From Pyxidicoccus sp. MSG2 (GTDB lineage: Bacteria; Myxococcota; Myxococcia; Myxococcales; Myxococcaceae): a DNA stretch of 64,000 bases. The position numbers and the translations under genes were made by a program. The notes under the pieces were generated by a model that searched no databases, had not been told where the DNA came from, and saw only the letters and a list, made by a program, of their open reading frames with translations. This document shows, one piece after another, positions 1-64,000 of the stretch. Each line of letters opens with the position of its first letter. The first letter of the stretch is position 1. The stretch is taken from NCBI RefSeq assembly GCF_026626705.1, contig NZ_JAPNKC010000001.1, forward strand, positions 6,032,001 to 6,096,000. The letters run 5' to 3'.

Positions 1-737
1 AGTCGCTCACGGAGGCGCAGCGCGCGCAGATGCTGGCGCTGATGCAGCTCTGCTACGCGGGCGTGTCGCCGGAGCGCTTCGCGGAGGACCTGGAGGGAAA
101 GCAGTACGTCATCCTGCTGCATGCGCGGCGTGGCGCGGAGCTGGTGGGCTTCAGCACCTTGCGAGTCTCCGAGGAGCGCGCGGGGGCGCGAGTGGTGGAG
201 GTGGTGTACTCGGGTGACACCGTCATCCATCCGGACTGGTGGGGACACAAGGTGTTGCAGGTGTGCTTCGGGCGCTTCCTGCTGTCGCGCAAGCTGCGCA
301 ACCCGCTGCGCCCACTGCACTGGCTGCTGCTGAGCGCCGGGTTCAAGACGTACCTGCTCGCGGTGAACTACTTCGGGAGGACGGTGCCCCGGCGCGACTG
401 GACGCCGCCGCCCGGACGCGAGGACTTCCTCCGCGAGCTGGCCACGCGCTGGTTCGGCGCGCAGTACGACGCGGGGCGGGGCACGCTGCGCTTCCATGGC
501 GCGCACTACCGCGTGCGGGATGGCATTGCCCCCATCGACCGTGCCGCGGCGGCGCACCCGCACATCGCCTTCTTCGCCGAGCGCAACCCCGGCCACGCGG
601 ACGGCGAGGAGCTGGTGTGCCTGGTGGAGATTCGCTGGTGGGACCTCACCCGGGCGCTGGGGCGCAGCGTGTGGGGCCAGCTCCGCGGCTGGGCGCGGCG
701 CGGGCTGCGGCAGGTGGGCGTCCGCGTGGGGACGTGA
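1..737 (+). CDS. Acetyltransferase-like protein, 5' end outside window
   Basis: The frame is open from base 3, so the true start lies upstream; the ATG at 30 is probably internal. About 245 residues are visible. The middle part (GFSTLRV, then a Val/Tyr strand and HPDWWGHKVLQ) resembles a GNAT acetyltransferase core with its cofactor-binding turn, but no full consensus is present, so the family call is tentative. The C-terminal 100 residues, rich in Trp and Arg, match nothing I recognise. The TGA stop is overlapped by the ribosome-binding site of the following GH3 gene, so the two are almost certainly co-transcribed with the Rieske oxygenase after it. Confidence 0.6.
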   Translation, partial: SLTEAQRAQMLALMQLCYAGVSPERFAEDLEGKQYVILLHARRGAELVGFSTLRVSEERAGARVVEVVYSGDTVIHPDWWGHKVLQVCFGRFLLSRKLRNPLRPLHWLLLSAGFKTYLLAVNYFGRTVPRRDWTPPPGREDFLRELATRWFGAQYDAGRGTLRFHGAHYRVRDGIAPIDRAAAAHPHIAFFAERNPGHADGEELVCLVEIRWWDLTRALGRSVWGQLRGWARRGLRQVGVRVGT

Positions 738-748
738 GGAGGCGCGAC

Positions 749-2413
749 GTGATTGCGTCTTCCATGTTGCTCGGGGGGCTGCGTGCCGCGCTCGCGCCTT
801 CGGCGCTGCGTTTCCACCGTGCCTTGCGTGAGCCCGAAGCTGCGCAGGCGGAGTGTCTGGCCCGGGTGCTGCGAGCCGTCTCGGGAAGTCAGCAGGCCGC
901 GCGCATCCCGGGCTTCGCACGGGTGCGCAGCGCGCGGGACTTCCAGGACGCGGTGCCGCTGGTGACGCCGGATGGCCTCGCTTCGGACGTGGAGCGCATC
1001 GCCGCCGGTGAGGCCCGCGTGCTCACGCGCGAGCCGGTGACGCGCTTCGAGCCCTCGGGTGGCTCCTCCGGTGCGAGCAAGCTCGTGCCGGTGACGGCGG
1101 GCCTGCTGGACGAGTTCCAGCGCGCCCTGTCCCCCATGCTGTTCGAGATGCTCCACCACAGACCCGCGCTTCGCACCGGGCCGAGCTACTGGTCCATCTC
1201 CCCGATGGGCGGCAAGCAGGGCAGGACGTCCGGAGGACTCCCGGTGGGAAGCGTGGAGGACAGCGCCTACTTCTCCCGCGCGCTGCGGCCATTGCTCTCG
1301 CGGGTGTTCGCGGTGCCGGGAGCCGTGGGCGCGCTGCCGGACGTGGAGCGCTGCCGCTACGTGACGCTGTGGCACCTCGTCGCCCGTGAGGACCTGTCCC
1401 TCATCAGCGTGTGGAACCCGAGCTTCCTCACGCTCCTCATGGACGCGCTGGAGTGGCACGGGGAGCGGCTGGCGGAGGACCTGGAGCGGGGCACCTGCCG
1501 TCCACCGGAGCGTGAGGTCGATGCGGTCCGCGCGGTCCTCTCCCGCATGCGCTTCTCCCCGCATCCCGAGCGTGCCGCCGCGCTCCGCTCCGCCCTGCGG
1601 CAGGGCCTCCAGGCCCGAGCGCTGTGGCCGCGACTCTCCCTGCTCAGCATGTGGACGGACGCGCAGGCCGCGCACGCGGTGCCCGCCGCGTGCCGCCGCT
1701 TCACCGGCGTGGAGGTGCAGGGCAAGGGACTGCTGGCCACGGAGGGCGTCGTCACCTTGCCCCTCTTCGACGCCCCCGCGCCCGTGCTCGCCGTCCGCAG
1801 CCACTTCTTCGAGTTCCTCGACGCCGAGCGCCCCGACACCCGCCCGCGCCTCGCGCACGAATTGGAGCGGGGCCACACGTACACGGTGCTCCTCTCCACC
1901 TCCGGAGGGTTGCTGCGCTACCGGCTGGGAGACCTCGTGCGCGTGGAGGGCTTCCGGCACGCCACGCCCTGCCTGCGCTTCCTCGGCCGCGCGGACGCCG
2001 TCTGCGACCTCGTGGGGGAGAAGCTCGCCGCCACGCGCGTCGCCGCCGTGCTGGATGCCACGCTTCCGTCCCTCTTCGGAGGTACGCGTCCCACCTTCGC
2101 CATGCTCGCCCCCGAGTGGCACGCGGCGCCGGAGCCTCCCGCCTACCGACTCTTCCTGGAGACGGCTGCTCCCGACGCACGCCTTGCCGAGGCGGCCGCC
2201 GCCGTGGAGCGCGCGCTCCACGAGGGCCACCACTACCGCTACGCGCGCGAGCTCGGGCAGCTCGGCCCGGTGCGCGCCGTGCGCGTCTCGGAAGGGGCCC
2301 GCCGCTACGAGGCCCGCTGCATCTCGCTCGGCCAGCGCGCCGGCGACATCAAGCCCATGGACCTGCACCGCCAGCCCGGCTGGTCCGCCTGGTTCTCCGA
2401 GGCCTGCGCATGA
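749..2413 (+). CDS. GH3 family acyl-adenylating / amidotransferase-like protein
   Basis: A 554-residue member of the GH3 family, whose plant members (JAR1) adenylate a carboxylic acid and conjugate it to an amino acid. Visible hallmarks are the phosphate-binding loop SGGSSGASKLVP at about residue 105, the TSGGLLRYRLGD motif (Y-R-x-G-D) at about 385, and GRAD followed by GEKL. Bacterial members are less well known and their substrates mostly undefined. The GTG start is chosen because GAGGAGG lies seven bases upstream, inside the preceding stop; the ATG at 764 is the alternative. It is the middle gene of a three-gene operon ending in a Rieske oxygenase, which suggests activation plus oxidation of a small acid. 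The last 18 codons are duplicated just downstream. Confidence 0.85.
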   Translation: MIASSMLLGGLRAALAPSALRFHRALREPEAAQAECLARVLRAVSGSQQAARIPGFARVRSARDFQDAVPLVTPDGLASDVERIAAGEARVLTREPVTRFEPSGGSSGASKLVPVTAGLLDEFQRALSPMLFEMLHHRPALRTGPSYWSISPMGGKQGRTSGGLPVGSVEDSAYFSRALRPLLSRVFAVPGAVGALPDVERCRYVTLWHLVAREDLSLISVWNPSFLTLLMDALEWHGERLAEDLERGTCRPPEREVDAVRAVLSRMRFSPHPERAAALRSALRQGLQARALWPRLSLLSMWTDAQAAHAVPAACRRFTGVEVQGKGLLATEGVVTLPLFDAPAPVLAVRSHFFEFLDAERPDTRPRLAHELERGHTYTVLLSTSGGLLRYRLGDLVRVEGFRHATPCLRFLGRADAVCDLVGEKLAATRVAAVLDATLPSLFGGTRPTFAMLAPEWHAAPEPPAYRLFLETAAPDARLAEAAAAVERALHEGHHYRYARELGQLGPVRAVRVSEGARRYEARCISLGQRAGDIKPMDLHRQPGWSAWFSEACA

Positions 2414-2498
2414 GACCTCTTCCGCGCATGGACCTGCACCGCCAGCCCGGCGGGTCCGCCCACTTCTCCGGAGCCGCCGCATGAGACAGCCCCTGCAC
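2357..2498 (+). repeat. 71-bp imperfect tandem duplication across a gene junction
   Basis: Bases 2357-2427 and 2428-2498 are about 80% identical. The unit starts at ATGGACCTGCACCGCC and runs through the GH3 stop region. The first copy encodes the real GH3 C-terminus with an ATGA stop/start overlap; the second would encode an 18-residue relic ending in the same GCATGA, and its ATG is the start of the Rieske gene. The simplest reading is an ancestral ATGA-coupled gene pair pushed apart by a 71-bp duplication. Confidence 0.9.
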
Positions 2499-3668
2499 CT
2501 GCAACCCGTCGAGGCTCCGCGCACGCCCAACGTGGACCTCGAAGCGGAGGCAGACCTCTCCCGCTGCGGCGCGCTGAAGGACTACTGGTACGTGGCCTGT
2601 CTCTCCACGGAGCTGAAGACGGGCACGCCGCTCGCGCGCACCCTCTTCGGCACGGGGGTGGTCCTCTTCCGCGACGCGCATGGCCGGCCCGCCGCCCTGC
2701 GGGACAGGTGTCTGCACCGCAACGCACGGCTGTCGCGCGGGGCCGTGTTCGACGGGCGCCTCGGCTGCCCGTACCACGGCTGGGTCTACGACGCGTCCGG
2801 CGCGGTGGTGGAGGTGCCCTCGCTCGGGCCCTCGCAGCGCGGTGAATTGCTGGACGCGGAGGCCTGCGCGCGCGAGGGACTCCAGTCCGAGCCCTGCAAG
2901 CTGGGGCAGCTCCAGCGCTTCCCGACGGTGGAGCAGGACGGACTCGTCTTCGTCTTCATGGGTGGCCCCGACGCGTCGCGCGCCCGGGCCGAGCCGTTCC
3001 GCGTCCCCTACTGGGGACAGCCCGGGTGGACCGTCTACTTCATGGTGACGCGCTTCCCGAACGGGGTGACGAACCTCGTCGAGAACTTCATGGACGTGCC
3101 GCACACGCTCTTCGTCCATCCAGGCTGGTTCCGGAAGCCGGCGAGCAAGCGCGTTCCCGCCACGGTGCGGCGCACGGCCGGCAGCGTGCTGGTGACGTAC
3201 AAGCAGGAGCAGGACACCGTCACGGGGCTCGGCCGCCTCTTCAACCCGAGCGGCCTGCCGCTGCTCCACACGGACAAGTACTACGTCCCCAACGTCACCC
3301 GCGTGGACTACCTGTGGGGCGACCACGGCTTCGTCATCAACTCGCAGTGCACGCCCATTGGCGCCACGGACAGCCTCGTCTACACGGCCATCAGCTACCG
3401 GCTCCCGGTGGACGTGCCGGGGGCGCTGGTGGGCCGGGCGCTGAAACCGCTGGTGCGCTGGTACACGCGGCAGGTCATCCAGCAGGACGTGGTCATCATG
3501 GGCATCCAGCGAGAGGCGCTGCTCGACGGGCCCGGCGGCGGCGTCTACTCCGGCACCGAGGCGGACCTGCACCACGCCGACATCGAGGCCTATCGCCGCT
3601 GGCTGCGCGAGGGCGGCCACGGCGCCGGCCCCGAGGAGGCCGAGCGCGACATGGCCTTCTGGATTTGA
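2481..3668 (+). CDS. Rieske [2Fe-2S] aromatic ring-hydroxylating-type oxygenase
   Basis: A 395-residue oxygenase alpha subunit. The Rieske cluster ligands are in CLHRNA (C-x-H, near residue 76) and CPYHGW (C-x2-H). The mononuclear iron site follows in NLVENFMDVPHTLFVH near residue 200, giving the expected D-x2-H-x4-H spacing. This resembles single-component-type oxygenases of the VanA/PaO/choline-monooxygenase class, which take electrons from a separate reductase; no reductase is encoded nearby. The ATG is the duplicated copy described for the 71-bp repeat; an ATG at 2410 is in another frame. It is the third gene of the acetyltransferase-GH3-oxygenase operon and is followed by a hairpin terminator. 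Confidence 0.9.
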   Translation: MRQPLHLQPVEAPRTPNVDLEAEADLSRCGALKDYWYVACLSTELKTGTPLARTLFGTGVVLFRDAHGRPAALRDRCLHRNARLSRGAVFDGRLGCPYHGWVYDASGAVVEVPSLGPSQRGELLDAEACAREGLQSEPCKLGQLQRFPTVEQDGLVFVFMGGPDASRARAEPFRVPYWGQPGWTVYFMVTRFPNGVTNLVENFMDVPHTLFVHPGWFRKPASKRVPATVRRTAGSVLVTYKQEQDTVTGLGRLFNPSGLPLLHTDKYYVPNVTRVDYLWGDHGFVINSQCTPIGATDSLVYTAISYRLPVDVPGALVGRALKPLVRWYTRQVIQQDVVIMGIQREALLDGPGGGVYSGTEADLHHADIEAYRRWLREGGHGAGPEEAERDMAFWI

Positions 3669-3697
3669 ACCACGGGCCGCGCTCGGCGACCCGTGGT
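3669..3697. terminator. Bidirectional hairpin terminator
   Basis: Perfect 8-bp stem ACCACGGG/CCCGTGGT with a 13-base loop, between the convergent Rieske and coiled-coil genes. There is no clear U-tract, as is common at this G+C. Confidence 0.6.
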
Positions 3698-3711
3698 CCT
3701 CCTACCGCTGC

Positions 3712-4158
3712 TCACCCGCGCCGCGAGCCGTAGTAGCCCGTGCCCCCATGCGTCGGGTGGCTGTGCTCCCGCTCCCAGCGCTCGCGCTCCAGCCGCGCCA
3801 GGCGTTCGCGCTCCTTGCGCTCGCGCTCGATGCGGGCCAGGCGCTCCCGCTCCACCCGCTCACGCTCGATGCGGGCGAGCCGCTCGCGCTCCAGCCGCTC
3901 CTTGCGTTCGCGCTCGATGCGCGCCACCCGCTCCCGCTCGCGCTCCACCCGCTCCCGCTCGATGCGGGCCTGCCGCTCCCGCTCCAGCCGCTCGCGTTCG
4001 ATGCGGGCCTGCCGCTCCCGCTCGGCGCGGTTGTTCTCCACCCGCCCGTACGGCTCTCCGACGCGGATGCTGGAGGCGCCGTGCACGCTCTGGGCAAGGA
4101 CCGGACTCCCGACGGACATCGCGAGGACCACGAGCACTCGAATCATCTTCCCGTTCAT
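3712..4158 (-). CDS. Exported Arg/Glu-rich coiled-coil repeat protein
   Basis: A 148-residue protein of unknown function. It opens with a signal peptide (MIRVLVVLAMSVGSPVLAQ, cleavage after ALA expected). From about residue 40 to 130 it is an uninterrupted series of RIERER/LERERQA blocks of 9-11 residues: a strongly charged single helix or coiled coil with alternating i/i+4 Arg-Glu pairs. The tail is short and Gly/Tyr-rich. The underlying DNA is a tandem repeat (about 3780-4030) and likely to vary in length between strains. GGAGG five bases upstream fixes the ATG. It is transcribed divergently from the M4 protease across a 352-bp gap. Confidence 0.8.
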   Translation of the reverse strand: MNGKMIRVLVVLAMSVGSPVLAQSVHGASSIRVGEPYGRVENNRAERERQARIERERLERERQARIERERVERERERVARIERERKERLERERLARIERERVERERLARIERERKERERLARLERERWEREHSHPTHGGTGYYGSRRG

Positions 4159-4510
4159 GACGGCCTCCAGTTGCAGCGGGTTGCGCTGCGTTCTGTCCCT
4201 TCTGACGGGAGCCCCCGGGGACGATTCTTCCGCCGGCCATTTCGGTTCATTACGCACCCCGCGCACCCCGACACACCCAATCCCTTTCACGGAGAATCCT
4301 GGGGGCTTCAGGCCACACATCGATTGGAGCATTCTTGCTCCACGGGGAAATCAGCGTAAATAAAGCTTACAAAGTGGGGACCCCACCCCTCGGAAAAGCG
4401 CGCTCCGCAGGTAACAAAACACTCTGAAACAGAAATCACGCACTGGGGGTTTGAAATTCACATTCCAGGTGTGTCACGAATAGCGGGCCTTTCTCCCTGG
4501 AGGTATTTCG
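4159..4510. promoter_or_regulatory. Divergent intergenic region, locally A+T-rich
   Basis: No gene is seen here. The right half (about 4320-4460) is much richer in A+T than its surroundings, as expected for promoters of the two divergent exported-protein genes. Two short inverted repeats lie in it: TGGAGCA/TGCTCCA with a TTCT loop at 4325-4342, and the 13-base palindrome GTGGGGACCCCAC at 4374-4386. Either could be an operator. No convincing -35/-10 pair could be assigned. Confidence 0.4.
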
Positions 4511-6748
4511 TTGGCTATTCGAGTCTTGAAGAAGTTTGGAGCTGCATGGCTGGGTCTGGCCCTCACTGCTTGCGGCGCGGTGGACACCGCGTCGGGTGAC
4601 GAGGCCCAGCCGGAGAAGGGGGGGGAGGACATCCAGGCTTCGCTGGGTGCCCTCAACAACGCCGGCGTCACCGGCGTCCACGAGGACGGCATCCCGTCCA
4701 CCATCCGCGGTGAGCTCGGCCAGGTGGAGCGCTCGCTGACGGCCATGGGCATCGGCCAGGCCGCCGTCGCCGCCGCCCCGACGCTGGGTGTCGTGGCGCC
4801 CGTGTTCCGCCTGAACCCGGAAGACATGTACCTGCGCAGCGCGCGCACGGACGACCTGGGCAACCAGCACCTGCGCTACTCGCAGACCAAGAACGGCCTG
4901 CCGGTGGTCAACGGCGAGCTCGTCGTCCACGTTCGCCCCAACGGCACCGTGTACCTCGCCAACGGCTCCGCCCGTGACGGCCAGACGCTGCCCGCGAAGG
5001 CCACCGTGGCCTCCGCCGCCGCCGCGCAGGCCGCCGTGAAGGCCACCGCTGGCACTGGCATCGCCGCCACCGGCAGCCCGCGCCTGGTGTACGTGCGCGA
5101 CGACGCCGAGAAGCTGCACCTCGCGTGGGAAGTGCGCGTGTCCGGCGCCGAGCTGAACGGCATGCCGATTGTCGACCTGGTCTATGTGGATGCCCGCGAC
5201 GGCTCGGTTGCCGCGCGCTTCCCGCAGATCCACTCGGCGCTCAACCGCAAGGTGTACTCGGCCAACAACGGCTCGACCACCCCGGGTACCCTGAAGCGCA
5301 GCGAGGGTGGCGCCGCCACTGGCGACGCGCATGTCGACATGAACTACGACATGCTCGGCTACACGTACAACTGCTACAAGACGCTGTTCAACCGCGACTC
5401 CATCAACAACGCGGGCGCGACGCTCATCAGCACCGTGCACTACAGCACCAACTACGTGAACGCCTACTGGGACGGCACGCAGATGGTGTACGGCGATGGC
5501 GACGGCGTGAACTCCATCGAGCTGGGCAAGGACGCGGACGTCACCGTCCACGAGCTGACCCACGCCGTGACGGAGAACGAGTCCAACCTGACCTACTCCG
5601 GTCAGTCCGGTGGCCTGAACGAGGCCATGTCCGACACCTTCTCCGCCATCTGCGAGAGCCAGGCCTCGGGCACCTGGAGCACCGCCGCCGCCATCTGGAT
5701 GATTGGCGAGGACGTGTGGACCCCGGGCACCGCGAACGACGCGCTCCGCTACATGGATGACCCGGCCAAGGACGGCGCGTCCAAGGACTGGGCGGCCAAC
5801 GTGACGTCGGGCACCGACGTGCACTACAGCTCCGGCGTTCCCAACCTGGCCTTCGCGCTGCTCTCCAAGGGTGGTCTGCACCCGCGCGGCCGCTCCACCA
5901 TCAACGTGCCGGCCATCGGCGTCGAGAAGGCCGCTCGCATCTGGTACAAGGCCAACACCGACCTGTACACGGCCTCCACCACCTTCGCGAACGCGAAGAC
6001 CTGGACCATCCAGGCCGCCGCGGACCTGGGCTACGACGCGGCCACGCAGGACGCCGTGAAGGCCGCGTGGGAAGCGGTGGGCGTGGGCGTCACCACTCCT
6101 CCCCCGACCACCACCCCGCTGACCAACAACGTCGCGGTGACGGGCATCGGCGACAGCTCGGGCAACAGCAAGTACTACACGCTGGTCGTCCCCACGGGCG
6201 CCACCACCCTGAAGTTCACCACCTCCGGTGGCACGGGTGACGTGGACCTGTACGTGCGCTTCGGCGCCGCGCCGGACTCCGCGACCTACGACTGCCGTCC
6301 GTACGCCAGCGGCAACGCCGAGACCTGCACCATCACCAACATCCAGGCGGGCACCTACTACGTGATGCTCAACGCGTACTCGACCTACTCGGGCGTGACG
6401 CTGCTGGGCGCCTACACCACGGGCACGCCTCCGCCGGGCACCGTGCTGACGCGCGGCGTCCCGAAGACCGGCCTGTCCGGCGCTTCCGGCTCCGTGTCGG
6501 CCAACTACACCCTGGCCGTGCCGGCCAGCACCGCCGCCACCATCGCCATCTCCGGTGGCACGGGTGATGCGGACATGTACGTGCGCTGGAACGCCGCTCC
6601 GACGACGACCACGTACGACTGCCGTCCGTACTCGTCCGGCAACAACGAGTCGTGCAGCCTGGCGGCGAAGACCACGGCGGGCACGTACTACGTGAACCTC
6701 CGCGGCTACACGGCCTACTCGGGCGTGTCGCTGGTGGGCAACTACTAG
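4511..6748 (+). CDS. Secreted M4 (thermolysin-like) metalloprotease with two PPC domains
   Basis: A 745-residue secreted zinc endopeptidase. Order: signal peptide with a lipobox-like LTACG at residues 18-22; FTP/PepSY propeptide to about 240; M4 catalytic domain with HELTH at 347-351 and third zinc ligand Glu371 (GGLNEAMSD); then two tandem pre-peptidase C-terminal (PPC) domains of about 95 residues each, both carrying DVDLYVR/DADMYVR and YDCRPY. M4 enzymes are processed autocatalytically and PPC domains are usually removed on maturation or help binding. The start is TTG with a strong GGAGG nine bases upstream. Codon use is strongly biased, consistent with high expression. Likely used in predation or protein foraging. 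Confidence 0.95.
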   Translation: MAIRVLKKFGAAWLGLALTACGAVDTASGDEAQPEKGGEDIQASLGALNNAGVTGVHEDGIPSTIRGELGQVERSLTAMGIGQAAVAAAPTLGVVAPVFRLNPEDMYLRSARTDDLGNQHLRYSQTKNGLPVVNGELVVHVRPNGTVYLANGSARDGQTLPAKATVASAAAAQAAVKATAGTGIAATGSPRLVYVRDDAEKLHLAWEVRVSGAELNGMPIVDLVYVDARDGSVAARFPQIHSALNRKVYSANNGSTTPGTLKRSEGGAATGDAHVDMNYDMLGYTYNCYKTLFNRDSINNAGATLISTVHYSTNYVNAYWDGTQMVYGDGDGVNSIELGKDADVTVHELTHAVTENESNLTYSGQSGGLNEAMSDTFSAICESQASGTWSTAAAIWMIGEDVWTPGTANDALRYMDDPAKDGASKDWAANVTSGTDVHYSSGVPNLAFALLSKGGLHPRGRSTINVPAIGVEKAARIWYKANTDLYTASTTFANAKTWTIQAAADLGYDAATQDAVKAAWEAVGVGVTTPPPTTTPLTNNVAVTGIGDSSGNSKYYTLVVPTGATTLKFTTSGGTGDVDLYVRFGAAPDSATYDCRPYASGNAETCTITNIQAGTYYVMLNAYSTYSGVTLLGAYTTGTPPPGTVLTRGVPKTGLSGASGSVSANYTLAVPASTAATIAISGGTGDADMYVRWNAAPTTTTYDCRPYSSGNNESCSLAAKTTAGTYYVNLRGYTAYSGVSLVGNY

Positions 6749-6772
6749 TCCCAAGCGCTGAATGAAGCACCG

Positions 6773-6804
6773 GCACCCGGGCGGCCTTCTGGCCTCCCGG
6801 GTGC
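6773..6804. terminator. Strong bidirectional terminator
   Basis: Hairpin GCACCCGGG-c-GGCC / GGCC-t-CCCGGGTGC with a TTCT loop: a 13-bp stem with one mismatch, followed by TGTCGTTT. It lies between the convergent M4 protease and hybrid kinase genes and can serve both. Confidence 0.85.
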
Positions 6805-6811
6805 TGTCGTT

Positions 6812-9800
6812 TCAGGGGGCGGGCGCGGCCGCCGTCACGGCCGGAAACCCGGACTCCTCCTGGGGTGGCCCGACGCACGGCAGCTCCACGGTGAAGGTGG
6901 TGCCGACGCCGACGGTGCTCTCCACCTGGATGCTCCCGCCGAGCGCGGTGAGGATTTCACGCACCAGGTGCAGGCCCAGTCCCAGGCCGCCATAGGCGCG
7001 CACGGACACGGCGCGCTCGAAGCGGTCGAAGATGTGCGGCAGCCGGTCCGGAGCGATGCCGATGCCCCGGTCCCTCACGCGCAGCCACGCCGTGTCGTGC
7101 TCCACCCCGGCCTCGAGGAGGATGGGCTTGCCGGCGCCGAACTTGATGGCGTTGGAGAGGAGGTTGAGCAGCACCTGCCCCAGGCGCATGGCGTCCCAGC
7201 GCCCGGGGATGGAGCCCTCCACGTGGACCTCCAGCGCGCAGCCCGCCCGCTCCAGCGGCTCGCGCAGGCGCGTGGCCACGCGGTGGATGACGTCCCGCAG
7301 GTCCACCCGCTCCAGGTTCAAATCCAGCCGGCCGGCATGCAGGCGCGAGACGTCGAGCAGCTCCTCGATGAGCGTGGCCAGCCGGAGCGACTGGCCATCC
7401 ACCGTGCGCAGGGCGCGCACCGCGGCCTCCGGCAGGCCCGCGGGCGCGTGGCGCTTCAGCGACTGCACCATCAGCCGCAGCGACGTGAGGGGTGTGTTGA
7501 GCTCGTGCGAGGCGACGCTGAGGAACTCGTCGCGCAGCCGGACGGCGTCCTGGGCCGCGCGGTACAGGCGCGCGTTGTCGATGCAGACGGCGACGCGCCG
7601 GGCCAGCTCCTGCGCCAGGTCCAGGTCCGCCTCGCCGTAGTGGCGGCCGGCCGCGCCCGTGGCGAGGGTGATGACTCCCAGCGTCTTGCCCCGTGAGGTC
7701 AGCGGCACGTGCATGGCCGTGCGCGTGCCCAGCGACAGGATGCCCGTCACGTACTCCGGCCCCTGCCCCGCCTCCGCCAGCACCTCGGCGGTGAGCTCGG
7801 CGCGCAGCAGGGGACGGCCCGTCCGCAGGACGCCCATGATGGAGGCCGGCGAGTTCCAGTCGGGCGGGTACTTCGCCAGCAGCTCGCGCATGCCGACCTC
7901 CTTCTCGGGGTCCGCATGCGCGGAAGCCGCCACCCGCACGCGCCCGTCGTCCTCGGCGACGATGAACATGCACCAGTCCGCCAGGAAGGGGACGACCATG
8001 CGGGTGGCCTTCGCCAGCGTCAGCTCCAAATCGAGCGACTCGGCCAGCGCCAGCCCCGACTCCGCCAGGAAGCGCACGGTGGCCTCCGCCTTGCGGCGCT
8101 CCCGCACCTCCACGTTGAGCCGCTCGAAGAGCTGGCTGTTCTCCAGGGAGATGGCGAGCTGCGAGGACAGCGTCCGCAGCACGCCCACGCGCTCGGAAGT
8201 GAAGGCGTGCGTGGCCAGGTCGTTCTCCAGGTAGAGCACGCCCACCGTCCGCGCCTGCCGCTGGATGGGCACGGCCAGGGCGGACTTCACGGCGCGCTGG
8301 ACGACGCGCGGGTCGGTGACGAAGCGGCCCTGGTGCGCCGCGTCCCCCAGCACGAGCGTCTCTCCCGTCAGCCACGCGTGCTCCACCAACGTGGCGGGGA
8401 CGGTGCTCGCGGAGACCAGGGGCGTGTGCTCCAGGCTGACGGGCTCCGACACGGTGCCCTGCGCACGAACCACCAGGGTGGTTGCCTCTTCCAGCACCAG
8501 CGCGCCCCGCGTGGCGCCCGCGGACTCCAGGCACACCGCCATCAGCTTCTCCAGCAGCCGGTCCAACACCACCTCGCCCACCAGCGTCGCGGACGCCTTG
8601 AGCAGGCTGCGCAAATCCAGCGCCGCGCCCTGCGGCCCCTCGTTCTCCGACGGGGCGGCGGGCCCGCTCCAGGCCCTTCCTCCCAGGGACTTCAGGTCCG
8701 GGAACTCCTCCTCCAGCAGCGACACCTTGGCCCACGCGCCCCAGCGGGCGAACCCCTCCAGGGCGGCGCGAAGGTGGAGCGCCGCGAAGCGCTTGCGGCC
8801 CAGTGCGTGGTAGTAGCGCCCCGCCAGCTCGTTCCCCAGGGCCTCGTCCTGGAGGAAGCCCTCGGCGTGGGCCCCGTCGATGGCGGCGTCGTAGAGGGCC
8901 ATCGCCTCCACGTGCCGCCCCTCGAGCCGGGCCACCTCGGCGGCGACGAGCTGGTGCTTGTGGCGGAAGTTCTCCGGGCAGCGCTCCGCCCACGCGCCGA
9001 GCTGGCGCTGGTTGGCGGCGATGCGGGCCAGGGCCTCGGCCCGTGTGTCTGAACCGTCGCCGCACCGGGCCGCCAGCAGTAGCGACGTCACGACGTTGTG
9101 CCTGGAGATGCGGTGCGAGCCCCGGATGTGCACGATGAGGCGGCCCGCCACCTCGGACAGCCGCCAGGCCTCGTCGAAGTCGCCCAGCAGGTACGCAACG
9201 AAGAGGCGCAGGATGGCGTGGAAGCCGCGGTTGAGGGGCGCCACCTCCTTCGCGGCGAGGAAGGCCGCCTCGTCGAAGTCGTCGTCGTCGAAGCGGGCCG
9301 GCCGGTGGGTGTGTCCCTGCAGGGCGCGGATGGTCTGGCGCAGGAGGGTGGCGGTGTCCTGCATGGGCACATCACCGCACTTGCGGAGGAAGGACAGGCA
9401 CGTCTCGACAGAGGCGAGCACGCGGGGCAGCTCGGTGCCCATGGCCAGCTCGGTGTTGATTCCGGTGATGAGCGCGTAGCCCGCGAAGTGCAGGTCTCCA
9501 CCGGCGAGCCCCACCGCGAAGGCGCGGCGCACCAGGGGCGGGTTGGCGCGCAGCGGCATCACCCAGTGGTTCAGGGACAGCAATGAGACGAGCGCCCGGC
9601 ATTCCTGCCGGGGGTCTCCCTGCCGCCGGCCCAGCTCCGCCGCCATGCTCGCGAAGGCATGGCCGGACACGGGGTCCCCCGCGCCCATGGACAGCATCAT
9701 CCCGTGGCCCCCGTACACCACGGGCGCCCACGGGGAGTTGCCATGCTCCAGCGTGAGGTTGAGGGCGCGCGTGTTGACGAGGGCGAAAAGCTCCGGGTGG

Positions 9801-12589
9801 ATGTAGTAGGCCACGTTGTCCAGCTCCGCCAGCAGCCGCACGCAGGCCAGCAGCGCCGGGTCCTCCAGGCGCGGCGCGTCCAGCAGGTCCTCCACCGAGC
9901 GGCCCTTCATGAGCGGCCCCACCCGGGCCAGCTCCTCGGCGAGCGCCTGCGTGTAGTCGTGCTCCGGCAGCTCCACGCCGAACAGCCGCAGTCCCGACAG
10001 CGCCCACCGGAGCCCCTCGTCGAAGCGGGCGTTGATGGCATTCGCGAGCACCAGGAGGCAGTACAGGTTCGCCTGCTCCAGCCGCGAGGGCGCCAGCTCC
10101 AGCGCGGTGCGCACCAGCCTCCCGGCCAGCTCGAGGTCTCCCGAGAAGTACGCGCACTCCGCCGCCTCCTTGTGCAGGCGGAAGACCTGCTCCCGGCGCG
10201 CGTCCCACTGTTCCCTGGGGAGCAGCTCGATGCCGCGCAGCAGGTACACCAGCGCCGCGCCGAACGCCGCCGTTCCCTTGGCCTTGAGGCCCGCGCGGAA
10301 GTTGAGCTCGGCCAGCTCCAGCCCCTCCACGGTTTCGCCGGGCCGCTCCAGGCCCAGGTGGAGGTGGTCCACCGCCGCGAAGAGCCGCTCGTCGAGCAGG
10401 TCCCCCCTGGCCTCGCGCAGCAGCAGGCGCCCGGCCTCGCGGTGCACGTGCCGCCGCTCGTCCTCGGAGAGCAGGGCGTACGCCGCCTGGCGGATCCGGT
10501 CATGCGCGAAGACGTAGGTCGCCTCCCGCCCCGGGACGTCGGGCGCCGCGGGGTCTTCGCCGCGCGGGGGCCTGCCTCCCTCCCGCTCCGGGATGAGCAG
10601 TCCCTCGCGCAGGAGGTGCCAGAGCGCCGAGGCCGCGTCATCCCTGGAGTCATCCACCAGCGCGGACAACAGCGACAGCCGCACCCGGTCCCCCAGGCAG
10701 GAGGCGACCTTCAGGGCGCGCTGGGCCCGCTCCGGCAGTTGGCGGATGGTGGCCATCATCAGCTCCACCACGTTCTCCGTCACCTGCACCCGCGCCAGCC
10801 GGTCCAGGTCCCACTGCCACTCGCCACGCTCCAGGTCGAAGGTCAGCAGGCCGGACTGGTGGAGCAGCCGCATCAGCCGGGTGAGGAAGAGCGGGTTGCC
10901 GGCTGTCTTGCGCAAGAGGCAGTCCGCCAGCGGGCGGGCGCGCGCGGGGCCGCAGCGGAAGGTGTCGGCGCACAGCGCGGTGACGGCGGCCAGGTCCAAG
11001 GGGGCCAGCTCGAGCGTGCGGAAGGGCATCGCCTCCTCTTCGCGCAGGGACGCCAGCAGCCGGGACAGCGGGTGGTTCTCGTCCACCTCGCGCGGCCGGT
11101 ACGCGCCCACCACCAGGACGTGACACGACTCCGGGTCCGCGGCCAGGTGGTGGAGGAGTTGGAGCGAGCCGGGGTCCGCCCACTGCAGGTCCTCCAGGAA
11201 CAGCACCAGCACGTGCTCGGCGGACGCGAGCGCCTGGACGAAGGACTGGAAGACGAGCTGCAGTCGCGCCGTGGCCTCCACCGGCGCCAGCGGCAGGGGC
11301 GCGGGCTGTGGGCCCAGCAGCGCGTCCAGCTCCGGGATGATGTCGCTGATGACACGGCTGTTGGGGCCCAGCGCCGCGCGCAGCCGGCGCCGCCAGCCCT
11401 CGCGAGCCTCCGGGGGCTGTTCCTCCAGCCGGTGCATCAGTCCCTGGAAGGCCTCCACGAAGGCCGGGTAGGGCACATTGCCCCGGAGGATGGCGAACTT
11501 GCCGCTCAGCACGTGGTCTCCCGGCGCGGCGCGGCGGCCCAGCTCCCGGATGAGCTCCGACTTGCCGATGCCCGCCTCGCCCGCGAGCAGGACGCCCTCG
11601 CTGCGGCCGTGGCGCGCACGCTCCAGCGCCTCGCGCAGCCGCGCCAGCTCGCGCTCGCGGCCGTACAGGCGCGGGGGGAAGGTGAGCTGGCGGGCCAGGT
11701 CCACGCGGCCCAGCTCGAACGAGCCCACGGGCCCCGAGGCCTGCCGGCGCCGCGTCTCCAGCAGGTCCGCGAGGAGCGCCTCGGCGCTCTGGTAGCGCTC
11801 CTCCGGCATCTTCGCGAGCAGCTTCAGCACCAGGTCCGAGAGGATTTTCGGGACGGCGGGGTTGGCGAAGGCGGGCGGCACGGGCGGCTTCGCCAGGTGG
11901 GCGTGCACCAGCTCGGCCGGGTCCATGGACACGAAGGGCGGCAGCCCGGTGAGCAGCTCGTAGAAGGTGGCGCCCAGCGAGTAGAGGTCCGCGCGGTGGT
12001 CGATGGGGCGGTTCATCCGCCCGGTCTGCTCGGGGGCCACGTAGGGCAGGGCCCACTGCAATTCGCCCGGCATCTCGTGGCTGGGGGGCAGCCCGGCCAC
12101 GCGCGTGGCGAGGTCGAAGTCGACGACGGTGACGTGCCGGCTGCCGGCGCCCACCACCATGTTGGTGGGGTTGAGGTCGCGGTGGATGACGTGCTGCTGG
12201 TGCAGGCTGGCGATGATGCCGGCGAGCTGGAGGGCCAGTTCCAGGAAGGCGTCCATGGCCACCGGCCGGCGCCCCAGCCACTCCTGGAGGTTCTGCGGGC
12301 CGGCGTCCTCCAGGATGAGGGACGGCATGCTCGCCGCGTCCTCCTCCAGCGTCACCGGCCGCGAGACGCCGGGCACCTCGCCGTGGAGGGAGCGCAAGAG
12401 TGAGTACTCGTGGCGCAGCATGGCCACGCTGCCGGTGGCGAGCGGGCCGGCGCGCACCCGCTTGACGACCAGGGGCTCGCCGTCCTGCTTGAGGCCTCGC
12501 AGCACCACGTAGCGGCGCCCGCGGTGGATTTCCCGCAACCCCTCGTCACCACCGAGCGCCTGGAGCATCGCGCGACTCCCCACCTCCAT
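6812..12589 (-). CDS. Hybrid Ser/Thr kinase - AAA ATPase - TPR - GAF - histidine kinase
   Basis: A 1,925-residue signalling protein. Domains in order: protein kinase (about 20-275) with catalytic HRDLNPTN and DFD in place of DFG, as in this family; AAA_16-type ATPase with Walker A GEAGIGKS at about 338 and Walker B FLEDLQWAD; a long helical TPR-like region (about 600-1280); two GAF domains (about 1340-1480 and 1510-1665); HisKA with phospho-accepting His near 1695 (ASHELNTPL); and HATPase with LLNLLSNAIKFG and GLGLGLHLV. This fusion is known from myxobacteria and cyanobacteria (HstK type). No transmembrane segment is evident, so a cytoplasmic sensor is likely. No receiver or response regulator is adjacent. 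AAGGAGG just upstream fixes the ATG. Confidence 0.95.
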   Translation of the reverse strand: MEVGSRAMLQALGGDEGLREIHRGRRYVVLRGLKQDGEPLVVKRVRAGPLATGSVAMLRHEYSLLRSLHGEVPGVSRPVTLEEDAASMPSLILEDAGPQNLQEWLGRRPVAMDAFLELALQLAGIIASLHQQHVIHRDLNPTNMVVGAGSRHVTVVDFDLATRVAGLPPSHEMPGELQWALPYVAPEQTGRMNRPIDHRADLYSLGATFYELLTGLPPFVSMDPAELVHAHLAKPPVPPAFANPAVPKILSDLVLKLLAKMPEERYQSAEALLADLLETRRRQASGPVGSFELGRVDLARQLTFPPRLYGRERELARLREALERARHGRSEGVLLAGEAGIGKSELIRELGRRAAPGDHVLSGKFAILRGNVPYPAFVEAFQGLMHRLEEQPPEAREGWRRRLRAALGPNSRVISDIIPELDALLGPQPAPLPLAPVEATARLQLVFQSFVQALASAEHVLVLFLEDLQWADPGSLQLLHHLAADPESCHVLVVGAYRPREVDENHPLSRLLASLREEEAMPFRTLELAPLDLAAVTALCADTFRCGPARARPLADCLLRKTAGNPLFLTRLMRLLHQSGLLTFDLERGEWQWDLDRLARVQVTENVVELMMATIRQLPERAQRALKVASCLGDRVRLSLLSALVDDSRDDAASALWHLLREGLLIPEREGGRPPRGEDPAAPDVPGREATYVFAHDRIRQAAYALLSEDERRHVHREAGRLLLREARGDLLDERLFAAVDHLHLGLERPGETVEGLELAELNFRAGLKAKGTAAFGAALVYLLRGIELLPREQWDARREQVFRLHKEAAECAYFSGDLELAGRLVRTALELAPSRLEQANLYCLLVLANAINARFDEGLRWALSGLRLFGVELPEHDYTQALAEELARVGPLMKGRSVEDLLDAPRLEDPALLACVRLLAELDNVAYYIHPELFALVNTRALNLTLEHGNSPWAPVVYGGHGMMLSMGAGDPVSGHAFASMAAELGRRQGDPRQECRALVSLLSLNHWVMPLRANPPLVRRAFAVGLAGGDLHFAGYALITGINTELAMGTELPRVLASVETCLSFLRKCGDVPMQDTATLLRQTIRALQGHTHRPARFDDDDFDEAAFLAAKEVAPLNRGFHAILRLFVAYLLGDFDEAWRLSEVAGRLIVHIRGSHRISRHNVVTSLLLAARCGDGSDTRAEALARIAANQRQLGAWAERCPENFRHKHQLVAAEVARLEGRHVEAMALYDAAIDGAHAEGFLQDEALGNELAGRYYHALGRKRFAALHLRAALEGFARWGAWAKVSLLEEEFPDLKSLGGRAWSGPAAPSENEGPQGAALDLRSLLKASATLVGEVVLDRLLEKLMAVCLESAGATRGALVLEEATTLVVRAQGTVSEPVSLEHTPLVSASTVPATLVEHAWLTGETLVLGDAAHQGRFVTDPRVVQRAVKSALAVPIQRQARTVGVLYLENDLATHAFTSERVGVLRTLSSQLAISLENSQLFERLNVEVRERRKAEATVRFLAESGLALAESLDLELTLAKATRMVVPFLADWCMFIVAEDDGRVRVAASAHADPEKEVGMRELLAKYPPDWNSPASIMGVLRTGRPLLRAELTAEVLAEAGQGPEYVTGILSLGTRTAMHVPLTSRGKTLGVITLATGAAGRHYGEADLDLAQELARRVAVCIDNARLYRAAQDAVRLRDEFLSVASHELNTPLTSLRLMVQSLKRHAPAGLPEAAVRALRTVDGQSLRLATLIEELLDVSRLHAGRLDLNLERVDLRDVIHRVATRLREPLERAGCALEVHVEGSIPGRWDAMRLGQVLLNLLSNAIKFGAGKPILLEAGVEHDTAWLRVRDRGIGIAPDRLPHIFDRFERAVSVRAYGGLGLGLHLVREILTALGGSIQVESTVGVGTTFTVELPCVGPPQEESGFPAVTAAAPAP

Positions 12590-12789
12590 CCATTCTCCTC
12601 CTTGAGGATTTGGATGGTGGGGCGCCGGAGCACTCCCGGGAGCCGTTGCCCGGGCGCTCGCCAGCGGTGTCGCGGGGTGTTCTTGCCAGCGGGGCGCTGG
12701 CTTCCCACCTCCCCTTCATGACGGTGCTGCCAGAAGGGCTGTGCTACCTGCCCATATGCATGGCGTGGTGGGCCGGTGCGTGAGGCGGG

Positions 12790-13854
12790 CTACCCCACGC
12801 GCCGCAGGCCCGCCAGGTCCTCCGGCCGCAGGGCCCAGCGCGGCGGGGGGGGTGGCGTGGTGAGGGTGCCCGTCTGCACCGCCGGGAAGCCCTCCACCCG
12901 CGCGCCGTCCGGGAAGCTGGAGAGCGGCTTCACCAGGCTGCCCGCGCTCACGATGCAGCCCCGGCCCAGGCGGCTGCCGTCGCAGAGGATGGCGCCCGGC
13001 TCCACCAGGGTGCCGGCGCCCACGTGGCAGCCGTGCACCATGCAGCCCGGGCCGATGATGACGCCGTCCTCCAGCACCAATCCGCTGCTGTCCTGTGGCA
13101 GGTGCAACACGGTATTCGAAAGCACCTGCACACCCGCGCCGATGCGCACCGGCCCCTCGGAGTCGCCGACAATCTTCACCCCGGGCCCGATGATGCAGCC
13201 GGGACCGATGACCACGTCGCCGGACACCTCGGCGGTGGAGAAGAGGGTGGCCGTCGGGTGGACGAGCGGGTGCTTGTCCCGATACGTGTAGAGCTGTCCC
13301 ATGGGGGCATCCTCGGCGCGGTCTCTCGCGGAAAAGGCGGTGAGGGGCTGGCCGGGCAGGGAGAGATTGCCGCCGCGCAGCCGCCGCAGTCGCTCCAGGT
13401 CGTCGGCGGTGGCGCGGCGGAGGAGCTGGCCGGGTCGGCCCTCCACCACCGACTCGTCCGGTACCACCATGCCGGAGGGAATGACGGTGCCCTCACCCAC
13501 GAGGCAGCGCGCGCCCACGCGGGCGAAGGGCATGAGGATGGCGCCGCTGCCCACCTCGGACAGCGCCCCCACCTCCGCGCCCAGCACGACGCAGCGGTGG
13601 CCGAGCACCGCCCGCTCGCCCACGATGACGGGGTGCTCGGACGCGCCGGTGACGGTGGCATTCTCCAGCACGGCCGCGCCCGCCCCCAGCCGCACGGAGC
13701 CCCCATGGGAGCGAATCACCGCGCCCTGGGCGATGACGGCGCCAGGGCCCAGGTGGAGTGTCCCCAGGACCCGGGCGCTGCTGGCCAGACTGAAGTGCGC
13801 GGCCCCCCCGGTGGGTGCCCCGGGCGGGCTCACGGGTAGCAGGCTGATTCCCAT
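12790..13854 (-). CDS. Tandem left-handed beta-helix (hexapeptide repeat) protein, gamma-carbonic-anhydrase-like
   Basis: A 354-residue protein of two hexapeptide-repeat halves (about 25-150 and 200-320), each resembling a whole gamma-carbonic anhydrase/YrdA protein including the GSLVKP/GTVIPS turn and the G-x-P closing segment. The first half retains GHRC but lacks the usual LHG; the second retains NTVLHLP and MVHGCHVG. Metal binding may therefore be split or lost, and I make no claim of carbonic anhydrase activity. Alternatives are an acyltransferase-like scaffold or sugar-nucleotide modifying protein. It is read divergently from the MATE exporter. Confidence 0.8.
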   Translation of the reverse strand: MGISLLPVSPPGAPTGGAAHFSLASSARVLGTLHLGPGAVIAQGAVIRSHGGSVRLGAGAAVLENATVTGASEHPVIVGERAVLGHRCVVLGAEVGALSEVGSGAILMPFARVGARCLVGEGTVIPSGMVVPDESVVEGRPGQLLRRATADDLERLRRLRGGNLSLPGQPLTAFSARDRAEDAPMGQLYTYRDKHPLVHPTATLFSTAEVSGDVVIGPGCIIGPGVKIVGDSEGPVRIGAGVQVLSNTVLHLPQDSSGLVLEDGVIIGPGCMVHGCHVGAGTLVEPGAILCDGSRLGRGCIVSAGSLVKPLSSFPDGARVEGFPAVQTGTLTTPPPPPRWALRPEDLAGLRRVG

Positions 13855-14157
13855 TGTGTGAGCACCCTACACCCGGCCCTCCGACTTAAAGACGGCCCTC
13901 CGGCGCAGGTAGGCTGTCGGCCCCCCGACGCTTGGACGGATCGCCTCGCCTTCAGGTCCAGGGTCGGGCGGTGAATCCTCGGGGTTTCCCCTCAGGCGGT
14001 CAGGCGTGCCGCGCAGCGCTCGCCCGGCCGCGGGGTGGATCAGCGGCCAGGACTCACCCGGGGTCCGGGTCGCACGCACCGGGTCAGGCGACGGCGGCAG
14101 TCCCGTCCCTGGACGCCGTCGGACCTTCCTGACACAAGGTCGGCACGGAGGCATGCA
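13855..14157. other. Divergent intergenic region, no gene seen
   Basis: A 303-bp G+C-rich spacer between the beta-helix gene and the MATE gene. Two copies of GGCCCTCCG lie near the left end, before and after a short A+T-rich TTAAAGA. No clear promoter, RNA gene or coding frame with a ribosome-binding site is visible. Confidence 0.4.
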
Positions 14158-15618
14158 ATGTCGTCGGATACATCTCCCGCCGGTGCGGAGCCGTCGCCGG
14201 TGGTCGAGGCCGGAGGTCTGCCCGAGGTGGCGGCCCCCGGGCTGTGGACGTCCTTGAAGGAGGCCGTCCACGGGACGCGGCAGGACCTCACCCGGCTGCC
14301 GATACGGCGGGCCATCTTCCTGCTCTCCGTGCCCATGGTGCTGGAGATGGTGATGGAGTCCGTCTTCGCCGTGGTGGACGTCTTCTTCGTCGGCCGCCTG
14401 GGCGCGGACGCGGTGGCGACGGTGGGGCTGACGGAGTCGCTGCTCACCATCATCTACGCGGCGGCCATGGGGCTGAGCATCGGCGCCACGGCCCTGGTGT
14501 CCCGGCGCATCGGCGAGGGAGACCCGGAGCGCGCCGCGCGCACCGCGGTGCAGGCCATTGGCCTGGGCGTCGCGCTCGCAATCCCCATCGCCGTGGCGGG
14601 CGTCGTCTTCGCGCGGCCGCTGATGGCGCTGATGGGCGGCTCGCCGTGGGTGCTGGAGCACGGCGTGCGCTACACGCAGGTGATGCTGGGCGGCATGGGC
14701 AGCGTGCTGCTGCTCTTCCTCATCAACGCCATCTTCCGCGGCGCCGGGGACGCGGCCATCTCCATGCGCGTGCTGTGGCTGGCCAACGCCATCAACATCG
14801 TCCTCGCCCCCATGCTCATCTTCGGCGTGGGTCCCTTCCCGGAGCTGGGCGTCATGGGCGCGGCGGTGGCCACGACCTTCGGCCGCAGCTGCGGCGTGGC
14901 GTACCAGCTCTACCGGCTGGTGCGCGGGGACGGTCGGCTGAAGCTGCGGCGCGAGCACCTGAAGCTGGAGCCGGGGACGATGCTGGCCATGCTGAAGCTG
15001 TCCGGCGCGGGCACCGCGCAGGCGCTGGTGAACACCACCAGCTGGGTGGTGCTGGCGCGCATCGTCGCGACGTTCGGCAGCGCGGCGGTGGCGGGCTACA
15101 CCATCGCCCTGCGCATCGTCCTCTTCGCGCTGCTGCCCTCGTGGGGCTTGAGCAACGCGGCCACCACGCTGGTGGGGCAGAGCCTGGGCGCGCGGCAGCC
15201 GGAGCGCGGTGAGCAGGCGGTGTGGACGGCGGCCCGCCTCAACGCCATCTTCCTGGGCACGGTGGGGCTCGTGTTCTTCGTCACCGCGGAGCCGCTGGTG
15301 GCGGCCTTCGCCCGCGAGCCGGAGGTCGTCTCCCACGCGTCCCACGCGCTGCGCATCATCAGCGGCGGCTTCCTCTTCTATGCCTTCGGCATGGTGCTGT
15401 CGCAGGCCTTCAACGGCGCGGGGGACACCACCACGCCCACCCTCCTCAACATCTGCTGCTTCTGGCTGCTGGAGGTGCCCCTGGCCTGGGTGCTCGCCGG
15501 GCCGGTGGGGATGGGGCCCTCGGGCGTCTTCCTGTCCATCGCCGTCGCCTTCTCCGTGCTGGCGGTGGCGGCGGTCATCCTCTTCCGGCGCGGCACCTGG
15601 AAACATCGCGAGGTCTGA
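14158..15618 (+). CDS. MATE family multidrug/sodium-type efflux transporter
   Basis: A 486-residue inner-membrane exporter with about twelve hydrophobic helices in two related halves, as in NorM/DinF-type MATE proteins. Each half opens with the family's typical pattern: PMVLEMVMESVFAVVDVFFVGRLG in the first (from about residue 60), and LKLSGAGTAQALVNTTSWVVL in the second. FNGAGDT-type turns are present in both (IFRGAGDA, FNGAGDTTTP). A 50-residue hydrophilic N-terminal extension precedes the first helix. The ATG has GGAGG seven bases upstream. Only six bases separate it from the following lipoprotein gene, so they are likely co-transcribed. Substrate unknown. Confidence 0.92.
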   Translation: MSSDTSPAGAEPSPVVEAGGLPEVAAPGLWTSLKEAVHGTRQDLTRLPIRRAIFLLSVPMVLEMVMESVFAVVDVFFVGRLGADAVATVGLTESLLTIIYAAAMGLSIGATALVSRRIGEGDPERAARTAVQAIGLGVALAIPIAVAGVVFARPLMALMGGSPWVLEHGVRYTQVMLGGMGSVLLLFLINAIFRGAGDAAISMRVLWLANAINIVLAPMLIFGVGPFPELGVMGAAVATTFGRSCGVAYQLYRLVRGDGRLKLRREHLKLEPGTMLAMLKLSGAGTAQALVNTTSWVVLARIVATFGSAAVAGYTIALRIVLFALLPSWGLSNAATTLVGQSLGARQPERGEQAVWTAARLNAIFLGTVGLVFFVTAEPLVAAFAREPEVVSHASHALRIISGGFLFYAFGMVLSQAFNGAGDTTTPTLLNICCFWLLEVPLAWVLAGPVGMGPSGVFLSIAVAFSVLAVAAVILFRRGTWKHREV

Positions 15619-15624
15619 AGCCCC

Positions 15625-17481
15625 ATGTCCCTCCAGCTCCTCCCGAGCATCCTGGCGTGCGGGCTCGTCCTGGCCGCGTGTGGCTCCACCGTGGAGTTGC
15701 CGGACGACGCGGAGGCGTGCGCCGGCATCCGGTGCACGGCGGGCAGGTGCTTCTCCAACGGCGGTCAGCCCCAGTGCCGCTGCGGTGAGTGGGAGACCGC
15801 GGCCGGGGTGGACTGCGAGGTCAGCGCCTTCGAGGCGCCGGATGACCACGGGGCCTCTCCCGCGGACGCCACCGTGTTGACGCTGCCCATGGCCGCGCGG
15901 ACGGCCGAGCTCCAGGTCGGCCGGCGCTCGGAGCTGAGGGACAGGGACCTCTTCGCCTTCACCGCCCAGGCGCGCCACGCGTACGCCTTCCGCTGCGGGC
16001 GGGTGAAGCTGGAGGAGTGCACGCTGCGCCTGCTGGACGCCTCGGGCCACCAGGCCCCGCTCACCGTGAGCCGGTTGCTGGAGGACGGCAGGGTGACGTG
16101 GGTGGGCGTGGCCCGGCCGGAGACGGCGGGCACCTGGTACGTGGAGGTGAGCAACGAGACGTTCGAGGGCAGCTACACGTATCAGCTGCTGGACCTGGGC
16201 GCGGACGACCATGGCGACAGCCGCGAGGACGCCACGAGGCTCCAGGCCCTCCGCGAGCCCATCGCCTTCCCGGTGACGCACAGCACGCCGGGGGACCGTG
16301 ACGTCTTCACCTTCCGCGCCGTCGCGGGCCAGGGCTACCGCTTCAGCTGCGAGCAGTCGAACGCCATCTACCATGAGCTGAGGCTGACGACGGCGGGCGG
16401 GCGGGTGCTGGAGGTCCTCCCGCAGTTCGCGGTGGGCCGGGCCGCCGTCGGAGCGATGGCGACGGGGACGGAGGACTGGTTCGTGGAGCTGCTCGTCTCG
16501 TCCGGAACGTTCCCGGTGACGTCCTCCTGCCGGCTCGACGACCTGGGTCCCGACGAGCACGCGGACGGAGTGGAGGGCGCCACGCCGCTGATGCCCGGCT
16601 TCCCGGTGTCCGTCACCTTCCAGTCGAGGGCCGACACGGACGTGCTCTCCTTCACCGGTGAGCCCGGCCACATCTACACGCTGAAGTCGGGAGGGGCGGA
16701 CGAGTGCGAGGCGAGGGTGACCGACGCCGCCGGGGTGCCGCTGGCCCTGGGCAGCTCCGGCTCGCTGAGCTTCGAGCCGGTGGTGCAGGGGACGTACTAC
16801 CTCGTCCTGGCGCGGGGCTCCGCCTGGCTGCCTTCCTTCTTCCTCACGTGGGTGGACCTGGGGCCGGACGACCACGGCGACACGCCGGAGACCGCCACCT
16901 TCATCGGACAGGCGGCCGTCGCCACCGGCCGGTTCGAGTCGCCGCTGGATACGGACGCCATCGCCTTCTCCACCGAGGCCGGGGGCATCTACCGCGTCGA
17001 CTGCGAGCCCGCGTGTGACATGTCCCTGGACACGCAGGGTCGCGTCCCGGCGGGCTTCGCCCAACTGGGGCCCGGACGGTACCTGGTCCACTCGTCGTGG
17101 CTGGAGCGCCGCACGCTCCTGCTCCGACCCCTGCCCGGCATCGAGAGCTTCACCCTGTGGTTGACGAAGGTGGCCACCGACGATTACGGCGACAGCGCCC
17201 TCGACGCGACACCGCTCACGCTGCCGGCCACCGTGTCCGGAATCCTCCATACGGGCGTGGACGAAGACGTCTTCACGGCGCAGTTGGTGATGCGGCGCCG
17301 GTATCAGTTGTCCATGACGGTGAGCGGGCTCCCGATAACGGTGACCGACCCGAATGGCTCCCTGATGTGGTTGTTCGGTGACGGGTTCACCACGAATGGC
17401 GCCGGCACGTACGTCATGCGGGTCCACGGGGGCGCGGGCCTGACGCAGCAGCCGTGGCGCTTCACGCTGCGCGAGCAGTGA
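15625..17481 (+). CDS. Lipoprotein with EGF-like Cys cluster and repeated PPC-like domains (paralogue 1)
   Basis: A 618-residue predicted lipoprotein (lipobox LAAC at about residues 16-19). A Cys-rich segment of about 35 residues (CxGxRCTAGRCFSN, CRCGEW) follows, then about five beta-rich repeats of about 110 residues, each ending in a DLGxDDHGD-type linker followed by an Ala-Thr pair. Each repeat has the D-x-D-x-F-x-F signature of PPC-like modules. No catalytic site is apparent, so a surface-binding or scaffold role is inferred. It is co-directional with and closely follows the MATE gene. Same length as, and paralogous to, the next gene. Confidence 0.75.
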   Translation: MSLQLLPSILACGLVLAACGSTVELPDDAEACAGIRCTAGRCFSNGGQPQCRCGEWETAAGVDCEVSAFEAPDDHGASPADATVLTLPMAARTAELQVGRRSELRDRDLFAFTAQARHAYAFRCGRVKLEECTLRLLDASGHQAPLTVSRLLEDGRVTWVGVARPETAGTWYVEVSNETFEGSYTYQLLDLGADDHGDSREDATRLQALREPIAFPVTHSTPGDRDVFTFRAVAGQGYRFSCEQSNAIYHELRLTTAGGRVLEVLPQFAVGRAAVGAMATGTEDWFVELLVSSGTFPVTSSCRLDDLGPDEHADGVEGATPLMPGFPVSVTFQSRADTDVLSFTGEPGHIYTLKSGGADECEARVTDAAGVPLALGSSGSLSFEPVVQGTYYLVLARGSAWLPSFFLTWVDLGPDDHGDTPETATFIGQAAVATGRFESPLDTDAIAFSTEAGGIYRVDCEPACDMSLDTQGRVPAGFAQLGPGRYLVHSSWLERRTLLLRPLPGIESFTLWLTKVATDDYGDSALDATPLTLPATVSGILHTGVDEDVFTAQLVMRRRYQLSMTVSGLPITVTDPNGSLMWLFGDGFTTNGAGTYVMRVHGGAGLTQQPWRFTLREQ

Positions 17482-17508
17482 GCGCGGGCCATCACTCCGG
17501 ACGCCACT

Positions 17509-17529
17509 GCCACCCGGCCGACGGGTGGC
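17509..17529 (+). terminator. Hairpin downstream of lipoprotein paralogue 1
   Basis: Perfect 8-bp stem GCCACCCG/CGGGTGGC with a 5-base loop, 27 bases after the stop codon. It lacks a U-tract. It suggests that paralogue 2 may have its own promoter in the remaining ~100 bp. Confidence 0.45.
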
Positions 17530-17633
17530 GTGTGCGCTGGGGAACAGGGGCCGCCGCCGCGCGGGTGCGGCGCGTTGGCGGGGCGCGGGGCCATTCATAG
17601 CTCCAGTGCGCGCCGTCAACCCGAGGTCCGCAC

Positions 17634-19490
17634 TTGCTTCGTTTTTCGCTCCGCGGGGGAGCCGCTCCCCTGGTCGTCACCGTGCTGCTCGCCCTCGCCG
17701 GCTGCGGCCCCACCTTCGAGATGGCGGACGACGAGGTCGCCTGCGAGGGCGTGCGGTGCACGGCGGGCACGTGCTTCTCCAACGCGGGCCAGCCCAGTTG
17801 CCGTTGCGGCGCCTGGGAGGACTCCGCCGGGCTGCTGTGCCAGGTCGCCGCCTTCGTGACGCCGGACGACCACGGAGGCTCGCCCGGAGAGGCCACGCCG
17901 CTGGACCTGGGCGGCCCGCACGAGGGCCGCATCAACGCCAGCACGCGCGGCCAGTCGGACCGGGACCTCTTCTCCTTCACCGCGAAGGCCGGCCACACCT
18001 ACTTCTTCTACTGCGGGCAGCAGTCGGATTCGCTGCCCCGCTGCCTGCCGCGGCTGCTGGATGGCTCCGGCCGGCAGGTGAGCAGCTTCGTCCTCGACTC
18101 CAAGCGGAGCTCGTGGATTTTCACGGGGCTGGAGGAGGGCACCTGGTACGTCGAGGTGTCCGGCGACGGCGGCGTGACGGGGACGTACACGTACCAGCTC
18201 GTGGACATGGGGCTGGATGACTTTGGCGACTACCCGGCGGGGGCCTCGGGAATGGACCCGTCCGACGCGCCCTTCAAGGTGACGAGCACCTTCCTGGGGG
18301 ACGAGGACGTCGTCCGCTTCCAGGCCGTGGCGGGCCACGCCTACCGCTTCAGCTGCGCGCTGCCGACGCTGGAGTCCGGCGTGGTGCTGCGGCTGATGGA
18401 TGGCACGGGCCGGGTGGTGGACTCCGCCGAGGGGCTCGGAGTGCGCAACCAGCCCCGGCTGGACATGAAGGCCACCACGTCCGGGACGTGGTTCATGCAG
18501 GTGAGCCCGACGCTGGGCGACCCACCCCTGACCTTCGACTGCCGGCTGACGGACCTGGGGCTGGATGACCATGGAGACACGTCGGCCACCGCCACGCGGC
18601 TGACGGCCGGCGTGCCCGTCTCCGTGCGGATGCACTCGAGCAAGGACGTGGACGAGCTGGTCTTCACGGCCGTGGCGGGCCACGCCTATGCGCTGCGGCA
18701 GCAGCCCGCGCTTCCCGTGGACCTCCAGCTCTTCGACAGCGCCGGGAAGCGCCTGGGGGCGATTGCCGCCAACGCCTACCTTCCGATTCCCGCCGGTGGG
18801 GCGGGCGCGTATCACCTCAAGCTCACGCCTCCCCGGAACGGCATGTCGGACGAGCCCTTCCAGCTCGTGCTGGAGGACCTGGGCCCGGATGACCACCCCA
18901 CCTACGTCGCGGACGCGGCCCGCTCTCCGCTGGGTGTCCCCATCTCCGTGCGCGCCCATTCCAGCTCGGACTTCGACACGCTCGCCTTCGAGACCGACCC
19001 GGACGGCGTCTACGTGGCGAGCTGCGAGCCCGAGTGCCTGATGAGCCTCAACGCCTATGGCTCGCGAAGCGGCTCGGAGCAGGAGCGCGTGAGCTCCAAG
19101 CACGTCACCGTCAATGGCGTCGCGTCGCTCACCGTCACGGTGCTGTCGACGTCCTTCCTGGAGGCCCACACGCTGAAGGTGGAGCGGGTGGGCACCGATG
19201 ACTTCACGGGCGTCTCGAGCCAGGCCGCCCCGCTGGCGCTGCCCGCGTCGGGCAGCTTCGAGGCGGAGAACGACCTGGACGTCTTCACCGTCACGCTGGA
19301 GGCGGGCCGCACGTACAAGGTCGACGCGTCACCCTCCACGCTCGTGTCCATCTCGAAGCCCGGCGACCCGCAGCGGGTGCCGGCGGGGAGCTCGTTCACC
19401 GCGTCGCAGTCGGGCACCCATGTGGTGGCGCTCTGGCTGTCGGAAGGCAGCTACCCGGGGGCCTGGAGTCTGTCGCTGACGCCGGAGTGA
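17634..19490 (+). CDS. Lipoprotein with EGF-like Cys cluster and repeated PPC-like domains (paralogue 2)
   Basis: A second 618-residue lipoprotein (lipobox LAGC) with the same plan as its upstream neighbour: matching Cys cluster (CEGVRCTAGTCFSN, CRCGAW), then about five PPC-like beta repeats joined by D-x-G-x-D-D-H-G-type linkers and a Ser/Thr-rich end. The pair clearly arose by tandem duplication but has diverged widely in the repeats. The start is TTG with GAGG upstream; no ATG or GTG in frame would preserve the signal peptide. Function unknown; an outer-surface binding role is inferred from the architecture. Confidence 0.75.
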   Translation: MLRFSLRGGAAPLVVTVLLALAGCGPTFEMADDEVACEGVRCTAGTCFSNAGQPSCRCGAWEDSAGLLCQVAAFVTPDDHGGSPGEATPLDLGGPHEGRINASTRGQSDRDLFSFTAKAGHTYFFYCGQQSDSLPRCLPRLLDGSGRQVSSFVLDSKRSSWIFTGLEEGTWYVEVSGDGGVTGTYTYQLVDMGLDDFGDYPAGASGMDPSDAPFKVTSTFLGDEDVVRFQAVAGHAYRFSCALPTLESGVVLRLMDGTGRVVDSAEGLGVRNQPRLDMKATTSGTWFMQVSPTLGDPPLTFDCRLTDLGLDDHGDTSATATRLTAGVPVSVRMHSSKDVDELVFTAVAGHAYALRQQPALPVDLQLFDSAGKRLGAIAANAYLPIPAGGAGAYHLKLTPPRNGMSDEPFQLVLEDLGPDDHPTYVADAARSPLGVPISVRAHSSSDFDTLAFETDPDGVYVASCEPECLMSLNAYGSRSGSEQERVSSKHVTVNGVASLTVTVLSTSFLEAHTLKVERVGTDDFTGVSSQAAPLALPASGSFEAENDLDVFTVTLEAGRTYKVDASPSTLVSISKPGDPQRVPAGSSFTASQSGTHVVALWLSEGSYPGAWSLSLTPE

Positions 19491-19524
19491 GGTGGCTTGA
19501 CTCGCGCGGTCCGGAAGGAGGCCA

Positions 19525-20889
19525 ATGCGTCCCATGCGACGCTCGCTCCTCCTGGCCTCTCTCGTCCTGTTGTCCTCTGTCGCTTCCGCGGCGGAGGCGC
19601 CTCCACCCGCCGCTCCCGTGGCGGGGGCTCCAACGTCCTACGTCCTCAAGGCCGCGCGCCTGTTCGACGCGAAGGCGGGGAAGCTCGTCACGCCGGGCGT
19701 GGTGGTGGTGCAGGACGGGAAGGTGACGGCGGTGGGGGCGGGCGCGAATGTCCCCGCCGGAGCGCGCGTGGTGGAGCTGGGTGACGCCACGTTGCTGCCG
19801 GGCTTCATGGACGCGCACACGCACCTGACGGGCGAGCCGGGCCCGGACTGGCGTCAGGACCTCATCGACGACCTGCAGCGGACCATCCCCGAGCAGACAC
19901 TGGAGTCGCTGCCGAAGGTGCGCGCGACGCTGATGGCCGGCTTCACCACGGTGCGCAACCTGGGGGCGCCGGACTTCATCGACGTGGGGCTGCGCAACTC
20001 CATCCGCCGGGGCACGGTGGTGGGGCCGCGCATCATCGCCGCCACGGTGGGGCTGGGGAGCACGGGTGGGCACTGCGACGGGGGCAACTCCTTCCGCAAG
20101 GGCGTGCTCGCGGAGGAGTCCACGCGCGGCGTGGCGAACGGCCCGGAGGCACTGCGCGCCCTGGTGCGGGAGAACCTCAAGTTCGGCGCGGACCTCATCA
20201 AGGTGTGCGCCACGGGCGGGGTGCTGAGCCTGAACTCGGACGTGGACTCGCCGCAGCTCACGCAGGCGGAGCTGGATGCCATCGTCGACGAGGCGCACGC
20301 GCGCAAGCGCAAGGTGGCCGCGCACGCGCACGGGGCGGAAGGGGCGAAGCGGGCCATCCGCGCGGGCGTGGACTCCATCGAGCACGGCTCGCTGCTGGAT
20401 GACGAGGCGCTGGATTTGATGAAGAAGAAGGGCACCTGGTACGTGCCCACGGCCATGGCCTTCCAGGGCGTGCGGGAGCGCGCGGACAAGGGGATGTTGC
20501 CGGAGGAGAACATCAAGAAGGTCCGCGCGGTGGACGAGGCGCGGAGGCAGGCGCTGCGCAAGGCGATTGCGAAGGGCGTGCGGATTGCCTTTGGCACGGA
20601 CGCGGGCGTCTTCGCGCACGGGCGCAACGCGGGCGAGTTCGCTCTGATGGTGGAGGCGGGCCTGCCGCCCGTGGAGGCGCTGCGCGCGGCCACCGTCAAC
20701 GCGGCGGAGCTCTTGGGTGTGTCCTCGACGCTGGGCACGTTGGAGCCGGGGAAGCTGGCGGACGTGGTGGCGGTGCCGGGCAACCCGCTCCAGGACATCC
20801 GCAAGACGGAAGGCGTCTTCTTCGTGATGAAGGAGGGCGTCGTCTACCGGAACGACACGGAGCCCCAGGCGCCGAGCGCCGCGCGGTGA
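19525..20889 (+). CDS. Secreted amidohydrolase (imidazolonepropionase/prolidase-like)
   Basis: A 454-residue metal-dependent hydrolase of the amidohydrolase superfamily. A Sec signal peptide (cleavage near ASA-AEA) is followed by the small beta-sandwich and TIM barrel with the ordered metal and catalytic motifs: DAHTH, a Lys in DLIKVCATGG, HAHG, SIEHGS and FGTDAG. The C-terminal TLEPGKLADVV returns to the sandwich, typical of the family. Homologues act on cyclic amides or Xaa-Pro dipeptides; the substrate here is unknown. AAGGAGG six bases upstream supports the ATG. The 34-bp gap to the lipoprotein gene is compatible with co-transcription. Confidence 0.9.
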   Translation: MRPMRRSLLLASLVLLSSVASAAEAPPPAAPVAGAPTSYVLKAARLFDAKAGKLVTPGVVVVQDGKVTAVGAGANVPAGARVVELGDATLLPGFMDAHTHLTGEPGPDWRQDLIDDLQRTIPEQTLESLPKVRATLMAGFTTVRNLGAPDFIDVGLRNSIRRGTVVGPRIIAATVGLGSTGGHCDGGNSFRKGVLAEESTRGVANGPEALRALVRENLKFGADLIKVCATGGVLSLNSDVDSPQLTQAELDAIVDEAHARKRKVAAHAHGAEGAKRAIRAGVDSIEHGSLLDDEALDLMKKKGTWYVPTAMAFQGVRERADKGMLPEENIKKVRAVDEARRQALRKAIAKGVRIAFGTDAGVFAHGRNAGEFALMVEAGLPPVEALRAATVNAAELLGVSSTLGTLEPGKLADVVAVPGNPLQDIRKTEGVFFVMKEGVVYRNDTEPQAPSAAR

Positions 20890-20896
20890 CCCGCGA

Positions 20897-22009
20897 CTAC
20901 GGCAGGCAGATTTCGAAGCCGGTGCGCCCGGGCGGGAAGGTGTCGCGCGGGCGCGAGGCGGGCGTGACGGCGTAGAGGTGGAAGTCGAGCCGGCGCTGGA
21001 GGAAGCCCTTCAGCGCCGGGGCCAGCGCGTCGTCTTCGCCCTGGTAGAGGGTGAAGAAGTGGAAGCCCTGGCCGTGGAAGTCCGCGTACACCTGCTCCAG
21101 CAGGGCGCGGAAGATGGCGGGGTCCTCGCCGCGCACGCTGGTGTTGCAGAGGTAGAAGTAGCGGAAGTCGCTGCCTGGCGCGGGCAGGCGCGGCGCCCGC
21201 ACCACGGACGCCATGGCATTCCACCCGAACCGCACCCAGCGCATGCCGCCCCGGTACGCGTGGACGCGGTAGCGCTTCACGGCCTCGGGGTTCCACGCGG
21301 AGGTGCAGCCCACCAGCCGCCCGCTCGCGTCGAAGGCGAGGTACGTGTCCTCCACGCGCAGCCCCGGCCAGCGGGCGAAGCGGTGCTCCAATTCGCCGGT
21401 GTCGAAGCGGTAGCCGAAGGGACGCGCGCGGTGGTCCGCGTCGAGGAGCGCGGCGATGGCGGGCACGTCCGCGGGCGTGGCGCGGCGCACGGTGAAGGCG
21501 CTGGGGCGGGGCCGGCGGCGGAGGAGGAACTGGACGGAGACGGCGGAGAAGCGGCGCAGCAGGGCGTAGTGGGGCTGGGCCTCGCGTCCGGGCTTGCGGC
21601 GCACCAGGGCCTGGAGGGCGGTGGCGTTGGAGGCCATGACGGCGGTGAGGAAGGTGTCCACGCCCAGGCGCTCGGCCGTCTCTTCCAGCACGGGGCCGAA
21701 GTAGCGGGCGAGTCCACGGGCCCGGCGCGCGGCGAAGCGGGTGCGCAGGTCTCCGAGGTAGCCCACGCGGCACGGGCGGCCGTCCAGCCAGCCGTCGCGC
21801 ACGTGGATGGCGCCCATGCCGTCGAGCCGGTCCGCCACTTCGCCCTGGTGGACCCAGACCTCGGCGTCCCCGCGCTGCATGTCGAAGAGGGCGAAGTAGT
21901 CCGGGGCGCGCTGGGTGGAGAGGACCAGCTCGCCCTGCATCGGCACCGCGCCGAACAGGTCGAGCAGCATCGGGTTGTCGTTACGGGTGGCGCGTCGGAG
22001 GAGGCTCAT
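20897..22009 (-). CDS. GNAT-type N-acetyltransferase domain protein
   Basis: A 370-residue cytoplasmic protein whose N-terminal half contains a GNAT-like core (cofactor-binding region near residues 75-105, YLGDLRTRFAARRARG, resembling the R/Q-x-x-G-x-G/A turn) and whose C-terminal half repeats a weaker GNAT-like fold beginning at FTVRRATPADVPAI. Such double-GNAT proteins are common in myxobacteria; substrates are unknown. It converges on the amidohydrolase with only seven bases between stops and is divergent from the PAP2 gene. No clear Shine-Dalgarno sequence precedes the ATG. Confidence 0.75.
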   Translation of the reverse strand: MSLLRRATRNDNPMLLDLFGAVPMQGELVLSTQRAPDYFALFDMQRGDAEVWVHQGEVADRLDGMGAIHVRDGWLDGRPCRVGYLGDLRTRFAARRARGLARYFGPVLEETAERLGVDTFLTAVMASNATALQALVRRKPGREAQPHYALLRRFSAVSVQFLLRRRPRPSAFTVRRATPADVPAIAALLDADHRARPFGYRFDTGELEHRFARWPGLRVEDTYLAFDASGRLVGCTSAWNPEAVKRYRVHAYRGGMRWVRFGWNAMASVVRAPRLPAPGSDFRYFYLCNTSVRGEDPAIFRALLEQVYADFHGQGFHFFTLYQGEDDALAPALKGFLQRRLDFHLYAVTPASRPRDTFPPGRTGFEICLP

Positions 22010-22113
22010 GCGGCGGCGGTGAGCCTACCCGGTGCGGGCCGCGCGTTGGCGCCGGGCACGGCGCCGTGCTCACATCCGGGCCCGTTCGCCCGAGGGGTAC
22101 GGAAGGAAGGGCC

Positions 22114-22785
22114 ATGCGGGAGCTGTTGCTGCGCCTCAACCGCCGCTTCGCCGGCCGCCTGGCCACCACGGTGGTCGTCCTCGTGGGCACCTTCCAGTGC
22201 TACTGGTGGCTCAACGCGCACCTGCCGCCGCGCGTCGATTTGTCGCTGCCGGTGGACGCGGCCATTCCCTTCCTGCCGTGGACGTACGCCGTCTACACGT
22301 CCTTCTTCGTCTTCCCGCTCGTGGCGGCCTGGGCGCTGGAGGCGGAGGAGTACGTGCGCATGCTGGGCGCGGTGCTGGCGGTGAATGCGCTGTGCTACCT
22401 GGGCTTCTTCCTCTTCACGTCGCACTTCCCGCGCCCGCCGGTGGAGTCGATTGCGTCCCCGTACTGGCGTGAGCAGTTCCGGGTGATGTGGTCGCAGGAC
22501 TTGCCGGGCAACACGTTCCCGAGTCTCCACGTCGCCGTCACCGTGCTCGGAGCGCTGCGGCTGCGGCACCGGCGCGCGGGGGGACTGTGGCTCGTGTGGG
22601 CCGCGCTCATCTCCGTGTCCACGCTCACCGTGAAGCAGCACTTCGTGGTGGATGTGCTGGGTGGGGTGGCGGTGGCGCTCGCGGCGCATGCGGTGTTCTT
22701 CCGGCGGTGGCGCGGCGTGGCGCAGGGGCGCGGTGATGTGACGCCCGTCCTCGCGGGCAGGACTTCGGGAGAGGTGAGCCCGTGA
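22114..22785 (+). CDS. PAP2 superfamily membrane phosphatase
   Basis: A 223-residue inner-membrane protein with five or six hydrophobic helices. The acid-phosphatase signature is partly visible: PSLHVAV (motif C2, P-S-x-H-x-x) and KQHFVVDVLGG (motif C3, H-x3-D). These are typical of lipid phosphatases and inositol-phosphoceramide-synthase-like proteins. The C1 Lys/Arg-rich motif is not obvious. It likely dephosphorylates a lipid phosphate at the periplasmic face. GGAAGGAAGG precedes the ATG. The desaturase gene follows 43 bp later in the same direction, hinting at a membrane-lipid role for both. Confidence 0.85.
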   Translation: MRELLLRLNRRFAGRLATTVVVLVGTFQCYWWLNAHLPPRVDLSLPVDAAIPFLPWTYAVYTSFFVFPLVAAWALEAEEYVRMLGAVLAVNALCYLGFFLFTSHFPRPPVESIASPYWREQFRVMWSQDLPGNTFPSLHVAVTVLGALRLRHRRAGGLWLVWAALISVSTLTVKQHFVVDVLGGVAVALAAHAVFFRRWRGVAQGRGDVTPVLAGRTSGEVSP

Positions 22786-22828
22786 GTGGCCGGTCACTGT
22801 TTGCCATGGTCTCGGGGAGGCGTGCGCG

Positions 22829-23743
22829 ATGAGCGGCGCGTCCGTGGATATCCCCACGCCACCGGGGCGGCTCAACGTGGCACTGGCGCTCGGCATCATC
22901 AGTGGGGGCGTGGCCTTGCAGTGGGTGGCCTCGCACGCGGAAGGGTGGCTCGGGGTGCTGGGCGCAGGCGTGGCCTTCTCGTTCCTCTTCCTGCCGCTGT
23001 ACTCGCTGCTGCATGAGGCGGAGCACCGCGTCTTCCATGCGCACCCGGCGGTCAACGAGGGCTTCGGCGTGTTGCTCGCGGCCTTCTTCCCGGGGCCGTT
23101 CTCCTTCCTGCGCGCGTGTCACCTGGGGCACCACCGCCGCAACCGAAGCGACGCGGAGATGTTCGACCTGTACTACCCGGGCGACGACGTGCGGCGGAAG
23201 CGCCTCACCTTCTACGCGCTCTACCTGGGAGGATTCTGGCTGCTGGTGCCCCTGGCGATGGCGGTGGTGCTGGTGGCGCCCGGGGCGCTGCGGGGCCGGC
23301 TCGTGAAGGACCCGTCCGCAGTGGCCATGGTGGAGGGCATCCCCGAGTCCTTCATGCGCCGCATCCGCCTGGAGTGCATCGGCGTGGTGCTGCTGCACGT
23401 GGGGCTGGTGCTTGCGCTGGACCTGTCTCCCGGGCGGTACCTGCTGCTGTACGCGCTGTATGGGCTCAACTGGTCGGCGCAGCAGTACGTCACCCACGCG
23501 CACAGTCCCCGGCACGTGCTGGACGGGGCACACAACCTGCGAGCCCATCCGCTGTACGAGTCGCTGCTGCTGCACTTCAACTGGCACCTGGCGCACCATC
23601 AACACCCGCGAGTGCCGTGGCTGTACCTGCCGCGCCATGACGACACGACGCGCGAGCGGCCGGGCTACCTCACGGCCTTCGTGCGCTTCTGGCGCGGGCC
23701 CCGGCCCGTGGTTGCGGATGCGCCCGGCGAGGCACGCCGATAG
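22829..23743 (+). CDS. Membrane fatty-acid desaturase
   Basis: A 304-residue integral-membrane di-iron enzyme. The three histidine boxes are complete: HEAEH near residue 60, HLGHHRRN near 95 and HLAHHQHP near 245, with four hydrophobic helices between. This is the acyl-lipid desaturase/hydroxylase/beta-carotene-ketolase superfamily; precise regiospecificity cannot be read from sequence. GGGGAGG lies upstream of the ATG. The preceding PAP2 gene is co-directional. Myxobacterial outer membranes contain unusual lipids and carotenoids, either of which could be its substrate class (inference). Confidence 0.9.
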   Translation: MSGASVDIPTPPGRLNVALALGIISGGVALQWVASHAEGWLGVLGAGVAFSFLFLPLYSLLHEAEHRVFHAHPAVNEGFGVLLAAFFPGPFSFLRACHLGHHRRNRSDAEMFDLYYPGDDVRRKRLTFYALYLGGFWLLVPLAMAVVLVAPGALRGRLVKDPSAVAMVEGIPESFMRRIRLECIGVVLLHVGLVLALDLSPGRYLLLYALYGLNWSAQQYVTHAHSPRHVLDGAHNLRAHPLYESLLLHFNWHLAHHQHPRVPWLYLPRHDDTTRERPGYLTAFVRFWRGPRPVVADAPGEARR

Positions 23744-23760
23744 ATACCGGGAGTGCGCGC

Positions 23761-23789
23761 TGTAACACCTGCCCGGGTGGCGACCTATG
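23761..23789 (+). promoter_or_regulatory. Putative ECF-type promoter of the sigma factor gene
   Basis: TGTAAC (-35-like), four bases, GCCCGGG, two bases, then GCGACCTA (-10-like). The same elements at the same spacing occur before the SDR gene at 24426-24454. The ATG at 23787 lies inside the -10 element, so translation should begin at 23823. Confidence 0.65.
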
Positions 23790-23822
23790 CGCTCAGGACC
23801 CGAATCCAGGAGTCACGAAGCC

Positions 23823-24416
23823 ATGGCCGACAACGAAGCCGTCCGAGCAGGGGAGCGACAGTCAGCTCCTGGCTTCCTGAGCTGGGTGGCGGTCCTCGTA
23901 CATGAGCACCGCGCGAGGCTGCTGGCCCTGGCGCGGAGCCGGGGGCTGGACGCGGAGGAGGCGCTGGACGCGGTGCAGGACAGCTTCATCTCGTTCTTCC
24001 AGCTCCCGGAGGCGCGGGCCATCTCGGGAGCGCCGGAGGACTCGCTGAAGCTGCTGACGGTCATCCTCCAGCACAACGTGCAGAACTGGCGGAGGAAGCA
24101 CTCGCGGCGGCAGCGGGCGAGGCTGCTGCTCGAAGCGGCCGCCACCCCGCGCGAGGACACGACGAGCGATGAGCTGATTGCCCAGGCCGAGGAGCTGGCC
24201 CGGGTGAACGGCTGCATCGTCCGCATGGGCCGGCTCCAGCGGAGTGTGGTGAAGCTGAGCCTCATCGACGAGCAACCGCGAGAGGAGGTCGCGAAGGTGC
24301 TCGGCATCTCGGACGGCTACGTGCGCGTCCTCGTGCACCGGGCGAGGGAGCACCTGCGCTCCTGCGGCTTCCCGGAGGATGAGGACGGGCCCCTCGTGGA
24401 CGAGCCGTGGGACTGA
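23823..24416 (+). CDS. ECF-type RNA polymerase sigma factor
   Basis: A 197-residue group-4 sigma factor with region 2 at about 20-105 (core binding; DAVQDSFISFFQ and HNVQNWRRKHSRRQR) and region 4 at about 130-185 (RLQRSVVKLSLIDE, then EVAKVLGISDGYVRVLVHRAREHL, a helix-turn-helix that reads the -35 element). No anti-sigma factor lies alongside. The start is taken downstream of the -10-like CGACCTA, which overlaps the alternative ATG. Its own upstream sequence shares an unusual promoter-like block with the next gene, so it probably autoregulates and drives the SDR gene. Confidence 0.9.
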   Translation: MADNEAVRAGERQSAPGFLSWVAVLVHEHRARLLALARSRGLDAEEALDAVQDSFISFFQLPEARAISGAPEDSLKLLTVILQHNVQNWRRKHSRRQRARLLLEAAATPREDTTSDELIAQAEELARVNGCIVRMGRLQRSVVKLSLIDEQPREEVAKVLGISDGYVRVLVHRAREHLRSCGFPEDEDGPLVDEPWD

Positions 24417-24425
24417 CGGGGCCCG

Positions 24426-24454
24426 TGTAACGCGCGCCCGGGGCGCGACCTACG
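24426..24454 (+). promoter_or_regulatory. Putative ECF-type promoter of the SDR gene
   Basis: TGTAAC, four bases, GCCCGGG, two bases, GCGACCTA, identical in layout to the element upstream of the adjacent sigma factor. The SDR start codon is 48 bases further on. Confidence 0.65.
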
Positions 24455-24501
24455 TGTCTGTGAGCGGGCATTTTCGCCCGTCCCTCGAAGGAGCGGCAGA
24501 C

Positions 24502-25221
24502 ATGGCAGGCAAGGTGGCAATCGTCACGGGCGCGTCGAGTGGTATCGGCCTGGGGCTCACGAAGGCTCTGGTAGAGCGCGGTTACTCCGTCGTCGGCACG
24601 TCGCGGCACGTGTCGAAGTCAGGCGCGCTCTCCGCGTCGAACCGGCTCGCGCTGGTGGATGGCGACGTGGGCGAGGTGTCTACGGCGAGGCGGGTGGTGG
24701 ATGAGGCACTGTCGCGGTTCGGCGGGGTGGACCTGTTGGTGAACAACGCGGGGACGTTCATCTCCAAGCCGTTCACCGACTTCACACCCGAGGACTACGC
24801 GACGCTGCTGTCGACGAACGTCGCCGGCTTCTTCCACATGACGCAGGCGGTGCTGAGGCACATGGTGGGCCGGAAGTCGGGGCACGTGGTGAATATCGGG
24901 ACATCCCTCGTCAGGCAGCCCATGGCGGGCGTGCCCGGTGCGCTCTCCATCCTCACCAAGGGTGGCATCGAAGCGGCGACGCGTGCGCTCGCCATCGAGT
25001 ACGCGCCGCATGGCATCCGCGTGAACACGGTGGCTGCGGGTGCCATCGACACGCCGATGCACACGCCGGACAAGCACGGCTTCCTCAAGAGCATGAGCCC
25101 GGCGAACCGGGTGGGCACGGTGCCGGAGATGGTGGACGCGGTGCTGTATCTCGACTCCGCGGGCTTCGTGTCCGGCGAAATCCTCCACGTCGACGGCGGC
25201 GCGCACGCGGGGCGGTGGTAG
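24502..25221 (+). CDS. SDR-family oxidoreductase lacking the usual catalytic Tyr
   Basis: A 239-residue short-chain dehydrogenase/reductase. The NAD(P) loop TGASSGIG (residues 9-16), NNAG and NIGTS are present, as is the C-terminal IDTPM and GEILHVDGG. The active-site Y-x3-K motif reads S149-I-L-T-K153, so Tyr is replaced by Ser while Lys remains. Some catalogued SDR subfamilies share this change, so the enzyme may still act with another proton donor, or may bind cofactor only. GAAGGAG upstream fixes the ATG. It directly follows the ECF sigma gene and carries a matching promoter, making it a likely regulon member. Confidence 0.88.
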   Translation: MAGKVAIVTGASSGIGLGLTKALVERGYSVVGTSRHVSKSGALSASNRLALVDGDVGEVSTARRVVDEALSRFGGVDLLVNNAGTFISKPFTDFTPEDYATLLSTNVAGFFHMTQAVLRHMVGRKSGHVVNIGTSLVRQPMAGVPGALSILTKGGIEAATRALAIEYAPHGIRVNTVAAGAIDTPMHTPDKHGFLKSMSPANRVGTVPEMVDAVLYLDSAGFVSGEILHVDGGAHAGRW

Positions 25222-25235
25222 CGCGCTCGCGTTCT

Positions 25236-26159
25236 TCAACGCGGTGACGGTTCGCGGAGACTCACGTCGCAGAGCCAGCGTCGCGTGCCGGGAAAATAGG
25301 CGCAGGTCTCCAGCGGGCCGCAGGCCTGGGCATTCTTCGAATCACATGGACGCCGGCACTTCTTCTGCTCGCAGACGGTGCCCTCGGGACAGGGGGGATG
25401 GTCCGCACCGCATCGACGCGTGCACTCCATCTCAACCTCCCCCGGGCGTCCGGGCAGATAGCTCACGCTGCACGAGGTCCCTTCAGGACAGGCCTGGCGC
25501 TGACAGTTGTCTCCCTGGATGCGAGCACATGCCGAGACACCCTTCTTGAAGGGTACGCATTCCTGTCCTTCAGGGCAGGCGCGTCCATCACAGGTGGGCA
25601 TGCAAGAGGGCCCGTTTCTCCCGTCCAGGCAGGTGGTGCCTTCAGGGCAGGTTCCTGGCTCCCCAAGCTCGCACGGGCGGCCGCAGTAGCCGTTGCAGAG
25701 AAGCCCTGGGCGGCAGACCATCTCGCGGGTGTACGTGAACGCGGACGAGCAGGGCGCGCCTTCATCCGCCAGTCCCTGGACGACACAAAGGCGTACCCAT
25801 GGCCCATGGCCCCGGCTCCGCAACGCTTTGCAGGTGAAGCCCTCGTCACATTGAAGGTCCGTCCGACACTCGCTGGACAGGCAGAGGGCTGTGCCGCTCG
25901 GGAATGAGAGGCATCCGAGCGGGGGCTCACAGTCCTCCGCCTTCTCACACGGCCGCTCATGAGTCAGCAGTGCCCGGCGTTCATCGAGGGTCAGGACGGG
26001 GCTTGCCGTCTCCATGTTCCTTTGAGGCTCTTGCGCTGGGGGCCTGTTCGCGGGCCAGTCCCGCCCAGCGGCGACGACGAAAACGACGGGAAGCGGAAGT
26101 AGGAAGCCCGCGAGAGCCGCTAGCAGGGGCCGCCACTTCACTTGCATCTCCAGTCGCAC
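25236..26159 (-). CDS. Exported Cys-rich repeat protein
   Basis: A protein of 307 residues with an N-terminal signal or anchor helix (LLAALAGFLLPLPVVFVVAAG) and about 30 cysteines spread over five or six modules of the form C-x-C-P-E-G-x-x-C, a Dickkopf-like disulfide pattern frequent in myxobacterial surface proteins. No enzyme motif is seen. The GTG at 26159 overlaps the end of the upstream 70-residue gene by 22 bases; an ATG at 26147 is a reasonable alternative. Translational coupling with that gene is likely. Function unknown. Confidence 0.75.
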   Translation of the reverse strand: MRLEMQVKWRPLLAALAGFLLPLPVVFVVAAGRDWPANRPPAQEPQRNMETASPVLTLDERRALLTHERPCEKAEDCEPPLGCLSFPSGTALCLSSECRTDLQCDEGFTCKALRSRGHGPWVRLCVVQGLADEGAPCSSAFTYTREMVCRPGLLCNGYCGRPCELGEPGTCPEGTTCLDGRNGPSCMPTCDGRACPEGQECVPFKKGVSACARIQGDNCQRQACPEGTSCSVSYLPGRPGEVEMECTRRCGADHPPCPEGTVCEQKKCRRPCDSKNAQACGPLETCAYFPGTRRWLCDVSLREPSPR

Positions 26160-26350
26160 TCTTCGTCGTCACCTTCTTTCTGGGGGCAGTCCCACTTCCA
26201 GGTCTGCCCAGGAGGGCACTCCTGCTCTTGAGCCTCCTTCGTGTCCTTGCGCGCGGCGCGGTCGATGAAGCCATCCCGCATGTGGTCATGCGGGCATCCC
26301 GTTCCGGTCAGGAGCAAGACCGCGGACATCACACCGTGGCGCCAGCGCAT
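26138..26350 (-). CDS. Small Cys-containing lipoprotein
   Basis: A 70-residue predicted lipoprotein: signal peptide with lipobox LTGTGC at about residues 14-19, then a charged segment and a Cys/Trp/Asp-rich tail (ECPPGQTWKWDCPQ, EECDWRCK). The C-terminal cysteines resemble those of the overlapping downstream Cys-rich protein. The two overlap by 22 bases and must form one transcript. No homologous family is recognised; a companion or shared surface role is inferred. Confidence 0.65.
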   Translation of the reverse strand: MRWRHGVMSAVLLLTGTGCPHDHMRDGFIDRAARKDTKEAQEQECPPGQTWKWDCPQKEGDDEECDWRCK

Positions 26351-26450
26351 GACTTCCCCCGTGGCAGCGACAGCCTGCTCAGGGTAGCGCCAACGAAAGA
26401 CAGGTCGCGATTAGCGCCGCGTGAGAGTGCTCAACACCCGACTGCCAGCG

Positions 26451-26720
26451 TCAGCGCTGCTCCGCCTTCTTGAACCGCAGCCGCTTCAACTCCTCGAACC
26501 GCGCCCGATTACGCGGCGGCGTCGTGGCCACCAGCCCGTCCAGCATGCGCTTGGAGCTCTGGTAGATCTCCTCCACGGCGATGTCGAACGCATCGGTGTT
26601 CTGCTTCGACGGCTTGCGCGTGGCGGCAATCTTGCGGACGAACTGCAGCGCCGCCGCACGGATGTCGTCGTCGGTAGCGGGCGGCTCGAAGTTGAACAGG
26701 GGCTTGATGTTCCGGCACAT
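26451..26720 (-). CDS. DUF2277 family protein
   Basis: An 89-residue cytoplasmic protein beginning MCRNIKPLFNFEPPAT, the near-invariant opening of the DUF2277 family, followed by a charged three-helix region. Function is unknown across the family; its size and lack of export signal suggest a small helical partner protein. The Cys at position 2 followed by Arg-Asn is conserved in relatives. It is co-directional with the MFS gene upstream, 42 bp apart. Confidence 0.9.
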   Translation of the reverse strand: MCRNIKPLFNFEPPATDDDIRAAALQFVRKIAATRKPSKQNTDAFDIAVEEIYQSSKRMLDGLVATTPPRNRARFEELKRLRFKKAEQR

Positions 26721-26762
26721 GCCCCAAGGCTAGGAGCGTGCGGGGCGCACGGGCAAGGCCAC

Positions 26763-27977
26763 TCAGGCCGCCCGGTCGGCGGTGGCGACGAGCCGCTCGT
26801 GAAGCACGAAGAGCACCAGCGCGAAGCAGGCAATCATCGGTGCGATGGCCCGCAGGCCGGCGTATTCGCTCACGAGGCCAGCCATGTTCGGCAGCACCGC
26901 GATGCCCAGCGTCGCCATGCTCACCTGGAAGCCCACCGCGTGCGGCGCCATGTGCACCCCGACGCGCCTGGGCGTCTCGGCCATGAGCCCCGGGTAGATG
27001 GACGCGAGCGAGAATGACAGCAGCGGCAGCGCGATGGCCCCCAGTGCGAGCCCTGGAATGGCGAACAAGGCCGCGGAGAGGACCACCCCCACGGTGGCCA
27101 TCCGGATCATCCGGACCTGCCCCAGCCGCTCCACCACCAGTCCCAGCACGAGCCGCCCCGCGAAGAGCCCACCCCAGTAGGCCGCCACCCAGGTCCCTGC
27201 CGCCGTCCCGGAGAGGCCGCGCTCCTCCGTGAGCAGCGTGTAGCTCCACTGCCCGGCGCAGACCTCGATGCCCGTGTAGAAGAAGAAGATGGCCAGCTGC
27301 AGCCAGACCGTGCCGCTGCGCAGGGCCGTCCGGCCGCTGACGCGCGGCGCTTCCTCCGGCACCGGGCCGCTGCCACCGGGCGCGTCCAGAACCACCGGCG
27401 CCTCGGAGGGCGGCGTGTCCCAGCGTCTGCGCGACACGACAAAGGCGATGACCATGGCGGCGAGCAGCCCGCCAACCACCGCGTAGCCGACCCGCCAGGA
27501 GCCACCACGGCTGAGGACGGTGGTCATGATGGCCGGCCCCACCGTGGCGCCGGCCGCGTACGCGGCGTGGAGCCAGGACATGTGCTTCGGCCCGAAGTTC
27601 CGGGCCGCGTAGGTATTCAGCGCGGCGTCGATGGCGCCAGAGCCGAAGCCCATCAGGAGCGACGCCAGCAGGATGAGTGCGAAGGCAGGGGCGGCGGAGA
27701 TGCCCAGGACACTCGCGGCGACGAGCGCCGTGCTCCCCGTCAGTAGCAGGCCGATACCCAGGCCCTGGATGAGCCTGCCGGCGAGCATGCCGGAGAGGAA
27801 GTAGGAGCCCGCCGCGACGGCGACAGGCGCACCGAGGAGCGCCTGGTGGAGGCCCATTCCATCCCGCATGGACGGCCAGGCGACTCCGAGCAGCGCATCG
27901 GGCAGCCCGAGGCTGATGAAGGCGAGATAGGCGAGGGCCAGGATGGACCCGGAGGTGCGGGAGCTCGGACGTTGCAT
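26763..27977 (-). CDS. MFS transporter
   Basis: A 404-residue inner-membrane protein with twelve hydrophobic helices and a long basic central loop (about 195-235). The first loop has LPDALLGVAWPSMRDG and the third helix GSGAIDAALNTYAA, a pattern close to FucP/Bcr-type or BT0355-like sugar or small-molecule MFS permeases. Substrate unknown. The ATG chosen opens the first hydrophobic stretch but has no clear Shine-Dalgarno sequence; an upstream in-frame start would add a basic, unlikely leader. It is divergent from a GNAT gene over 190 bp. Confidence 0.85.
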   Translation of the reverse strand: MQRPSSRTSGSILALAYLAFISLGLPDALLGVAWPSMRDGMGLHQALLGAPVAVAAGSYFLSGMLAGRLIQGLGIGLLLTGSTALVAASVLGISAAPAFALILLASLLMGFGSGAIDAALNTYAARNFGPKHMSWLHAAYAAGATVGPAIMTTVLSRGGSWRVGYAVVGGLLAAMVIAFVVSRRRWDTPPSEAPVVLDAPGGSGPVPEEAPRVSGRTALRSGTVWLQLAIFFFYTGIEVCAGQWSYTLLTEERGLSGTAAGTWVAAYWGGLFAGRLVLGLVVERLGQVRMIRMATVGVVLSAALFAIPGLALGAIALPLLSFSLASIYPGLMAETPRRVGVHMAPHAVGFQVSMATLGIAVLPNMAGLVSEYAGLRAIAPMIACFALVLFVLHERLVATADRAA

Positions 27978-28167
27978 GGCGGCGTGAGCCGTGGATGCCA
28001 CGGGACGCGGACATGACGCCAGCGACAGTTTCCGGCGGAGCAGCGTGGCCAACGCACGCCTGCTCGGGCGCGGACGGGGCCCGGGCGGACCGGCACACTT
28101 GCGGCACTTTTCGGACCGCGACTGTGTCTTCACGGGGACGGTGGATGCCCGTTAGAACGGGCACACC

Positions 28168-28725
28168 ATGGCTCCACGGACCTGTCTCGTCACGCGGCGC
28201 GAGGAGCTGGAGCAGATACTCCAGCTCCAGGCCGCCAATCTGAAGCAACACGTGTCCCCCGAGCAGGCCGCGCGTGAGGGCTTCCTGACGGTGGCGCACA
28301 CGCTGGACGGGCTGCAGCGGATGCACGCGCTCGCGCCGAGCGTCATCGCGAAGGACGGCGACACGCTTGCGGGCTATGCGCTGGTGATGCCGGTGGAGGC
28401 GCGCGCCTTCGTCCCCCTCCTCGAGCCCATGTTCCAGCTCTTCGAGACGCTGAGCTGGCGCGGGCGCCCGCTGGGTGATTACCGCTACTACGTCATGGGC
28501 CAGGTGTGCGTGGCCGAGGCGTACCGGGGCCAGGGCGTGTTCGACGCCCTCTACCGCGGGCACCGCGAAGGCTACGGGACGCGCTTCGACTGCACGGTAA
28601 CGGAGGTAGCCACGCGCAACACGCGCTCGATGCGGGCCCACACCCGCGTCGGCTTCGAGCTGCTGAAGACGTACCGGGACGCCACGGACGAGTGGGCCGT
28701 CGTCGCCTTGCCGCTGCACGATTGA
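28168..28725 (+). CDS. GNAT family N-acetyltransferase
   Basis: A 185-residue single-domain GNAT enzyme. The acetyl-CoA-binding strand and turn are in MGQVCVAEAYRGQGVFDALY (residues near 110-130), fitting the Q/R-x-x-G-x-G/A consensus, followed by VTEVATRNTRSMRAHTRVGF, the typical N-x-x-x-x-x-x-Y/F-x-x-x-G-F end. Substrate unknown. The gene stands between the divergent MFS gene and the DUF2911 gene, 127 bp upstream of the latter. Confidence 0.88.
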   Translation: MAPRTCLVTRREELEQILQLQAANLKQHVSPEQAAREGFLTVAHTLDGLQRMHALAPSVIAKDGDTLAGYALVMPVEARAFVPLLEPMFQLFETLSWRGRPLGDYRYYVMGQVCVAEAYRGQGVFDALYRGHREGYGTRFDCTVTEVATRNTRSMRAHTRVGFELLKTYRDATDEWAVVALPLHD

Positions 28726-28852
28726 CTGTCGGGGAATGGGCGGGCCTGTTCAGCGTTGCATGGCCCCGGAAGAGGCGGGGGTGCCCCCGTCTGGCCGGAT
28801 GGTACGGTCCGGCGCTGCTTCCGCCCTTCCTTCACGACAGAGGAGCCCACCC

Positions 28853-29431
28853 ATGACGCACCGCCGCACCACGCTGAGCATTCCGACCCTGGCCGCGCTC
28901 GTCTTCCTCGCCGCCACGCCCGCGCTGGCGCAGAAGACCATTGCCCCCGAGAAGGCTCCCGTCAGCCCGCTGCAGATGACGGCGAAGAAGCTGGACGACA
29001 AGACGTACGTGAAGGTGACCTACAGCTCGCCGCGCATGCAGGACCCGAAGACGGGCGAGAAGCGCGTCATCTTTGGCAAGCTGGTGCCCTATGGCGAGGT
29101 GTGGCGCCTGGGCGCGAATGCCGCCACGGAGCTGACCACCACGGGTGACCTCGAAGTCGCGGGCAAGAAGCTCGCGGCCGGCACCTACGCGGTCTTCGCC
29201 ATTCCGCAGGCCGACAAGTGGACGCTCATCTTCAACAAGGACCTCGGCGAGTGGGGCGCCTACAAGTACAACAAGGACCAGGACGCCCTGCGCGTCGACG
29301 TGCCGGCGAAGAAGAGCGTCGACACCCATGAGGCGTTCACCATCGCCCTGGACGACAAGGGCACCGCGCTGAACTTCGCGTGGGAGAACACGCAGGTCTC
29401 CGTCCCCGTGAAGCCGGCGAAGAAGGGCTGA
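28853..29431 (+). CDS. DUF2911 exported protein
   Basis: A 192-residue exported beta-rich protein. A Sec signal peptide ends at ALA-QKT. The rest matches DUF2911: YSSPRMxDPKTGEKRVIFG, LVPYGEVWRLGANAATELTT, AGTYAVFAIP and WTLIFNKDLGEWGAYKY. The family is common in Bacteroidetes and myxobacteria, with no established function; the conserved G-x-x-W-R-x-G-A-N motif suggests a binding site. AGAGGAG precedes the ATG. It converges on the ABC-ATPase gene with 16 bp between them. Confidence 0.92.
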   Translation: MTHRRTTLSIPTLAALVFLAATPALAQKTIAPEKAPVSPLQMTAKKLDDKTYVKVTYSSPRMQDPKTGEKRVIFGKLVPYGEVWRLGANAATELTTTGDLEVAGKKLAAGTYAVFAIPQADKWTLIFNKDLGEWGAYKYNKDQDALRVDVPAKKSVDTHEAFTIALDDKGTALNFAWENTQVSVPVKPAKKG

Positions 29432-29447
29432 GCCACACGGCCTTCGC

Positions 29448-30482
29448 TCACCGGGAGGCGAACCGTTTCGCCTTCCCGATGCGCACGGCCAGCAATTCCC
29501 CCGCGCGCGCGTCGCGCGGGGGACCCACCACGCGCAGCAGCGTGCCGCCCACCGGGAAGCGGTACTCCGCCGCGTGTCCGAGGAACAGCCGCGCGGAGAG
29601 CGGCAGCAGCGTGCCCTCTCCGCCCAGCTCCAGGTCCTCCGGGCGGACCACCAGCGTGCACGGGCCGTCCGGGGCCACCATGCCCGCGGGCAGGGGGAAC
29701 TTCGCGTCCCCCTGTGCGGTGTGGAACTCCCCGTCTCGCACGTGGCCCACGAGGACATTCGCCCCTCCGACGAAGCCCGCGACGAACGGTGTCGCGGGCT
29801 CGCGGTAGAGGCGCTCGGGGGTGTCCACCTGCTCGATGACACCCTGGTTCATCACCGCGATGCGGTCCGACAGCGCGAGCGCCTCGCCCTGGTCGTGCGT
29901 GACGAAGACCATGGTGGTGCCCAGCCTCGCGCGCAGGGCGGCGATTTCCGCGCGCAGCTCCTCGCGCAGCGCCGCGTCCAGGTTGGACAGCGGCTCGTCC
30001 AGCAGCAACACGCGCGGGCCCGCCACCAGCGCCCTCGCGAGCGCCACGCGCTGGAGCTGTCCGCCCGACAGCTCGTGTGGCCTCCGCGTGGCGAGCGCCT
30101 CCAGCCGCACCCAGCGCAGCGCTTCCTTCACACGTGACGCCACCTCCGGCTTCGGCATGCGCCGCAGCGTCAGCGGGTACGCGACATTCTCCTCCACGGA
30201 GCGGTGCGGCCACACGGCGTAGCTCTGGAAGACCATGCCCAGCCCACGGCGCTCGGGCGGGACGCGGACTCCGGGCCCGGCCACCGTCTCCCCGCCGATG
30301 CGGATGACGCCTGTGTCCGGATGCTCCAGTCCCGCGAGCATGCGCAGCGTCGTCGTCTTGCCGCAGCCCGAGGGGCCGAGGAGCGACACCAGCTCTCCCT
30401 CGCGCACGTCCAGGCTGAGGCCGCGCACCACCGGCGTGGTGCCGTACGACTTGAACAGGCCCTCCAGCGCGAGCGCCGCCAT
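29448..30482 (-). CDS. ABC importer ATP-binding subunit, iron/spermidine class
   Basis: A 344-residue nucleotide-binding protein of the FbpC/PotA/MalK class. Walker A GPSGCGKTTT near residue 38, the Q-loop, signature LSGGQLQRVALARAL, Walker B VLLLDEP and H-loop THDQ are all present. A C-terminal TOBE-like regulatory domain of about 110 residues follows (GPCTLVVRPEDLEL). Its ATG shares one base with the stop of the permease gene (TGATG), showing translational coupling. With the permease and binding protein it forms a three-gene importer, most like ferric-iron (Fbp/Fut) systems. Confidence 0.93.
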   Translation of the reverse strand: MAALALEGLFKSYGTTPVVRGLSLDVREGELVSLLGPSGCGKTTTLRMLAGLEHPDTGVIRIGGETVAGPGVRVPPERRGLGMVFQSYAVWPHRSVEENVAYPLTLRRMPKPEVASRVKEALRWVRLEALATRRPHELSGGQLQRVALARALVAGPRVLLLDEPLSNLDAALREELRAEIAALRARLGTTMVFVTHDQGEALALSDRIAVMNQGVIEQVDTPERLYREPATPFVAGFVGGANVLVGHVRDGEFHTAQGDAKFPLPAGMVAPDGPCTLVVRPEDLELGGEGTLLPLSARLFLGHAAEYRFPVGGTLLRVVGPPRDARAGELLAVRIGKAKRFASR

Positions 30483-32149
30483 CACCGCACCTCCACCGCG
30501 CGCCGGCCCATCCGCGCGAGCACCGCCTGTCCCACCACCACCAGCGCGACGAAGGCACACGCCAGCACCGCCGCCGCCGCCGGGTCCGCGTAGCTCTGCA
30601 ATTCGAACAGCAGCGTGCCCAGCACCTCCGAGCCCGCTGGCACCAGCAGCACGGACATGGTGATTTCCGTCGCGCACGCGAGGAACGCGAGCACGAAGGC
30701 CACCACGAGCGCCGGCCGGAGCAGCGGCAGCGGCGCGTCCACGAACGCCCGCAGCGGACCCGCGCCGCTCACCCGCGCGGCCTCCGCCAGCGACGGGTCA
30801 ATCTGCGCCAGCGCCTCCGCGCTGTTCCGCGCCCCGAGCGCCAGGTACTTCGCCGCGTACGCGATGAGCAGCAGCCACGGCGTGTGCGCCAGAGCGAGTA
30901 CGAAGGCGACGCGGCCCAACAGGATGAAGCGTAGGTCGCGCGAGAAGGCGAGGAGCAGCGCCAGCGCGAGCACCGTGCCCGGCACGGCGTAGGGCCACAC
31001 CGCGAGCGCCTCCACTCCCGCGCCCGCGCGGCGGAAACCTCGCTGGAGCACCGCCGCCGCGAGCCCCAGTGCGCACACCAGCCCGCCCGCGCCCGCCGCC
31101 AGCAGCAGGCTGCGTCCGGTGGCGCGCAGCGTGCGCGGCTCCAGCAGCACGCCGGACCAGTGCGCCAGCGTCAACTCCCGCCACGCCAGGTCCGCGCCGA
31201 AGCTGCGCTGCATGGACGTGAGGAGGATGGCCGCCAGCGGGAGCAGCACCCACACCGCGCAGGTGACGCCCACCGCCACCGTGGCCGGCCCCCGCGCTCG
31301 GCCCAGGGGGAAGAGGCGGGAGGACACACCCTTGCCCGCGCTCAACCGCACACGGCCCGAGCGCCCCAGCGCCCACGTCGCCACGAGCGCCAGGGGCACG
31401 AGCAGCAGCAGTCCCGTGGCCAGCACCGACGCACGCGCCAGCCCCGCGTCTCCGCCCAGCAGCACCAACTCGTAGATGCGCGTGGTGAGCACGCGCGTGG
31501 GCGGCGACGCCGACACGCCCAGGAGGTACGGCACGCCGAAGGACGACGCCGCCATGAGGAACACCATCACCGCGCCGGACAGCAGCGACGGCAGGGCCAG
31601 CGGAAGCGTCGTCGTCAGCAGCGCGCGCACCGGCGAGGCGCCGCACACGCGCGCGGCCTCCTCCAGCGCCGGGTCCACCCGACGGAACGCGGCGGCCCCG
31701 GCGAGCAGCACCAGCGGCAGACCCGAGAGTCCCTCCACGAAGGCGATGCCCGCCGGGCCGTAGATGTCGAAAGTGCCCTCGCCCAACAGTCGGTTGAGGT
31801 AGCCCGCCCGGGGGCTCGCGAGGGACAGCCACCCCATGCCCCAGATGAACGCGGGAATGGCGGAGGGCAGGGTGAACAGCACCGTGAACGTCCCACGCAG
31901 CGGCAGGTCCGTGCGGAACAGCAGCAGCGCCAGCGGTGTGCCGAGCACCAGCGCCAGCAGCGCGGCCCCCGTGGACACCGTCAGCGTGTTCCCCAGCGCC
32001 CCACCTTCCGAGGCCAGCCACGACAGGTCCCCATGCGTCCCCACTCCGCGCAGGAGCAGCACGACGACGGGGCCGACGGCGAAGAACAGGACGGGCACCA
32101 GCCACGCGCCCAGCCCGAGCCACCGCCCTCGCGCGGCGTGCGCGCTCAT
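30482..32149 (-). CDS. Fused ABC importer permease, Fe(III)/FbpB class
   Basis: A 555-residue membrane protein with about twelve helices in two halves, each bearing an EAA loop (EEAARVCGASPVRALLTTTLP at about 175 and EAARVSGAGPLRAFVDAPLP at about 460). This double-permease form is typical of FbpB, SfuB and CysTW-like importers for ferric iron. The start ATG overlaps the stop of the binding-protein gene by four bases (ATGA) and its stop overlaps the ATPase start, so all three are one operon. It forms the membrane channel through which the ligand delivered by the binding protein passes. Confidence 0.93.
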   Translation of the reverse strand: MSAHAARGRWLGLGAWLVPVLFFAVGPVVVLLLRGVGTHGDLSWLASEGGALGNTLTVSTGAALLALVLGTPLALLLFRTDLPLRGTFTVLFTLPSAIPAFIWGMGWLSLASPRAGYLNRLLGEGTFDIYGPAGIAFVEGLSGLPLVLLAGAAAFRRVDPALEEAARVCGASPVRALLTTTLPLALPSLLSGAVMVFLMAASSFGVPYLLGVSASPPTRVLTTRIYELVLLGGDAGLARASVLATGLLLLVPLALVATWALGRSGRVRLSAGKGVSSRLFPLGRARGPATVAVGVTCAVWVLLPLAAILLTSMQRSFGADLAWRELTLAHWSGVLLEPRTLRATGRSLLLAAGAGGLVCALGLAAAVLQRGFRRAGAGVEALAVWPYAVPGTVLALALLLAFSRDLRFILLGRVAFVLALAHTPWLLLIAYAAKYLALGARNSAEALAQIDPSLAEAARVSGAGPLRAFVDAPLPLLRPALVVAFVLAFLACATEITMSVLLVPAGSEVLGTLLFELQSYADPAAAAVLACAFVALVVVGQAVLARMGRRAVEVR

Positions 32150-33201
32150 CGGGAGAACGCCCGGGTGAAGGACTCCTTGACGTCCCCACCGCGCGTGAGG
32201 CCCCGCTCCACGAGCGCGGGTGTCCACGGCTGCGCGCGCTCCAGCAGCGCGTCCACACCGGGCTCACCCCGCGGCCCGCCGAGCCTGGGGTCCACCGCGT
32301 GCATGTCGCCCTTCTCGACGATGAGGCGCTGGCCCTCGGGGGACAGGAGGACGTCCAGCACGGCCTTCGCCGCCACCGGGTTGGGCGTCGTCGCGAAGAG
32401 GCCCACCGGGCCGGGGATGACCACGGCGCCATCGGTGGGCCACACCACCTGGATGGGACTGCCGCGAGCCCGGGCCGCCAGCGCGTTCTCCAACAGCAGC
32501 ACTCCGGCGTCCGCCTCGCCGCTCTCCACCTTCTGGAGCACCGCCGCGTTGCCTCCGGCGACGATGGCGCCGCGCTCGCGCAGGCCGGTGAAGAAGGCGT
32601 CGCCGTACCTCGCCTGGCAGAACACCGCCCAGGTGAAGGCGGTGCCCGACGTGAGCGGGTCACCAATGGCCACGCGCCCCTTCCAGCGTCCGTCCGCCAA
32701 CTCAGCGAAGGACGACGGCACAGGCGTGGTGCCCTGGCGGTGCACCAGCACCATGGTGGACAGGCGGATGGCCGCGTAGCGCGCGTCCAGGTCCACCAGC
32801 GAGCGGGGCACCCGGAGCACGTTGGGCGAGGCGTAGCGCGCGAAGGCGCCCTCGCGAGCGAGCCGCTCGTAGAGGAACGGGTCCGACGTGGCGAGCAGGT
32901 CCGCGCGCACGGCGCCCGCGGCGCGCTCGGCTTCGAGCCGGCTGGCCACCTTCTCGCTGCCGGCCTGGTACCAGTGCACCTGAACGCCGGGGAGCTTCTC
33001 CTTCAGCAGCGGGTCCAGCGCGTCCAGCACGTGCCGATACATGGACGTGTAGACCCACACGTCTCCGGACGGTGCGCCCTCGCGCGCGGCCACGGGGCCT
33101 GACGCGGGCGCGGCGGACTCGATGCGGCACGCGGCGAGCAGGGCGAGCAGGGCGAGCACGGCGGCCAGGCCGGCGCCCCGGACCAGGGCAGGAGAGGGCA
33201 T
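32146..33201 (-). CDS. ABC importer substrate-binding lipoprotein, FutA/AfuA-like
   Basis: A 351-residue periplasmic or outer-leaflet lipoprotein (lipobox LLAAC at about 21-25). After a short linker it has a type-II solute-binding fold: VWVYTSMYRHVLDAL (first strand and helix), GSEKVASRLEAE, ADLLATSDP, DPLTSGTAFTW and the ENALAARA region. The pattern follows the Fe(III)-binding FutA/FbpA/AfuA family, whose ligands include tyrosines; Tyr pairs are not certain here, so iron is probable but unproven (other ligands of this class include phosphonate and thiamine). It is the first gene of the importer operon. Confidence 0.9.
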   Translation of the reverse strand: MPSPALVRGAGLAAVLALLALLAACRIESAAPASGPVAAREGAPSGDVWVYTSMYRHVLDALDPLLKEKLPGVQVHWYQAGSEKVASRLEAERAAGAVRADLLATSDPFLYERLAREGAFARYASPNVLRVPRSLVDLDARYAAIRLSTMVLVHRQGTTPVPSSFAELADGRWKGRVAIGDPLTSGTAFTWAVFCQARYGDAFFTGLRERGAIVAGGNAAVLQKVESGEADAGVLLLENALAARARGSPIQVVWPTDGAVVIPGPVGLFATTPNPVAAKAVLDVLLSPEGQRLIVEKGDMHAVDPRLGGPRGEPGVDALLERAQPWTPALVERGLTRGGDVKESFTRAFSR

Positions 33202-33211
33202 TCGCCGGGGA

Positions 33212-34438
33212 TTATGCGGAACGGGAGCGGAAAGTCACCGCTGCGTCGGGTTGCGGCGGGGATGCATGGGTTTCGGCCACCGCGGCTTCGGGCTCGCGCG
33301 CGGCGGTGTGGAAGTTCGTGGGGTGGTAGCGGTCTCGCAGCCGCATGAACGGCGTCTCGACGAAGCGGTACAGCAGCCAACCTCCGAGCAGACAGAGGGC
33401 GGCGATGATGGCCACGGTGGTGCCGCTGCCCAGGCCCCAGGGCTTCAGTTGCTCCCGCGCGATGTGGGCGAGCGGCTTGTGCGTCAGGTAGATGGCGTAG
33501 GACCACGCCGCGAGCGGCGCGGCGCCCGGCACTCGCACGCGGTACAGCAGCGAGCCCGGGCTCAGTGCAGCCACCACCAGCAGCGCGAAGGCGCAGGCCA
33601 CCAGCGAGTAGCCAAAGCCCGTCATCGCGAAGCCGTACCCGTAGCCGTCGATGTAGTAGTACCGCGCGAGCAGCGCGAAGAGGACCGTGGTGGCGAGCAC
33701 TCCCGCGCCCAGCGTGGCCCCGCCCCGGCCGGTGACGCGCTTCCAGAGTTCTGGATGGAAGTTCTTCAGCATGGCGATGGCCACACCGGGCAGGAACTCG
33801 TCGAAGCGGCAGAACGAGGAGTAGTAGATGTTCGGGTAGTAGCCCTCGACGGCGCCGCCCTCCTCCAGTCCGTACCGGAACCACAGCACGCAGCGCAGCG
33901 TGACACCGGCGACCATCAGCCCCGCCAGCGCGAACCAGGCCACCCGCTTCGACAGGGAGCGGCCGAAGTGCAGCGCGCCGACGATGACCAGCGGGAGCAG
34001 GACGTAGAACTGCTCCTCGATGCACAGCGACCATGCATGGGAGAATGCCGTGCCCGGCTGCAGCCACAGGTTCTGTGTGAAGGTGAGGAAGCGCCACAGC
34101 GGCGGGGGCGTCTTGCCGCCCATGAGCGTGGGCAGCGTGAAGTACAGCGCCAGCACCACGTAGTAGTTGGGCAGCGTCCGCAGCAGGCGTCGGAGGTAGA
34201 ACGCTCGCAGCGACAGCGACTTCCCCTTCGTGACGCCGGAGAGGAGCTGGTTTCCAATCAGGTAACCGCTCAGCACGAAGAACAGGTCCACCCCCGTCCA
34301 GCCCACGGTGCTGACCCAGCCGAAGGTCGGCTCGCCGCTGACGAACACCCTGTAGTGGTAGGCGAACACCAGCAGGATGGCGACCGCTCGGAGCGTGTCG
34401 AGCCCATCGAACCGGGGGGAAGTCTGCGCGGAAGTCAC
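33212..34438 (-). CDS. Acyltransferase 3 (OafA/YrhL-type) membrane protein
   Basis: A 408-residue integral-membrane acyltransferase with about ten helices. The family's N-terminal block is clear: FDGLDTLRAVAILLVFAYHY, GWTGVDLFFVLSGYLIG and RRLLRTLPNYYV, followed by the catalytic-like HAWSLCIEEQFY. Members transfer acetyl or longer acyl groups to exported sugars such as LPS O-antigen, peptidoglycan or antibiotics. GTG is used as the start, chosen because it precedes the family's first motif and has GAGGG upstream. It lies 10 bp upstream of the importer operon, but functional linkage is not evident. Confidence 0.92.
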   Translation of the reverse strand: MTSAQTSPRFDGLDTLRAVAILLVFAYHYRVFVSGEPTFGWVSTVGWTGVDLFFVLSGYLIGNQLLSGVTKGKSLSLRAFYLRRLLRTLPNYYVVLALYFTLPTLMGGKTPPPLWRFLTFTQNLWLQPGTAFSHAWSLCIEEQFYVLLPLVIVGALHFGRSLSKRVAWFALAGLMVAGVTLRCVLWFRYGLEEGGAVEGYYPNIYYSSFCRFDEFLPGVAIAMLKNFHPELWKRVTGRGGATLGAGVLATTVLFALLARYYYIDGYGYGFAMTGFGYSLVACAFALLVVAALSPGSLLYRVRVPGAAPLAAWSYAIYLTHKPLAHIAREQLKPWGLGSGTTVAIIAALCLLGGWLLYRFVETPFMRLRDRYHPTNFHTAAREPEAAVAETHASPPQPDAAVTFRSRSA

Positions 34439-34649
34439 GGTGCGAACCCTCGTCCCGGGAGCGGCGGGCTCCCATGGCTGTAGCACCGGAGCGTGGGCCG
34501 GAAAGACCCACCCCGCCACTTTGCGGCGGCGCCCCGCGGATGTGTCCTGCGCCGCGCAGGCGGGCTGCACCCCGAGCCGTTGCCGCTCCGGCGCGCGCCT
34601 CCCTAACTCCACCCCCTTCGTCGCGGTCCTTCGCCGACAAGGGGGAAAC

Positions 34650-35894
34650 ATGTCCGGGTATCGCCTCATCTCAGGGCTCGTGGGGCTGGGGGTCCTGCTT
34701 GGCTTCGCCCGGCCCGCCGAGGCCGCGTGCAGCTACGCGGCGTGCACCGCCCTATCGGCCGTGGACCGCACCTTCACCTCGGGCACGCGGTGGGCGTTCT
34801 CCGTCCAGAGCTGCCCGTGTGAGGGGTTGTCCATCCGGAATGCCTCCTTCACGCCTCGGGGAGGCACGTCGCGGGTGGTGCTCTCGCAGGCGGCCATCGC
34901 GGAGATTCACGTCCCCTATCTCGTGGGCACGCCCCGCCTCCTGGACGTCACCCGGGATTCCGAGGGGCTGGGCGTCAGGGCCATCCAGCTGAGCCAGGCG
35001 GAGTGCGCGGGAGGCACGCTGCTGGCCAACAACCGCATCTGCGTGAACATCGAGGACCGCGGCTACGCCTGGAAGTTGTCGACCACCTTCCAGCGGGGCG
35101 AGCTCGTCTCGGTGACCATGGCCTCGCAGCTCGGCACGTACACGTACATCAACCGGTGGGAGTTCCACGATGATGGGACCATCCAGCCCATGCTGGGGAT
35201 GACGGGGCGGCTCGCGTATTACGGGACGACCGTGGCCTATGCGCCCTATGGCAGTCGCATGGACTCCGTGGCGAACCCGACGCCGTCCTACGGGCTCACC
35301 CACATGCACAACGTCTATTACCGGATGGACTTCGACCTCGGTGGCTCGGCGAACGACGCCATCGCTCGGATGACCCTCCAGCCGTCCACGGCCCCGTCTC
35401 CCGGGAGCACCTGCGCCACGCCGGGAACCTGCTGGACGAACGTGGAGACGCCCATCCTGACCGAGTCCGCCCATGACATCGTCGCCGAGGCCTATTCGAC
35501 GTGGCACATCTACGACAAGCAACTCACCAACAGCGACGGGCGCAGCGTGGGCTATGAGCTCGTCCCCAAGCTCGATGGATTGTGGACCGGACAGGTCACC
35601 ACCGATGAGCCCTGGTCCCAACACGAGGTCTGGGTCACCCGGTTCAATGCCTGCGAGACGCTCGCGGTGAGGAACTTCCCTCCCCACATCAGGTCGACCT
35701 GCGCCTCCGCTCCTTCGAATGTGGGCGCCATGGTCGACGGCCAATCCGTGGATGGGCAGGACCTGGTGGTCTGGTACGTCAACCGGCACCTGCACACGCC
35801 TCGTGACGAGGACGAGGTCAACATGCCCACCGAGTGGATGTCCTTCACGCTCAAGCCGAGAAGCTTCCACCACCGGAACCCGCTCGAGCCCTGA
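34650..35894 (+). CDS. Secreted single-domain copper amine oxidase-like protein
   Basis: A 414-residue exported protein (signal cleaved after AEA). It covers only the catalytic domain of copper amine oxidases. Alignable landmarks are SQAAIAEIHVPY, NNRICVNIEDRGYAW, WEFHDDGTIQPMLGMTG, HMHNVYYRMDFDL and LVVWYVNRHLHTPRDEDEVNMP. Putative copper ligands are His218, His220 and His382; the topaquinone-precursor Tyr would be Tyr164 in GTYTY, where the family has N-Y-D/E-Y. Spacings of 54 and 162 residues match bacterial enzymes closely (49 and 159 in Arthrobacter). The missing Asn and Asp around the Tyr may affect cofactor formation. GGGGG precedes the ATG; likely monocistronic. Confidence 0.85.
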   Translation: MSGYRLISGLVGLGVLLGFARPAEAACSYAACTALSAVDRTFTSGTRWAFSVQSCPCEGLSIRNASFTPRGGTSRVVLSQAAIAEIHVPYLVGTPRLLDVTRDSEGLGVRAIQLSQAECAGGTLLANNRICVNIEDRGYAWKLSTTFQRGELVSVTMASQLGTYTYINRWEFHDDGTIQPMLGMTGRLAYYGTTVAYAPYGSRMDSVANPTPSYGLTHMHNVYYRMDFDLGGSANDAIARMTLQPSTAPSPGSTCATPGTCWTNVETPILTESAHDIVAEAYSTWHIYDKQLTNSDGRSVGYELVPKLDGLWTGQVTTDEPWSQHEVWVTRFNACETLAVRNFPPHIRSTCASAPSNVGAMVDGQSVDGQDLVVWYVNRHLHTPRDEDEVNMPTEWMSFTLKPRSFHHRNPLEP

Positions 35895-35913
35895 GCGCGT
35901 CCCGGCCCTTGCT

Positions 35914-38343
35914 TCAGTCCCCTCGCAGCGCAATCGCGGGCGGCACACGGGCGGCCCGGCGCGCCGGCAGCAGCGCGGCGAGGAAGGCCACCGCGCCGAG
36001 CACCAGCACCACTCCCGCGTAGGTCATCGGGTCCACGGGGCGTACCCCGCTGAGCAGGTGTGTGAGCGCGCGGCTGGCCCCGGCGGCGAGGCCGAGCCCC
36101 ACCACCAGGCCCGCCGCGGTGAGACCCAGATAGCGGCCCAGCACCAGGCCCGTCACCTGCCGCTCCCGCGCGCCCAGTGCCATGCGGATGCCCAGTTCGC
36201 GCGTGCGCTGCAGCACCGCGTACGCCACCACGCCGTAGAGCCCCACCGCAGCGAGCAGCAGCGCCACGCCCGCGAAGAGCCCCACCAGCAGCAGGTAGAA
36301 GCGCAGCGGCGCCACCGTGCCGTCCACCACCGAGGACAGCGTGCGCACGCTGCTGACCGCGAGGCTCGCGTCCAGGGCGCGAAGCTCCGCGCGCACCGCC
36401 GACGCCAGCGCGAGCGGCTCTCCGTCCGTGCGCACGAGCAGCGTCATGCCGGTGCCTCGCGCCTGCTCGTAGGGCACGAACAGTTCCGGCACGGCGGGCG
36501 CCCCGAGCCCGTCGAGGGCCTGGTCCTCCACCACCCCCACCACCCGGCCTCCGAAGGCGCCGTTGCCCCAGTCCATCTCCGTGCTCACGGTGTGGCCGAC
36601 AGGGTCCTCGTCGGGCCAGAAGCGGCGCGCCGCCTCGGCGCTGACGAGCACCACGCGCCCGCCCCTGTCTTCCGCCGTCAGGCCCCGGCCGCGCAGCACC
36701 TTCACGCGCAGCGCCTCCAGCGCTCCCGGAGTGATGATGCGCACCCGCGTCTCCCACGGCGCATCCCCCGGAGCCGAGGGCCGATGCGCGTCCTTCAGGG
36801 GGACGGTCCACTTGATGCCCCCGTCCATGGGCAGCAGGCTCACCGCGCCCGCCGCCTTCACGCCAGGCAGCGCGCGCACCCGCTCCAGCAGGGAGTCGTA
36901 GAAGGCCTCGGGTGCGGCGCTGCCGAAGCGGTAGTGCAGGGGTGGCAGCTCCATCCTCACCGTCAGCACGCCCTCGGGCTGGAAGCCCGGCTCGGCGCCG
37001 CGCAGGTGGACGAAGCTGCGCAGGAGCAGGCCCGCGCTCACCAGCAGCAGCACCGCGAGCGCCGTCTCCCCGATGATGAGGACCGAGCGCGTGCGGTGGC
37101 GATGCGCGCTGGTGCCACCGCCGCCGCTCACCGCGCGCAGGCCGCGCCCCAGGTCCGCCCGCGCGGCGTGCAGCGCCGGCACGAGCCCGAAGAGGAACGT
37201 GGTGAGCACCGCCAGCCCGGCCGTGAAGGCCAGCACGGTGCGATTGAGTGCCACCTCGTCGATGCGCGGAATGTCGCGGGGGCCGAAGAGGGCCAGTGCA
37301 TCCAGCGCCCACATCGCCGCGAGCAGGCCCGCCCCGCCGCCCAGCACGGAGAGCAGCGCGCTCTCCAGCAGCAACTCGCGCGCGAGGCGGCCCCGGCTGG
37401 CGCCCAGGGCCAGCCGGACGGACAGCTCCCCCTCTCGCGAGGTGGCGCGCGCCAACAGGAGATGCGTGAGGTTGGCGCAGGCGATGAGCAGCACCAGCCC
37501 CACCGCCCCCAGGAGCAGCAGGAGCGAGGGCCGCACGTTGCCCAGCAGCACGTCACGCAGCAGCTCCACGCTGGCGCCCGTGTCCGCGTTCGTCTTCGGG
37601 TACTGCTCGGCCAGCCGGCGGGCGATACCGGAGACTTCCGTGCGCGCCTCCTCCAGGCTCACACCCGGGGCGAGCCGGCCGTACACCTCCAGCCAGTGCG
37701 CGCCGCGTGCCTCCGACTTCACCATGCTCGCGTCCCATTGCAGGGGCGTCCACAGCTCCGAGCGCGCGGGGAAGTCGAAGCCGGGCGCCGCCACGCCCAC
37801 CACCGTCCACGGCTGCGGGCCGCCCAAATCCAACGAGCGGCCCAGCACGGACGGGCTGCCGCCGAAGCGCCGCTGCCACAGTCCATGGGAGAGCACCGCC
37901 ACCTGGGGCGCGCCCGGTGCGTCGTCGCCCGCCTGGAGTCCCCGGCCCAGCTGCACGCCCGCGCCGAGCACCTGGAAGAACTCCGCCGACACCAGCCCCG
38001 TCTGGATTTTCTCCGGCGAGGACTCCGGGCCGTCGGCCCCCAGCGTCACCGCCGCGCTCGCCAGGCCCACCACGCCCTCGAAGGCACGGGCCTGCTCGCG
38101 CACGTCCCTCAAGTCCAACGGCGAGGTGGGGCCGGGGCCCTGCCTGCCCACCGTGTACAGGCGCACCAGCCGGGCGTCGTCGCGCATGGGCAGTGGCCGC
38201 AGCAGCACCGCATGCACCACGCTGAAGATGGCCACATTGGCACCGATGCCGAGGGCCAGCGTGGCCACCGCCACCACCGTGAAGGTGGGGCTGCGACGCA
38301 GCCGGCGCAGCGCGAGCCGGAGGTCCTGGAGGAGGGTGTCCAT
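35914..38343 (-). CDS. ADOP-type FtsX/MacB-like ABC permease
   Basis: An 809-residue membrane protein with the duplicated architecture of Acidobacterial Duplicated Orphan Permeases: an N-terminal helix after LRRSPTFTVVAVATLALGIG, a large periplasmic MacB_PCD domain, three helices (GLVLLIACANLTHLLLARA, EGELSVRLALGASRGRL), then a second PCD and FtsX-type three-helix domain ending LGIRMALGARERQ. It has no ATPase domain and no ATPase gene nearby. Such orphan permeases are numerous in soil bacteria; the role is unknown, possibly efflux or mechanotransmission. The ATG is six codons into a slightly longer open frame (start 38361 possible). Confidence 0.88.
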   Translation of the reverse strand: MDTLLQDLRLALRRLRRSPTFTVVAVATLALGIGANVAIFSVVHAVLLRPLPMRDDARLVRLYTVGRQGPGPTSPLDLRDVREQARAFEGVVGLASAAVTLGADGPESSPEKIQTGLVSAEFFQVLGAGVQLGRGLQAGDDAPGAPQVAVLSHGLWQRRFGGSPSVLGRSLDLGGPQPWTVVGVAAPGFDFPARSELWTPLQWDASMVKSEARGAHWLEVYGRLAPGVSLEEARTEVSGIARRLAEQYPKTNADTGASVELLRDVLLGNVRPSLLLLLGAVGLVLLIACANLTHLLLARATSREGELSVRLALGASRGRLARELLLESALLSVLGGGAGLLAAMWALDALALFGPRDIPRIDEVALNRTVLAFTAGLAVLTTFLFGLVPALHAARADLGRGLRAVSGGGGTSAHRHRTRSVLIIGETALAVLLLVSAGLLLRSFVHLRGAEPGFQPEGVLTVRMELPPLHYRFGSAAPEAFYDSLLERVRALPGVKAAGAVSLLPMDGGIKWTVPLKDAHRPSAPGDAPWETRVRIITPGALEALRVKVLRGRGLTAEDRGGRVVLVSAEAARRFWPDEDPVGHTVSTEMDWGNGAFGGRVVGVVEDQALDGLGAPAVPELFVPYEQARGTGMTLLVRTDGEPLALASAVRAELRALDASLAVSSVRTLSSVVDGTVAPLRFYLLLVGLFAGVALLLAAVGLYGVVAYAVLQRTRELGIRMALGARERQVTGLVLGRYLGLTAAGLVVGLGLAAGASRALTHLLSGVRPVDPMTYAGVVLVLGAVAFLAALLPARRAARVPPAIALRGD

Positions 38344-38483
38344 TCCAGGACCCGGGAGCATGGACCATGCCAGCCCGCACGGCCAACCCCGCCCGGACGG
38401 CGGGCAGGCACGGCGGGAGACACACGTGCCCGGCGCTGGGAATCTTCATTCCCGCATCCGGACAGGCGTCGTCACGGGAGCGC

Positions 38484-38882
38484 TCAGAACGGCTCGAAGC
38501 AGTCGTAGTTGCGCTGCGAGAGGATGCGGCCGTCCTTGAAGGTGAGGAACATGCCGCAGGCGGCGCGCAGCTCCGCCCCCACGGCCAGCGTGCGCAGCGG
38601 CACCGCGAGCGTGCCCGTCCAGTCCACCTCCAGCGCCACGGTGTCGCCCTGCTCCATCGTGCCGCGCACGGCGTAGCGCTGCGACGACAGCAGCGTCTTC
38701 GCGCGCTCCGAGTCCTCGAGCAGCTTCTTCAGCTCCCGCGTCTGGCCGTTGCGGGTGAGCGCATTGGGGTACTCGCGTTGCACCGCATCCGGGTGGAAGA
38801 AGGGCGCCAGTGCTTCGCCCGCCACTCCGTTCTCCAGGGCCTGGAGGTAGCGCAGCGCGGTGTCGAGGTTCGTCGTGGACAT
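38484..38882 (-). CDS. NTF2-like / SnoaL-type small protein
   Basis: A 132-residue protein with a cone-shaped NTF2-like fold suggested by the N-terminal helix pair (ALRYLQALENG, LAPFFHPDAVQREYPNAL) and the later strands (QGDTVALEVDWTGTLAVPL, RAACGMFLTFKDGRI). Members are ketosteroid-isomerase, polyketide cyclase or stress-type binding proteins; no catalytic Asp/His set could be assigned, so the role is unknown. GGAGGAG just before the ATG is strong. It is divergent from the GH15 gene across 98 bp. Confidence 0.85.
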   Translation of the reverse strand: MSTTNLDTALRYLQALENGVAGEALAPFFHPDAVQREYPNALTRNGQTRELKKLLEDSERAKTLLSSQRYAVRGTMEQGDTVALEVDWTGTLAVPLRTLAVGAELRAACGMFLTFKDGRILSQRNYDCFEPF

Positions 38883-38980
38883 GGACTCCTCCGGGAAATT
38901 GCACAACCCATGTTGCACGACCATACGTCTTCCAGCACCTGCCGGGCGGCCCGCGCTCCATCGTGCCATGCTCGCGCGCC

Positions 38981-40717
38981 ATGGCCCTTCCCCTGGAAGA
39001 CTACGCACTCATCGGTGACACGCAGAGCGCCGCGCTGGTTGGCAAGGACGGCTCCATCGACTGGTTGTGCTGGCCGCGCTTCGACTCGGACGCGTGCTTC
39101 GCCGCGCTGCTGGGCGACGCGTCCCACGGACGGTGGCTGCTCGCCCCGGCGGGCGGCATCCTCAAGGTGACACGCCGCTACCGCCCCGGCTCGCTGGTGC
39201 TGGAGACGGACTACGAGACGGAGGACGGCGCGGTGCGCGTGGTGGACTGCATGCCCCCGCGCGGCAGGGAGCCGGACCTCGTGCGCGTGGTGTACGGCCT
39301 GAAGGGCTCCGTCCCCATGCGCATGGAGTTGCTCGCCCACTTCGGCTACGGCGACCGCTCGCCGTGGGTGCGCCTCCATGACGACCATGCGTCCGCGCGC
39401 GCGGGTCCGGACTCGGTGGCCCTGCGCACCCCCGTGAAGCTGCAACGGCGGGGTGGACTCTTCACCGCGGACTTCCCGGTGGAACCGGGTGCGCGCGTGC
39501 CCTTCGTCCTCTCCTGGCACCCCTCGCACGAACCGCCGCCGCCCCCGCTGGACGCGCTGGCCGCCGTGGCGGACACCGAGGCGTGGTGGAAGGAATGGTC
39601 CTCGCGCCTGGTGTCCACCGGGCCGTGGCACGAGCACGTCGAGCGCTCGCTCATCACGCTCAAGGCGCTCACGTACTCGCCCACGGGGGGCATCGTCGCG
39701 GCGCCCACCACGTCGCTGCCGCTGTCCTCGGGAGGCCGTCCTGGCGACGCGCGCTTCTGCTGGCTGGGCGACGCGACGAATGCGCTCCAGGCGCTGCTGG
39801 ACGGGGGCTACCTGGACGAGGCCCGCGCGTGGCGCGACTGGCTGGTGCGCGCGGTGGCCGGCGAGCCGGACGAATTGCAGTCCTCGTACGGCGTCGCGGG
39901 GGAGCGGCGCTTCCCCGAGCAGGAATTGCCGTGGCTGCCCGGCTACGAGGGCGCGCGGCCGGCGCGCATCGGCCATGCGCCCCGTCGCGGCCTGGGCACC
40001 GAGGACGTGGGCGAGGTCATGGGGTGCTTCAGCGACGCCGCGCGCCGGGGACTGCCTCCCAGCGGCGACGCGTGGGCACTGCAGCGGGCCATGCTCGAGC
40101 ACCTGGAGGGGGCGTGGCTCCGGACTCCGGCGGAAGGGCCGGCCCTCACGTATCCCCGGGTGATGGCGTGGGTGGCGGTGGACCGGGCGCTGGAGAGCGC
40201 CGCGCGCTTCGGCCTGGATGCGCCGGTGGAGCGCTGGAAGCGGCTGCGCTCGGACGTGCACGCGGAGGTGTGCCGCGACGGCTTCGACTCGCGGAGCGGT
40301 GCCTTCACCCGTGAGTACGGCGGCCGAGGCCTGGACGCGCGGCTGCTGCGCCTGGGGCGGTTGGGCTTCCTGCCCGCTGTCGACGCGCGCGTGCGCGGCA
40401 CGGTGGAGGCGGTGGAGCGCGGCCTGGGCGAGGGGGACTTCGTGCGCCAGGACGACTCGCGCGGCGCGGGCGTGTCCCTGGTGTGCAGCTTCTGGCTGGC
40501 GGACAGCCTGCACCTCATGGGCCGGCGCGACGAGGCCCGCGTCCTGTTCGAGCGGCTCCTCCAGGTGCGCAACGACGTGGGCCTGCTGCCGGAGGAGTAT
40601 GACCCGCGCAAGCGCCGCATGGCCGGCCACTTCCCGCACACGTCCAGCCACGTGGCCCTGGTCCAGGCGGCCATGGGGCTGTCGCGGGGCACCGCGCTGA
40701 CGGGGGAGGGTGCCTGA
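38981..40717 (+). CDS. GH15 glycoside hydrolase (trehalase/glucoamylase-like)
   Basis: A 578-residue cytoplasmic enzyme with the trehalase-like N-terminal beta-sandwich (EDYALIGDTQSAALVGKDGS, IDWLCWPRFDSDA) and (alpha/alpha)6 barrel (LTYSPTGGIVAAPTTSLP, WLPGYEGARPARIGHA). The usual RNWDYRxCWLRDAT motif appears as GRPGDARFCWLGDAT from about residue 250, so several catalytic-site residues are altered. The C-terminal acid is probably one of Glu538/Glu539 in LLPEEYDP, followed by AGHFPHTSSH. Activity may be altered or lost. A perfect hairpin terminator follows the stop. No other trehalose gene is in view. Confidence 0.9.
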   Translation: MALPLEDYALIGDTQSAALVGKDGSIDWLCWPRFDSDACFAALLGDASHGRWLLAPAGGILKVTRRYRPGSLVLETDYETEDGAVRVVDCMPPRGREPDLVRVVYGLKGSVPMRMELLAHFGYGDRSPWVRLHDDHASARAGPDSVALRTPVKLQRRGGLFTADFPVEPGARVPFVLSWHPSHEPPPPPLDALAAVADTEAWWKEWSSRLVSTGPWHEHVERSLITLKALTYSPTGGIVAAPTTSLPLSSGGRPGDARFCWLGDATNALQALLDGGYLDEARAWRDWLVRAVAGEPDELQSSYGVAGERRFPEQELPWLPGYEGARPARIGHAPRRGLGTEDVGEVMGCFSDAARRGLPPSGDAWALQRAMLEHLEGAWLRTPAEGPALTYPRVMAWVAVDRALESAARFGLDAPVERWKRLRSDVHAEVCRDGFDSRSGAFTREYGGRGLDARLLRLGRLGFLPAVDARVRGTVEAVERGLGEGDFVRQDDSRGAGVSLVCSFWLADSLHLMGRRDEARVLFERLLQVRNDVGLLPEEYDPRKRRMAGHFPHTSSHVALVQAAMGLSRGTALTGEGA

Positions 40718-40726
40718 AAAGCAGAA

Positions 40727-40755
40727 GCCCCTCCGTGCGGCATGCACGGAGGGGC
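40727..40755. terminator. Bidirectional terminator
   Basis: Perfect 12-bp stem GCCCCTCCGTGC/GCACGGAGGGGC with a 5-base loop, followed by CTGTCTTTC. It separates the convergent GH15 and dihaem cytochrome genes. Confidence 0.9.
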
Positions 40756-40785
40756 CTGTCTTTCAATCTGTAGCCGAACTCCCGC

Positions 40786-42069
40786 CTACTTGCAGGAGCG
40801 CGCCGGCATGCCGTCAATCCAGTCGGCGATGAGCTGCGAGCCCTGGTCGTGCCGGAGGGCGCGGCCAAGCTGCGGCATCATCTTCCCGGACTCCACCGTG
40901 TTGAGCCGGTACCAGAGGATGGACACCGTGTGGTCGCCGGGGACGATGTCGAACTCGCCGCCCACACCACTGCCCGCCGAGCCCGGCCGCTTGCAGGCAC
41001 CCATGTTCAGGGTGAGCTCCTCGGTGCTGTCGATGTCGAGGAACAGCTGGCTGGTATCCCCCGCCGTCGCATTCCGCCGGTGGCAGTGCGCGCAGTTGAT
41101 GTCCAGGTAGGTGCGGGCCCGGATGCTCAGGTCCGCATCCGCCGGGTTGAACGCGTCCGGCGCGCGCGGCAGCTGGATGGCCGGAGGCGCCCCCGTCAGC
41201 TTCCCCAGCTCCGCCAGATGCTGGAGCTGGTTGACCTGCACCCCGCCGTAGTCGTGGTTCCGGTTGAGGTAGCGGGCCTTCACACCGATGGGGAGCAGCA
41301 CCTGGTTCTGTGCCGCGTCCAGGATGTGGTGGCACTGGCTGCACTGGTTCTTGCTGGGCACCAGGTAGTCGAGCGTCCGGGACACGCCGTCCGCGCCGAT
41401 GAACGTGAGGTTGCGCACCACGCGGCCGCCGTTGGCCAGCGTGGCCTCCGTCTGGGCGTCGTTCCAGAAGTACGGGTACGCCTCCCAGCCGCCGGGCTGC
41501 CGCACCAGCACGCGCGTCTCGATGACACGCACGTTCTTCTCCGGCTCGCGGAGGTCCGCGGGGAAGGAGAACGTCTTGGTGATGAGCGTGCCCACCGGCA
41601 AATCCAGCACGTCCTTGGGCTGATACGCCGCCTTCTTCCCCGGGGGGATGTAGAGCGTGCGGGACTTGAGGGCGTAGTCGGAGAAGAGCGCCGTGGTCAG
41701 CTCGTAGGGGACGTTGCCCTCCACCGGCACGAGCCCGCCCGTCGCCGGGCTGCCGGTGAAGAGGCCCAGGTCCGACAGGTTCGTGGGGATGACCACCGAG
41801 CCGTCCGGCAGCCCCGGCCCGGCGTCCGGTGTCCCCGCGTCCCCGCCGCCATCCGGAGTCCCGCTGTCCTCGCCCGCGTCCGTGCCGGCATCCACCCCGG
41901 CGTCCGCGGTGCCACTGTCCACCGGCGGTGTGCCGGAGTCCTCCTGGGAGGTCCCCGCGTCGGGCCCCGTCCCGGGCGGGTCATCACCGCCGGAGCACGA
42001 GGCCACCGCTGCGGTCAGCAACACCGCGGCGAGGCCCCATCCGAGTCCGGAGCTGAACGGCTTGCGCAT
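40786..42069 (-). CDS. SO2930-type dihaem c-type cytochrome lipoprotein
   Basis: A 427-residue predicted lipoprotein (lipobox VASC) with a long PDAG/Asp-Ala-Gly-Thr linker (about 22-75), then a cytochrome-like domain with two haem c motifs, CSQCH and CAHCH, near residues 240 and 335. It matches the HNE_0200/SO2930 family (TIGR03806), often encoded beside a parallel beta-helix protein (TIGR03805), as here. Electron transfer at the cell surface is inferred, with no partner or metal ligand beyond the haems identified. The start has GGAGGAG nine bases upstream; the gap to the beta-helix gene is 38 bp. Confidence 0.9.
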   Translation of the reverse strand: MRKPFSSGLGWGLAAVLLTAAVASCSGGDDPPGTGPDAGTSQEDSGTPPVDSGTADAGVDAGTDAGEDSGTPDGGGDAGTPDAGPGLPDGSVVIPTNLSDLGLFTGSPATGGLVPVEGNVPYELTTALFSDYALKSRTLYIPPGKKAAYQPKDVLDLPVGTLITKTFSFPADLREPEKNVRVIETRVLVRQPGGWEAYPYFWNDAQTEATLANGGRVVRNLTFIGADGVSRTLDYLVPSKNQCSQCHHILDAAQNQVLLPIGVKARYLNRNHDYGGVQVNQLQHLAELGKLTGAPPAIQLPRAPDAFNPADADLSIRARTYLDINCAHCHRRNATAGDTSQLFLDIDSTEELTLNMGACKRPGSAGSGVGGEFDIVPGDHTVSILWYRLNTVESGKMMPQLGRALRHDQGSQLIADWIDGMPARSCK

Positions 42070-42107
42070 GCGACGCTTCTCCTCCGACACCCGCATCGAC
42101 GACGGCC

Positions 42108-43661
42108 TCAGGGAAGCGCCAGCGCCGGAGCGAAGCCGGAGCAGTTGAACGGCGCCGCGCCCTGCGAGTAGCGGCGCGTCTCCGCGAAGGCGCCGGGCAC
42201 GTCCGGCGACGCGGACATGAGCTTCGCGGCGACGGCCTGCAGGTCGAAGTCCACGATGGCTTCCTTGGTCGTGGCCGGCAGCGTGTTGCCGGTGAAGCAG
42301 ATGTTGATGGGGTTCTTCAGCGTCTCGTTGCGCGGCGCCGGGTCGATGCCGTCCCAGAGCAGGTGCTCCACGCGCGTCGTGGCCTGCGTCGCGGCGCCGT
42401 AGGCGTACACCGCGGCCACCAGCGCGCCCAGCGGGCGGCGCTCCGCGTCCGTCTTGCCGTTGTCCACCGCCTGGCCGCTGCCACCCGTGAAGGTGTTGCC
42501 GTGGATGTAGACGTCCGCGCTGTTGAAGTTGAAGAACGCGGCGCTCCACAGGCTCAGGTCATCCTCGATGGCGAGGCCGCTGAGCACGGCGATGTCCACC
42601 GTGTGGTTGTCACCCCAGGTGTTGCCGACGAACTCCACCCGGCGCGACGCGAGGATGAACGTACCGGTGCCGGCGGGCACCTGCGACACCGTGCTGCTGC
42701 TGGCCGTCACGGAGGCGAAGTTGTCGCGGTTGTTCCCCGTAATCGTGTTGCCGGTGATGAGGATGTCCGTGCCCTTGATGGGGTTGCCGGGGAGGTCGAA
42801 CACCACGAGGCCCGTGGTGTTGTCCTGCGCGGTGTTGCCCTGCACGTAGGCGAACTTCGTGTTCTCGATTTCGATGCCCGCCACGTTCTGCTTCGCGATG
42901 TTGCGGCGGACGATGGCGTAGCGCGTCTGCCCCACGTAGATGCCGGCGTCGGCCGCGTTGTAGGACTCGCAGTCCTCAATCGTGACGTAGGACGACTTCA
43001 CCGGGTAGATGCCGTACTTGCCGTTGTTCTCGTCGTCCGCGTTCTTCCACTCGGTGCGGATGCGCTGGACGAAGACGTTGGCGGAGTTCTCCACGCGCAG
43101 CGCGTCCTTGCGCGCGTTCCAGATGGCCAGGTCCTTCACGGTGAACAGCTTGCCCACCACGTCGATGCCGTTGGTGTTGCTGGCGGCGCCGGTGAAGTCG
43201 AGCACCGTGCTGGCGCTGCCGCCCGTGCCCTCGCCCTTGGCGCCCTTGCCCGCGCCGACGATGGTGATGCCGTTCGTGCGGATGGTGAGGGCGTTGTCGA
43301 AGACGAACGTGCCCGCGCCGAGCTGAATGGTGGTGCACTCGGCCAGGTCGTTCACCGCGTCCTGGAGCGCCTGCACCTGGTTGGCGTTGAAGGTCAGCGT
43401 CGCCTGGGGCTTGCCCGTGCAGGAGAACTCCTGGGGCCAGACCTGGGTCGTGCCGGCGTCGGTGCCCGCGTCGGTGCCGGCATCCGTCCCCGCATCAGTC
43501 TGCGTGCCCGCGTCGGTCTGCGTGCCCGCGTCCGTTCCCGGGTTGCCGGCGTCCGGAGTACCGGAGCCGTCATCATCATCCGAGCATGCGGGAAGGGCGA
43601 GCAGACCCACCAGGGCGAGGAGCACGGTACGAGGCGCGCGCGACAGCGGCAGACGGTGCAT
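42108..43661 (-). CDS. Parallel beta-helix lipoprotein paired with the dihaem cytochrome
   Basis: A 517-residue predicted lipoprotein (lipobox LPAC) with an Asp-Ala-Gly-Thr linker and a right-handed parallel beta-helix of about ten rungs (for example GITIVGAGKG, GIYVGQTRYAIVRRN, TDILITGNTITGNNRDN). It belongs to the TIGR03805 group found beside SO2930-type cytochromes. Such helices bind or cut polysaccharides, but no catalytic acids are recognisable. AGGAGG seven bases before the ATG. Together with the cytochrome it forms a two-gene operon, probably acting outside the cell. Confidence 0.88.
   Translation of the reverse strand: MHRLPLSRAPRTVLLALVGLLALPACSDDDDGSGTPDAGNPGTDAGTQTDAGTQTDAGTDAGTDAGTDAGTTQVWPQEFSCTGKPQATLTFNANQVQALQDAVNDLAECTTIQLGAGTFVFDNALTIRTNGITIVGAGKGAKGEGTGGSASTVLDFTGAASNTNGIDVVGKLFTVKDLAIWNARKDALRVENSANVFVQRIRTEWKNADDENNGKYGIYPVKSSYVTIEDCESYNAADAGIYVGQTRYAIVRRNIAKQNVAGIEIENTKFAYVQGNTAQDNTTGLVVFDLPGNPIKGTDILITGNTITGNNRDNFASVTASSSTVSQVPAGTGTFILASRRVEFVGNTWGDNHTVDIAVLSGLAIEDDLSLWSAAFFNFNSADVYIHGNTFTGGSGQAVDNGKTDAERRPLGALVAAVYAYGAATQATTRVEHLLWDGIDPAPRNETLKNPINICFTGNTLPATTKEAIVDFDLQAVAAKLMSASPDVPGAFAETRRYSQGAAPFNCSGFAPALALP
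43451..43548 (-). repeat. Short tandem repeats encoding the Asp-Ala-Gly-Thr linker
   Basis: 12- to 18-base units (reading GTGCCCGCGTCGGT-like on the plus strand) repeat about six times inside the beta-helix lipoprotein gene. They encode the TDAGTQTDAG-type linker after the lipobox and are likely to vary in copy number by slippage. Confidence 0.7.
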
Positions 43662-44161
43662 CAGGGGTTCCTCCTGCGGAAAGCGCTGCGCCTCTTCGCT
43701 CCCGAGCGTGGGGCTCCAGGGCGCAAGCAAGACCGAGCGAATCCTCCCCGTGAAGATGGTCAACCTCAAGGGTCCGGTGACGAATTCATGACGCACTACC
43801 GTGACGCGGTGCGTTCTGTAACCGGGTTGAGAATAGGCGCATGTGTCGAGCGACACCGCGCGTCCGTTGCACGCGGATTCGTGCCGTGGAAGCACCGCGC
43901 ACAGGACTTCGTCGGGCTCCACCCCGGCGTGTCGGGCACCCGCCTGGCTCGGGTAGAGAAAGCTCCCACCCGATTGTCGGCAGTCCCTGTGGAAGGCGGG
44001 CCCCCCTCTGGGAGTTGCAGGGGGAAATGACCCGGGGGCCCCTGAAAAGGCCGGAAACGCCGTCAAGCGGACGACAGACCGTTCCTGTAGTAAGTCGCCC
44101 CCGGAACCGACTGTGGCGGCGGTGTCTCACCGACCGCGCAAGGCGAAGGAAGGGCAACGAC
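43662..44161. other. 500-bp divergent intergenic region
   Basis: It separates the beta-helix gene from the FKBP gene and should hold both promoters. A TCTGTAACCGGG segment at about 43815 resembles the TGTAAC element seen before the ECF genes but lacks the downstream half. No coding frame with a ribosome-binding site and no RNA gene was recognised. Confidence 0.4.
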
Positions 44162-44974
44162 ATGCGGAAGACGTGGCTGGTCGCGGTGATGCTGGTGCTG
44201 GCGGGCTGCCAGCAGCCGGCGAAGACGGATACGGCGTCCGGCGGGGGCGCGACGGGTGGCGGCAGCGCCGCGAACCCGCAGACGGAGGAGCAGAAGACGC
44301 TGTACGCGCTCGGCCTGTCCATTGGCCGGAGCATCAGCGTGTTCGACATGACTCCGGAGGAGCTCGAGTACGTCAAGGCCGGCATCACCACCCAGGTGAA
44401 GGGTGAGAAGTCGCCGGTGGACATGGAGACGTACGGTCCGAAGCTGCAGGAGCTGGCTCGCTCGCGCAGCACCCGCAAGGCGGAGAAGGAGAAGGAGAAC
44501 TCGAAGAAGTTCCTCGAGGAGGCCGCCAAGGAGTCCGGCGCCAAGAAGACCGAGTCCGGCCTCGTCTACAAGGAGCTGACCCCCGGCACCGGTGAGTCGC
44601 CCAAGGCGTCCGACATCGTGAAGGTGCACTACAAGGGCACGCTGACCAACGGCACCGAGTTCGACAGCTCCTACAAGCGCGGCGAGCCCACGCAGTTCCC
44701 GCTCCAGGGCGTCATCAAGTGCTGGACCGAGGGCGTGCAGATGATGAAGGTGGGCGGCAAGGCGAAGCTGACCTGCCCGTCGGACATCGCCTACGGCGAC
44801 CGCGGCGCCCCGCCGAACATCCCCGGTGGCGCGGCCCTGGTGTTCGAGGTGGAACTGCTGGAGATCGTCAAGGCCCCCGAGACCCCGCCGGGCATGCCGG
44901 GCATGCCGGGTGGCGCTCCTCCGACGGGCGCTCCGCACGGCAAGCCGGCGACGCCTCCGGCGCCGACGAAGTAG
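44162..44974 (+). CDS. FKBP-type peptidyl-prolyl isomerase lipoprotein
   Basis: A 270-residue predicted lipoprotein (lipobox LAGC) with an FKBP N-terminal dimerisation segment (about 45-125: LYALGLSIGRSI, EELEYVKAGI), a helical KE-rich linker, and an FKBP isomerase domain at about 140-240 containing VKVHYKGTLTNGTEFDSSY, FPLQGVIKCWTEGVQMMKVGGK and YGDRGAPPNIPGGAALVFEVELL. It catalyses cis-trans proline isomerisation of exported proteins, similar to FkpA/Mip. A Pro/Gly-rich tail follows. A good hairpin terminator lies just downstream. Confidence 0.93.
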   Translation: MRKTWLVAVMLVLAGCQQPAKTDTASGGGATGGGSAANPQTEEQKTLYALGLSIGRSISVFDMTPEELEYVKAGITTQVKGEKSPVDMETYGPKLQELARSRSTRKAEKEKENSKKFLEEAAKESGAKKTESGLVYKELTPGTGESPKASDIVKVHYKGTLTNGTEFDSSYKRGEPTQFPLQGVIKCWTEGVQMMKVGGKAKLTCPSDIAYGDRGAPPNIPGGAALVFEVELLEIVKAPETPPGMPGMPGGAPPTGAPHGKPATPPAPTK

Positions 44975-45006
44975 TCACACCGCTGCTCCACGGGAGCGGC
45001 GTCTGA

Positions 45007-45045
45007 AAGAGGGCTGGTGGGGGATGTCTCCCTCCCAGCCCTCTT
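45007..45045 (+). terminator. Terminator after FKBP gene
   Basis: Perfect 11-bp stem AAGAGGGCTGG/CCAGCCCTCTT with a 17-base loop, then CGTGTTT. It ends the FKBP transcript before the dienelactone hydrolase gene. Confidence 0.8.
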
Positions 45046-45141
45046 CGTGTTTGCGGGGCTTCGTCCGCGTGCGAGCCGGTGGCGCGCGGCGGTCGGCCCG
45101 GGGTACGCAACGGGGTCATGCACTCGAAGAGGGAGCACGCC

Positions 45142-45972
45142 ATGCGCCAGAGCCTGCTGCTGTTCTTGGGAGCGTTGTTGCTGGGGGCCTGTGTCAGCGG
45201 ACGCACCGTGGAGGTGGGGCGCGAGCCGTCGCCGACGGGGGCCGTGTCGGAGGCGGAGTTCAAGGCGATGCACACGCTGCGTCCGGACGCGGCGCCGCCG
45301 CGCAAGGGGCAGGAGGTGGAGGTGGCGGGGACGAAGATGTACCTGAGCCTCCCCGAGGGTGCGAAGGGACCGCTGCCGGCCGTGCTCGTCATCCACGAGT
45401 GGTGGGGCCTCAACGAGCACATCCAGCACTGGGCGGACCGGCTGGCGGCGAACGGGTACGCGGCGCTGGCGGTGGACCTGTACGGCGGCAAGGTGGCCAC
45501 CACGCGGGACGAGGCGATGGCGCTGGTGAAGTCGGTGGACGCGGCGCGCGCGCTGGAGGTGCTGAAGGCCGCGCACGCCTTCCTCCAGAAGGACGAGCGC
45601 ATCCGGGCGGAGCGCACGGGGAGCATCGGCTGGTGCTTCGGGGGCGGCTGGTCTCTGCGTGCCGCCATGGCCCTGCCGGAACTGGACGCGGCGGTCCTCT
45701 ACTACGGCAACCCGGTGACGGACCCGAACGAGCTCGCCACCATCCACGCGGCGGTGCTGGGCATCTTCGGGACGAAGGACGCGTCCATTCCGCCGGAGAA
45801 GGTGGCGGAGTTCCGCCAGGCATTGGACACGGCGGGCGTGCGGCACCGCATCCTGGAGTTCGACGCGGAGCATGCCTTCGCCAACCCGTCCGGCGGCCGC
45901 TACGACGAGCACGCCGCGTCCACGGCCTGGCAGGAGACGTCCGCGTTCCTGGAGCAGTACCTGAAGCGCTGA
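45142..45972 (+). CDS. Dienelactone hydrolase family lipoprotein
   Basis: A 276-residue alpha/beta hydrolase attached by a predicted lipobox (LLGAC). The dienelactone hydrolase features are all visible: VLVIHEWWGLNEHIQ, the Cys nucleophile in GWCFGGG, Asp in GTKDASIP and His in DAEHAFANP. DLH enzymes open lactones or ester bonds; the lipoprotein form acts outside the cytoplasm. The ATG follows GGGAG by eight bases; a start at 45118 would add eight residues. It is the first of two consecutive alpha/beta hydrolases on this strand. Confidence 0.92.
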   Translation: MRQSLLLFLGALLLGACVSGRTVEVGREPSPTGAVSEAEFKAMHTLRPDAAPPRKGQEVEVAGTKMYLSLPEGAKGPLPAVLVIHEWWGLNEHIQHWADRLAANGYAALAVDLYGGKVATTRDEAMALVKSVDAARALEVLKAAHAFLQKDERIRAERTGSIGWCFGGGWSLRAAMALPELDAAVLYYGNPVTDPNELATIHAAVLGIFGTKDASIPPEKVAEFRQALDTAGVRHRILEFDAEHAFANPSGGRYDEHAASTAWQETSAFLEQYLKR

Positions 45973-46087
45973 GGCGCGGACCGGGGGCGAGGTGTTGGCC
46001 ACCTGTCCGATGGGAGCCGTGCCGCTCGGCCGCTGTTGCTCCCTGCCCCCGGGTCGGCTTGAAGGGCGGGCTCATCCTGGAGGGCAT

Positions 46088-47161
46088 GTGCTGAGGACTG
46101 GAGCGCGCGTCGCGGTGGGGCTGTGCCTGCTACTGGCCAGTGGCGTGGGGCGGGCAGCGGACGGAGGCGTGGCTCCTGCTTCGCGCGTCGAGGAGGTCAC
46201 CTTCCGCAGCGGGGACGTCACCCTCGCCGGGACGCTGTGGCTGCCGTCGGGCGTGGCACCCCGTGCGGCGGTGGTGCTGCTGCACGACGAGGACTCCGGG
46301 GCGCGGCTGTCGCCGGAGCCGTACCCGGCCTTCCTCGTCCAGCAGGGGCTCGCGGTGCTCACATATGACCGGCGGGGCGCCGGGCGCTCCTCGGGGGAGG
46401 GGCAGCCGTGGGTGGCCGGCATCGACGCGTGGGCGGACGACGGGCTCGCGGCGGCGAGGCTGCTCCGCGAGCGCACGGGCGTGCGCGACGTGGGGTTGAT
46501 GGGCTTCGGCCAGGGCGCCTGGGTGGCCCTCCACGCGGCGGCCCGCGCGCCCGACGTCGGCTTCCTGGTGCTGGTGTCCGGCGGTGGCGGTCCGCTATGG
46601 AAGCAGCAGGAGCACCGCCTGCGCAACGAGGCCCGCGCGAAGGGGCTCACCGGCCCGGAGGTGGTGGACCTGCAGGAGCACCTGGCCACGCTCCACGACG
46701 CGCGCCTCTATGCGCCCGAGCGCGAGGCGAAGGCGTTGAAGACGCTCGACTTCCAGCTCAAGCGGGCGAAGCGCCGACGGTGGTACGCGGTGTCGCCGCT
46801 GTCCCGCTTCGAGGAGCTGCCGCCGCCCCGCCTCCTGGAGGTGCAGCGCGGCGTGTGGCGCAACGTGCTGTCCCATGACTCCACGGAGGACCTGGGCCGG
46901 GTGCGCGTCCCGGTGCTCGCGCTGCTCGGCGAACTGGACGAGGTGACACCCACCCAGGCCACGGCGCGCGCGCTGTCGCAGCGGAACGCGCGGGACGCCG
47001 GGAGCGAGGCTCCGCGGGTGACGGTGAAGGTGCTGCGGGGCGCGGACCACCGGCTCGTGCTTCCGGCCGACGCGAAGCGGCCGGGTGTGGAGACGCTGGC
47101 GGAGGACGTATTCCCCACGCTGGAGGGGTGGCTGCGCGAGCGGGGCCCGGCCGCGCCGTGA
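46088..47161 (+). CDS. Exported alpha/beta hydrolase-fold protein without the Ser nucleophile
   Basis: A 357-residue exported protein with signal peptide (cleavage near GRA-ADG). It has the alpha/beta hydrolase fold of the esterase/acyl-peptidase type: VLLHDEDSGARL, YDRRGAGRSSGEG, and late Asp (LLGELDEVTP) and His (GADHRLVLP). The nucleophile elbow G-x-S-x-G reads GFGQG, so Ser is replaced by Gly141. Either the protein is catalytically silent or another residue serves. Expected functions for the family are ester or peptide hydrolysis. GTG start with GGAGGG six bases upstream. It ends one base before the convergent CAP gene. Confidence 0.85.
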   Translation: MLRTGARVAVGLCLLLASGVGRAADGGVAPASRVEEVTFRSGDVTLAGTLWLPSGVAPRAAVVLLHDEDSGARLSPEPYPAFLVQQGLAVLTYDRRGAGRSSGEGQPWVAGIDAWADDGLAAARLLRERTGVRDVGLMGFGQGAWVALHAAARAPDVGFLVLVSGGGGPLWKQQEHRLRNEARAKGLTGPEVVDLQEHLATLHDARLYAPEREAKALKTLDFQLKRAKRRRWYAVSPLSRFEELPPPRLLEVQRGVWRNVLSHDSTEDLGRVRVPVLALLGELDEVTPTQATARALSQRNARDAGSEAPRVTVKVLRGADHRLVLPADAKRPGVETLAEDVFPTLEGWLRERGPAAP

Positions 47162-47162
47162 G

Positions 47163-47747
47163 TCAGTACGGCCGCTGGCCGGTGTAGTTGCCGGGCGGCG
47201 CGTAGTTGCACACCCAGAACTGCCACTGCGTCACCTGCGAGCCGAAGGGCGAGTTCTTCGTGCACACCTGCGTGGCGCAGCCCACGCGCTCCGTGGCCCG
47301 CCACACCACCTGCGTGTAGTGGCCGCACTGCTTGCCCTCCGCGCAGGTGTTGCGCGCGTAGTCGTAGTACGCCACCTCGTCCACCCACGCCTTCACCACC
47401 CCCTGGGTATCCCAGTAGTCGAGCGTCGCCGCGGCGATGTTCTCCCCCAGGTTGCCGCGGTTGGCGTTGTGCTTGAACTCGCACTTCGCCGCGTGGTTCG
47501 TCGCGGTGGTCGCCGCGCCGGTGTCCCAGCCCAGCGGCTTCAACGCCGGGTCGGGCGTGGGCGTCTTCACCGCCGCCCGCGCCGCGTTGTGCGCGTCCAG
47601 CATGTCGCGGGCGAACAGGGGCAGCGTGCTCGGATCCGGGTCGGTGTCTTCGTCGTCCGGAGAGGACTCACCAGAATCACAGCCGGTGGCGAGCCACGGC
47701 ACCAGGAACCCGAGTGCCAGCAGGTATCGAAAGGAGGGGCGGGACAT
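47163..47747 (-). CDS. CAP (SCP/PR-1) domain lipoprotein 1
   Basis: A 194-residue predicted lipoprotein (lipobox LATGC), followed by a Asp-rich linker and a CAP domain with MLDAHNAARA, GENIAA, CGHYTQVVWR and VCNYAPPGN. Two Cys pairs likely stabilise it. CAP proteins bind lipids or sterols or act as proteases in eukaryotes; bacterial roles are mostly undefined. The metal-site His (HNAARA, GHYTQ) and Glu (GEN) are kept. It is the paralogue of the protein encoded about 400 bp away, and the two share the CAP gene arrangement around a 68-residue protein on the opposite strand. Confidence 0.88.
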   Translation of the reverse strand: MSRPSFRYLLALGFLVPWLATGCDSGESSPDDEDTDPDPSTLPLFARDMLDAHNAARAAVKTPTPDPALKPLGWDTGAATTATNHAAKCEFKHNANRGNLGENIAAATLDYWDTQGVVKAWVDEVAYYDYARNTCAEGKQCGHYTQVVWRATERVGCATQVCTKNSPFGSQVTQWQFWVCNYAPPGNYTGQRPY

Positions 47748-47936
47748 GGCTGGGATTATCCGTGCCCGCGCGTCTCCATGCACCCGGCCAGCGTCCCCCT
47801 CCCGAGGTATTGAACCGGGCGGAAAGTTCCAGGGCCCGGGGGCCGGGGCCGCGTCTGGAATCGTACGGCGGGGGAGGGGGAGGAGCGCGGGGGCCGGGAG
47901 CCTGTTAATCTCACCCTTCCGTACCGGAGGCCCCCC

Positions 47937-48143
47937 ATGAGCAAAGACCCCCCACAGAGCCGCGCGAGCAAGGTCTTCACCTCGCTCGAGGGCATGGACG
48001 AGTTCAGCGTCATGTCCATCGACCCGGATGCTCGGAAGCTGAAGGTCGAGCTGGAGGGCAAGCGTGCGGCCTCGGAGGGCCGGCCCGAGCCCGTCTCGGT
48101 CGGCGTCTTCTCGCGGTTGTTCCGCCGCCTCTTCCGCGGCTGA
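47937..48143 (+). CDS. 68-residue protein of unknown function
   Basis: A small cytoplasmic protein with GGAGG well placed before its ATG. It is hydrophilic with a central FSVMSIDPDARKLKVELEG strand-like stretch and a basic amphipathic end (SRLFRRLFRG) that could bind a membrane or nucleic acid. No family recognised. It lies on the plus strand between two CAP-domain paralogues on the minus strand, with its stop 11 bases from the end of the second. Real coding is supported by the ribosome-binding site and frame-consistent codon use; no functional claim is made. Confidence 0.6.
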   Translation: MSKDPPQSRASKVFTSLEGMDEFSVMSIDPDARKLKVELEGKRAASEGRPEPVSVGVFSRLFRRLFRG

Positions 48144-48153
48144 GGCCCCCGTT

Positions 48154-48774
48154 TCAGAAGGGGCGCTTGCCCACCCAGTTGCCCGGCGGCGTGTAGTTGC
48201 ACACCCAGTTCTGCCACGTGGGGAACTGCGAGCCGAAGGGCGAGTTCTTGTTGCACATCACCGTGGCGCACCCCACCGCGCCCGTCTCCCGCCACACCAC
48301 CTGCGTGTAGTGGCCGCACACCTTGCCCTTCTTGCAGGTGATGCGCGTGAAGTCGTAGTCCACCGCCTCGTCCGCCCAGCTCTTCACCACGTCGGCCGTG
48401 CTCCACGCGTCGGGCGTGGCGGCGGCGAGGTTCTCCCCGAAGTCACCCCGGTCCGGGTTGTGCTCGAACTTGCATTGCTTCGCCCAGGACGCGGCCTTCT
48501 TCGCGGCCTCGTCGGACCAGGTGAGGGGCGGCAGCGCGACCTTCGGCGTGGGTCTGGCCTGCGCGCGCGCCTGGTTGTGCGCCGCCAGCATGTCTCGCGC
48601 GAAGTCCTTCGGCGTGGGCAGTCCGGTGCGAGCGGGGGCCTTCTCCCGCGAGGCCGGCGCCGCCTGTCTCGGCGCCACCTGCCGCGGGTTGCTCCGGCGC
48701 GTCGGGCCGCAGCCGAGCAGCGGGGTGAGGAGGAGCAGGGCGGACCAGCGGAAGCAGCGCGAAGACGGAGCCAT
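48154..48774 (-). CDS. CAP (SCP/PR-1) domain lipoprotein 2
   Basis: A 206-residue predicted lipoprotein (lipobox LLGC) with an Arg/Ala/Pro-rich linker and a CAP domain: MLAAHNQARA, GENLAAATPDAW, CGHYTQVVWRETGAVGC, SPFGSQ and VCNYTPPGNWVG. It is about half-identical over the domain to CAP lipoprotein 1 and keeps the same cysteines, so the two are a recent duplicate pair with the 68-residue gene between them. No Shine-Dalgarno sequence precedes the ATG. Role unknown; CAP domains commonly bind hydrophobic ligands. Confidence 0.88.
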   Translation of the reverse strand: MAPSSRCFRWSALLLLTPLLGCGPTRRSNPRQVAPRQAAPASREKAPARTGLPTPKDFARDMLAAHNQARAQARPTPKVALPPLTWSDEAAKKAASWAKQCKFEHNPDRGDFGENLAAATPDAWSTADVVKSWADEAVDYDFTRITCKKGKVCGHYTQVVWRETGAVGCATVMCNKNSPFGSQFPTWQNWVCNYTPPGNWVGKRPF

Positions 48775-48890
48775 GGGGCGCGATGATGCGCCAGGACGCC
48801 CCGCGCCTGCATGGGAACCGTGCGCGCCGGGCCGGGCGGGACGTGCAGGGGCCGGCCGCACGCCTGCTCTCGCCGGCACGGCCCCTCTGA

Positions 48891-50234
48891 CTACGCCGTG
48901 AGGCCCGTCAGCGGGCCGGTGCCGTTGTCCCCGAAGGTGGTGACGTTGGGCACGCCCATGGCCTGCATCAGGGAGATGTACAGGTTGGCGAGCGGCACGG
49001 CGCTGTAGCGGACGTGCCGGCCCGGGGTGAGCGCCCCGCCGCCGCTGCCGCCGATGAGGATGGGCAGGTTCTTGTGCTCGTGCGAGTTGCCGTCCGCGAT
49101 TTCGCTGGAGAAGTACACCATCGAGTTGTCGAGCAGCGTCTTCCCGTCCCCCTCCTGGATGCCCTTCATGCGCTCCAGGAGGTACGCGTACTGCTCCACC
49201 TCCCACCGGTCGATGGTGGCGAGCGCGTCGTAGTTGGCCTGCACCTTCTGGTGGTGCGAGTACGTGTGGTGCCCGCCGCTCAAGCCGAGGAAGCCGTACA
49301 CCTTGGGGCTGCGCGCGTTGGCCAGCATGAAGGTGGCCACGCGGGTGAGGTCGCACTGGAAGGCGAGGACGATGAGGTCCATCATCGCCTTCGTCTTCAC
49401 GCGCGGGTCCTCGTTGTCGGCCGGCACGGTGCCCGGGTTGCACGACGGACCGTCCACTTCAATCGCCTCCACCTGCTTCTCCAGGTCGCGCACGCTGGTG
49501 AAGTACTCGTCCAGCTTGCGCAGGTCCGAGGCGCCCAGTTGCGTCTTCAGCGTGGTGGCGTCGTCGCGTACGAAGTCGATGATGCTCTTGCCGTACGCGC
49601 GGCGCTTGTCCACCGTGGCCTGGGTGGCGTTCGGGTCGAAGCCCGCGAAGAGCCGGTCGAACACCGACTTGGGGTGCGTTTCTTTAGCCACCGGCGTGCG
49701 GGGTCCGGCCCAGGCGATGTTGTTGGCGTACGGGCAGGCATAGCCGGAGTCGCAGTTGCCAATGCCCTTGCCGGCGTCGTTGCCCAACTCCAGTGAAGGG
49801 AAGCGGGTGGCCTTCTGCGCCGCCAGGTGGTTGGCGATGACCTGGTCCATGGAGATGCCCGCGTGGAAGTCGGTGCCCTCCGTCTTGAAGGCCTTGGCGC
49901 AGCTCAGGAAGGCGGCGGTGGCGGCGGCGTGGTGGCCGTCGCCGTCCGGGCGGCCCGGTTCATTGGCGAGCCCGCTGAGGACGAGCACGTTGTCCTTCAC
50001 CGCGGCCAGCGGTGCCAGCGTGGGCGTCAGCTCCCAGGTGGCGCCGGTGCCCGTGGGCGTCCACTTGGGCATGTGGATGCCATTGGGCGTGTAGAAGACA
50101 GCGAAGCGCCGGGGCGCGGAGCCGGTGGCCGCCCGGGCCGTCGCGGGCACCATCTGTTCCAGCACGGGGAGCGCCATCAGCGCCCCCGCGCCACGCAGGA
50201 GGGTTCTCCGGGAGAGTTGGAACTTCTTGCTCAT
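48891..50234 (-). CDS. DUF1552 family Tat-exported protein
   Basis: A 447-residue protein with a twin-arginine signal (SRRTLLRGAGALMALP) and the DUF1552 pattern: PRRFAVFYTPNGIHMPKWTP, LSGLANEP, HHAAATAAFL, SLELGND, then SGGHHTYSHHQ and YFSSEIADGNSHEHKNLPILIGGSGGG. DUF1552 proteins are structurally related to the alkaline-phosphatase/sulfatase-like DUF1501 family, are found in planctomycetes and myxobacteria, and are encoded beside DUF1592-type cytochromes. Function is not established. Its ATG overlaps the DUF1592 stop by four bases, so the two are translationally coupled. Confidence 0.93.
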   Translation of the reverse strand: MSKKFQLSRRTLLRGAGALMALPVLEQMVPATARAATGSAPRRFAVFYTPNGIHMPKWTPTGTGATWELTPTLAPLAAVKDNVLVLSGLANEPGRPDGDGHHAAATAAFLSCAKAFKTEGTDFHAGISMDQVIANHLAAQKATRFPSLELGNDAGKGIGNCDSGYACPYANNIAWAGPRTPVAKETHPKSVFDRLFAGFDPNATQATVDKRRAYGKSIIDFVRDDATTLKTQLGASDLRKLDEYFTSVRDLEKQVEAIEVDGPSCNPGTVPADNEDPRVKTKAMMDLIVLAFQCDLTRVATFMLANARSPKVYGFLGLSGGHHTYSHHQKVQANYDALATIDRWEVEQYAYLLERMKGIQEGDGKTLLDNSMVYFSSEIADGNSHEHKNLPILIGGSGGGALTPGRHVRYSAVPLANLYISLMQAMGVPNVTTFGDNGTGPLTGLTA

Positions 50235-51946
50235 GGCTGCTGGGCCTCCGTCCCGCCGCGACGCATGGTGAAGTGCTCGCTGAGGACGATGCTGAGGATG
50301 TAGTCACTGAGTCGGCCGCCGCTGGCCTCCGCCGTGGCGGCGATTTCCCTCACCGCGCACGCGTCGTCCGGCTTCATGCCTCGGCCGAGCGCGTAGGTGA
50401 GCAGGTGCTCGGTGAGGCACGAGGGCAGCTTCGGGTCGTCCTTCACGAAGCGCCGCATGTCCTCGCCGCCGCGCAGCACGGTGCCGTTGGGCAGCTCGCC
50501 CGTGGGGTCCACCGGCGCGCCGCTGACCTCCTTCAGCCGCCAGCGGCCGATGGGGTCATAGTTCTCCAGCGCCAGGCCCAGCGGGTCCATCATCCGGTGG
50601 CAGCCCGCGCAGGCAGGCTGGCTGCGGTGCTGCGCCATGCGCTCGCGCATCGTCTGGTTCGGGTCCACCGCCGGCGGCAGGTTCTCCACGTCGGGCGGCG
50701 GCGGTGGCGGCGCGGCGCACAACATCTGCTCCAGCACCCAGACGCCGCGCTGTACTGGCGAGGTCCGGTCCGGGTTGGAGGTGACGGTGAGCAGCGAGCC
50801 CTGGCCGAAGATGCCCTGGCGCTCCGGGTGGCCGGTGAGGTCCACGCGCACGGGCGTGCGGCTGCCCGGCTTCGGCAGGCCGTAATGCACCGCCAGCGTG
50901 TCATTCACGTACGTGAAGGGCGCGTCCACCAGGTCCTTCAGCTTGTAGTCACCGGTGATGAAGTCGCGGAAGACGAGCTGCGTCTCCTGGCGCATGGCCG
51001 CGCGCAAATCCTCGTTGAAGGCGCCGTAGAGCGTCAGGTCCGGCTCCGCCGAGTCCAGCGCGCGCGTGTAGAGCCACTGGCCCGCGAAGTTCTCCACCAG
51101 GGCGTTGGACTTCGGGTCCGCGAGCATGCGGCGCACCTGGGCCTCGAGCTCCTCGGGCTTGCCCAGCTTTCCCGCCTCGGCGGCGGCGAGGAGCTGCTCG
51201 TCCGGCATGCTGCTCCACAGGAAGTAGGAGAGCCGGCTCGCCAGCTCCACGTCGGAGAGCCGGTGCGGCTTGGAGTCGCCGGGCGCCGGGTCCTTCTCCA
51301 CGCGGAAGAGGAAGTGCGGCGACACCAGCACCGAGCGCAGCGCCAGCTTCACGCCCGCCTCCGGCCCGTCGCCGTACGTCTTCGCCAGCGCGACGAAGCC
51401 CACCAGTCGCTCCACCTCCGCGGGCGTCACCGGCCGGCGCCAGGCGCGGCGGGCGAAGCGGGAGAGGATGTCCCGGGCGCAGGGCTCGGGGTTCGTCGCG
51501 GTCAGCGTGCAGGTGCCGAAGGCCCCCTTCGTCCAGGCCGTCTCCACCAGCTTCTCCGCCGCGGTGGAGTACTTCTCCATCAGCAGCGGGGACATGCTGA
51601 GCACGTCCGCGTTGTTGTCGAAGCCGTAGCCGTGGTCGTCCGTCGGGAAGTCGCGGGCCGGCCGGGTGGTGTCGCCCAGCAGGTCCCTCACGGTGGCGTC
51701 GTACTCGGCGCGGTTGAGGCGGTGCAGGGTGATGCGGCCCGGGTCCTTCGCGGCGTCCTTGCACTCGTCGTTCTGCTGCTGGGGTTCGTCGTCGGGCGGC
51801 GGTGGAGTGTCCAGGCCTGGAAGGTCCTCGCCGGGGAGGACCCGGGCCTGGGGAAGACTGTCTCCATTGCAGCCGGCGAGCAGCAGCGCGCAACCCGCGC
51901 CCGCCAGCAACCGCCAGCTCCGTCCTCTTGGAAGCCTGGGTGTCAC
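50231..51946 (-). CDS. DUF1587/1595/1592/1588/1585 mono-haem cytochrome-like lipoprotein
   Basis: A 571-residue predicted lipoprotein (lipobox LLAGC) that contains in order DUF1587 (RITLHRLNRAEYDATVRDLL, about 55), DUF1595 (RDILSRFARRAWRRPVTP, about 145), DUF1592 (LSDVELASRLSYFLWSSMPD), DUF1588 (RQGIFGQGSLLTVTSNPDRT) and DUF1585 (C-terminal). A haem c motif CAGCH occurs near residue 455. This is the planctomycete-type cytochrome-related protein with unknown substrate. The GTG start is chosen for GGAGGGGG upstream; an ATG at 51982 is possible. Co-transcribed with the DUF1552 gene. Confidence 0.93.
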   Translation of the reverse strand: MTPRLPRGRSWRLLAGAGCALLLAGCNGDSLPQARVLPGEDLPGLDTPPPPDDEPQQQNDECKDAAKDPGRITLHRLNRAEYDATVRDLLGDTTRPARDFPTDDHGYGFDNNADVLSMSPLLMEKYSTAAEKLVETAWTKGAFGTCTLTATNPEPCARDILSRFARRAWRRPVTPAEVERLVGFVALAKTYGDGPEAGVKLALRSVLVSPHFLFRVEKDPAPGDSKPHRLSDVELASRLSYFLWSSMPDEQLLAAAEAGKLGKPEELEAQVRRMLADPKSNALVENFAGQWLYTRALDSAEPDLTLYGAFNEDLRAAMRQETQLVFRDFITGDYKLKDLVDAPFTYVNDTLAVHYGLPKPGSRTPVRVDLTGHPERQGIFGQGSLLTVTSNPDRTSPVQRGVWVLEQMLCAAPPPPPPDVENLPPAVDPNQTMRERMAQHRSQPACAGCHRMMDPLGLALENYDPIGRWRLKEVSGAPVDPTGELPNGTVLRGGEDMRRFVKDDPKLPSCLTEHLLTYALGRGMKPDDACAVREIAATAEASGGRLSDYILSIVLSEHFTMRRGGTEAQQP

Positions 51947-52252
51947 GTCCCTACCCCCTCCACACTCGCCACGCGCCCCCATGCCGCGGCGCCGCCCGGA
52001 GGAAAGCAAGACGCTCACCAACGCCAGGTGCGGAGTGGTGGACGGCTCCAGGTGGGCGGGGGCAGGCTGACGTCCGGAATCCACCAGCGTCTGGGTGGCC
52101 CCGAGGGGGTGGGAGGGAAAGGGTTTTCCCCAGGTGGGAAGGCTCCGTGTGGGGACGGGCTCCGCACGGCTGGTGCCCTCCCGGCCAGGTGGGGCCCATG
52201 CAGGGCGGGCGGGGAGGACACACCGTTGATGAGGGGCGCAGAGGGACAGGAC
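51947..52252. other. Divergent intergenic region, G-rich
   Basis: A 306-bp spacer between the DUF1592 gene and the ATPase gene with several GGTGGG/GGGCGGG runs on the plus strand and one short inverted repeat (GGGAAA-gggt-TTTCCC at 52115-52130). No gene seen; promoters for both flanking genes are expected here. Confidence 0.4.
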
Positions 52253-53872
52253 ATGACACCGCGTGCCGATGCCGTCGCTGACGACTTCCAGTTGCTGGTG
52301 GGCGTGCTCCCCGGCCCCCTGCAGGCGGCGGTGCGAGCGCTGCCGTCCCAGCAGGTGCTCGAGGTGGTGATGGACCTGGGCCGCCCGCCCGAGGCGCGAC
52401 TGGTGGACCGGGTGGAGCCGTTGCGCGAGGAGCCGGTGCTCCGGGAGGACCTGGAGCACGTACTGGCGCAGGTGGGGCCTCCGGGGGACGACAACCGCGC
52501 GGGGATTGAGCGGACGCTGCATCGCGTGTCCGCCATCCGCAACCGCAAGGGCAAGGTGGTGGGGCTGACGCTGCGGGTGGGGCGCGCCATCTACGGCACC
52601 ATCGACATGCTGAAGGACCTCATCGGCTCCGGGCGCAACATCCTGTTGCTGGGGCGGCCGGGCGTGGGGAAGACGACGAAGCTGCGCGAGGTGGCCCGCG
52701 TGCTGGCGGATGATTTGCGCAAGCGCGTCATGGTGGTGGACACGTCGAACGAGATTGGCGGGGACGGGGACGTGCCTCACCCGGGCATCGGCACCGCGCG
52801 GCGGATGCAGGTGTCGCGGCCGGACCGGCAGCACGACGTGATGATTGAAGCCGTGGAGAACCACATGCCGGAGGCCATCATCGTCGACGAGATTGGCACG
52901 TCGGCGGAGGCCGCGGCGGCGCGGACGATTGCGGAGCGCGGCGTGCAGTTGGTGGCCACGGCGCACGGCAACACGCTGGAGAACCTGGTGCTGAACCCCA
53001 CGCTGTCGGACCTCGTGGGCGGCGTGCACACGGTGACGCTGAGCGACGAGGAGGCCCGGCGGCGTCACACGCAGAAGACCATCAGCGAGCGCAAGGCGCC
53101 GCCCACGTTCGACATCGTGGTGGAGATGGTGAGCCGGGACGAGGTGCTGGTGCACCCGGACACGGCGGAGTCGGTGGACCGGCTGCTGGCGGGACAGGCC
53201 GTGGGAGGCGAGCGCCGGAAGCAGGACGTGGACTCGGGTCAGGTGGAGGTGGAGGCGGTGAAGGCGGCGCCGCCGTCACTGCCCGCGCTGCGGCCGGGGC
53301 GCACGGCGGGGCCCGGCGTGCGCGGGGCGGAGAACGTCACCGCGCGGATTCCCGGCCTGGGCGGGACGACGAAGGTGTACGCGCACGCGGTGAGCCGGGA
53401 CTTGCTGGAGAAGGTGCTGCGCGAGCTGGCGGTGGACGTGCGGATGGTGAGCCGGCTGGACGCGGCGGACCTGGTGGTGACGCTGCGCTCGCGGGCGAAT
53501 GACCCGAGGCTGCGGCGCATGACGGAGAAGTCGGGAGCGCGGGTGGAGGTGGTGAAGCGCAACAGCTCCTCGGAGCTGCGCCGGGTGCTGAAGACGGCCT
53601 TCCACGTGGTGGAGGGCGTGGACGAGGACCAGGTCCGCGAGGCCGTGACGGAGGTGGAGCACGCGATTGAGCGGGTGCTCAGCGAGGGCGTGTCGGTGCC
53701 GCTGGCGCCGAGGCCGCCGAGGCTGCGCAAGCTGCAGCACCGGCTGGTGAGCCGCTACCACCTGGAGGCGGTGAGCCACGGCAGCGAGCCGGTGCGGCAC
53801 CTGACCATCTACCCCGTGGGCGCGGAGGTGGAGGCCGCGCTCGCACAGGAGGAGGCCGAGGGGACGGCGTGA
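52253..53872 (+). CDS. SpoIIIAA/Ycf45-like AAA ATPase with R3H domain
   Basis: A 539-residue cytoplasmic protein. An N-terminal helical region (1-100) leads into a P-loop ATPase with Walker A GRPGVGKTT near residue 140 and Walker B MPEAIIVDEIG, similar to stage III sporulation protein AA and chloroplast Ycf45. The C-terminal half ends with an R3H-like nucleic-acid-binding segment (RLRKLQHRLVSRYHLEAVSHGSEPVRHLTIYP). Members bind single-stranded nucleic acid; the physiological role is unclear. The ATG at 52253 follows GAGGG by seven bases; an in-frame ATG at 52229 is possible. Myxobacteria sporulate by a different route, so a spore role should not be assumed. Confidence 0.88.
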   Translation: MTPRADAVADDFQLLVGVLPGPLQAAVRALPSQQVLEVVMDLGRPPEARLVDRVEPLREEPVLREDLEHVLAQVGPPGDDNRAGIERTLHRVSAIRNRKGKVVGLTLRVGRAIYGTIDMLKDLIGSGRNILLLGRPGVGKTTKLREVARVLADDLRKRVMVVDTSNEIGGDGDVPHPGIGTARRMQVSRPDRQHDVMIEAVENHMPEAIIVDEIGTSAEAAAARTIAERGVQLVATAHGNTLENLVLNPTLSDLVGGVHTVTLSDEEARRRHTQKTISERKAPPTFDIVVEMVSRDEVLVHPDTAESVDRLLAGQAVGGERRKQDVDSGQVEVEAVKAAPPSLPALRPGRTAGPGVRGAENVTARIPGLGGTTKVYAHAVSRDLLEKVLRELAVDVRMVSRLDAADLVVTLRSRANDPRLRRMTEKSGARVEVVKRNSSSELRRVLKTAFHVVEGVDEDQVREAVTEVEHAIERVLSEGVSVPLAPRPPRLRKLQHRLVSRYHLEAVSHGSEPVRHLTIYPVGAEVEAALAQEEAEGTA

Positions 53873-53886
53873 GCCACCGTCCCCTC
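53858..53886. terminator. Hairpin spanning the ATPase stop codon
   Basis: Perfect 10-bp stem GAGGGGACGG/CCGTCCCCTC with a 9-base loop that contains the stop codon. It lies between convergent genes and lacks a U-tract. Confidence 0.6.
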
Positions 53887-53904
53887 AGCGAGTAGAGACG
53901 CGCG

Positions 53905-55992
53905 TCAGTTCCGGTCGAGGAACGCCTTGTACGCGTCGAAGCCGTAGTCGCGGCCGAGGAAGTCCTTCACCAGCTCGGCGGCGGGCTTGGAGCCGCCGGG
54001 CTCCAGCACGGTGCGGCGGTACTTCATCGCCGTGTCCCGGTCCAGGTACCCGTTCTTCTCGAACTGCGTCTCCAGGTCCTTCGCGATGACTGACGACCAG
54101 AGGTACGTGTAGTAGGCCGCCGAGTACGAATCGAGGTGCCCGAAGGCGAGCTCGAAGTGCGCGCCGTCGCGGTACTCGTGCTTGAAGGGGCTGAGCTTCT
54201 TCTGCAGCACCGCCAGCGCCTCCGTGGTGTCGAAGCCCGGCTTGCGCGAGTAGTAGTCCAGGCTCACCGCCGACAGGAACAGCTGCCGGCGCGACCACAG
54301 CCCCTTGCCGAACTCCTTCGACGCGCGCAGCTTCGCCACCAGCTCCGCGGGAATCGGCTCGTTCGTCTGGTGGTGCTTCGCGAACAGCGCCAGCACCTGC
54401 GCGTTGCTCGCCCACTGCTGGAGCAGCATGGACGGCGTCTCCACGAAGTCCCACTCCACGCGCGTGCCGGCGATGCCGCTCCACTGCTGGCGGCCCGCGA
54501 AGACGGCGTGCACCAGGTGGCCGAACTCGTGGAAGAAGGTCTCCACCTCGTCGTACGTCATCAGCTCGCCGGGGCGGCCGAAGTTGCACACCAGCGTGGC
54601 CTCCGGGTAGCGCTTGCCGGCCTGGCCCGCCACGAGGTCGAACTGCGCCGCGTGCTTGTACTTGTCGTCACGCGGGTGCATGTCCAGGTAGATGCGGCCC
54701 AGGAGCGTGCTCCCGTCGAGCACGTCGTACGCCTCCACCTCCGGGTGCCACACCTTCGCGTCGTCCACCTTGCGCCAGGTGAGCCCCCACATGCGCGCGG
54801 CGATGTCCATGACGCCCGCCTTCACCCGGGCGTACTCGAAGTAGGGCCGCACCGCCTGCGAGTCGAAGCCGAAGCGCTCCGCGCGCAGCCGGTCTTCGTA
54901 GTAGTCCTGGTCCCACGGCTCCAGCGTCTTCGCCCCGGGCACGTCCTTCTGCTTGCGCGCCAGCAGCTCCGCGAACTCCTTCTTCGCGCGCGACTCGGTG
55001 GCCGCCGCCAGCTTGTCGATGAAGTCCGCCGCCGCCTTCGGCGTGCGGGTCATCTTCGTCTCGGTGGTGTACGCGGCCCAGTTCTCGTAGCCCAGCAGCG
55101 TGGCCAGCTCGTGGCGCTTGGAGATGAGCTGCGCCAGCACCGGCTGGTTCTTGGGGAAGGCGCGCTGGCGGTAGGCGCGCCACAGCTTCTCGCGGGCCCG
55201 GGTGTCCTTCGCGTACGTCATGAAGGGGAAGTAGTCGGGGTAGTTGGAGGTGATGACCACCTTGCCGTCCTTCCCCACCGGGTGCGACGTCCGGTAGTCC
55301 TCCGGCAGGCCGTCCAGCTCCTTCGGGGCGAAGGCCACGCTGCGCACGTCCTCGGCGATGTTCTTCCCGAACTCCTGGCCCAGCTTGAGGATGTCCTCGT
55401 TGAGCGACTTCACCTTCTCGCGCGTGGCGTCGTCCCGGTCCACGCCGGCGCGGCGGAAGTCGAGCAGCGAGCGCTCCATCCAGTACCGCGTGGCCGCGTC
55501 CGCCTGGGACAGGTCCACCGCCGCCAGGGCGTCATAGACGCCGCGGTCCTGCGACAGCGCCACGTTGGCCGAGTCCACGCGCTGCTCGCACTCGCGCGCG
55601 GCGTCGCGGAAGGCGGCGTCGGGGTGCACCTCGCGGGCGAGGCTGGAGCGGTTGGTGGCGGCGTTCAGCGCGCCGGTGGCCTCGTCGTACGCGGCCAGCA
55701 CGGCCTTGCCGTCCTTGCGCGCGTCCAGCGTCTTGAGCGCGGTGATTTGCGTCCGGGCGCGCTCGAGGTCCGCGTCGCAGGCCGCGGTGTAGGCCTGCAC
55801 GCTGCCGGAGAGGATGTCGGCGAAGCGGGGCGGGGGCGGCTCGGCGGGCGCGGGGGCCTGCGCGGGAGCGGGAGCAGGGGCCTCGGCCTGGGGCTGGGTA
55901 TGCTGGGGGGCGGGCTCGGTGGCCGCGGTGCCGTGCGAGCAGCCGGCCGCCGCCAGTGCCGCGGAGAGGGTGAGGGCGGTGAGTCTCTTCAA
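53905..55992 (-). CDS. M3 family oligopeptidase (thimet/PepF-like) lipoprotein
   Basis: A 695-residue exported zinc peptidase. Lipobox AAAGC is followed by an Ala/Pro/Gln linker (about 25-60) and a mostly helical M3 peptidase. The zinc motif HEFGH is at residues 488-492, with further conserved features MTYDEVETFFHEFGHLVHAVF, VEWDFVETPSMLLQQW (third ligand Glu), FGHLDSYSAAYYTYLWS. M3 enzymes cleave short peptides and are normally cytoplasmic; a lipoprotein form suggests breakdown of prey-derived peptides in the periplasm. The start is TTG with GGAGG nine bases upstream. It converges on the ATPase gene. Confidence 0.95.
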   Translation of the reverse strand: MKRLTALTLSAALAAAGCSHGTAATEPAPQHTQPQAEAPAPAPAQAPAPAEPPPPRFADILSGSVQAYTAACDADLERARTQITALKTLDARKDGKAVLAAYDEATGALNAATNRSSLAREVHPDAAFRDAARECEQRVDSANVALSQDRGVYDALAAVDLSQADAATRYWMERSLLDFRRAGVDRDDATREKVKSLNEDILKLGQEFGKNIAEDVRSVAFAPKELDGLPEDYRTSHPVGKDGKVVITSNYPDYFPFMTYAKDTRAREKLWRAYRQRAFPKNQPVLAQLISKRHELATLLGYENWAAYTTETKMTRTPKAAADFIDKLAAATESRAKKEFAELLARKQKDVPGAKTLEPWDQDYYEDRLRAERFGFDSQAVRPYFEYARVKAGVMDIAARMWGLTWRKVDDAKVWHPEVEAYDVLDGSTLLGRIYLDMHPRDDKYKHAAQFDLVAGQAGKRYPEATLVCNFGRPGELMTYDEVETFFHEFGHLVHAVFAGRQQWSGIAGTRVEWDFVETPSMLLQQWASNAQVLALFAKHHQTNEPIPAELVAKLRASKEFGKGLWSRRQLFLSAVSLDYYSRKPGFDTTEALAVLQKKLSPFKHEYRDGAHFELAFGHLDSYSAAYYTYLWSSVIAKDLETQFEKNGYLDRDTAMKYRRTVLEPGGSKPAAELVKDFLGRDYGFDAYKAFLDRN

Positions 55993-56151
55993 GGCTGGGT
56001 ACCTCCGGAGTCCATCGGAAACGCTGAAGCGTCATGCCACATCCCGACGCCTTCCGCTCGGCGGTGGGGCAGGCGTGCCGCATGGCGCCCCACTGTGAGA
56101 TGACGGGGCGGCCGGGATGTCAGCACCACTCCACGTGAGGAGATTCACTCC

Positions 56152-56967
56152 GTGACGGACCCTGAGTGCGTGGAGTTGCTGCAGTGGGCCGCGCCCCGGC
56201 TGCGCCTGCGCTGGGACGGCTTCCGCCGTGTCCGGGGGCAGGTGTGCAAGCGCATCGGCCGGAGGCTCCAGGCGCTGGGGCTTCCGGACGCCGCCGCCTA
56301 CCGCGCCCGGCTGGAGGCGGACGCGGCGGAGTGGGCGGTGCTCGACTCGCTCTGCCGCGTCACCATCTCCCGCTTCTACCGCGACGCACACGTCTTCGAC
56401 GTGCTGCGCGACGGCTTGCTGCCGTCCCTGCTGGAGGCGCTGCCCGCGGGGAGCCCCTTCCGCGCGTGGAGCGCCGGCTGTGCCTCCGGTGAGGAGCCCT
56501 CGACGGTGGCCGTCCTCTTCCGGCTCGGCCTCCAGCCCCGCTTCCCGGCCGTGCGTCTGGAGTTGCTCGCCACCGACGCCGACGAGGCGCTGCTCGCCCG
56601 CGCGCGCCGGGGCTGCTACCCGCGTGGCTCGCTGCGCGAGTTGCCCTCGGAGTGGGCCGCCCGGGCCTTTCCCGACCCGGGCCCGGAGCCGTGCATCGCC
56701 CCCGCGTACCGCGAGGGTGTCACCTTCCTCCGCCAGGACCTGCGCGCGGAGATGCCGGACGGCCCGTTCCACCTGGTGCTGTGTCGCAACGTGGCCTTCA
56801 CCTACTTCGCCCCGCCGCTCCAGCGCGAGGTGCTGGCGCGGCTGGTGTCACGCCTGGTGCCGGGCGGGCTGCTCGTCATCGGCGGCCATGAGTCGCTTCC
56901 CGAGCACGGCGCGGAGCTGGAGTGCGCCGCGGGGCCGCTTCCCGTCTTCCGCCGGACGACGGGCTGA
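56152..56967 (+). CDS. CheR-type methyltransferase
   Basis: A 271-residue S-adenosylmethionine-dependent methyltransferase of the CheR family. The SAM motif FRAWSAGCASGEEPSTVA lies near residue 105, with the later D of ATDADEALLARARRG, YREGVTFLRQDL and FHLVLCRNVAFTYF typical for CheR. The N-terminal alpha-helical domain is present (RRVRGQVCKRIGRRLQALG). CheR methylates glutamates of chemoreceptors, but no chemotaxis gene is adjacent and Asn-Pro-Tyr-type variations occur in unrelated roles, so the substrate is open. GTG start with GAGGAG upstream. Confidence 0.88.
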   Translation: MTDPECVELLQWAAPRLRLRWDGFRRVRGQVCKRIGRRLQALGLPDAAAYRARLEADAAEWAVLDSLCRVTISRFYRDAHVFDVLRDGLLPSLLEALPAGSPFRAWSAGCASGEEPSTVAVLFRLGLQPRFPAVRLELLATDADEALLARARRGCYPRGSLRELPSEWAARAFPDPGPEPCIAPAYREGVTFLRQDLRAEMPDGPFHLVLCRNVAFTYFAPPLQREVLARLVSRLVPGGLLVIGGHESLPEHGAELECAAGPLPVFRRTTG

Positions 56968-57117
56968 GGCGCTTCGGACCCGGTTTCAATACACCCCGTG
57001 AAACATGAGTCATACGTCAGGATTCGTGACGCGCCCCGCCTTGAGCGCTGCACGAGCGCCCGGTACCACGGCTGTCTCTTTTGGGGCCAAACCCCTGGCC
57101 GGAGGGAAGGCAACGTC

Positions 57118-58017
57118 ATGCGCAAGGCGCTTTGTGCGGCAGTCGCTTCGTTGATGCTGTCGGCATGTGGAGGTTCTGGCGGTGGTGACACCGCCGCCGA
57201 GGTGAAGCAGGACGGGCTGTCCATGTCCGAGGCGGCGGGCCGCACGGACGGCACCTTCGTCCACGGCGGCGGCGAGGTGTCGTTCTCCTCGCGCGAGGTG
57301 GAGCCCGGCGTGTACCGGCTGGAGGTCGGGCTGCGCGGGATGACGCTCAGCGGGCTGCTGGACCCGGCCAGCGGCGTCTCCACGCTGGACGGCTTCGCGG
57401 ACGGGAGCGCGACGGACACGCAGCTCGGTGACGCGGACCGCGAGCTGCTCGCCGCCTTCTACGGCGCGCTCAACGCGCAGCTTCCCGCGGGCGACGCGGC
57501 GGCCCCCGAGGCCATGTACCTGCGCCGCGCGGTGGGCCTGTGGGCGCAGAACCCCGCCACCGTGGAGCTGAAGCGCACGGTGATGGGCGAGCAGGGCCGC
57601 GGCTACACCATGCTGTGCAGCTACACCAAGTGCAACGGCCGCCAGACGGGCAGCTGCGGTGGCGTGTACAACTGGTACTCGTACTCGAAGCACGACTGCA
57701 ACAAGGGCGGCTTCGACTGGGCGGGCAACCAGCAGATTGCGCAGCTCGGCGACCACACCTCGTGCAGCGGTGACGAGTTCTACCTGAGCGGCAGCACGTG
57801 GCTGTGCGGTGAGCCGGACCACTGGTCCCGCCCGAAGGTGCTGGGCAACTGCTACGGCCGCTGCGGCGGCGGCTGCGGCGGTGACACCCAGTACACGCTG
57901 GATGCCACCAACCACGACGGCTGCGTGCGCAACGGCCACGTGCTGGCGAGCGGCTACTGCGATGACCAGTTCGTGTCCGCCAGCGACGACGAGCTGCTGG
58001 CGCCCAACTGCTACTGA
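57118..58017 (+). CDS. Cys-rich lipoprotein with a phospholipase A2-like HD segment
   Basis: A 299-residue predicted lipoprotein (lipobox LSAC). The first 150 residues are low in Cys and match nothing I recognise. The second half has about twelve cysteines, a Trp/Tyr-rich patch, and the stretch GNCYGRCGGGCGG followed by YTLDATNHDGCVRNGH. That spacing resembles secreted phospholipase A2-like or related Cys-rich domains (Cys...HD.C), but the usual catalytic-loop residues are incomplete. GGAGG precedes the ATG. It begins a run of lipoprotein genes continuing to 59043. Confidence 0.72.
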   Translation: MRKALCAAVASLMLSACGGSGGGDTAAEVKQDGLSMSEAAGRTDGTFVHGGGEVSFSSREVEPGVYRLEVGLRGMTLSGLLDPASGVSTLDGFADGSATDTQLGDADRELLAAFYGALNAQLPAGDAAAPEAMYLRRAVGLWAQNPATVELKRTVMGEQGRGYTMLCSYTKCNGRQTGSCGGVYNWYSYSKHDCNKGGFDWAGNQQIAQLGDHTSCSGDEFYLSGSTWLCGEPDHWSRPKVLGNCYGRCGGGCGGDTQYTLDATNHDGCVRNGHVLASGYCDDQFVSASDDELLAPNCY

Positions 58018-58036
58018 GCGCATGCCGGCGGTTCGC

Positions 58037-58411
58037 ATGAAGGGGAAGCGGGCGGGCGTCGGGGCGTGCTGGCTGGTGCTGGCCGCCCTCGGGTGCTCGT
58101 CCGCGTCTTCCAAGACACAGGCCGCGGAGGAGACGGTGCGCCGCTTCTTCGCGGCGCTGCCCTCGGAGGACTGCGCGGTGCTGGAGCCGCTGCTGGCCAC
58201 CGGGGGCAACGCGCGCCCCTGCGAGGAGACCGTGCGGGAGCTGAATGAGCACGGCTTCTCCCTGGTGGGCATCTCCGGGGCGACAGTGGACGGGCGGGAC
58301 GCGGAGGCCGTCATCGTCCGGGCCCGCGTCGCGCGGGACGGTGAGGAGCGCAAGGAGCCGTGGCTGCTGCGAGTGGAGCGGCAGGCAGGCGCGTGGCGCG
58401 TGCGGTTCTGA
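58037..58411 (+). CDS. Small lipoprotein, unknown function
   Basis: A 124-residue predicted lipoprotein (lipobox LAALGC) with a short alpha/beta domain: RRFFAALPSEDCAVLEPLLAT then ARVARDGEERKEPWLLRVER. Overall shape recalls NTF2-like or SnoaL-like domains, without assignable catalytic residues. An in-frame ATG at 58022 would add five residues; neither has a clear Shine-Dalgarno sequence. It follows the Cys-rich lipoprotein gene by 20 bp on the same strand and is likely co-transcribed. Confidence 0.6.
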   Translation: MKGKRAGVGACWLVLAALGCSSASSKTQAAEETVRRFFAALPSEDCAVLEPLLATGGNARPCEETVRELNEHGFSLVGISGATVDGRDAEAVIVRARVARDGEERKEPWLLRVERQAGAWRVRF

Positions 58412-58488
58412 GAAGTGGAGTACGCTTCACGTCCGGCCTCCTGCACGCGCCTTGCAGAACGGCGGGCGCCAGGGAGGGCAAGCGAGTC

Positions 58489-59043
58489 ATGAGGATTCGA
58501 TACCGTCTGATGCTGGCCGCCGCCGTGGCGCTCACCGTGTCCCTGCTGGCGGTGGTGCTGTGGCCGACGTCTTCCGTTCCGCCGGTGGTGCCGGAGGCTC
58601 CCGTCGCGGTGGCTCCCGTGGCGTCCGCGCCCGTGGCTTCTTCGCCGGAGTCGGTGCCCGAGAAGGTCGCCGCGCGGACGCGGGCGGAGCCGGTGCTCAC
58701 GAGCAGCGAGGCGCAGGCCACGGTGGTGGCGCTGGGGCCCGGTGACGTCGCGCCGGAGCCGGAGGTGGAGGGCGCGCCCGCGCAGGAGAACGACGCGATT
58801 GCTCCCGAACTGCCGCAGACGGCGCAGTGGCGGCTGGAGAAGACGACGCGCATCACCGCGCTGCTGGGGCGGGATGTGGAGCGGCTGGAGCGCGAGCGCG
58901 AGGATGCCGAGGCGCGCGGTGACGAGCGGCGCAGCGCGCAGCTCCAGACGCTCCTCGTGCGCCACCGGGCCCGGCTGCACGAGCTGCGCGAGGAGATCCA
59001 GGAGCTGGGCGAGGCGGCGAAGCAGGAGTCGTCCGCCGAATGA
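58489..59043 (+). CDS. Single-pass membrane protein with Pro/Ala/Val-rich linker and coiled coil
   Basis: A 184-residue protein with one N-terminal hydrophobic helix (LMLAAAVALTVSLLAVVLWP), a Pro/Val/Ala-rich extended linker (residues 28-100), then a strongly charged coiled coil (about 110-180: RDVERLEREREDAEARGD, HRARLHELREEIQELGE). Probably an inner-membrane-anchored periplasmic helix protein; no family recognised. AGGGAGG precedes the ATG. The stop adjoins the 102-bp repeat region. Confidence 0.72.
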   Translation: MRIRYRLMLAAAVALTVSLLAVVLWPTSSVPPVVPEAPVAVAPVASAPVASSPESVPEKVAARTRAEPVLTSSEAQATVVALGPGDVAPEPEVEGAPAQENDAIAPELPQTAQWRLEKTTRITALLGRDVERLEREREDAEARGDERRSAQLQTLLVRHRARLHELREEIQELGEAAKQESSAE

Positions 59044-59522
59044 GGCAGGGGCCCGCGTCGGCGTCCCGCTCGAGGGCCCGTGGCTCTCCGTCAGGTGCGT
59101 GGACGCGGGGCTCGCCCGTGGGTAGGAGTGGCGCTGTTGCTTGCGCGGGCGGGAAGGAACCGTCCTTCAGCGCGAGGGCCGGTGGCTCTCCGTCAGGTCC
59201 GTGGACGCAGAACTCGCCCGTGGGCCGGAGTGGCGCTGTTGCTCGCGAGGGCGGGAAGGAACCGTCCTTCCGCGCGATGGCTGGTGGCTCTCCGTCGGGT
59301 CCGTGGACGCAGCGCTCGCCCGTGGGCCGGAGTGGGGCTGTTGCTTGCGAGTGTGGAGAGGTCGCGTCCTTCTGGCGGTCGTGGTCGCATGCCGTGGCTC
59401 CGTCGTTTGAGGGCAGCCAGCAAGGCCCTGCTCCGCACGTGCCTCATGGAGAGGTGACTTCGCGGTGGGCCGGCGACACCGCCGTGTCTTGCTCGTTCGG
59501 GGGCCGCCGGGGAGGGCCGTTC
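59044..59522. other. Intergenic region carrying three 102-bp repeats
   Basis: A 479-bp gap before the protease gene. Most of it (59080-59385) is a 3-copy tandem repeat described separately. A long open frame runs through it upstream of the protease start, but no ribosome-binding site supports its use and a lipoprotein signal appears only later. Confidence 0.6.
59080..59385 (+). repeat. Tandem 102-bp repeat, 3 copies
   Basis: Units begin at 59080, 59182 and 59284, each opening GTGGCTCTCCGTC. The period is exact at 102 bases. Copies 1 and 2 are closest; copy 3 diverges in its last third. Copy 2 has a perfect 7-bp inverted repeat GGAAGGA/TCCTTCC around an ACCG loop (59254-59271), and copy 1 a 6-bp version (59153-59168). 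Since 102 is a multiple of 3 the frame is kept, but no start signal points to translation. Confidence 0.9.
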
Positions 59523-60713
59523 GTGCTCGGACCTCGTGGCGCGCTTGCCTTTCTCCTGCTGACGGCTGTGGCTTCGCTGCTTGCTTGCCAGCCCGTGGCC
59601 GAGGCGCCGTCCGTGCCCGCTCCGCGCACGGACTCGATGTTCATCGTGGACGGCACGGACGCGCCGGACGCCGCCGCCGCCGTGGCGCTCATCGCCCGGC
59701 GCACCCGCTGCAGTGGCGAGCCGCCGGTGCTGCTCTGCTCGGGTGCGCTCATTGCGCCGGACGTGGTGCTCACCGCGGCGCACTGTCTGGCCATCTTCGG
59801 ACCGGAAGGGCCACACGAGGTCTACTTCGGCCAGGTGTTGCTCCCCCAGCCGGAGCCCTCGCCACGAGGCCGATTCGCCCGTGTGTCCCATGCAGTCATC
59901 CACCCGGACTACGACGCCGCCACGCACGCGTATGACGCCGCGCTGCTGCGGCTCGCGGCACCGGTGGACGTGGCTCCCTTCCCTCTGCCCGACTCCAAGA
60001 CTGCCGTGCCCGTCGTCGGTGCCTCCGTGCGGGCGGTGGGCTACGGGGACACGAAGGACGCGCGGGCCCCGTCTGGCCGGAGGCGACAGGGAACGCTCGC
60101 GGTGACGCAGGTGGAGCCAGCGGCTTTCCTCGCGGGCCCCTCGCCGAGCATGAGCTGTGTGGGAGACAGCGGTGGGCCGGTGCTCCTGCGCGATGGTGAG
60201 CGCGAGGTGCTGGTCGGGCTCACCGCGAGCGGCGACGTCGCCTGCCGGAATGAGGCTCGCAACGTGCGCGTGGATGTGCTGCTCGACGGCTTCATCCGCC
60301 CGTTCCTCGCGGAGGCCCCCGCGCCCGTCGTGCCCACGCTGGCCCCGGAAGACCTCTGCCGCGCCACGTGCACGCGCGACGCCGAGTGCCCGTCGGGGCT
60401 CACCTGTGTGTCCGCTCAAGGTGCGCCCGGACGGTGCCTGATGCCCGCGCTTCAGGAGGGGGATTACGGAGCGGTGTGCACGGACGACGCTGCCTGTGGC
60501 GCGGGCGGGCTGTGCGCGCGGTTGGAGCCCGAGGGCGACGCCGCGTGCCGCTGCTTCACGTCCTGCTCCGGGCCGCTCCCCGACCCGGTGGACCCTCCCG
60601 AGCCCGAAGCCGATACGGGCGGCTGCTCGAGCGTGCCAGGCCCCGCGCTCCTCGGACTGCTCGTGCTTGCGCTCCGAGTCGCGCGCGGCGTACGTCGGCC
60701 CGCACGGCGCTGA
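59523..60713 (+). CDS. Trypsin-like serine protease lipoprotein with MYXO-CTERM-like tail
   Basis: A 396-residue secreted S1 peptidase. Order: signal with lipobox LLAC; protease domain (about 38-265) with His87 (LTAAHC), Asp138 (YDAALLRL) and Ser216 (GDSGGP); a Cys-rich module (about 280-350: CRATCTRDAECPSGLTCV, CRCFTSC); and a C-terminal GCSSVPGPALLGLLVLAL plus Arg-rich end that fits MYXO-CTERM surface sorting. Both an N-terminal lipid site and a C-terminal anchor in one protein is unusual. GTG start with GGAGGG six bases upstream; longer open frames upstream run through repeats and lack a start signal. Confidence 0.9.
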   Translation: MLGPRGALAFLLLTAVASLLACQPVAEAPSVPAPRTDSMFIVDGTDAPDAAAAVALIARRTRCSGEPPVLLCSGALIAPDVVLTAAHCLAIFGPEGPHEVYFGQVLLPQPEPSPRGRFARVSHAVIHPDYDAATHAYDAALLRLAAPVDVAPFPLPDSKTAVPVVGASVRAVGYGDTKDARAPSGRRRQGTLAVTQVEPAAFLAGPSPSMSCVGDSGGPVLLRDGEREVLVGLTASGDVACRNEARNVRVDVLLDGFIRPFLAEAPAPVVPTLAPEDLCRATCTRDAECPSGLTCVSAQGAPGRCLMPALQEGDYGAVCTDDAACGAGGLCARLEPEGDAACRCFTSCSGPLPDPVDPPEPEADTGGCSSVPGPALLGLLVLALRVARGVRRPARR

Positions 60714-60736
60714 GCGCTGGTTGGAGGACGGTGCGC

Positions 60737-61081
60737 ATGCTGCATCTGCTGGTCCTGAGGTACCGCGTGGCTGAGCAGGAGGCGGAACCCCATGTCGCGG
60801 AGCACGTCCGCTACCTGGAGCACCACCACCGGGCCGGGACGTTCCTCGTATCCGGGCAGACGGTTCCGTCGGAGCAGGGAGGCGCCATCCTGGCCCGAGG
60901 CGTCGATCGCGCCACCGTGGAGCGACTCACCGCCGAGGACCCCTTCGTCCGGGCCGGCGTCGCGGAGTACACCGTAACGACCATCGACCCGGGCCGTGTG
61001 CACCCCGCCCTCGCGGAGTTGCTTGGCGTGAGTGCGTCGCGCGTGCGTCCCAGTTCTTCGGGCGGCGGACGCGTGGAATGA
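60737..61081 (+). CDS. YCII-related protein
   Basis: A 114-residue cytoplasmic protein with the ferredoxin-like YCII fold: LHLLVLRYRVAEQEAEPHVAEH, then HHRAGTFLVSGQT and TAEDPFVRAGVAEYTVTTI. The family's His (HVAEH, HHH) and Asp are plausible active-site residues; functions range from lactone hydrolysis to unknown. Its last ten codons run into the first unit of the palindromic array, whose GGAATGA supplies the stop. Family members are usually about 90-100 residues, so the tail is probably repeat-derived. GGAGG nine bases before the ATG. Confidence 0.85.
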   Translation: MLHLLVLRYRVAEQEAEPHVAEHVRYLEHHHRAGTFLVSGQTVPSEQGGAILARGVDRATVERLTAEDPFVRAGVAEYTVTTIDPGRVHPALAELLGVSASRVRPSSSGGGRVE

Positions 61082-61910
61082 AGCTTCCTTCCACGTTCGC
61101 TGGTTGCCGGGTGGGGGGCGCCGGGCGCTGCCGGACGCGTGGAATGAAGCTTCCTTCCGCGTCCGCTGGTTGCAGGGTGGGTGGGGGCCGGGCGGTGGAT
61201 GCGCGGAATGAAGCTTCCTTCTGCATCTGCTGGCCGCCGTGTGGGGGCGCCGGGCGTCGGACGCGTGGAATGAAGCTTCCTTCCGCGTCTGCTGGTTGTC
61301 GGGTGGGGGGCGCCGGGCGTGTCGGACGTGTGGAATGAAGCTTCCTTCCGCGTCCGCTGGTTGCCGGGTGGGGGCGCCGGACGCCGCCGGACGCGTGGAA
61401 TGAAGCTTCCTTCCGCGTCCGCTGGTTGCCGGGTGGGGGCGCCGGACGCCGCCGGACGCGTGGAATGAAGCTTCCTTCCGCGTCCGCTGGTTGCCGGGTG
61501 GGGGCGCCGGGCGCCGGACGCGTGGAATGAAGCTTCCTTCCGCATCTGCTGGCCGCCGGGTGGGGCGCCGGGCGTCGGACGTGTGGAATGAAGCTTCCTT
61601 CCGCGTCTGCTGGTTGCCGGGTGGGGGCGTCGGACGCGTGGAATGAAGCCTCCTTCCGTGTCTGCTGGCCGTCGGGTGGGGCGCCGGGCGCCGGACGCGT
61701 GGAATGAAGCTTCCTTCCGCGTCCGATGGCTGCCAGGTCGGGTCGCCGGGGCGGGACGCGTGGAATGAAGCTTCCTTCCGTGTCCGATGGCTGCCGGGTG
61801 GGGTTGCCGGGCGCCGGACACGCGGAATGAGCCTTCGTTTCGTCATGGCTATCGGGAGAGGGGTCGCCGGGCGTCACCTGCGGAATGAAGCTTCCTTCCG
61901 GGACCGCTCA
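61066..61910. repeat. Array of 14 tandem palindromic repeat units, ~62-bp period
   Basis: GGAATGAAGCTTCC-type cores begin at 61075, 61141, 61205, 61268, 61332, 61397, 61462, 61523, 61585, 61640, 61701, 61762, 61825 (degenerate) and 61881; periods vary from 55 to 66. Each core is centred on GAAGCTTC and, in the better copies, is flanked by CGGACGCG and CGCGTCCG to make a 34-base imperfect palindrome (61453-61486 in one unit). Between cores lies a G-rich stretch such as GGTTGCCGGGTGGGGGCGCC. Period changes break any reading frame, so it is non-coding. Confidence 0.95.
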
Positions 61911-62127
61911 GTGTTGCGGGGTGGCGCCGGCGCCGTCAGGCGGTGCACTGCTGATGGACCAGTGTCCTCCGTGGCGACGAAGGCCCTGACAGTCACGACG
62001 GTGCGTGGCTCCACCTGGCGCGCCTTCGTCCCCATGCCATCACGCCCGGGGCACATGCATGTCGCGCCCACATTCCGGCCGAGCCCGGCGGCGTGCCCGA
62101 TTCTCCGGGACGCGCGGCCACGGTGCC
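61911..62127. other. Spacer between repeat array and basic protein gene
   Basis: 217 bp with a decaying final repeat unit at its left edge and no recognised gene or structured element after that. Confidence 0.5.
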
Positions 62128-62526
62128 TCAGGCGGGGATGCTCGTCTTGCGCGCGCCCCGGCGCTTGTAGACCTTGCCCGCCTTCAGCGGCGTCGTATCC
62201 CCGCGTCCGGTGGTGCGCTTGGCGGTGCCTTCCTTGCGGTACGCCACGGCGGCCGCGGACGGCAGCGTCTTGCGCCGCGACATGCTGCTGCCCGATTCCG
62301 GCACCGGCAATCTGCGGCCCGTCGCCGTGAGCCCCTTGCCCGGCGCACTGCGCGGGCTGACGTTGCGGTCCTCGAAGTCCGTACTCCCCAACGCCCGACG
62401 GCCGCTCTTCTTCGCCTTGTGGGAGCTCTCGCCCGCGGCCCGGCCCACGTCCGTGGCCTTGAGGGCCAGCGTCGTGCCCCTCTTCTTCGCGTTCTTCACA
62501 CGCACCGCTCGAGTCTTCTCTGGCAT
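62128..62526 (-). CDS. Small strongly basic protein, unknown function
   Basis: A 132-residue protein with about a quarter Lys plus Arg and few hydrophobics (MPEKTRAVRVKNAKKRG, SSHKAKKSGRRALGS, KVYKRRGARKTS). It is probably disordered and nucleic-acid-binding or ribosome-associated; no domain recognised. GGGAGG lies five bases before the ATG, supporting expression. It is divergent from the zinc-ribbon membrane protein gene over 190 bp. Confidence 0.65.
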   Translation of the reverse strand: MPEKTRAVRVKNAKKRGTTLALKATDVGRAAGESSHKAKKSGRRALGSTDFEDRNVSPRSAPGKGLTATGRRLPVPESGSSMSRRKTLPSAAAVAYRKEGTAKRTTGRGDTTPLKAGKVYKRRGARKTSIPA

Positions 62527-62716
62527 GGAACCTCCCAGGCACTCAGGTAGGAATGAATCTCCCCGGTTGCCAGGGCGCGGTAGGACGGACGGGCCCCAGC
62601 GTTGCGTCCGTTGCGCGCCTTCCTTCCGCTCCACATCCGCGTCGCACCCGGGGACGAGGTTGCGCACGCGCACGTCGCGGTGCTCCCATGCCGCCACCGT
62701 GCACCGCCCGCCCTTC

Positions 62717-63331
62717 ATGCCCGACGCGTCCCACCGCGTCTGCCCCGGCTGTGGCCGGGCCGTCCTCCCGGGCCGAGATGCGCGCTGCCGGGAATGTGGT
62801 GGCTTCCTGGAGGATGCCGCGTACGTCTCGCGCGGACCTCCGCCCCCACCGCCTCCGCGCCAGCTCAGCCGGGCACAGCGCGGCGCCGTCCTCCGTCCGA
62901 AGCTGAGTACCCAATATTGGCTGGGCACGCTCTTCCTCACCCTGGGCGCGCTGATGCTGCCGGTGGCGCTCGCCTTCCTCCGGCCCCTGCTGTTGATGAC
63001 CGGCATCTTCCTGCTGGTGGGCATGCTGCTCCGCCGCTCCGGCTGGCCCGGAGCGCTCCGCCGCGAGCAGCGCCGCCGCCTCCAGGCGCTGCGCTGGGGC
63101 CTGAGCGCCCCGGCGGAGCTGACCCGCGTGGAGCGCCACACCCTTCCAGGACTCCAGGCGGGACGCGTGGCGCAGCTCGACTACGTCTTCCTCGTCCACG
63201 GCCAGCCCGTGCCGGGAAGTGTGCCCTCGTCGCGCCTCGCGGACGCGCGGCGGCTCCCGGGGGAGCCCGTCTGGGCCGTCTACCTGGCCGACAGTCCGGA
63301 CGTCAGCGCGCTCTGGCCGCCCGCGTCCTGA
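62717..63331 (+). CDS. Zinc-ribbon membrane protein
   Basis: A 204-residue protein with a CPGC/CREC zinc ribbon (residues about 9-29), a Pro-rich linker, two adjacent hydrophobic helices (LGTLFLTLGALMLPVALAFL, LLLMTGIFLLVGMLL) and a C-terminal cytoplasmic alpha/beta-like domain rich in Arg/Leu (about 135-204). No family is recognised with certainty; the layout is like other bacterial zinc-ribbon-TM proteins of unknown role. No Shine-Dalgarno sequence is evident; GTG at 62699 is an alternative start. A perfect 14-bp hairpin follows. Confidence 0.7.
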   Translation: MPDASHRVCPGCGRAVLPGRDARCRECGGFLEDAAYVSRGPPPPPPPRQLSRAQRGAVLRPKLSTQYWLGTLFLTLGALMLPVALAFLRPLLLMTGIFLLVGMLLRRSGWPGALRREQRRRLQALRWGLSAPAELTRVERHTLPGLQAGRVAQLDYVFLVHGQPVPGSVPSSRLADARRLPGEPVWAVYLADSPDVSALWPPAS

Positions 63332-63386
63332 CGGACACCCGCCCCTGGCCCGGACGTTGCTTTGCCTGTGGGCACATTCCTTCCCA

Positions 63387-63424
63387 GGCCGCGCACCGTG
63401 TCCTCCGGGCCACGGTGCGCGGCC
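63387..63424 (+). terminator. Strong hairpin upstream of DUF1361 gene
   Basis: Perfect 14-bp stem GGCCGCGCACCGTG/CACGGTGCGCGGCC with a 10-base loop, 20 bp before the DUF1361 start. It may terminate the upstream transcript or be an RNA/DNA regulatory hairpin in the next leader. Confidence 0.55.
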
Positions 63425-63443
63425 CGGCTGCCCCACCGCGACC

Positions 63444-64000
63444 ATGTCCCAGACCCAGACTGCGTCCCCCGCCTTCCTGTCCGTGCTGCGCCGCCATGGC
63501 TTCTGGCCCGCGCTCCTGAGCAGTGCCGCCGCGGTGGGCATGCTGGCCCTCCGGCTGGACTGGAGCGAGCGCGCCAGCTTCGCGTTCCTCCCCTGGAACC
63601 TGTTCCTGGCGTGGGTGCCCTACGTCCTGTCGCTGGTGGCGCGCCTGCTGATGGCGCGGGGCCGGGGCCACGGGTGGCTGCTGGCGCCGCTGGCCCTCGG
63701 GTGGCTCGCGCTGTTCCCCAATGCGCCGTACCTCCTCACGGACTTCATCCACCTGCACCAGCGGCCCGTGGTGCCGCTCTGGTTCGACGCGGCGCTGCTC
63801 GCGCTCTTCGCCGCGACGGGCTGGCTGATGGGGCTGCTCTCGCTGGAGGTGTGGAAGGAGTGGCTGGAGCAGCGCTGGGGCCGGGCCCGCGCCTGGGCCT
63901 TCGTCGCCGCCACGTCGCTCCTGTGTGGCTATGGCATCTACCTGGGCCGCGTGGAGCGGTGGAACAGCTGGGACGTGCTCGCCGAGCCGGGGCGCCTGCT
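63444..64000 (+). CDS. DUF1361 membrane protein, 3' end outside window
   Basis: The first 185 residues of an inner-membrane protein cut off by the window edge. The DUF1361 pattern is clear: FAFLPWNLFLAWVPYVLSL near residue 47 and WLALFPNAPYLLTDFIHL near residue 90, with about five hydrophobic helices visible (LLSSAAAVGMLAL, LFAATGWLMGLLSL, FVAATSLLCGYGIYLG). Function unknown; the family is widespread in bacteria. No Shine-Dalgarno sequence precedes the ATG. It begins just after a strong hairpin, so it may have its own promoter. Confidence 0.9.
   Translation, partial: MSQTQTASPAFLSVLRRHGFWPALLSSAAAVGMLALRLDWSERASFAFLPWNLFLAWVPYVLSLVARLLMARGRGHGWLLAPLALGWLALFPNAPYLLTDFIHLHQRPVVPLWFDAALLALFAATGWLMGLLSLEVWKEWLEQRWGRARAWAFVAATSLLCGYGIYLGRVERWNSWDVLAEPGRL

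What the first reader, a model, noticed from the sequence alone, without database searches (positions are those of the whole stretch)
61066..61910. Fourteen-unit array built around a 34-base imperfect palindrome
The unit CGGACGCG-TGGAATGAAGCTTCCTTC-CGCGTCCG folds into a near-perfect hairpin centred on GAAGCTTC. Arms show signs of structure conservation: the unit at 61198-61227 swaps GACGC/GCGTC for GATGC/GCATC, and others change G-C to G-U-type pairs. One unit (61523) has an uncompensated C-A mismatch, so the covariation is suggestive only. Repeat-to-repeat length varies (55-66), so it is not translated and not CRISPR. Possible roles: transcription or mRNA-stability buffer after the YCII gene, protein-binding array, or a repeat family expanding by recombination.
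Basis: partly seen in the sequence, partly recalled or inferred. Interest (0 to 1): 0.75.

Follow-up and report, generated by a model that had tools for sequence, protein, structure and literature searches.

The report
Dispersed DNA palindrome family in Pyxidicoccus/Myxococcus
The repeat array is one of at least 50 places in this Pyxidicoccus-like chromosome (about 255 copies in all) that carry the same strictly conserved 18-base near-palindrome, mostly just downstream of genes; its copy number changes fast while its sequence does not, which suggests an undescribed DNA-binding signal rather than a conserved RNA hairpin.

Summary
The array is real: 14 units at 61066-61906, spacing 55-66. It is one locus of a genome-wide family. 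The conserved unit is not the 34-base hairpin but an 18-base near-palindrome, GGAANGAASSTTCCTTCC (usually with Y before and R after): about 255 units in this 13.3 Mb genome against 5-6 expected. Over 84,980 species genomes the exact motif is essentially confined to Myxococcus/Pyxidicoccus.

Of 41 loci compared with P. caerfyrddinensis, 37 are shared; 25 of 26 array loci differ in copy number. In shared single copies the 18-mer diverges 2% against 17-21% in its flanks. Flanking arms do not pair beyond chance, the fully paired T-A version is absent from the genome (0 against 97 mismatched copies), and orientation ignores transcription (23:22). The long stem is private to a few loci, this array included; the sister species' orthologous array mostly lacks it. 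Elements are depleted from coding DNA and sit about 60 bases after stop codons; some are in genes and translated.

Best reading: REP/BIME-like arrays of a DNA-level binding site, expanding by slippage or recombination. No REP transposase (Y1_Tnp) was found in 27 congeneric genomes. The cognate protein is unknown and function is inferred.

The parts
61066..61906 (+). the 14-unit array (34-nt units incl. private outer arms) between the YCII gene and a convergent basic-protein ORF
61075..61092 (+). unit 1 core GGAATGAAGCTTCCTTCC; its TGA (61079-61081) is the stop codon of the YCII gene
   Evidence: the same arrangement is read directly in the sister species
61141..61158 (+). unit 2 core
61205..61222 (+). 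unit 3 core; arms GATGC/GCATC
61267..61284 (+). unit 4 core
61332..61349 (+). unit 5 core
61397..61414 (+). unit 6 core
61462..61479 (+). unit 7 core
61524..61541 (+). unit 8 core; arm C-A mismatch
61585..61602 (+). unit 9 core
61640..61657 (+). unit 10 core, one change (GCCTCC)
61701..61718 (+). unit 11 core
61762..61779 (+). unit 12 core
61824..61841 (+). unit 13, degenerate core
61882..61899 (+). unit 14 core, outer arms lost
59066..59351 (+). second, diverged locus of the same family: 102-bp period, about 2.8 copies, core GGAAGGAACCGTCCTTC at 59152 and 59254
60737..61081 (+). YCII-domain gene upstream of the array
   Evidence: PF03795, E 3.4e-12; conserved with the array in G002 and G022
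62128..62526 (-). convergent ORF for a small Lys/Arg-rich protein, no Pfam match
   Evidence: similar sequence downstream of the array in G002 and G022

Best explanation
A dispersed, REP/BIME-like family whose functional part is a 20-bp near-dyad, Y-GGAANGAASSTTCCTTCC-R, recognised as double-stranded DNA by an unidentified, probably dimeric DNA-binding protein: one half-site strict (TTCCTTCC), the other lenient (GGAANGAA). Sites lie mostly just after stop codons, where bound protein could mark or insulate gene ends or relieve transcription-driven supercoiling, as gyrase-binding BIME-2 arrays are reported to do in E. coli. Tandem arrays grow and shrink by slippage or unequal recombination, so spacers homogenise within a locus while the core is kept by selection. 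Shown: the family, its location, core constraint, copy-number turnover, absence of arm constraint. Inferred: the binding protein and its role.
For: About 255 units genome-wide against 5-6 control hits; exact motif 98+73 against 0+0. Loci located in G022 by flanks alone still carry the intact core: 37 of 41. Core divergence 4/180 against 62/360 in the adjacent flank, p = 4e-8; p = 1e-5 if core changes are doubled for ascertainment. Invariance stops at the core: columns 1-4, 6-7 and 11-18 are at least 97% fixed, position -1 is Y and +1 is R, beyond that free (units picked with at most 3 mismatches). Fully paired T-A form: 0 in this genome and only 5 sites in 27 genomes, against 97 T/C-mismatch units here, so base pairing at that position is not what is selected. 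Orientation against flanking tandem genes 23:22. 28 of 115 clusters in coding DNA against 85% coding; in tandem gaps nearer to the upstream stop in 42 of 55, median 59 nt. The core is kept even where it is translated (L051).
Against: No cognate protein identified and no binding or expression data. Modal array spacings show no helical phasing (periods 10-11, p > 0.2), so cooperative binding on one DNA face is not indicated. The 3' bias and L042, where the position of a hairpin is conserved with compensatory changes and other species have unrelated hairpins, fit an RNA role there. The dyad could be kept by an unknown copying mechanism rather than by host function.
Confidence: 0.45

Rival explanations
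1. A selfish REP-like palindromic element without host function, spread by an unidentified mobility enzyme and multiplied locally by slippage.
For: Dispersed, extragenic, clustered, genus-restricted, from 0 to about 170 exact strand hits per genome. Lineage-specific gains or losses: at L036 and L059 the relatives aligned lack an ~80-150 bp element-bearing segment. REP families without a dedicated transposase are known (CGTC REPs, PMC3733652). Loci show weak shared flanks.
Against: Inert copies should decay at the neutral rate, but shared single copies keep the core at 2% divergence against 17-21% in flanks. No Y1_Tnp gene in 27 genomes, with positive controls ringing.
Confidence: 0.27
2. A transcribed 3' hairpin acting in termination, processing or mRNA stability, usable on both strands between convergent genes.
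For: 3' bias; the core itself can form ((((.((....)).)))) in 38 of 45 loci; long stems in this array, L042 and L057; positional hairpin turnover at L042.
Against: Arms unpaired family-wide; T-A pair avoided; no U-tract; no sense/antisense bias; some copies lie inside translated genes.
Confidence: 0.2
3. A local tandem expansion (VNTR) of no significance beyond this intergenic gap.
For: Tandem structure and copy-number change between species.
Against: More than 50 unlinked loci share the core, and it is conserved across species.
Confidence: 0.03

Closest known systems
REP elements / BIME-2 arrays of enterobacteria
   Same: Short imperfect palindrome, mostly extragenic, between tandem or convergent genes, single or in arrays, >100 copies; some copies inside genes (features as reported in PMC2817692 and PMC3733652)
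   Different: No GTAG/CGTC tag, no Y1_Tnp/RAYT gene in the genus, arrays mostly head-to-tail with 40-128 bp spacing, 18-mer conserved in sequence rather than in structure
CGTC-tagged REPs without a dedicated transposase (PMC3733652)
   Same: Palindromic extragenic repeat families lacking a known transposase
   Different: No CGTC tag next to the core; different taxa
Rickettsia palindromic elements (recalled, not tested)
   Same: Palindromic repeat found in frame inside protein-coding genes
   Different: Here the coding copies are 18-mers in linkers, a minority; most copies are extragenic

Membership tests
REP (repetitive extragenic palindrome) | short imperfect palindrome in more than 100 copies, mostly extragenic | tested here: met
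   about 255 units, 28 of 115 clusters in coding DNA against 85% coding
REP (repetitive extragenic palindrome) | association with a RAYT (Y1_Tnp) gene | tested here: not met
   PF01797: 0 of 27 genomes, controls ring in 5
REP (repetitive extragenic palindrome) | unpaired GTAG or CGTC tag at one end | tested here: not met
   4 bases before the core read roughly nnGY and those after roughly RCnn, no tag
REP (repetitive extragenic palindrome) | located between tandem or convergent genes, downstream of ORFs | tested here: met
   tandem 55, convergent 22, divergent 10; 42 of 55 nearer to the upstream stop; depletion from divergent gaps alone p = 0.08
BIME-2 | tandem arrays that bind DNA gyrase | not testable with these tools
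   arrays present; binding needs an assay
BIME | REPs in alternating orientation | tested here: inconclusive
   mostly head-to-tail in this genome; orientation blocks switch within the G021 array L284
CRISPR array | unique spacers of near-constant length | tested here: not met
   spacers are themselves repeated within each locus; spacing varies
intrinsic terminator | GC stem followed by a T-run | tested here: not met
   0 sites in 60600-62700

The most novel reading that the evidence does not exclude
A dedicated, still unknown Myxococcus/Pyxidicoccus DNA-binding protein reads a 20-bp half-strict dyad at more than 50 chromosomal sites, with site number tuned by fast array turnover: a new bacterial gene-end insulator or chromosome-organising system not derived from RAYT-type REPs.
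Probability: 0.3. Interest if true: 0.75.

Novelty: new variant of a known kind. Interest (0 to 1): 0.55.

Why it matters
It gives myxobacteria what looks like their own REP/BIME-like system, and in a clean form: the conserved part can be separated from the palindrome-forming arms, hosts and losses are mapped across 27 genomes, and there is no RAYT. That makes the old question, whether such repeats persist as selfish hairpins or as binding sites, directly testable by pull-down and by deleting single arrays. Copy number differed at 25 of 26 array loci between the two species compared, so the arrays would also be useful strain markers.

Tried and rejected
RAYT/IS200 origin: no Y1_Tnp in the genus. 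Rfam: only a chance miRNA hit below threshold. Extended hairpin as the conserved unit: rejected family-wide, weak in the array. Helical phasing of array spacing: none. Period-3 spacing: strong when loci were pooled with duplicates; on separate loci it is confined to a few arrays, L051 (shown to be translated), L070, L072, L052. Transcription-oriented element: 23:22. Viral origin: no exact hit in viral contigs. Literature: no description of this repeat found with the terms used. Non-myxobacterial matches (Comamonas, Paenibacillus, some MAGs) are one or two sites each, about what chance gives, and were not followed.

Full report
OBSERVATION. The array is present as described: 14 units at 61066-61906, twelve of them with the exact 17-mer GGAATGAAGCTTCCTTC, spacing 55-66. 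It lies between a YCII-domain gene (PF03795) and a convergent ORF for a small basic protein. The TGA inside the first core is the YCII stop codon here and in the sister species (read directly). The array is not coding. Its 8-bp outer stem covaries only weakly more than shuffles.

A GENOME-WIDE FAMILY. The core occurs all over the 13.3 Mb genome. GGAANGAASSTTCCTTC with up to 2 mismatches gives 254 + 257 strand hits against 6 + 5 for the reversed control; since the near-palindrome is hit on both strands this is about 255 units. I fetched 53 loci: roughly half are single copies, the rest arrays with spacings from about 40 to about 120. Some arrays have centre CG, others GC, CC/GG or CA, usually uniform within an array. 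A second, diverged locus lies in the same window at 59066-59351.

DISTRIBUTION. Among 119 genomes searched (own and relatives), 17 have exact hits: 16 are in the same GTDB genus and one (G034) in another genus of the family. No exact match in viral contigs. In G021 the arrays have a drifted core (GGAATGAACGTTCC[GCA]TCC) and blocks of opposite orientation, so strict counts underestimate such genomes.

LOCATION. With a simple codon-usage gene caller applied to own loci and loci of relatives, 28 of 115 clusters lie in coding sequence against 85% coding overall. Of the rest 55 lie between tandem, 22 between convergent and 10 between divergent genes. In tandem gaps the element is nearer to the upstream stop in 42 of 55, at a median of 59 nt. 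Orientation of the asymmetric core relative to transcription is 23 sense, 22 antisense. The gene caller is crude and misses some translated arrays: L051 is inside a gene for a TonB-type receptor with a carboxypeptidase-regulatory domain, where the units encode a GMNVPS/GTNVPS-type Pro/Ala-rich linker with all spacings multiples of 3. L070 and L072 also keep multiples of 3 in both species, which suggests translation but is not proof.

CONSTRAINT. Using flanking DNA only, I located the orthologous sites in G022 and read them. 37 of 41 loci carry the element in both species; of 26 loci that are arrays in at least one, 25 differ in unit number (for example 21 to 7, 6 to 1, 1 to 4). In ten shared single-copy loci the 18-mer differs at 4 of 180 positions, the flanks at 62 of 360 and 103 of 500. 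Choosing loci by an intact core in the own genome hides changes on that lineage; doubling the core changes still leaves p = 1e-5. Four loci are absent in G022; at L036 and L059 the relatives lack an ~80-150 bp element-bearing segment just after the stop codon. At the window's own locus G022 has 12 units and G002 has several with a CG centre, while three more distant relatives with an orthologous YCII gene have none visible downstream.

HAIRPIN OR DNA SITE. (i) Across 45 intergenic loci, positions 1-10 outside the core pair 162 times against 170 +/- 9.6 for shuffled partners. (ii) Shuffling the flanks does not change fold energy (mean z -0.17). (iii) The pair 5/14 is T/C, C/C or G/C; the fully paired T-A form is absent from this genome, with five sites in the genus, so one half-site is strict and the other lenient. 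(iv) There is no strand preference. These favour recognition of double-stranded DNA over selection for an RNA stem. Against this, the convergent site L042 has a long stem conserved in five species with compensatory changes, and M. xanthus-like genomes (by size; not named here) have an unrelated strong hairpin at the same place; there the element probably also serves as a hairpin. The window array shares that private long stem, but G022 mostly lacks it.

COMPARISON WITH THE KNOWN. The layout resembles REP/BIME elements (PMC2817692, PMC3733652): palindromic, extragenic, downstream of ORFs, single or in arrays, occasionally intragenic. It fails two REP criteria: no RAYT and no GTAG/CGTC tag. I therefore say it works like a BIME-type array but do not file it as a RAYT-type REP.

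LIMITS. One genome per species; no expression or binding data; the cognate protein is unknown. The absence of a published description rests on open-access full-text searches only.

Noticed in passing
window 59066-59351: Second diverged locus of the family, 102-bp period, upstream of a trypsin-like gene and inside a long open frame starting at 59040.
   Followed up: partly
L051:807-2300 and G022 ortholog L222: Array translated in frame as a Pro/Ala-rich linker after the signal peptide of a TonB-dependent receptor-like protein; copy number differs between species (8 and 5).
   Followed up: partly
L070/L229 and L072/L236: All array spacings are multiples of 3 in both species although lengths differ, suggesting translated repeats; in L072 the open frame runs into a lipoprotein signal peptide.
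   Followed up: partly
L034 and L083: The 18-mer lies in the linker after KVDRKALPAP in two NRPS-like genes, apparently in frame.
   Followed up: no
L042, L249-L258: Same convergent gene junction carries the family hairpin in five species and an unrelated perfect GC hairpin in the M. xanthus-like genomes.
   Followed up: yes
L284 (G021:C1:8937800-8940200): About 19-unit array with a drifted core consensus and internal switches of orientation.
   Followed up: no
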